From positions 1 to 24,487 of IMG/VR virus record IMGVR_UViG_3300034104_003099: 24,487 bases of DNA. One strand, given 5' to 3'. Source of the DNA: a virus. Below the pieces are notes generated by a model. That model had not been told where the DNA came from, ran no database searches, and worked only from the letters and a program-made list of their open reading frames with translations. This document shows, piece by piece, positions 1-24,487 of the stretch. Position numbers and translations under genes: made by a program. How positions within the stretch are numbered: the first letter of the stretch is position 1; every line of letters begins with the position of its first letter.

Positions 1-30
1 GCTGCGCTTTATTCTTAATAAAGAAGCCAT
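1..30 (-). CDS. Start of a further tail fibre-type gene (partial, cut by window edge)
   Basis: An ATG at 30 opens MASLLRIKRS and runs off the window. AAGGGGA lies about 5 bases upstream, at the end of the 78-residue gene. The opening MA.L.IKRS is very common in phage fibre and virion proteins that continue with S...P..L..GELA, so a fibre gene is likely, but only ten codons are seen. Confidence 0.55.
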   Translation of the reverse strand, partial: MASLLRIKRS

Positions 31-41
31 ATGTTATCCCC

Positions 42-278
42 TTAAAACTGACCTGCTTCAAAAATCTGCTTTTCCAGCAGGTTAGTAGCTGTCCATTTAT
101 TTGTTGCGGCATTATAAATAAGTATACCGCCATCCTGTAATGCGCTTACGTCTACGTCGCTGCTATTAGTAATAGTACCTACTGTATTTGGCGGCATCAT
201 GCCACTGGTAATTACTTTCGTAACTTCAACATTAGCAACAACTGTTTTTCCTAAATCAGTTACTACTACTTGAGTCAT
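42..278 (-). CDS. Small fibre-associated protein
   Basis: The 78-residue product starts with a strand-rich N-terminus (QVVVTDLGKTVVANVEV) and ends with the pattern DVSALQDGGILIYNAATNKWTATNLLEKQIFEAGQF, a C-terminal motif often found in phage fibre-region proteins (DGG.L.YN...KW.A...L..Q...GG.F). It starts in an ATGA overlap with the preceding gene. It may attach to or help assemble a fibre. Confidence 0.6.
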   Translation of the reverse strand: MTQVVVTDLGKTVVANVEVTKVITSGMMPPNTVGTITNSSDVDVSALQDGGILIYNAATNKWTATNLLEKQIFEAGQF

Positions 279-865
279 CGTGTTACCTCCCGGACCAGTG
301 TAATATTACCACTAGCAAAAGTAACTACATTGTTTCCATTGAATAGCTCAATAGAGTACACAGCAGTAGTAAAATCAAAGTTTTGTGTTATACTACCCAA
401 AAGTGTAACTTGAATAGTTTTGTTTGTGTCGTTTACCACAATCTGATAGTTCGCACTAGTAGCTTCGTGTAATACAACACTGCTGTCAACACTTTCACGA
501 ATCTGCATGCGTGCACTATAATTTGCTAGTGATACTGGTTGATTAAACTCCACCACACCGCCACTAGTGTACGCCGTGTATCCTAGGCTATTTGTTTGAT
601 TAATTTCTATTGTAGTTGGAGTTACGCTGGTGGCTAAATAGTAGCTGTCGCCTTGACTATTTATCTCCTTCATGCCACCAGCACCCACCACACGAAACCT
701 CCAGCCTTGCGGCAAGTTGTGGGTTGCGCTAGTAGTGATTACGCACGGAGCAGCTTTAGGGATTGTTTGTATGGGTACATAAACTTTTGTTTCTGATTCC
801 CAGCGAAACGTCTCCTGAAAAGTACTACCTTGATAAATTTTATAATTAATCTTAGCTGGTTGCAT
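275..865 (-). CDS. Putative tail/fibre attachment protein with an inserted FCCH-like domain
   Basis: The 196-residue product resembles a small phage virion family with a start Y.IYQGSTFQETFRWE, a middle VSLANYSARMQIRE and an end IELFNGNNVVTFASGNITLVREVTR. Between the first two parts, at about residues 35-108, lies a segment with VITTSATHNLP, GAGGMKEINSQG and GYTAYTSGGVV, a module found in many phage virion proteins and resembling the first catalytic cysteine half domain (FCCH) of E1 enzymes in sequence searches as I remember. Here it is structural, not enzymatic. AAGGTGA lies before the ATG. Function not known. Confidence 0.6.
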   Translation of the reverse strand: MQPAKINYKIYQGSTFQETFRWESETKVYVPIQTIPKAAPCVITTSATHNLPQGWRFRVVGAGGMKEINSQGDSYYLATSVTPTTIEINQTNSLGYTAYTSGGVVEFNQPVSLANYSARMQIRESVDSSVVLHEATSANYQIVVNDTNKTIQVTLLGSITQNFDFTTAVYSIELFNGNNVVTFASGNITLVREVTR

Positions 866-1211
866 TAGCAGTCACCTTTACTTTCCTTACAGCAGCTACT
901 CGCTTAAAGGCATTCAGCTCACTAGTTAGCGCTACAACTTCGGTTTGTAGCTTGTCATTTTCTATGCAGAGTTGACGTAGCTGACTATTTAACTGAATAA
1001 TTTCTTGCTGTAATTTACCTAACTCTGTACTAAGGATCGTATTTTGTTGGCTAACACGCTCCAGCTCTTTGTGCATTAAAGTCATCACACTATCGGTTGC
1101 TTCCGACATTCGCCATTCTTTCAGCACTTTTTTAATACCAAAAGCTAGCGCAATTACTGCCAATGCAACCATGGCGATAGTTTGAATTACTGTATTACTA
1201 TCCAATTCCAT
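852..1211 (-). CDS. Membrane-anchored coiled-coil protein (holin- or spanin-like candidate)
   Basis: The 119-residue product has a short acidic N-terminus, one transmembrane segment (about residues 10-27, IQTIAMVALAVIALAFGI), then a basic KKVLKEWR patch and a long heptad-like coiled coil (about 45-100, repeating LQ/LN/LE). The basic patch just after the membrane segment suggests, by the positive-inside rule, that the coiled coil is in the cytoplasm, which is opposite to the Rz inner-membrane spanin. It may be a small lysis-related membrane protein or a membrane-bound assembly factor. It is the first gene after its own promoter and overlaps the next gene by 14 bases. Confidence 0.6.
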   Translation of the reverse strand: MELDSNTVIQTIAMVALAVIALAFGIKKVLKEWRMSEATDSVMTLMHKELERVSQQNTILSTELGKLQQEIIQLNSQLRQLCIENDKLQTEVVALTSELNAFKRVAAVRKVKVTANATS

Positions 1212-1330
1212 AATTCAAGTTTCCCCTTATTAGCAGTAATAAAAATATTTCTGCGAATTATTCTTAATGTTTACCCATTTGCAGCGGCTTCCGTGATTGT
1301 TCAGAATTTTTGCTGACTATTACAAGATTT
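1212..1330 (-). other. Untranslated leader of the second promoter transcript
   Basis: About 120 bases separate the predicted start point from the ATG at 1211, long for this compact module. It is AT-rich and holds no gene, only a four-codon ATG frame and a weak TCAG/CTGA hairpin. AAGGGG lies 11 bases before the ATG. I see no riboswitch pattern. Confidence 0.5.
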
Positions 1331-1346
1331 TGGTATTATTATACCA
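1331..1346. promoter_or_regulatory. TGGTA-N6-TACCA dyad over the -10, second copy
   Basis: The same inverted repeat with the same centre length as at 18997-19012, placed identically over the -10. In this copy the arms extend to 6 bp (TGGTAT / ATACCA). Confidence 0.45.
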
Positions 1347-1366
1347 TAAGGGCAGAAAGTTGTCAA
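1338..1366 (-). promoter_or_regulatory. Second consensus sigma70 promoter, for the distal accessory genes
   Basis: TTGACA (1366-1361), a spacer of exactly 17 bases and TATAAT (1343-1338) with TG one base before. It shares TTGACAA, TGGTATAAT and TACCAA with the tape measure promoter although the spacers differ. It would start RNA near 1331. Confidence 0.85.
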
Positions 1367-1369
1367 TGC

Positions 1370-1406
1370 AAAAAAATACCCTGCCTATAGGTTTAGGCAG
1401 GGTATT
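1370..1406 (-). terminator. Strong terminator after the 115-residue gene
   Basis: A perfect 13-bp stem (1375-1387 with 1394-1406, core ACCCTGCCT / AGGCAGGGT) has a 6-base loop and is followed on the minus strand by seven T residues that partly lie in the stem. The plus strand has ATTATTTTT after the stem, so it may work both ways. It ends about 3 bases before the -35 of the next promoter. Confidence 0.9.
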
Positions 1407-1444
1407 ATTTTTGTAGTTTATTTAGGTTTTGCTTAATCTAACGG

Positions 1445-1792
1445 TTAAGCTTGCCAAGGAAAATTACCAGTACTTAGCTCAACGACTGTATGCTTTTTAC
1501 TATCAATATCTTGCTGAATGCGTTCGTTAACAGTAATCTCGTAACCACCAGTTACAATCTGTTTGATCCAGTCAATAACTTGTTCAGCAGTCAACTGATT
1601 GAACGGCACAAAGTTACTAGGATCAATTTGACTTGGACTAAACTTTGTACGTCCTTCAAACTCCCCTTGAATTCCTGTGTCAGTATCTGTACCAATTTTC
1701 TTCCACATAACCTCTAGTATTGCATTTTGGAGACCATTGGTACTATCTACTTTTTTAAGTCCTGTAATTTCCCAAGTATATGTTGTTGACAT
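1445..1792 (-). CDS. Small phage protein with TYTWEITGL start (DUF7936-like)
   Basis: The 115-residue product has the pattern of a small protein common near tail fibre genes of tailed phages: a TYTWEITGL strand, an ILEVMWKKIGTDTDTGIQGEFEG segment, F.P..IDPSNFVPFNQLTAEQVIDWI, then a helix and a Trp-containing C-terminus (FPWQA). I believe this is the DUF7936 type, but the name is from memory and the function is not known. AAAGG lies before the ATG. It is the last gene before the terminator at 1370-1406. Confidence 0.65.
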   Translation of the reverse strand: MSTTYTWEITGLKKVDSTNGLQNAILEVMWKKIGTDTDTGIQGEFEGRTKFSPSQIDPSNFVPFNQLTAEQVIDWIKQIVTGGYEITVNERIQQDIDSKKHTVVELSTGNFPWQA

Positions 1793-1816
1793 ATATACCT
1801 TTCATCTATATAGTAA

Positions 1817-2092
1817 TTAACTTTGAACTATTGAACCGTTTGAATAGGAATCCGTATCTAGTAATTTAGTATACATTTTCGATACGATATCGGTATTTGC
1901 TTGATCCAAGATAAAATCGAAAGATTCCGTCCACAGCGGCGGTACGCTAGGGTTGTTCAAAGTTTCTAAAGAGGGATACATTCCTACCAATACTGTTACT
2001 AAGTTTTTTGGAGGGTATGCTTCTATCCTTAAAATTTTGTGATAGGGTGCTGCAACCCCGTGCTGAGTAATTATTTGTTTTTGTATATGCAT
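1817..2092 (-). CDS. Hypothetical protein of the fibre region
   Basis: The 91-residue product is not recognised. It is soluble, begins MHIQKQIITQHG, has a strand-like RIEAYPPKNLVTVLVGMY segment and a C-terminal Asp-rich helix. It lies 7 bases after the 254-residue gene with a weak GGA ribosome-binding site. Coding is supported by its fit in a tightly packed row of genes and lack of any rival frame. Confidence 0.6.
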   Translation of the reverse strand: MHIQKQIITQHGVAAPYHKILRIEAYPPKNLVTVLVGMYPSLETLNNPSVPPLWTESFDFILDQANTDIVSKMYTKLLDTDSYSNGSIVQS

Positions 2093-2099
2093 ACAATTC

Positions 2100-2864
2100 C
2101 TATATTGCTACAAATCTAAATGCATCAGCGCACATTAAGCTTTGCTGTGGTAAATATACAGAAGTTGAACTAGGTACAAATCCGTCATCTAAATACACGT
2201 TTTTAGTATAAAGTGTCGGAGTTCTGTAAATCGTACTACCAGACCTATACCATCTGTAGTTATACGTGGATTCAGTTACAAGAAACCCTCCTCCTTGAGA
2301 AACACTAAATGTTTCGTATAGTTCTCCTGAACAGGCAGTAAGTGCCATTGGATAAATTGTACTGCTTGGAGGTAGTGTTCTAAAGCTAGCTGCTACGACG
2401 GTACCTGTAGTTTGATTTGTGGGAAAGGTATACAGTCCGCTGATTTGTAGCTGATGTTTTAACAAATCAGTGGTTAGTGTTCCCCACTGATTGTATCCAT
2501 TCATGCCAACTGAGGATCCAGTAGATATACTGCCCCAGCAGCGTACGGTAATAGTAGTCGCCTCATTTAAAAACCCACTAGAGTTTGTGGTGCCGTCTCC
2601 AAATTGAAACCTTAGGGTCCACGTAGAACCTGACCTACTGCCTGTTAAAAATGCTCCTGCTACATTTTGTGATTGTTGTATCTGGAACCCAAATAGTAAA
2701 TAATCTCCGGAAAATGTAAATTGATAGTCTGAATACCCGGCGTTAGTTGTAGTAGGTTGAACTGTACTTATACGAGTAGCTGTTCCCAAATATTCAAAGC
2801 TTTTTCCAAAATGGGTAAAGGATAACTCCCCAAATTGATTGTATATTTCTAAACCTTCTGGCAT
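2100..2864 (-). CDS. Putative tail fibre accessory / receptor-binding protein
   Basis: The 254-residue product is Ser/Thr/Tyr/Gly-rich and beta-predicted through its whole length, as in fibre tips. It begins with GLEIYNQFGELSFTHFGKSF, which resembles the start of the preceding 85-residue protein, so the two may share an N-terminal attachment module and be paralogs with different outer parts. No enzyme motif is visible. GAGG lies before the ATG. It could be a receptor-binding tip or an outer decoration. Confidence 0.6.
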   Translation of the reverse strand: MPEGLEIYNQFGELSFTHFGKSFEYLGTATRISTVQPTTTNAGYSDYQFTFSGDYLLFGFQIQQSQNVAGAFLTGSRSGSTWTLRFQFGDGTTNSSGFLNEATTITVRCWGSISTGSSVGMNGYNQWGTLTTDLLKHQLQISGLYTFPTNQTTGTVVAASFRTLPPSSTIYPMALTACSGELYETFSVSQGGGFLVTESTYNYRWYRSGSTIYRTPTLYTKNVYLDDGFVPSSTSVYLPQQSLMCADAFRFVAI

Positions 2865-2865
2865 G

Positions 2866-3123
2866 TTACCTCACGCACACAAAGAAATAGTTACCGGCTG
2901 GAGACTGAACAGTTAATCGGGGATACCCGAGATTATAGTCGATACTAAAATCTTGAGGATCCCCTATTAATATACTTACATATAGCGTTTTACCAGGAAA
3001 ATCTGGAAAAGTTAAAATATTTTGATTTGTTCCAAAAGACCAGGCATCTATAATTGGGCCGCCTCTAACCCAATTTGCATCAAATATTTTTTCTCCGTTT
3101 GCTGCAAAGACTTCAAGGGACAT
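2866..3123 (-). CDS. Small fibre-associated protein
   Basis: The 85-residue product is not firmly recognised. It starts MSLEVFAANGEKIFDANW, similar in pattern to the start of the next gene product (GLEIYNQFGELSF), and ends in aromatic strands (NYFFVCVR). Such LEV-x-NxxG starts are common in small proteins coded after J in lambda-like phages. AGGAG lies in the end of the fibre gene, 9 bases before the ATG. A tip or fibre accessory role is inferred from place. Confidence 0.6.
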   Translation of the reverse strand: MSLEVFAANGEKIFDANWVRGGPIIDAWSFGTNQNILTFPDFPGKTLYVSILIGDPQDFSIDYNLGYPRLTVQSPAGNYFFVCVR

Positions 3124-3125
3124 TA

Positions 3126-6100
3126 TTAAAATACTCCTATACGTACACGCAGAGTGTTGCTGGAATCGTAAACGCGTATAATATTATCACTAATTTCTAC
3201 GCGAGCACCGCTGGTAGCTGTACGTAGTGTACCAATAGTTGCAGATACAGCCTGCAGATTATTTACTTGTATTTTTCCAGCTGTAATTGCTCCAGCAGCA
3301 ATATTTGCGGCACCTAATTCTCCAATATAAGCGGCACCAATTGCAGCACTTGCAATGTAGGTACTAATATTAAACTGAGTAATTTGATTCAGTGTAGCAA
3401 AGTTGCCAGCGCCCAATCCACTCAAACTAACTGTACCACCACCAGCACCACTAAGAGTTCCTGTGCTACTAATGCTAATATTGCTATTGCGGACAGCGGT
3501 ACCAGCATTTTGGCTAACTCCTTGAATATTACCACTAGTATCTACAAAAGTATTATTAGCTGCTAGATCTCCTGTGTAGCCTAGGCCACTAATAGTAACT
3601 GTACCGCCACCTGCATTGTTAATAGTACCGCTACTACTCATTGTAATATTGGTATTACGAACAGCAGTACCTGTACCAGTACCAATGCCATCCAGTGTTC
3701 CAGTACTAGCATTAATATTAATGCGACTATTGCGCTGAGCATCTAAGTCACCGCTATAGCCTAAGCCACCAATAGTAACTGTACCGCCACCAGCTCCACT
3801 AAGAGTACCTGCGTTATTAATGCTGATATTACTGTTGCGAACTGCAGTACCTGTACCAGTACCAATACCATCTAGTGTACCGTTAGTACTATCTATGCTT
3901 ATACGACTATTGCGCTGAGCGTCTAAGTCACCGCTATAGCCTAAGCCACCAATAGTAACTGTACCACCACCAGCTCCGCTAAGAGTGCCCGCATTATTAA
4001 TGCTGATGTTGCTGTTGCGAACTGCAGTACCCGTACCAGTACCAATGCCATCTAGAGTACCATTAGTGCTATTAATGGTTATACTGCTATTAGCTACAGT
4101 AGTGCCGTCACCAGTACCAATGCCACTAATATTTCCTCCAGAGATGGTGATTCGATTATTGCGTTGAGCATCTAAGTCACCACTATAACCTAAGCCACCA
4201 ATAGTAACTGTACCGCCACCGGCGTTGTTTAGCGTACCATTATTGCTTACAGTAATATTACTGTTACGAACTGCAGTACCAGTACCAGTACCAATGCCAT
4301 CTAGAGTACCATTGGTGGCATTAATGCTGATACGATTATTCCGTTGCGCATCTAAGTCACCGCTATAGCCTAAGCCACCAATAGTAACTGTACCACCACC
4401 CGCTCCACTAAGAGTGCCTGCATTATTAATACTGATGTTGCTGTTACGAACCGCAGTACCAGTACCAGTACCGATGCCATTTAGTGCACCAGTAACAGCA
4501 TCAATAACTATTGCTGCATTATTTAGTGAATTTGGATAGCTAGTGCTAATACTAGACCAATCTAAAGCTGTGCCTGCCGCTAGAATAATATTACCGTTTG
4601 CATCTTTTATACTGAGTCCACGGCTATCTATTCTATCAGCTACTACTAAGCCAGTAGTAATCCTGCCACCATCAATTTGTGTTTGACCAGTTGCACCAAA
4701 ACTTAAACCATTTGTACCATCAGTAACTGCATTAGCGCTGGTAAAAGTAACTAAACCTGTAAAACCAATTGTTTGAGATACTGTTCCAAAAGATATATTA
4801 CTACCTGTGCCAGTACCACCACCAGCTGTGTTTTCCACAACAGTATAAGTTGCGGCCCAGTATTTGTTACCGTTACTAGCAACAAATTGCGGAGCTTGTG
4901 TACTCCAGGTACCACCAGCAAAAACACCACCACTAAATACTCCAGTAGCAAATGTATAGGTAACGCCTGTAGTACTTAATCCAGTAGGAGCAGTTGCACT
5001 GGATTGATAGTAATATACATAGCCAGTAGAAGTTCTCTTACCATCTTGGCCGATACCATCTGAAACTACACTAAATACTACTGACTTGCTATACTGAGTT
5101 CCGGAATCTGTAGCGATAAGATTAACGGTTACGCTAGTAGAGCTAGTCGGATAAACGGTTACTGAGGAAGCAGTACTTGTAGTAACCGTACTACTACCGC
5201 TAAAACTTCCGCCACTTATTGTCCAACTATAAGTAGGGCTGGTTAAATTTTGTGGAGTAGCAGTTAGTGTCACCGGAGGTGTTGGTGTGTACACGCCGCC
5301 TACTAACTTAAAACTTACGTTAGTAGCACCACTTATATCTATACCTTTTGCAGCGGCTCCTGCGGAACCATCATACGCAACACTAAGTGTAACGGTTTTT
5401 GTAAAGGTTTGACTTGTACTTGGTTCTGTAACTGTTAGTTGCGCAGTTATACTCTGCACATTAGCAGCCGGAGTAATAGTGACACTACTAGCTGTACTTG
5501 TAGCCGGAGTAGCTCCAGTAATAGTCCAACTATATGTAGGCGCAGTAATATTTTGTGTTACTGCGGTTAATGCAGCACTGGTAGGTGAGTATGTACCGGC
5601 AGTATTAACCTTAAAGTTAGTTATTCCGGTAATATCAACAGTTTTTGCATTGTCGCCTTTAACACCTTGACGACTTTTGGCAATACTATACGTAATCGTA
5701 TACGAAGTGCCAGCATAACTAGCAGTTACAATAAAGTTTTCTTGATTGCTTACCCAGCTAGTGCCACTAAGGGTAAGCGCTCCGGTGGCGCTATTAACGG
5801 TTAAAGTTAATCCGTTTTGTGTAGCAGTACCAGAGTAAGTAACTCCACTGGTTAATACAACTCCACCTTTATATAGTCTAACACTGTTACCCGTTGGTAG
5901 TGTGTATCCAGTACCATCATTTAGTGTTGTGACTACATCACTATCGCTTATTAAGTCAATATTGATAGCGTCAGAACCTTGCTTGCTTTTAGCAATACTA
6001 TATACAACAGTATACGAAATACCGGTATAATTAGCTGTTATGGTAAAGTTTTCTTGGTTACTAGTCCAGCTTGTACCGCTAAGAGTTAGCGCACCCGTAG

Positions 6101-8900
6101 AGGCATTAACTGTTAAAGTTAAGCCATTTTGAGTTGCTGTACCACTGTATGTAACCCCGGTAACTAGTGCAGCTCCGCCTTTGTACAGTCTAACACTATT
6201 ACCAGTTGGTAGCGTATATCCGGTGCCGTCATTTAGTGTTGTGACTACATCGCTATCGCTGATTAGGTCAATATTGATGGCATCACTACCTTTGGCTCCC
6301 TCTTTAGATTTACTAATAGTAAGAGACTTATTAAGCTGTGTAGTGCCGATGGTAGCGCGCAGAGAAATTTCTGCAAAATCTGCTGTAATGCCACCACTAG
6401 CAATACTTAATACACCATTGGTTAGTGTAACTTTGGTTGCATCAGTGCCTGTTTGACTAGTAATACTGTATGTAACTGTTGGTGGCGTTAATATTTCTGT
6501 GCCACGCAATGTTACCAAATTGCTGGTTATAGGGAACTGGCCTGCAACAGGAACGCCAGCATTATCGCAAGTCAGTGTTTGATTTTCATTTGTAATACCG
6601 AATACAAGTGCATCATCGCCTTCTTTTACACTATATAATGTAAGCGCGTCAAATACACTAATACTGGGTATGCTACTGCTGGTAACTGTACAATTAACTA
6701 ATTTTGGGCTGCCTTCAAATGCTGAAATTTGTATGCTGGCGTCATCGTCAAACTGTGGCTGTGCTACGCCATCAATTGTCCAAGTATACTCTGTATTCGG
6801 TACATTAATTGCTGTAGCAGTAATGGTTATATTACTAGGTGCTAATATTCCAGTATTTTTGTTTTTAACAAACACTTGACTAGTGCTTGTTAAATTAACT
6901 ACTGGAGCACTATTACCTTCCAATATTTTATTTAACCTAACACTTTTAATTATTTCTGTGGTACCAATTGTAAACTTAACGTTGAAGCTGCAATAAGTAG
7001 CATTAATATCTGCTACGGTAACTATACCTGTAGTTTGATTTATTGAAATATCCGCGGGCAGTATGCCTACTAAGTCTTGTAGTGCATATTGAATAGTGCC
7101 AGGAGTACTATTATTTAATACGGTACCCCCACGCAATACTGTGGTATTGATATAAAATGGAAATTGTGTTGGTTCGGGTATACCTTCACTGTCGCAAGAA
7201 ATACCAGTAAATTCTGGAGTACAAAATGCTATTATCGCACTATCTCCGGAATCTACAAAGTATACAGTATGCTCATCAAACTGTGTGATAGATTCGCCTT
7301 GCGAGTTCAAGCCAGTTACATCAACACGAATAGTTTTAAATTCTGTATTGGTGAACTTATTAACTCTAAAGTCAGATTCAGTTTCGCCAGCTTGCACTAC
7401 GCCATCAACTCGCCATTGAAACTGTGGATTTGTGATGTTACTAGTAGCTGCTAGTAGATCAATATAGTTTGGAGCAGTGGCACTAATAGGTTCATTGGCC
7501 GGGCGTACAAAGGCCTGAGCACCCTTAATGGTAACTATTGGCGCACTGATGCCTGGAAATCCTTGCTTGCTTTTTGCAAAGTTTTGCTTTACTATCCTAG
7601 TATCGACAAATCCAGCAGTAGTTTTGTACGTAATTGTATACTCAATATACGCAGTATCCGTGGTCATTGTGCTGTGTGAGCCAAACACTATACTATTATT
7701 TTGTACAGTCCAATCATCGTCTGGAACAATACCAAAACCTTGTATAGTAGTAACACTCCAACTTCCAGCGGCCCACGTAGACGGAGCTCCGCCACTGGTA
7801 CTTACAGCTAATTTTGTGGCACCTTCGTATACCGTAATTTTAGTACCACTTTCATTGTACTCTGCTGGATCTATTTGACCTAATTCGGTAGATTGAAGCT
7901 GAACTACAGGATTGTCTACGTCTACAGTAATCTCATTGGTACCGTTGTTTAGCCTGAATACTGTGTCTAAATCGTAAATGTCTCCAACTCTAGCTTCAAT
8001 AGTTATATATCCAATATCGCTGGATATATGAAACTGTTGGTTGGTGATTTCTATAGACTTAGGATCTCCGGGAACAACTGTAAACTGTACTGTTGGTGTA
8101 GATATTAGCGTGCCGTCCCGCCTGTAGGCACGAACAGTAAAAGTAGGATTACCAACTAAATTTACTAGATTTGCAGTAGCCTTAATCTTTGCAGTATCTG
8201 CTAGTATAGCCGTATCATTTTTATATATAAATACGTCTGGGCTGGTGGTAAGTGTAATTTGAGGTGCGTCTTGTCCGATACCGTCTACAATATTCCAGTC
8301 ACGTGTAACAGTAATATTGTTATAGATAGCGTAAAAAGTTATTTTGGCATTTTTAGTGCCACTGGTCCAGCCAGTAGCACTAAATTGTCCTGTAGTTGCA
8401 TTGATAGTAGCAATTAGTCCATTTGTTGCACTACCCGATACTACACCATACTGAACACCGTTGCCAGTTACTTCGGTGTTGTATTCCCATACACGAAAAG
8501 TTCCAGTAGCAGGTGCCCAGTCTAGGTTAGAAGTGGCTGCTTCTCTTGACAAGTACACAGGATCATTTGTAAGCTCACCATATACCGTGGTAAGCTCATC
8601 GTATGTTTTAGCAGTTAACTGTGCAGAAATAGTATAGATACTAGGTTCAATTTTGCTTATAAAAGCATAACGAACATAGTATCTAGTATTCATCTGTAAA
8701 TCAGTAAGGATTATAGATGAATTAGCCGCAAAGTCAATAGCACTTGCAGGATCCGGAGTGAATCCTGCAGTTGTGCTAATCCACACCTTAACACCAGTAA
8801 GATCATCACGAACTCTTGGCTCGCTAGGATCTGTTGTGTCATAGGGTGGGGTCAACATTAGATATAGTTGCTTAATGCCACGAAATAGGGTAGCTGACAT
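3126..8900 (-). CDS. Giant central tail fibre / host-recognition protein
   Basis: The 1924-residue protein is the longest in the window. Residues 1-230 hold an FN3-like start and an Ig-like domain; to about 1320 it is a string of Ig-like or cadherin-like beta modules of about 100 residues, each closing with KSKQG- or GIGQD-like linkers, including two almost equal copies of 104 residues (about 869-1076). Residues about 1320-1450 resemble the central straight fibre part of J-type proteins (QTIGFTGLVTFTS, GGRITTGLVVADRI). Residues about 1458-1834 are a Gly/Asn/Thr-rich 60-residue repeat probably folded as a trimeric beta-helix. The C-terminus, with GAITAGKIQVNNLQ and NIIRVYDSSNTLRVRIG, is typical of lambda-like J ends. 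It follows the hub gene by a few bases with AAGGAAG. Role in adsorption is inferred. Confidence 0.8.
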   Translation of the reverse strand: MSATLFRGIKQLYLMLTPPYDTTDPSEPRVRDDLTGVKVWISTTAGFTPDPASAIDFAANSSIILTDLQMNTRYYVRYAFISKIEPSIYTISAQLTAKTYDELTTVYGELTNDPVYLSREAATSNLDWAPATGTFRVWEYNTEVTGNGVQYGVVSGSATNGLIATINATTGQFSATGWTSGTKNAKITFYAIYNNITVTRDWNIVDGIGQDAPQITLTTSPDVFIYKNDTAILADTAKIKATANLVNLVGNPTFTVRAYRRDGTLISTPTVQFTVVPGDPKSIEITNQQFHISSDIGYITIEARVGDIYDLDTVFRLNNGTNEITVDVDNPVVQLQSTELGQIDPAEYNESGTKITVYEGATKLAVSTSGGAPSTWAAGSWSVTTIQGFGIVPDDDWTVQNNSIVFGSHSTMTTDTAYIEYTITYKTTAGFVDTRIVKQNFAKSKQGFPGISAPIVTIKGAQAFVRPANEPISATAPNYIDLLAATSNITNPQFQWRVDGVVQAGETESDFRVNKFTNTEFKTIRVDVTGLNSQGESITQFDEHTVYFVDSGDSAIIAFCTPEFTGISCDSEGIPEPTQFPFYINTTVLRGGTVLNNSTPGTIQYALQDLVGILPADISINQTTGIVTVADINATYCSFNVKFTIGTTEIIKSVRLNKILEGNSAPVVNLTSTSQVFVKNKNTGILAPSNITITATAINVPNTEYTWTIDGVAQPQFDDDASIQISAFEGSPKLVNCTVTSSSIPSISVFDALTLYSVKEGDDALVFGITNENQTLTCDNAGVPVAGQFPITSNLVTLRGTEILTPPTVTYSITSQTGTDATKVTLTNGVLSIASGGITADFAEISLRATIGTTQLNKSLTISKSKEGAKGSDAINIDLISDSDVVTTLNDGTGYTLPTGNSVRLYKGGAALVTGVTYSGTATQNGLTLTVNASTGALTLSGTSWTSNQENFTITANYTGISYTVVYSIAKSKQGSDAINIDLISDSDVVTTLNDGTGYTLPTGNSVRLYKGGVVLTSGVTYSGTATQNGLTLTVNSATGALTLSGTSWVSNQENFIVTASYAGTSYTITYSIAKSRQGVKGDNAKTVDITGITNFKVNTAGTYSPTSAALTAVTQNITAPTYSWTITGATPATSTASSVTITPAANVQSITAQLTVTEPSTSQTFTKTVTLSVAYDGSAGAAAKGIDISGATNVSFKLVGGVYTPTPPVTLTATPQNLTSPTYSWTISGGSFSGSSTVTTSTASSVTVYPTSSTSVTVNLIATDSGTQYSKSVVFSVVSDGIGQDGKRTSTGYVYYYQSSATAPTGLSTTGVTYTFATGVFSGGVFAGGTWSTQAPQFVASNGNKYWAATYTVVENTAGGGTGTGSNISFGTVSQTIGFTGLVTFTSANAVTDGTNGLSFGATGQTQIDGGRITTGLVVADRIDSRGLSIKDANGNIILAAGTALDWSSISTSYPNSLNNAAIVIDAVTGALNGIGTGTGTAVRNSNISINNAGTLSGAGGGTVTIGGLGYSGDLDAQRNNRISINATNGTLDGIGTGTGTAVRNSNITVSNNGTLNNAGGGTVTIGGLGYSGDLDAQRNNRITISGGNISGIGTGDGTTVANSSITINSTNGTLDGIGTGTGTAVRNSNISINNAGTLSGAGGGTVTIGGLGYSGDLDAQRNSRISIDSTNGTLDGIGTGTGTAVRNSNISINNAGTLSGAGGGTVTIGGLGYSGDLDAQRNSRININASTGTLDGIGTGTGTAVRNTNITMSSSGTINNAGGGTVTISGLGYTGDLAANNTFVDTSGNIQGVSQNAGTAVRNSNISISSTGTLSGAGGGTVSLSGLGAGNFATLNQITQFNISTYIASAAIGAAYIGELGAANIAAGAITAGKIQVNNLQAVSATIGTLRTATSGARVEISDNIIRVYDSSNTLRVRIGVF
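3400..4530 (-). repeat. 180-bp tandem repeat array (60-residue Gly-rich beta unit) in the fibre gene
   Basis: The block ATAGTAACTGTACC recurs at about 3594, 3772, 3952, 4201 and 4381, with a diverged copy near 3427, so the period is 180 bases. The 3952-4201 gap is 249, which is one unit plus an extra 69-base partial unit. Each unit reads GIGTGTGTAVRNSNI, then a NAGTL turn, AGGGTVTIGGLGYSGDLD and AQRNNRI. About six full units and one truncated unit are present; those at the 3' end of the gene (low coordinates) are the most diverged. Confidence 0.9.
5670..6300 (-). repeat. Tandem pair of 104-codon Ig-like module copies in the fibre gene
   Basis: Two neighbouring segments about 312 bases apart (for example the GTGACTACATC blocks at 5929 and 6241) encode almost the same module, beginning DAINIDLISDSDVV and ending YSIAKSKQG or YSIAKSRQG. 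Differences are mostly at third codon positions plus a few residues (GAALVTG against GVVLTSG), so the duplication is recent but not fresh. Confidence 0.85.
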
Positions 8901-8909
8901 ACACTTCCT

Positions 8910-11900
8910 TTATGTTGCATACTTAATAGTTGTAACAACTATAGTATCTACAGCACTTGCCTGGCTGTACTCATTTGTTCTAGTTACTACTCTACAAGCT
9001 ACTTTATAAGTAATACCTGTTTCTGACAGTCTGGGACTTGGTTGATCTAATAAATTAAATCTACCCTCTACAATACTTTGTGTAACTTGTATTTCATTAT
9101 CTGGATCTGTTGGATCTAGTTCCCAAAAGTCTTCGGTTCCAGTATCTTTTACTATTCTGTACTCATAAGTTTTGAAATCGCTTGGCAAGTCAAAATCTTC
9201 AGGGGTAGCAACTATGTAAGTACCTTCAAGAGTTAGCTTTAATGTATTTGTGACAGTTTCAGCACCAGCTGCACCTGCCACAAATAATGTGGGATTAGTC
9301 CACGGACCGTATACAGTACCCAATGCGTCTGCATATCTAATACGTACTTTATACATAATACCGGTAGTTAACCCAGTAAACGTATAATTACCGGTTTCTT
9401 TTCTAACTGATTGAATGTTTGCAGGACTACTACCATTAAACTGTTCATCGGCACGAATTAACTGCATTTGAACAAATACGGCATAGTTGGTTAATCCAGC
9501 TGGATTACTAAAGCTTATTAGTGCACCTGTTTGATATGTACCTGTTGCGATTTGTTGACTAGTACCGCGATTACTTAGTATAGAGTTCAAGACTGGCGAT
9601 TCCGTAATAGTATTAACTATTACACCAGTTGTGGCAGTAATATTGGCATTATAAGTTACGCTTGGAAACTCACTTGCCAAGTTTAGTGAATATATTTCAG
9701 AGCTATAGTCAGTTAGTACTATTCTGGCTGTTAAGTTTGTACTTGGTTCTACAGATAGTACGATTAACTCTTGAGTTTCCTGATTTAATTCACCTATAAT
9801 AAATAGGTTGTCTACCTCTAAACCATCTCCTACTGTAATCGCCGTACTGCAGGTAACCGTACTATAATATCCAGTAGTTGTTACTGCTTGTATGTTTTTA
9901 TAAACGCTGCTTAATCCAGGAGTACCAGACTTAACATTAGTTCTAATTAATATTCTATACTGTTTACCAGTTTCTAAATAAATATCTTCTGTTAATGTAA
10001 GCTGATTGCCATTAATGTCCTTAATTCTTCCGCTGCCACTGCCCCAAAGTGGTACGTCATGTGTAACTCGCACCAAATCACCACGATTGCACACCAAATA
10101 CTCAAAATCAGTATTAATGGTATAAATTTCTGGACGCAGCTTAAGTTGAGCTAGGTGCCACTTGGCAAAAAACTTTGCCTGATCGCTGTTGGTGATACCA
10201 GGTAGTTGCAGTTCTTCAAATACTTCAGCATTACTAGCATTTTTAGCATAGTTATAAACTATTAATTCTTTTGTTTGATAAGCATCGGACTCGTCTTGAA
10301 TAGTCACACGGAATGCGTCCGGTATTTTTGGCAACGCTTTTGTAGATTCAAAGCCCCAGCTATTGTGCGGAGTAAAATGCTGTACTACATATGGCCTAGC
10401 CTTGTCAATTACAACACTCCACTTGCCGTCTATAAATATCGGGCTGGCCATGCCTGCTGCACAGATATCACGAAGTGCATCCATTACACTAATGGTGCCG
10501 GTGATAACGCCATTATAGCTTAACACAGGTTTGCCTGTTTGCGTATTTTTAGTGCTGCAGAATTCGTGCCATTCTTGAATTTTTGCTAAATCAACTTTTT
10601 GTGCAATGTCTTCAATAAAGGTATTGCTTTCTAGTCTTGCTACTCTGTAAGCATTTGCAGGGTGTGCAAGTACATACAAAAATAGACTAGCCGGATTATT
10701 GGTAGCGCGGAAAGGCTCCCATTTATCAGTAGTGCTATTCCAGTCATAAGTAAGTGTTTGAACTAAGGCATTAATACCGTCAACACTACCGTTTACCTTA
10801 TTAGAACTTTGTACTTGTATAACAGTTCTGGCTAAATTACCGCGAGGTAACTTTTGTAGTGGCGCTCTACTGTTATAGCAAGTTGCATTTAGTAGTGCAA
10901 CTTTATGATACTTGCGTAATCCTTCAACATTTTCAGGATCGTCGTTGTCTACTCTGCGTACACGAAGTTTGTATACTGCTTCCTCCAGCCCACGCAAAGA
11001 ATGTACGTGGTTAAAAGGATCTTTACGTTTAGTATAAATATCATTAGTACCAAAAGTAAGAAATGTTCCTAATGCCTTTAGTGGGGCATCGCTTGTACCT
11101 TGCTTACTTGTTACTTTAAATGCAACTGCGGCTTTACCGCCTTCGCTATTATTGGCTACAATCTGTACTTGATGAGTACCCGCCTCTAGTCTTAATCTAC
11201 CAGTTGCAGTAGTTCTCCAACTTTGTTTAGGTATATCAAATAGCTTAGCACCATCTACATAAACTTGTGCTTCGTCGTCCACAGCGGCTTCAAAGTAAAA
11301 GTCTCTAGCGTCTGTAACAGTAAAGCTACCGCGTAAATCTATAGTTGTGTTGCTACCAACCCATACACCGTTTTGCTTTAAGAAATCAGACCAGCCATTA
11401 TAAGTATCGCTAACAGGTGTAGCAGCTGTTTGGGTGCCACTTAGCACCAATTGATTCACTCTGGTAACAAAATGTGTTTCGGTAGTGGCTACGCCACCCT
11501 GAGGCACTGCTTGCGGATAATAAGTACCGCCACTAACTGTAACTAATACACTGCCTGTTGGCTGTATGTAATCACCCATATCAACAGTAATATTCTGGGT
11601 TGTTAGCGTAAATCCGTTATAGCCTTGATTATTTAGCGCGGTTAAGTGGTTGATGGTCTCTACTAAACCATCGTTTCCGTGTATACATATGCTGTGCAAC
11701 TTAACATAGTCTGTTGGAATTGTTGGCAATCTTGTAAAAGTTTGGGTACTGTCCACCAAGTTGCCCAAGCTGCTATCAGTTAACAGCGTCTGTAGCTGTT
11801 GATTTGGATTTTGATCTTTGTTGTCTGTTGGCGTGCCTGCTAGCTCTACAATTTCACCTTGTGGTGTTAAGCACAGCACATACCACTTAAATAAGTTTTG

Positions 11901-13448
11901 GGAAACTACAGTATTGCCGTCATAGTCAGTAGTACTAATACTAGCGCCGGTTAGCGTCTTTGAATAGGCTGTTACGGAACTAGGCGTGGCAGGATTACTA
12001 GACACTACACCTGCTTGATACTGTGGTGTAGAGCCGAAGTTTTCCCCCACTTTAGCCACTTGAATTTCAACTGTGGTAGTAGTTTCTTGTACTTTGCCTG
12101 CATCTCCACCAGTTGTTTTGATTGCACGCAAACCTTCTGGAAATGTTAGGGCGATATCAATGCCTGTTGAGGGCTGCAAGAAAGTGACCTCTCGCCAAAC
12201 ATTGGTACCTTCTTGCGCGTTGTTTACTAACTCACCTTGCTGGGCATAGACTTGTTCTACGTCTTCAGGATAACGCTTATTAAAATCTGCAGTCTCTTGC
12301 GTAGTTTCCGCAAAATCACCAGTTAAAATATACGGACGCGGTAATCCCTTGCTTGTATCAGCATCGTAAAATGCCGACTCTAAGTTAGTAGCGCCAACAC
12401 AAATATCGTCTATTTGTAGCGGGCCAAAACCCCAAATAATAAGCAAGTTTAAGATGTTGGTGTCTGTTAGCGTTTTGGTATACGGCGTAGCTCCCAATAA
12501 TCCTACGTATCTAACCTTACCAAGCACAATAGGAATAGCACCAAATCTATTTGCTTGGTTACTACTGCCGTTGAACAAGTTTAGTTGATTTGGTGTACCC
12601 GGATCATTCTGTGAAGGCGGACGAATTGGGGCAACTGCATTCTGCAAAATAGCTGTTGCAGTCATAGAAGCTGCTGTAATAATAGTAGCGGCTGTTGCTG
12701 CTTTAACTCCCAAGGTACTTGCCACTTTTGCCGCAAAAGTACCGCTAGGATCGCCAATCGTCATTTGTACTGCAATGAATACTGCTAGCATTACTAACAT
12801 ACGGCCCGTGCCACGACCTTGTGCTAGTACACGATACGAAACTTGTTGTCCGCCTTGCACAACAGTGGTAGCCCACTTGTCTTGAGGAATAGGCACGCCG
12901 TCCAACATTAGTACCAATCTAGAAACTAGCTGCGGATTAACACTGTACTTTTCGTTTACTAGTGCAACTACTTCAGCCAGGGTACAGCCTTCAGTAACTA
13001 TATCTACAGCAGTAGTTATCTTTAGTGGATGCGGCGCTCCCAATACTTGTACAGTATTGGCGTCTACCTGATACCTAAAAAATCCTTGGAATCGTTTGTT
13101 CCACACTGCACTATTTAGCGACTCTATGACACTATCTAAGCCGTCGCGACTGTGCAAAAACTTATTATCGCCAACATACACGCCAACGTGAGCAGGTTCG
13201 CCATAAATGTTAAACAAGCACAAATCGCCAGCAACAGGAGTTTCTACTTGTTGCCAGCTATCTTTGTGATGATTAATCAGTTTCGTAACTTGTTCATCCC
13301 AACTACCAGTATAAAGGTCGCTGTAGTCTGGTAGCTCTATATTGAGATTATGCTTATAGAATAATCTGGCTAAGCCCCAGCAGTCTACGCCTTGCCAGGT
13401 TCTACCATTTTCTTGGTATGGCAAACCAATATACTTATCTATATTCAT
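8910..13448 (-). CDS. Fused K-I-J tail tip protein: NlpC/P60 peptidase, tip assembly and attachment hub
   Basis: This 1512-residue protein joins three lambda functions in one chain. Residues 1-130 are an NlpC/P60 domain with Cys23 in GVDCWGLARLFY, His87 in PAHVGVYVG and His99 in FLHS as the likely catalytic set; it should cut peptidoglycan peptides during entry or have an assembly role. Residues about 131-210 look like the beta-grasp start of gpI, followed by a hydrophobic helix near 211-230 and an Ala-rich region. From about 290 (NRFGAIPIVLGKVRYVG) it reads as gpJ, the central hub. At about 683-782 a module with FYFEAAVDDEAQVYVDG and LRLEAGTHQVQI resembles PA14, a carbohydrate-binding fold. 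Fibronectin III-like repeats lie at about 1290-1400. It ends just before the fibre gene, which continues the tip. The start is in a TAATG overlap. Confidence 0.85.
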   Translation of the reverse strand: MNIDKYIGLPYQENGRTWQGVDCWGLARLFYKHNLNIELPDYSDLYTGSWDEQVTKLINHHKDSWQQVETPVAGDLCLFNIYGEPAHVGVYVGDNKFLHSRDGLDSVIESLNSAVWNKRFQGFFRYQVDANTVQVLGAPHPLKITTAVDIVTEGCTLAEVVALVNEKYSVNPQLVSRLVLMLDGVPIPQDKWATTVVQGGQQVSYRVLAQGRGTGRMLVMLAVFIAVQMTIGDPSGTFAAKVASTLGVKAATAATIITAASMTATAILQNAVAPIRPPSQNDPGTPNQLNLFNGSSNQANRFGAIPIVLGKVRYVGLLGATPYTKTLTDTNILNLLIIWGFGPLQIDDICVGATNLESAFYDADTSKGLPRPYILTGDFAETTQETADFNKRYPEDVEQVYAQQGELVNNAQEGTNVWREVTFLQPSTGIDIALTFPEGLRAIKTTGGDAGKVQETTTTVEIQVAKVGENFGSTPQYQAGVVSSNPATPSSVTAYSKTLTGASISTTDYDGNTVVSQNLFKWYVLCLTPQGEIVELAGTPTDNKDQNPNQQLQTLLTDSSLGNLVDSTQTFTRLPTIPTDYVKLHSICIHGNDGLVETINHLTALNNQGYNGFTLTTQNITVDMGDYIQPTGSVLVTVSGGTYYPQAVPQGGVATTETHFVTRVNQLVLSGTQTAATPVSDTYNGWSDFLKQNGVWVGSNTTIDLRGSFTVTDARDFYFEAAVDDEAQVYVDGAKLFDIPKQSWRTTATGRLRLEAGTHQVQIVANNSEGGKAAVAFKVTSKQGTSDAPLKALGTFLTFGTNDIYTKRKDPFNHVHSLRGLEEAVYKLRVRRVDNDDPENVEGLRKYHKVALLNATCYNSRAPLQKLPRGNLARTVIQVQSSNKVNGSVDGINALVQTLTYDWNSTTDKWEPFRATNNPASLFLYVLAHPANAYRVARLESNTFIEDIAQKVDLAKIQEWHEFCSTKNTQTGKPVLSYNGVITGTISVMDALRDICAAGMASPIFIDGKWSVVIDKARPYVVQHFTPHNSWGFESTKALPKIPDAFRVTIQDESDAYQTKELIVYNYAKNASNAEVFEELQLPGITNSDQAKFFAKWHLAQLKLRPEIYTINTDFEYLVCNRGDLVRVTHDVPLWGSGSGRIKDINGNQLTLTEDIYLETGKQYRILIRTNVKSGTPGLSSVYKNIQAVTTTGYYSTVTCSTAITVGDGLEVDNLFIIGELNQETQELIVLSVEPSTNLTARIVLTDYSSEIYSLNLASEFPSVTYNANITATTGVIVNTITESPVLNSILSNRGTSQQIATGTYQTGALISFSNPAGLTNYAVFVQMQLIRADEQFNGSSPANIQSVRKETGNYTFTGLTTGIMYKVRIRYADALGTVYGPWTNPTLFVAGAAGAETVTNTLKLTLEGTYIVATPEDFDLPSDFKTYEYRIVKDTGTEDFWELDPTDPDNEIQVTQSIVEGRFNLLDQPSPRLSETGITYKVACRVVTRTNEYSQASAVDTIVVTTIKYAT

Positions 13449-13975
13449 TAGAATAGTCCTGGAAAGTAGTTGGGTGTAAAATTATAACAAGGAAAAGGTT
13501 CTCTTGTAAAGTCTATCATATCTAACTCTAAGCTAATACTCTCAGCGTTATAGGTGGCACCAGTTATAAAGAAGCCAGGAAAACTGGCTTCTACAGTATT
13601 GGGGCTACTAGCCAACACCAATTCCAGTGTCACTTGCGTAGGGTTAGTTAACTGTGTGCGAATTAGTTGAATCGCTTCTTTTGTTATGTAATTTAGTGTT
13701 ATACTGCACCTACCCACGCCAGCTTCTTCTTCACTGGGCATACTAATTTCCAGTGGTAAAAATAGAAAACTTTTACCGCGACTTTCTACGCCGTATACAA
13801 CTTCGTCGTCTGTGGTAAGTGCCGTTAATCTGCCTATATAACCGTCTGCCAATAATACTGGCGTGTTAGGGCTAACAGGATTTTGAATAGTTAGCAGCGT
13901 AATAAGCTGTTCGTCCGTTTCTGTGGAGAACATAGCTTTTAATGCTTGTGGGCTAAGTGTAACTAGTCTACTCAT
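13448..13975 (-). CDS. Tail tip protein (lambda gpL position; DUF1833-like)
   Basis: This 175-residue protein resembles the DUF1833 family of phage tip/baseplate proteins: ADGYIGRL near residue 44, a strand-rich core, and the C-terminal pattern TREPFPCYNFTPNYFPGLF, which is very typical. It holds the lambda gpL place between gpM-like and gpK/J-like proteins. I do not see a clear four-Cys iron-sulphur motif of gpL (only two Cys residues), so it is a positional rather than a strict homolog of gpL. Start and stop overlap with neighbours (ATGA and TAATG), so translation of M-like, L-like and J-like proteins should be coupled. Confidence 0.7.
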   Translation of the reverse strand: MSRLVTLSPQALKAMFSTETDEQLITLLTIQNPVSPNTPVLLADGYIGRLTALTTDDEVVYGVESRGKSFLFLPLEISMPSEEEAGVGRCSITLNYITKEAIQLIRTQLTNPTQVTLELVLASSPNTVEASFPGFFITGATYNAESISLELDMIDFTREPFPCYNFTPNYFPGLF

Positions 13976-14340
13976 GGTAATACTTCAAAATTTATGCTTG
14001 TTTGCCAGTAACCCGGAGCTAAGTACTGCAGTCTATAGAATTCGCCATCTTGCTGTGGTACTATACGTACCTCAACTTGAGTTTGTAGTCTAGGGTGCGT
14101 AAAGTTAAAGCGTTTAGTGCCACGAATAGTATCCTTGACAAAGGTTTCTAACATTGTCGCATGCTGATCTGTCATAATAAAGCTCAGCTGCATGGTCGTG
14201 GGCCTACGCCCACGAACACGCTGCTTTGCCGGACCTGCATCAGTTTGGGATCTTATTACATTGACACCTACAGACTCAGTAAAACCTTTTTGAGGTACTT
14301 GTGGAAAACTATTGGTGCTAGGCCATGAAACTACTGCCAT
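13972..14340 (-). CDS. Minor tail tip protein (lambda gpM-like)
   Basis: This 122-residue protein lies directly after the tape measure, where lambda has gpM, a tip protein near the tube end. It starts MAVVSWPSTNSFPQVPQKGF and ends YWQTSINFEVLP, the start and end pattern of small siphovirus tip proteins; a middle LETFVKDTIRGTKRFNFTHP segment also fits. GAGGAGAT before the ATG is a strong ribosome-binding site, located over the tape measure stop. It overlaps the next gene by ATGA. Confidence 0.65.
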   Translation of the reverse strand: MAVVSWPSTNSFPQVPQKGFTESVGVNVIRSQTDAGPAKQRVRGRRPTTMQLSFIMTDQHATMLETFVKDTIRGTKRFNFTHPRLQTQVEVRIVPQQDGEFYRLQYLAPGYWQTSINFEVLP

Positions 14341-14342
14341 AA

Positions 14343-17300
14343 TTATCTCCTCACTACGGCTGGTTTAGCCATAAAGTTAGTCATCATGGACTGTTGAACT
14401 GGACTGTTTTTACGACCCAGTTCTCCTGCAACCATTTCACCAACAATAACTTCAATCTTGCGATTTCCGCGGCTATCCACAGTTTCACGTGCTTCAGCCT
14501 TTTCACCACTAAAGTTATTTACTACAACTTCTACATTGTTACCTTGCGGCTTAGCCATCACACCCAGGTTGCCGTCACTGTCGCGATGAAGAGGCATAAT
14601 AGCTTCAGGACCAGCTTCGCCCATCATACCAGCACCCTTGGCAAATTTGAATAAGGTAGGCTGTGCTACAATTTGATTTGTAAACATTCCGCCTTTGGCA
14701 AACTTTTGCACACCGCTATCAAAAGCACCACCTTTTGCAAACTCTAAAGATCCATAATATTCACCCGAACTAGGATTTATTGATCCAAGCTTAGGACCGA
14801 ATATACTAGGAATTAGATTCATTAAAGTAGGTCTAAAGGCTTGATACATCATCAAGGATTGCTGCTTAAGTTCAAAACGAATCAGGTCTTGAATCATGCT
14901 ATTAACCAGACTCTTGAAATTTAGTTTACCTGTCTGCACAAATTCTAAAAGTGCGTCGGCCATACTTTCAAAAGTACGATTAAATATATCGCCATAAGCT
15001 TTTTGTCTTACGCTTAAATCTTCTTGACTTGTTCGCAGTGCTCTTTGTGCATCTGTAACTGCATTTACTCTATTTATTTCTGCTGTTGTTACTTCACCTA
15101 ATGCAGTGATTCTTTCTCTAATAGTTTGTCGCTCGGTTTCATTAGCGGTAATAAATTGTTGTAGCAGAGGTGCTGTTTTAGCTAAAAACGTATTACGAAG
15201 TTCTATAATGCGTATTTCTCTTTCTTTCTCTAACCTTAACAACTCTAGACTACGAATTTCTTGAGTATATTGGTCTTGAGTTATTCTGCCTTGCTCTAAT
15301 AATTGCTGTGCTGTCTGTGCTCGTATATCAAGGAAGCTTAATTCTATGTCAGATTTTATTTTTAATAGCTCTACATCTTTTTCTTGCTGTATAGTAGCTC
15401 TTTCTACAGCCACATTACGTCTGGCTATTTCTTGATTACGGGTTCGTTCCTGAGTAGTGGCTTGCTGAGCAGTTTTAAGAGTATCTAGCTCAGTGTCCAG
15501 AATCCCCTGAGTTAAGTTTTTGGCATTATTTGCAGCTTCACCAATCTTTTGCCAACCCCTACTTTGAGCTTCCACAGCAACTACTTCACTAAGTCCAATT
15601 TGTCTGCGACTTTCTAAAGTACCAAGCTGTTGATTTAATAAATCCAGAGTAATTGCATAACCATTTTCTACTGCTTGTTGATCTTCTAAAGTAAGATTTC
15701 TGTAATCATCTGTGGCCTTAAATAGTTTGAGGCTTTCTTCCGTATTATTCTTTGCAAGTTGTAAATTTTTACGCTCTTGGTCAAACTCTAAGCTCTTTGT
15801 TTCTACGATGCTGTTTAAGCTATTTAAGCGCTTTTGATCTTCTAAGCCTTGGACCTTACTAAAAGTCCCTAATTGACGCTGCATTGCTATTAAAGATTCC
15901 TGGGTTCTAGGAATTTTTCCAGCCTTGATATCTTCTGAAATATTTCTGCTCTGCAACAGCGTTTCACGCTCAGTAATTGGCTTCAGACGTTCGGCGGCTC
16001 TACTTTCAATTCTAGCCCGTACACTAGTATCTAGACCTGGCATATTTAAGGCTTCGTCGCGTTGGCGCTCAATGGCCAGCCTTTCGCCGGAAAGTCTGGA
16101 CAGCTCCATTTCTTTTATAAGCTGTTCAGTTACTCTGATTTCTTCAATCTGCAGATCAATTTTTCTATTTTCAAGCTCAGTGCTTAGCTTAATGGTTTCT
16201 TGAGTTTTTGGTAGCTTATCTACTAAAGCTTTTTGAGCATTTAATACGCCAGTTGCCATTGCACGGCTAAAACTATCTTCTACTAACTTAAACCCTAAAT
16301 CAATAGACTTGGCAACTGCTCCAGTCATAGACCTAGCAATTTCTTGCATTTGATTTTTAATTTGCTGAGCACTTGCACGCTGGCGCTTTAGCTTATCTTC
16401 TTCCAAGCTAGCTTCATCATACATGTCGTCAGCAAGATATTCGTCAGCCTTTTTTCTACTTTTAAGAATCTGATCTTCAATAAGTTTTAGGTCATTGCTG
16501 AGGTTGTTGAACTGGTCACGTGTTTGCATTAACAGCTTTTGTGACTCAGGAGACAACAATCTTATTTTGCTAGTATCTTGTAAAATATCACGCAGTTGTG
16601 CTGCTGCACTTATTGGATCTTCAAATACTTTGGCAAGTATAAACCCTTGTTGTGCTACACTTGCTCCGAATTTGGATAGGGGGTCGCTTTGTACTAACTG
16701 ATTCGATAATTCTTGATAAGCTATTTCTAAGTTTTTGAAACCTTCGCCAGCAGACTTTAGTGCGTCACCTAATCCTTTAGCTTGTTTAGCAGCACTACTA
16801 AATACTTGTGCTACTTGTTCGCCAATGGCAACTATGCGCTCTGGTTTAGCCTCTGCAATACCACGTTCTAATCCTTCTTTACTAACATCTTGAATTTGAA
16901 ACAGTTCTTTTAGTTTCTGTTCGACCTCCTCACGTTTTTTAGGATCTGTAATAGACTTTAAGCTTGCGTCTATTTGTGCAGCAAAATTTTCACCAAATTT
17001 GCTCTTTAAATCTCCACCATATAGGCTCTTAAACCCATCAATAAACTTATCCCAACCACTGGCGGCTGCATCTGCTCTTCGTAAAGCATCTACCGTATCA
17101 ATTAAACTTTCTGATAAGTTAAACAGTGCTTCACTGCCAGCAATCAATGCTTGCGGACGTAACTGTTCAATGAACTTTTTGTACGTATTTTCTGCAGCTT
17201 TTGTAACTTGCTCACCGCTTTCAAGTACACTATTAAACTTTTCTACTTCTTTAGAGTTTTTGCTAAATACAAAGTCTAGCGCTTCAAAAACTGCTAGGGC

Positions 17301-18956
17301 TACACCGAGATATCCAGCTAAGCTACTAAATATGGTAACTAAACCACCGATTGCGGTTGCAGCAATAGTTGCTGCTCCGGATACACCAGTAATCGCACCA
17401 CGTAACAAGCCAAGTTTTTCAGTTTTAATTCCACCTACCAATTCCTTAATAGCCGCTAAGGAGCCAGCAGTTGTAGCAGTTTCACCGACTCTGCTTACAA
17501 TATCAGCTCCAGCCGCTTGACGTCTAGCTCTTTCCAGTTCAATCTGCGCAGCATTTGCTCTGCTTAGGAAGGGCGGTGGAGCTTCTAATTTCTTTTCGGC
17601 CTGGCTTACGCTATAGAAATATTGTTGATTAGCTAAACGTGCTTCGCGAATAGCAGCTGCTAAGGCTCTGTACTCGGCCGCTACTTTAGTGTTTTTAGCA
17701 CCCAACTTATCTAAGTATGCAAGATCCTTGTCAGTAATATCTAAAATACCTTTTTTAGGATCTATAATTTCTTTTACTTTTTTGCTTAGTCCGCCGCGAC
17801 TTGCGGCTTGCAGCTGCTGTGCTTGTGCTTCTACTTGGGCGTCTTTTATCTGTGCAAGCTCATCCCTTTTAATAGCAATTTCTTTTAAGCTTGCTTCTCT
17901 AGATACTTGCAAAGATTTTTGCGCAGACGCCATCTTAGCTTTTGCCACCTGTGCAGTTTCTTCTGCTGCACGACGAGCAGCCTCGCGATAGCTTTGAAAT
18001 ATTGGTAATGCTTGGCGCAAGATCATTGTGCCCAAGCCTAGTATTACGCCTGTTAATGCTGTAGGACTCTGACTTAAGTAGTCGATTAGTGGTACTAATC
18101 CCTTATTAACCACTTCCAGCAACTGCTGGGATACGTTGCGCAAGCTAGCTAGCAGCTTATCGTATGGATTGGTTGGTATGTCGATTTCACTAAACTTTTG
18201 GCGACCTTCAGCAAGCACTGCATTAGCAAAAGCCTGACGACGCTCTAAATCTGTTAGGGCACTTACACTCTTGCCTACACTACGTGCGTATGCTTCTGCG
18301 GCCATACCTGTTTTAGTAAACAAGCCAAGTTCATCCAGCAATTCAGGTTCTAGTTTTGTAATACCGCGCGTTAAACGACTAACAGCGTCGGTCATGTTCA
18401 AGCCTAGCGACTGCGAAGCCTTTTTAGCAATTTCACCAATTTCTAACAACTGCTTTTGACTTAAGCCACTACTGATAGCCTTGGTAGTAGACTCCATAGC
18501 CTCTCGCAAGCTAACGGCTCCGCCGGTAACTTCTACGAACTGCTTGGCCAATCCACCCATAGCGACGCCACTAGCTGCACCAAGCTGATCCAATCCCTTT
18601 ACCATGTTGGTAGTATTCATGGCGTCACTAAGGGCGTTGAAGGCTGCGCTAACAGCGAACACGTTTGCTGCATACGTAGCGTACAAGCGCACTAATCCAC
18701 CTAAGCCTTGTGCTTCGTTTGCAAAGTCTCTGGCACTGGCTCCGGTAGCACCCATTGCACCACGGCCACGACCATACTCAATATTTTCGCCTGGCATGTT
18801 AGGGTCACGGCGGCGAGCAGCAGGTTTCATGGCGCGCTCGCTAAGCTGAGCCGCCTTAGTAAGATTCTGATTTAATTCTTTAGTTTCGTCGCTGCGCTTT
18901 TTGATGCTACCGTCATCGCTTAAGCGTAGGCTATACTCTACGATTTTTCCTGCCAT
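14343..18956 (-). CDS. Tape measure protein (lambda gpH type)
   Basis: The 1537-residue protein sets tail length and lies in the tube lumen before DNA ejection. It begins with a short polar N-terminus, then an Ala- and Gly-rich helical domain (about 80-300), a hydrophobic stretch near 300 and a longer one at about 513-566 (GAATIAATAIGGLVTIFSSLAGYLG), typical of the membrane segments of these proteins. From about 650 to 1330 it is heptad-like, Glu/Lys/Gln-rich coiled coil. The C-terminus carries LEFVQTGKLNFKSLVNSMIQDLIR-like pattern and, at about 1444-1465, GEAGPEAIMPLHRD followed by GNLGV, a hallmark of lambda-type tape measure C-termini that is lost on maturation in some phages. At about 0.15 nm per residue, a usual rule, the tail would be near 230 nm. 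It heads a new transcript. Confidence 0.93.
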   Translation of the reverse strand: MAGKIVEYSLRLSDDGSIKKRSDETKELNQNLTKAAQLSERAMKPAARRRDPNMPGENIEYGRGRGAMGATGASARDFANEAQGLGGLVRLYATYAANVFAVSAAFNALSDAMNTTNMVKGLDQLGAASGVAMGGLAKQFVEVTGGAVSLREAMESTTKAISSGLSQKQLLEIGEIAKKASQSLGLNMTDAVSRLTRGITKLEPELLDELGLFTKTGMAAEAYARSVGKSVSALTDLERRQAFANAVLAEGRQKFSEIDIPTNPYDKLLASLRNVSQQLLEVVNKGLVPLIDYLSQSPTALTGVILGLGTMILRQALPIFQSYREAARRAAEETAQVAKAKMASAQKSLQVSREASLKEIAIKRDELAQIKDAQVEAQAQQLQAASRGGLSKKVKEIIDPKKGILDITDKDLAYLDKLGAKNTKVAAEYRALAAAIREARLANQQYFYSVSQAEKKLEAPPPFLSRANAAQIELERARRQAAGADIVSRVGETATTAGSLAAIKELVGGIKTEKLGLLRGAITGVSGAATIAATAIGGLVTIFSSLAGYLGVALAVFEALDFVFSKNSKEVEKFNSVLESGEQVTKAAENTYKKFIEQLRPQALIAGSEALFNLSESLIDTVDALRRADAAASGWDKFIDGFKSLYGGDLKSKFGENFAAQIDASLKSITDPKKREEVEQKLKELFQIQDVSKEGLERGIAEAKPERIVAIGEQVAQVFSSAAKQAKGLGDALKSAGEGFKNLEIAYQELSNQLVQSDPLSKFGASVAQQGFILAKVFEDPISAAAQLRDILQDTSKIRLLSPESQKLLMQTRDQFNNLSNDLKLIEDQILKSRKKADEYLADDMYDEASLEEDKLKRQRASAQQIKNQMQEIARSMTGAVAKSIDLGFKLVEDSFSRAMATGVLNAQKALVDKLPKTQETIKLSTELENRKIDLQIEEIRVTEQLIKEMELSRLSGERLAIERQRDEALNMPGLDTSVRARIESRAAERLKPITERETLLQSRNISEDIKAGKIPRTQESLIAMQRQLGTFSKVQGLEDQKRLNSLNSIVETKSLEFDQERKNLQLAKNNTEESLKLFKATDDYRNLTLEDQQAVENGYAITLDLLNQQLGTLESRRQIGLSEVVAVEAQSRGWQKIGEAANNAKNLTQGILDTELDTLKTAQQATTQERTRNQEIARRNVAVERATIQQEKDVELLKIKSDIELSFLDIRAQTAQQLLEQGRITQDQYTQEIRSLELLRLEKEREIRIIELRNTFLAKTAPLLQQFITANETERQTIRERITALGEVTTAEINRVNAVTDAQRALRTSQEDLSVRQKAYGDIFNRTFESMADALLEFVQTGKLNFKSLVNSMIQDLIRFELKQQSLMMYQAFRPTLMNLIPSIFGPKLGSINPSSGEYYGSLEFAKGGAFDSGVQKFAKGGMFTNQIVAQPTLFKFAKGAGMMGEAGPEAIMPLHRDSDGNLGVMAKPQGNNVEVVVNNFSGEKAEARETVDSRGNRKIEVIVGEMVAGELGRKNSPVQQSMMTNFMAKPAVVRR

Positions 18957-18964
18957 ATGCGCTC

Positions 18965-18977
18965 CCTAGCTACTAGG
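18965..18977 (-). promoter_or_regulatory. Small hairpin at the tape measure ribosome-binding site
   Basis: CCTAG-TAG-CTAGG on the transcript pairs over the AGG of the AGGGAG (18967-18962) that serves the tape measure ATG at 18956. It is a 5-bp stem with a 3-base loop, so weak, but it could lower initiation. Confidence 0.35.
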
Positions 18978-18996
18978 CTGTGGTAAGACTATTAAT

Positions 18997-19012
18997 TGGT
19001 ACCATTATACCA
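18997..19012. promoter_or_regulatory. TGGTA-N6-TACCA dyad over the -10 (possible operator)
   Basis: A 5-bp inverted repeat with a 6-base centre spans the -10 and start point. The same dyad with the same spacing and same position is found at the other promoter (1331-1346). Binding by a regulator is inference; part of the similarity comes from the -10 itself. Confidence 0.45.
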
Positions 19013-19032
19013 GTATAGTGCACAATTGTCAA
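19004..19032 (-). promoter_or_regulatory. Consensus sigma70 promoter for the tape measure / tip block
   Basis: TTGACA (19032-19027), a spacer of exactly 17 bases and TATAAT (19009-19004), with TG one base before the -10 (extended -10). It lies about 20 bases after the terminator T-run and would start RNA near 18997, about 40 bases before the tape measure ATG. Confidence 0.85.
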
Positions 19033-19052
19033 ACCAAAAAATTTTATGCAAC

Positions 19053-19082
19053 AAAAAACCCGCTAGGTTTATTTAGCGGGTT
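19053..19082 (-). terminator. Terminator overlapping the end of the chaperone gene
   Basis: On the minus strand a 9-bp stem (AACCCGCTA / TAGCGGGTT, 19082-19074 with 19065-19057) with an 8-base loop is followed by TTTTTTGTTG. The 5' arm lies inside the last codons of the GT frame. It would end the head/tube/chaperone transcript just before the promoter at 19032. Confidence 0.85.
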
Positions 19083-19853
19083 CTTGTTTATGTGCATTTT
19101 GCTTTTTAAATTCTTCTATCCGTACTTGATCAATTAAATGAATTAATTCCAAGTAAACTTTGCGATCCTGCTTATCGATATCGTACACATCAAATAAGTC
19201 AAAAATACCGTTTAAGTTTTTACCAAGGTAAGTACCTCCAATATACTCCCACTCGTCGCGTAGTATTTTGTAGACATTGAGTGCAGTTTGCACTTCCAAG
19301 GAAAAATCATCCAGTTCAACAGGTATTTCGGATTCTAGCGGCTCACTACCTAGCTGTTGGCACATATCAAAGTACTGATCCTTTGTCATGCCAACTGCAA
19401 TATTTTGCAAGTAGTTAAGCAACTGATCGCGCGTAGCAATTAGCTGCTCTTCGAAAAGTTTCCCAGGTCATTTACCCGTTCGCTAACAAAACTGTCGAAA
19501 TCAGTGCTGTTCTTCATCAACATTAACGCATTTTCTTTGCTGTAGGCTAGCTCGTCTTCAGGGTCTAACTGCGAAACGTCCACAGGCACCAGCAAGTTGA
19601 TGTACTTAAACTTTAAACCGGTCCAGCCCTTAATAGCTGCGTCTACATAAAGTTCCAAGAAAAGGTCTTCGTTGAATTCTTCCGACGTTTGACGGCCTTT
19701 GAAAATAGTTTTAGTAGACTTTTTACGCAGATTAATCAGTCCGTCACGACTAAGATAGTTGATTTCGATAACAAACCCTGGAAAGCCAGGATAGTCTACT
19801 TCAATTGTTTTGCTGGGAACAAGTAGTGATTTTAGGCTAATTTCTTGTGCCAT
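19069..19853 (-). CDS. Tail assembly chaperone, frameshifted long form (lambda gpGT-like)
   Basis: The second chaperone reading frame (to 19069) has no ATG or ribosome-binding site of its own near its 5' end; the first possible start is a bare TTG at 19422. It overlaps the short chaperone in the -1 frame, and a -1 slip at GGGAAAC (19458-19464) joins residue N132 to LFEEQLIATRD in the second frame, giving a predicted 261-residue protein. The T part is helical and contains YLGKNLNGIFDLFDVYDID and a C-terminal Lys-rich end, as in other GT extensions that bind the tape measure protein and recruit tube subunits. The stop overlaps the terminator stem. Joining is inferred from the classical slippery heptamer and the gene context. 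Confidence 0.8.
19440..19853 (-). CDS. Tail assembly chaperone, short form (lambda gpG-like)
   Basis: This 137-residue product lies between tube and tape measure genes and has the size and place of the G-type tail assembly chaperone, which coats the tape measure protein during tail assembly and is absent from the virion. It starts with MAQEISLKSLLVPSK and has a segment KGWTGLKFKYINLLVPVD, with an acidic C-terminal half. Most ribosomes should end at TAA 19440, five codons after the slippery site. The ATG has AAGGAC 6 bases before it. Confidence 0.75.
   Translation of the reverse strand: MAQEISLKSLLVPSKTIEVDYPGFPGFVIEINYLSRDGLINLRKKSTKTIFKGRQTSEEFNEDLFLELYVDAAIKGWTGLKFKYINLLVPVDVSQLDPEDELAYSKENALMLMKNSTDFDSFVSERVNDLGNFSKSS
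19458..19464 (-). promoter_or_regulatory. -1 ribosomal frameshift slippery heptamer GGGAAAC
   Basis: The codons in the G frame are CTG GGA AAC TTT TCG, so the heptamer is in the right phase, G GGA AAC. Lambda uses GGGAAAG in the same gene pair. I see only a weak 4-bp hairpin downstream (AGCA ... TGCT), no clear pseudoknot. Confidence 0.85.
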
Positions 19854-19865
19854 TGTTGTCCTTGG

Positions 19866-19885
19866 TTTTAATTATATAATTAAAA
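19866..19885. repeat. 20-bp perfect AT palindrome in the chaperone leader
   Basis: TTTTAATTAT is followed at once by its complement, giving a perfect 20-bp palindrome that begins in the T-run of the tube terminator and ends about 12 bases before the chaperone ATG. It contains TATAAT but no -35 partner at proper spacing, so I do not call it a promoter. Confidence 0.6.
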
Positions 19886-19912
19886 AGTGGTGCCGGAGAT
19901 CAACCCGGCACC
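19882..19912 (-). terminator. Terminator after the tail tube gene
   Basis: On the minus strand a perfect 8-bp GC-rich stem (GGTGCCGG / CCGGCACC, 19912-19905 with 19896-19889) with an 8-base loop is followed by ACTTTTTAATT. This is a plausible intrinsic terminator or attenuator that would keep tube transcript above that of the chaperone genes. Confidence 0.7.
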
Positions 19913-19927
19913 TGCTGTAAGTACAGC

Positions 19928-21088
19928 TTAAACTGATGCAAAGTATTCAATACTGATTTCGTTTGCACTGTCAATATTGAAATCTGTGCCAGTAAAGCCT
20001 TGTCCATTAAATGTAATGGTTGTACTAATAACTTGCTCAGTGTTTACGGTAGGAATCTGCAACATAGCTGCAGGAATCTTTAAGTCAACACGAGTAGCAT
20101 TTGCACCACCACCCATTTGGATATTGATTGCGTAATCTGGGTCAATTTCATTAGCAGCGTTAGCTAGCAAGCCACTTAGCAGGGCGCCTGTTTGGCCGCT
20201 ACCGCTACGCAGATACGCTGTTAAGGTACCTGTTACACTGCGAGTACCTGTAAAGTAGGTAATTGGCAGGTTAACAACGCCCAAGTTAGCTGGAGTCAGA
20301 TAAGTTAGGTTGTTGCTTAGTGTGATGCTGCCACCAGTGATAGGAATGGTGTAGTCACTGCCGGTAAAGTCGTTAATGGTATCATTAACTTGCAGAGTTG
20401 TCAGCTTGTTGGTAATGTACTTAGCAGCAGCGTTTTTAGCTGTAGCTTCATCTGTACCAGTACCTAAGTCAGTACCAGTTAAACCAACAGGTGTTGCTGT
20501 GTTTGCAATAATGTCTAACTGACGGATTAGGCTGCCCTTACCTGCCCACTGAATGTTGGCAATAGCGTCAATACCAAAGTCGATGGTAGCTGTGTCTAGA
20601 GCACAATTGTCTAGTACATATGCTAGGTCGTCGAAAATGATGATTAAGCCAAAAGCCTGCAGCTGGTGCTTGTTACTGTTTGTAACTACCAGGGTGCCCT
20701 TGTTGCTGGTCTCTGACCAACCTGGGTTAGTACCACCAATTGCGTCGCGTGCTGCAAATGCGTTCCATAATAGACGCTCTTCGCAAGTTACTGTGGTGCC
20801 GTCATTAAACGGACGCAGATATGTGCTGAATGTAAAGTCTAGTGGTTCCAGAGCAGTGTTGAAACTGCGCTGACCGCGAGCTGGTGCAGCACCTGCTTCG
20901 TTTAGTGTAACTGTGTCGATTGTTGTATTCTGCGAAAAGCTCATGCCTTCCAACACTTGGATTTCCCAAGTGTTGCTGGTAGTAAAAGGCGCTAGGTTGT
21001 CCTTGTATGCACCAGCCTTAACACGACCTTGGCTATCTACGTTTGTAGTAAAGAAAACTCTACTATTACGAATTAAATTAACTGCCAT
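19928..21088 (-). CDS. Tail tube protein, apparently internally duplicated
   Basis: This 386-residue protein is the likely major tail tube subunit, from its place between the terminator and the chaperone genes and its all-beta, Thr- and Asn-rich sequence. It is about twice the size of a single-domain tube protein. Two halves look alike: residues 86-92 TFSTYLR and 288-294 TLTAYLR, each preceded by an RS.. turn and followed about 60 residues later by a run of strands (about 145-186 and 320-364). This suggests two tube domains in one chain, as known for phage T5 pb6, which makes trimeric rings. The ATG is preceded by AAGGAAT and by an AATTAAAA box. A GC-rich terminator follows the stop. Confidence 0.75.
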   Translation of the reverse strand: MAVNLIRNSRVFFTTNVDSQGRVKAGAYKDNLAPFTTSNTWEIQVLEGMSFSQNTTIDTVTLNEAGAAPARGQRSFNTALEPLDFTFSTYLRPFNDGTTVTCEERLLWNAFAARDAIGGTNPGWSETSNKGTLVVTNSNKHQLQAFGLIIIFDDLAYVLDNCALDTATIDFGIDAIANIQWAGKGSLIRQLDIIANTATPVGLTGTDLGTGTDEATAKNAAAKYITNKLTTLQVNDTINDFTGSDYTIPITGGSITLSNNLTYLTPANLGVVNLPITYFTGTRSVTGTLTAYLRSGSGQTGALLSGLLANAANEIDPDYAINIQMGGGANATRVDLKIPAAMLQIPTVNTEQVISTTITFNGQGFTGTDFNIDSANEISIEYFASV

Positions 21089-21152
21089 AGTTATTCCTTT
21101 TTAATTGCTAACTTAGGGCACAGTTACTAGACATTTATCTGTATGTGTACCG

Positions 21153-21596
21153 TTAGTTATCGAGTGCATAGCGCACTTCTAAGTTAATTTCGCCAACGCC
21201 GTATGGAGCCAGCAAACCTTCGTCAGTAGTAATACTTTGAATCAAAATCTCGGTTGTTTCCAAATTATTAGCTACGTCATATTTAAGTACTCTATTAGAG
21301 TCAATGCAGTGCTCCAAGTCGTCTAGTAAAATCTCTAGCTGTTCTTGGGCACTATCCTCACTACGCACATAGACCTTTACACATACCATTAAAAAGCCCC
21401 AAGTAAATCCACTTGGTAAATACTCCCTGGTTTCGTTGGCCGGGTGCAAATACACACAAGGAAAGTCTTGTACTTCGTCCCAAAACTTTAGTTTTGCAAA
21501 ACTATTGTTGAACAAATTAGTTTGGTAAGGGCCGGTGCCGTCTATTTCCTTAAATTTTTCACTTAATGCCTTGATTATGCTGGTTCTTTTACTCAT
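21153..21596 (-). CDS. Tail terminator protein (lambda gpU type)
   Basis: This 147-residue protein fits the tail-terminator family, whose hexameric ring stops tube growth and forms the tail side of the head-tail joint. Features seen are an N-terminal helix (SIIKALSEKFKEIDG), a central WDEVQDFPCVYLHPANETREY segment rich in strands, a FLMVCVKVYVRSED strand followed by a long acidic helix (EQLEILLDDLEHCID), and a C-terminal pair of strands with TTDEGLLAPYGVGEINLEVRY. The place just before the tube gene agrees. Start ATG overlaps the stop of the neck gene (ATGA). Confidence 0.7.
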   Translation of the reverse strand: MSKRTSIIKALSEKFKEIDGTGPYQTNLFNNSFAKLKFWDEVQDFPCVYLHPANETREYLPSGFTWGFLMVCVKVYVRSEDSAQEQLEILLDDLEHCIDSNRVLKYDVANNLETTEILIQSITTDEGLLAPYGVGEINLEVRYALDN

Positions 21597-23248
21597 AAGG
21601 AAACGGCTCTCAGTTTATTAGCTACCAACTCTTGCATAACCTGTCTAATAGATTTGCTTATCAGCAGCTTAGGGTCTCTGGATCTTGGGAGCTCTTGCCT
21701 ACCACCAGTGCTAAATGTAGCGTAGGGGTTCTTCATGTAGCTGTAAAAGGCCGTTATCAATCCATCTCGGGATTGTACCATTCTGTCTACTTTTACACTT
21801 TCAGCAAATCTGCCACTGCGTAAGTTTAGGATATCTCTACGCTCGCCACGACCCATGTTTTGCTTTATTTGCTCAACCAGTCGCCTATCAAGAATAGTTT
21901 GCAGCGATAACAAGTTTGCTTGTGGACTAACAGTTTTTGTTTTAACTGTTACTTTTTTAGTTAGTGCTGCCTTTTTAGATTTTGCTACTAATTTCTTACT
22001 AACATTAGTATTAAAAACAGCAGGTATCTCTAGCTGAGACTTTTTAGAAGTTTTGTTAGACTTTTGAAGTTTTGCAGTTTTCTTTCCGGTTAAGGAATTG
22101 TAAACTAACGTCTCTATGTAGTCTACTAAAGAAGGACTTGCGGAGATCGTCTCCGGTTCAATAATTCCGCCTACTAACTTGCTTCTGATCTGATCTTCTA
22201 GAGCAGGTATGAATTCGCCTTCTATAACTTGGCGTAAGCGCTTTTGCTCTTCAATATTTAAGTAAGTAGTATTGAACTTTGCAGGTTGGCTAATCACAAA
22301 GGCAAACTGCATGTCTAGCAGACGGCCGCCTACCTCACTATAGTTTTGATTAAAAGTTATTGAGTAATTATTCTCGTAGTATAACTTACCCAACTCACGA
22401 TCTATTTCAAAACTTTTAGGGCTGCCGCTTAATCTAAACTGCAACTCTTGGGCACTTGGCATATTTACGCCAATAATCTGCCCTGAGCTAGTAACTGCCG
22501 ACGTGTGTCCAGCGTTTACCAAGTTACCTATCTTAAAACCAGTATTGTTTTTTGTAACAACTATACTGTACTTGCTTTCCAGCAAATCTTCTACTGGCTT
22601 TAGTAGGGTTTCATTAATTTTTCTGACTACACCATCAAAGGTAGGGCCAATAACTAATAGTTGATTGCCCTGTAAAGCTACATACTGCTGCGCGTCTGTA
22701 GCTATAAATATGCCTTCTTTGGCCATCGCTGCACGAAGATCGAATCCGTACTTAATAGCAGCGTTTCTATACTTTGCATACGACTGGTTCTGTTTACTGA
22801 GCTTTTCAATAGTTTTATTGTAAAGCTTTTCAACCGTGTTGTACACGTCGCCAAATTTCTTTTTAGGAAACTTTCCTAATTCAGCTTTGCCGGTTTTAAT
22901 CAAGTCGTTTAATAACGCTTGATAAACCTTGGATTCTTGGCTTCCAATGTCACTAACACTAAAATCTGCTTCGCCTGGAGCAGCTGGTCCAGTTTCTGTA
23001 AACCGTTGTGATATAAACCGTTTAGGGTCTGATACCAGACCGTTTACGATCTCTTTAGCAATTAAGTCTAAATCAACGATATAGAATACTGGTAAATTAG
23101 CAGTAATAATATCACGGAAACGTGCGTCATTTAACTTAGCAATTTCGAAGTCTCGGTAAATTGCCGAACGTTGCACTTTAGTTCTTGCTCCAGCAAAAGC
23201 ACTACCACTAACAATGTCTAGTAATCTACTGAAGTGTGTTAAACGCAT
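21593..23248 (-). CDS. Large neck / tail-completion protein with HK97 gp10-like C-terminus
   Basis: This 551-residue protein lies between the connector and the tail terminator, where siphoviruses usually carry a small head-closure protein and a tail-completion protein (HK97 gp10 or lambda Z type). The last 100 residues or so carry the pattern LRSGRFAESV, a strand pair with FYSYMKNPYATF, then a PRSRDP loop and a C-terminal helix, which resembles the gp10-like family. The first 380 residues are not recognised: a helical N-terminus, then mixed segments with NAGHTSAV and INLxYxE-like strands. Between about residues 390 and 445 lies a very Lys- and Thr-rich low-complexity linker. The gene starts in a TAATG overlap with the connector and ends in an ATGA overlap with the terminator gene. 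A role in head-tail joining is inferred from place and C-terminus. Confidence 0.55.
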   Translation of the reverse strand: MRLTHFSRLLDIVSGSAFAGARTKVQRSAIYRDFEIAKLNDARFRDIITANLPVFYIVDLDLIAKEIVNGLVSDPKRFISQRFTETGPAAPGEADFSVSDIGSQESKVYQALLNDLIKTGKAELGKFPKKKFGDVYNTVEKLYNKTIEKLSKQNQSYAKYRNAAIKYGFDLRAAMAKEGIFIATDAQQYVALQGNQLLVIGPTFDGVVRKINETLLKPVEDLLESKYSIVVTKNNTGFKIGNLVNAGHTSAVTSSGQIIGVNMPSAQELQFRLSGSPKSFEIDRELGKLYYENNYSITFNQNYSEVGGRLLDMQFAFVISQPAKFNTTYLNIEEQKRLRQVIEGEFIPALEDQIRSKLVGGIIEPETISASPSLVDYIETLVYNSLTGKKTAKLQKSNKTSKKSQLEIPAVFNTNVSKKLVAKSKKAALTKKVTVKTKTVSPQANLLSLQTILDRRLVEQIKQNMGRGERRDILNLRSGRFAESVKVDRMVQSRDGLITAFYSYMKNPYATFSTGGRQELPRSRDPKLLISKSIRQVMQELVANKLRAVSL

Positions 23249-23811
23249 TATGTATAATCCGCAGTGTATAGATCCAGTACACGCTTAATGTGCGCTGGCA
23301 AACTAGTAGTGCTTACATATTCAATCTGCACGCTGTTAGTACCTGGTGCTTTTGTGCTGTGAATAGCACCATCATTTTTGCGATAGTAAGTAACTAGGTC
23401 TAGCACAGCTAGCTTCAAGTCTGCGGGTACGACTTCGTAACCAGCAAAATAAGTTACTTTGTATCCGTTGAGATGTTCTTTGAATACTGGGTATCCAGTG
23501 GAGAAGATATAGTCTCCATTTTGAATCCAGTCTGTAAACTTCACTAACTTTGTGTAAGTTTTACCGTAGTCACTACTAAACTCAACGCTGATAACTTGGG
23601 TAACAGGTGATTCTTTTAAGATTAGCTTATCGTAGCCACCATTCATTACTTCTATCTTAGCTTCGTCAACAAAGTCGATAAAGCTACGACGGCAGTAAGT
23701 TTTTACCAGCTCGCTAACTTTTGGTATTAAGAAATCAATTTCGGCATCTTGATTAGTACTGTTGATGCCAGCGTATGTCTTATACTCTTGTTTTGTAATT
23801 AAATCTGCCAT
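23248..23811 (-). CDS. Head-tail connector (gp6-like adaptor)
   Basis: The product of 187 residues matches the gp6-like connector/adaptor family that forms a ring under the portal and prepares it for tail joining. The pattern visible is an N-terminal LITKQEYKTYAGI helix, a helix ending in TYCRRSF, then a LILKESPVTQVISVEF strand pair, a DYIFSTGYPVF loop, VTYFAGYEVVPADLKLAVLDLVTYYRK, and a short C-terminal helix. Length and order of elements fit the family. It follows the capsid gene after the hairpin region, and its stop overlaps the next start as TAATG, so it should be translationally coupled to the 551-residue neck gene. The function is known for the family; here it is assigned by pattern and position. 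Confidence 0.8.
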   Translation of the reverse strand: MADLITKQEYKTYAGINSTNQDAEIDFLIPKVSELVKTYCRRSFIDFVDEAKIEVMNGGYDKLILKESPVTQVISVEFSSDYGKTYTKLVKFTDWIQNGDYIFSTGYPVFKEHLNGYKVTYFAGYEVVPADLKLAVLDLVTYYRKNDGAIHSTKAPGTNSVQIEYVSTTSLPAHIKRVLDLYTADYT

Positions 23812-23819
23812 CAACAAGT

Positions 23820-23825
23820 CCTCCT
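23820..23825 (-). promoter_or_regulatory. Ribosome-binding site AGGAGG that decides the connector start
   Basis: AGGAGG lies 8 bases before the ATG at 23811. The two in-frame TTG codons upstream (23817 and 23814) would sit only 2 to 5 bases from it, so ATG 23811 is the likely start. Confidence 0.8.
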
Positions 23826-23866
23826 GTCTTTTAATTGGACTCTGTAAAATCCAATTAAAAGACAGG
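23823..23866 (-). promoter_or_regulatory. Hairpin 2: 17-bp stem that competes with hairpin 1 and reaches the connector ribosome-binding site
   Basis: A perfect 17-bp inverted repeat (CCTGTCTTTTAATTGGA and its complement, 23823-23839 with 23850-23866) surrounds a 10-base loop. Its 3' arm on the transcript covers the first three bases of the AGGAGG at 23825-23820. Full pairing uses the CCTGTC that hairpin 1 needs, so the full stem would break the terminator and partly hide the ribosome-binding site. If hairpin 1 forms, an 11-bp core of hairpin 2 remains and the site is free. That it acts as a switch is inference; it could instead be an RNase III processing site or transcript stabiliser. Confidence 0.65.
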
Positions 23867-23884
23867 GATTTTTCAATCCCTGTC
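23857..23884 (-). terminator. Hairpin 1 after the capsid gene: terminator or attenuator
   Basis: On the minus strand a perfect 10-bp stem (GACAGGGATT / AATCCCTGTC, 23884-23875 with 23870-23861) closes a GAAA tetraloop and is followed directly by TTTTAATT. This is the form of an intrinsic terminator placed just after the capsid gene stop. A partial terminator here would raise capsid transcript over the connector. Its 3' arm shares six bases (23861-23866) with the 5' arm of hairpin 2, so both full stems cannot form at the same time. Confidence 0.75.
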
Positions 23885-23894
23885 CCACCTAAAA

Positions 23895-24487
23895 TTAGGC
23901 TACGTAACGAACTGCGCTTACGCCAGCACCGTTGTTTGTTGTAACTTGTGTTAGACCTGTACGCAGGCTAGCAACCATTACACGACGCTGTGTCTCAACC
24001 AGGTCGTCTGTGTCAACACGCAGACCACGCTGATTACCAACCAGGAAGTTCATTGGAGCGTATGCAATAGCAGCAACTTCACCGGCTGCCTTAGCATTGA
24101 ACTCAGCACTGACCAGCACTGGTGTGTTAGCGATGCTACCAATTTGACCAGTTAACAGAGTAGCTTGGCTACCAATCTTGTCAACTGTTTGGAATTGTGC
24201 ATCGTCCAGCAGATCATAGTAGCACTCTGTGCTTACAACGTAGATCATTTCGGCTGGATCTAGGCCCCATGCACCTAGGTCACGACGGGCTAGACGCAGC
24301 TTCTCAACTGTCATCTTGTCACCGTTGCTGATATCTAGAGTTACGGCGCTTGCAGCGTCGTAAGCGGCCAGACCCTTAACAGGATCAGCACCTGCACCAG
24401 CACCCAGAGAGAATGCCTTGTCAACTGCACGAGCAACACGGCGAACCATGGCGTCACGTACAACTGGCATAATTGCTAGCAGAGCGT
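23895..24487 (-). CDS. Major capsid protein, HK97 fold (C-terminal part, cut by window edge)
   Basis: The protein forms the icosahedral head shell. The reading frame is open to the window edge, so only about the last 196 residues are seen and the start lies outside; the first internal ATG, at 24470, should not be taken as the start. The visible part reads like the second half of an HK97-type capsid protein: a long helix with many Arg residues, a segment around DLGAWGLDPAEMIYVVS, a central TPVLVSAEF strand, then the A-domain ending with a conserved stretch around GNQRGLRVDTDD and RRVMVASLRTGL. The stop is followed within about 10 bases by a strong hairpin, as expected for a transcript made in excess. 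The identification is by family pattern and position (directly before a gp6-like connector). No delta-domain or protease can be judged because the 5' end is missing. Confidence 0.88.
   Translation of the reverse strand, partial: ALLAIMPVVRDAMVRRVARAVDKAFSLGAGAGADPVKGLAAYDAASAVTLDISNGDKMTVEKLRLARRDLGAWGLDPAEMIYVVSTECYYDLLDDAQFQTVDKIGSQATLLTGQIGSIANTPVLVSAEFNAKAAGEVAAIAYAPMNFLVGNQRGLRVDTDDLVETQRRVMVASLRTGLTQVTTNNGAGVSAVRYVA

Follow-up and report, generated by a model that had tools for sequence, protein, structure and literature searches.

We identified a conserved three-arm RNA element at the junction between the major capsid and head-tail adaptor genes of uncultivated T5-like phages, in which the 3′ arm of a terminator-like hairpin is re-used by a second, longer hairpin that adjoins the start site of the next gene. 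That this conserved three-arm element is real is close to certain. In the window, meaning the whole 24,487-nt stretch of viral DNA analysed here, it lies on the minus strand as a compact and apparently self-contained unit of about 65 nt. Arm 1 (GACAGGGATT, 23875-23884) is the 5′ arm of the terminator hairpin and pairs across a GAAA loop (23874-23871) with AATCCCTGTC (23870-23861), giving a 10-bp stem 1 (23884-23861) that starts ten bases past the capsid stop codon; TTTTAATT follows right after the stem, and the U-tract is TTTT (23860-23857) with AATT next. Arm 2 (23850-23870), defined by its sequence and by the double pairing of its shared columns, comprises the terminator 3′ arm, the U-tract and the 5′ side of stem 2 (CCTGTCTTTTAATTGGA, 23866-23850). 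Past a loop at 23849-23840 stands arm 3 (TCCAATTAAAAGACAGG, 23823-23839), the 3′ arm of stem 2, which is supported by sequence, folding and compensatory changes and terminates within the adaptor gene's Shine-Dalgarno motif AGGAGG (23820-23825). Stem 2 is a perfect 17-bp helix (23866-23823), or 20 bp counting a G-U closure in the fold, and is the longest perfect inverted repeat that a repeat search reported for the whole window; its 3′ end extends over the first three bases of AGGAGG and stops 11 nt upstream of the adaptor ATG. The six bases CCTGTC (23866-23861) are common to both stems.

A first-pass annotation, made from the letters alone, had described this GAAA-loop stem with its T-run, the perfect 17-bp stem and their six-base overlap; all three are present base for base, one end of the element being terminator-like and the other touching the adaptor ribosome site. 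Conservation among relatives, set out below, much strengthens that observation.

The flanking genes place the element in a phage structural module. Upstream is the 3′ part of the major capsid gene (23895-24487, minus strand; phrog_267, E = 6.6e-13), which runs off the window and ends in TAA at 23897-23895. Downstream is the head-tail adaptor, or head completion, gene (23248-23811, minus strand; phrog_442, E = 2.6e-26; PF24163, E = 1.5e-16), which starts at ATG 23811-23809; the TTG at 23817 was a mechanical call only and was rejected as the start. Capsid, head completion, tail completion and tail terminator genes of T5 type stand in order by phrog and Pfam assignment (PF24163, PF25747, PF23818), Vibrio phage D254 has the identical structural gene order, and further window genes match T5-type neck and tail proteins, for example T5_p143. 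Among named phages, those with a similar capsid are T5-like, their identity reaching about 36% at most, and the element belongs to a clade of uncultivated T5-like phages. A tblastn search with the capsid against bacterial genome contigs, seeking a host, found no relative. Several features of these genes were recorded alongside. A 551-aa neck gene (21593-23248, minus strand) matches the T5 tail completion protein p143 over residues of about 432-542 only, its N-terminal 430 residues being without a family match. A small hairpin, GCCTA/TAGGT, surrounds the capsid stop codon (23888-23901, minus strand); it has a GCTTAA/TTAAGC version in a few close relatives and is absent from most. One 41-kb record named as a Corynebacterium phage (PQ773600.1, hit H66) carries a capsid that scores like those of T5-like enterobacterial phages and is possibly mislabelled or mixed.

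Both hairpins are far more stable than their composition predicts. Relative to dinucleotide shuffles, the 101-nt region folds with z = -6.0; taken alone, stem 1 (23890-23857) reaches -18.3 kcal/mol (z = -4.8) and stem 2 reaches -26.8 kcal/mol (z = -9.4), neither being equalled by any shuffle. Relatives' loci were gathered in four capsid and adaptor searches of IMG/VR. The first two returned the layout in 84/84 sequences, window included, representing 56 distinct elements; a third, anchored on the capsid, found both hairpins in 78/78 loci and added 22 distinct elements, so that the architecture is present in all 78 distinct elements measured across the three. In the fourth search, read by eye and reaching capsids down to 56% identity with its query, the layout appears in 27 of the 28 loci listed apart from the query's own, and the one locus lacking the full element (L229) is cut by its contig end. 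One locus (L226) retains stem 2 around a much longer loop, and another (L034) has a bulged stem 1, for which automated stem detection underestimates the overlap. We excluded L137 as an apparent fold-back assembly artefact: its first contig bases are the exact reverse complement of the next stretch, centred on stem 2.

Covariation was assessed on 34 representatives over the 22 pairs of the combined structure. All 22 change on both sides, a result that none of 500 shuffles equalled, and 93.6% of pairing cells are complementary, compared with 68.9% in shuffles and 36-55% when the partner strand is slid. Stem 2 shows compensatory changes in 16/16 consensus pairs. The combined structure is almost matched in score by the alternative that pairs the full terminator stem. 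Stem-1 pair counts (80-82%) are underestimates, as the 5′ arm of this stem is out of place in some rows of the MAFFT alignment (A1). Wobble pairs are unevenly distributed: the overlap holds 19/351 between arms 1 and 2 versus 2/351 between arms 2 and 3, and among 41 non-redundant elements G-U pairs occupy 9/492 positions in the basal 12 bp of stem 2 versus 57/258 in its apical part, suggesting that the base of stem 2 is the more constrained part.

Direct evidence comes from the shared strand. For any one of the four columns of the overlap, the arm-2 base is complementary to both its arm-1 and its arm-3 counterpart in 92-94 of 95 loci, and all four columns pair doubly in 90/95. Mapped onto a maximum-likelihood tree of the capsid, the 4-mer shows at least 23 changes in arm 2, 26 in arm 1 and 24 in arm 3; column 4 alone switched 14 times between A-U-A and G-C-G, all three arms together. 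These counts use one element alignment, so neighbouring columns are not independent events. Whole arms have also been replaced in concert, as in GACAGG/CCTGTC/GACAGG, AACAAG/CTTGTT/AACAAG and AAAACC/GGTTTT/AAAACC, and, by eye, GCATGG/CCATGC/GCATGG in one locus of the set (L255) and nearly so in another (L235). Given this double pairing and the repeated joint changes of the arms, selection very probably maintains arm 2's capacity to pair with arm 1 or with arm 3, and the competing arms covary in both pairings, as in ribosome-sensing attenuators. The first-pass annotation had staked its proposal on conservation of the overlap among relatives, and the overlap is both conserved and covarying.

The two pairings are closely balanced because arms 1 and 3 have the same bases: the median energy difference is 0.2 kcal/mol, and in 89% of the 56 distinct elements it stays within 2 kcal/mol. 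Only 4-8 bp are exchanged at the junction. The two stems had been called mutually exclusive, which is accurate for the shared bases and goes no further: the minimum-energy fold of the region holds both hairpins together, and the remainder of each coexists with the other. To follow the order of folding we ran equilibrium calculations on the growing RNA of the window. Stem 1 has already formed ahead of the appearance of arm 3, and on the finished free RNA the shared bases divide about 65:35 between arms 1 and 3. Masking 12-15 nt past the stop codon raises the pairing of arm 2 with arm 3 from 35% to 61-93%, the highest value corresponding to a ribosome at the stop codon that covers 15 nt downstream. 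Once arm 3 is made, the U-tract pairs with it at a probability of 0.83-1.0 in all window calculations. The free-energy sums behind these figures ignore coaxial stacking, kinetics and ribosome helicase action. Arm 3 (23839-23823) lies downstream of the U-tract and is still unmade when the polymerase decides, so the long stem cannot break the terminator in cis, and the earlier claim that it does so fails on the same transcript.

At the capsid end, the GC-rich hairpin expected of an intrinsic (Rho-independent) terminator is conserved in all elements, and a T4 run or longer follows stem 1 in 63/77 distinct elements. Stem 1 was not among the hits of a consensus terminator scan of the window, probably owing to G-U pairing that extends into the short T4 tract, so that too few T residues remain; judged from its sequence, it looks like a weak terminator. 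Two lineages (L109, and L127 with L128 and L136) have no T-tract after stem 1 yet keep stem 2 and the overlap, and termination is therefore not the sole selected role. We considered whether the terminator might face the opposite strand and rejected this, there being by eye no T-run directly past stem 2 on the plus strand. Stem 1 typically begins 8-9 nt (median) past the capsid stop codon, and in 46 of 56 elements the gap does not exceed 17 nt. In an E. coli tR2 reporter, a terminator a few base pairs past the stop codon was almost fully repressed by the ribosome and regained full efficiency beyond about 30 bp from the stop (PMC4824070). The remaining 10/56 elements have a gap of more than 17 nt, across which a ribosome at the stop codon would scarcely cover arm 1, and a ribosome-sensing form would not be universal in the clade.

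Other terminator-like hairpins occur in the window. One follows the major tail gene (19866-19912, minus strand), with the pair TTTTAATTAT/ATAATTAAAA and a Shine-Dalgarno motif directly after it; it was rejected as a second copy of the element, since the terminator is conserved in relatives and a second hairpin is not, and the covariance model described below has no match there. Separately, at two sites (19004-19082 and about 1337-1411, minus strand) a strong hairpin terminator is followed immediately by a consensus sigma70 promoter: TTGACA-17-TATAAT with TG ahead of the -10 at 19032-19004, and a similar promoter after the terminator at 1411-1370.

At the adaptor end, the gap between stem 2 and the start codon measures 5-17 nt (median 12) in 76 of 78 distinct elements, which would put the end of stem 2 inside a typical 30S footprint in nearly all members. 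The best Shine-Dalgarno-like motif begins outside stem 2 in 42/56 distinct elements and within it only in the window's subfamily and a few others. The proposal that the long stem covers half of AGGAGG thus holds in the window and mostly for its subfamily only, and we rejected sequestration of the motif as a general function. In terms of computed accessibility, clearing positions -16 to +3 costs a median of 1.6 kcal/mol with arm 1 and 9.9 without it, and masking 12-15 nt past the stop codon raises the start-site opening cost from 2.0 to 4.7-6.9 (56 elements). In these calculations arm 1 acts as the part that would free the next start site.

This computed effect of arm 1 is the basis for the explanation we favour, tentatively and at somewhat under even confidence, in which a leaky, ribosome-sensitive terminator is combined with a gate that works by strand exchange at the adaptor start site. 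Arms 1 and 2 would form the intrinsic-terminator hairpin beside the capsid stop codon, halting part of the polymerases that leave the capsid gene, and fewer of them when a ribosome follows close behind. Arms 2 and 3 would form the second hairpin, of about 18 bp, which incorporates the U-tract together with the terminator stem's base and adjoins the adaptor ribosome site. On readthrough transcripts, arms 1 and 3 would contend for arm 2 by branch migration: with a capsid ribosome on arm 1, or with arm 1 missing, arm 3 would keep arm 2 and the adaptor start would stay closed, whereas a free arm 1 would retake arm 2 and let a 30S subunit bind at small cost. Partial termination and the gate combined would hold adaptor output well under capsid output. 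Comparison and computation show the three arms, their three-way covariation, the near-equal energies, the single genomic position and the calculated effect of arm 1 on opening cost. Against a gate, the close spacing at both ends could be mere compactness of phage genomes, and an 18-bp stem exceeds the length that a start-site gate needs.

That length is best accounted for by RNA processing, an unlikely explanation overall and still the most substantial rival. Here stem 2 would be a double-stranded site for RNase III or a like enzyme, made on readthrough transcripts only, and the cut would part the capsid mRNA from the adaptor mRNA; with arm 3 lost, arm 2 would return to arm 1 and leave the capsid mRNA a hairpin-protected 3′ end like that of the terminated mRNA, which would account for the re-use of the arm through the overlap. 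Although their sequences diverge widely, most of the 41 non-redundant elements keep a stem 2 of 16-20 bp, with hardly any G-U pairs in its basal 12 bp. The stem 2 duplex of 15-23 bp (mode 18) exceeds the 12-bp stem with tetraloop on which E. coli RNase III can make a single-strand cut in vitro (PMC8708148), whereas the minimum target in another study is 22 nt of duplex (PMC5371410). In that second study, an E. coli pflB-pflA transcript reading past a strong terminator is cut by RNase III, and the authors suggest RNA separation (PMC5371410). RNase III sites are without a strong consensus, so sequence cannot test this explanation; a search of 14 phage records found no RNase III gene, and a host enzyme would therefore be needed. 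As the mechanism we favour the gate at the adaptor start site over processing.

An improbable alternative would have stem 2 only hide the U-rich tail of readthrough RNA from ribonucleases, Hfq or Rho, while providing a clean upstream flank for the start site. The near-complete pairing of the U-tract with arm 3 fits such a shield, which in turn has no need for arm 3 to match the G-C arm of the terminator, nor for 18 bp; its pure form is made less likely by the T-tract-less lineages that keep stem 2 and the overlap and by the tail-gene terminator of the same phages, which has no conserved second hairpin. The same tail-gene terminator speaks against a role at the DNA level with none for the RNA, as a cruciform or as a repeat kept perfect by template switching, which can turn imperfect palindromes perfect. 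A DNA palindrome would hardly explain the same position across the loci examined, one strong match per genome and a strand-specific layout with the terminator first and the Shine-Dalgarno motif last, and we consider it the least credible of the explanations. Very improbable, too, is the trade-off as the first-pass annotation worded it, with a long stem that ends termination and hides AGGAGG and a short stem that terminates and leaves AGGAGG open. The near-equal energies and the half-covered AGGAGG of the window agree with it; transcription of arm 3 later than the termination decision, and the position of the motif outside stem 2 in most distinct elements, do not. That interpretation is partly supported: competing hairpins with a conserved overlap stand, and a wider form survives in which stem 2 ends close to the start codon in nearly all members and arm 1 sets the computed cost of opening that site; terminator breaking on the same transcript, general covering of AGGAGG and full exclusivity are not supported.

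Across 14 records, the longest of 112 kb, a covariance model of the element matched a single time per record, at the capsid-adaptor junction, with a weaker mirror match on the other strand in most of them and remaining matches at E >= 0.01. Strong matches being restricted to this junction and its opposite-strand mirror, we rejected occurrence at other junctions. Weak matches to the stem 2 part of the model (E of about 0.01-0.07, both strands) were noted at 6864-6894 of the window and at 65569-65645 of a second record (G011), both being other palindromic hairpins. Rfam has no family for the element: it gave no match at or above gathering score in the window, and at the element its matches were sub-threshold only. 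In nine named T5-like phages the model had no match near the capsid gene, where a plain terminator-like hairpin stands instead. T5 and other Demerecviridae (AKFV33, Sugarland, PM135) carry a GC-rich hairpin and T-run shortly past the capsid stop at the same junction, annotated as a terminator in AKFV33 and Sugarland; unlike the window's clade, the named T5-like phages have no second hairpin that re-uses the terminator arm. The literature searched, largely outside subscription papers, yielded no account of a capsid-connector junction at which a hairpin past a terminator re-uses the terminator's 3′ arm.

Parallels exist with several known systems. In lambda int retroregulation (sib / tI) a structure likewise exists only on transcripts that pass a terminator, and it lies downstream of the gene affected. 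Here cleavage is putative, any effect would fall on the downstream neighbour as well as on the upstream one, and three-arm identity is not described for sib, whose control of int is cited in PMC5300877. The pflB-pflA transcript shares a double-stranded site past a strong terminator that may separate two RNAs, with no described overlap of the cut helix with a terminator arm; cutting of the window element is putative (PMC5371410). Ribosome-mediated attenuators and strand-exchange riboswitches (trp and erm type; yxjA, ZTP) share competing arms and a strand swapped between helices, and a ribosome near arm 1 is a possible sensor in the window element. In contrast to those systems, whose competitor arm is transcribed ahead of the terminator decision, the order here is reversed, terminator first and competitor after, and sensing would take place at the stop codon of the structural gene itself, with no leader peptide or ligand. 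The tR2 reporter construct likewise has a terminator within about 10 nt of a stop codon, but no second hairpin (PMC4824070).

Promoters and leaky terminators are the usual explanation for how a single operon yields hundreds of capsid proteins to a few connectors. Within this clade, a terminator arm re-used by a hairpin at the next start site has been retained under strong three-way covariation, and the element probably helps to make the adaptor much scarcer than the capsid protein. A putative fixed-ratio effect, of the kind first suggested from the window alone, is possible. Less probably, the element would be a translation-sensing strand-exchange switch, the capsid gene's terminating ribosome setting readthrough and, in the opposite sense, adaptor opening, which would keep the capsid-to-connector ratio constant without a protein regulator. 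Should the proposed mechanism prove right, the element would be a natural, protein-free device for setting a ratio, and a useful part.
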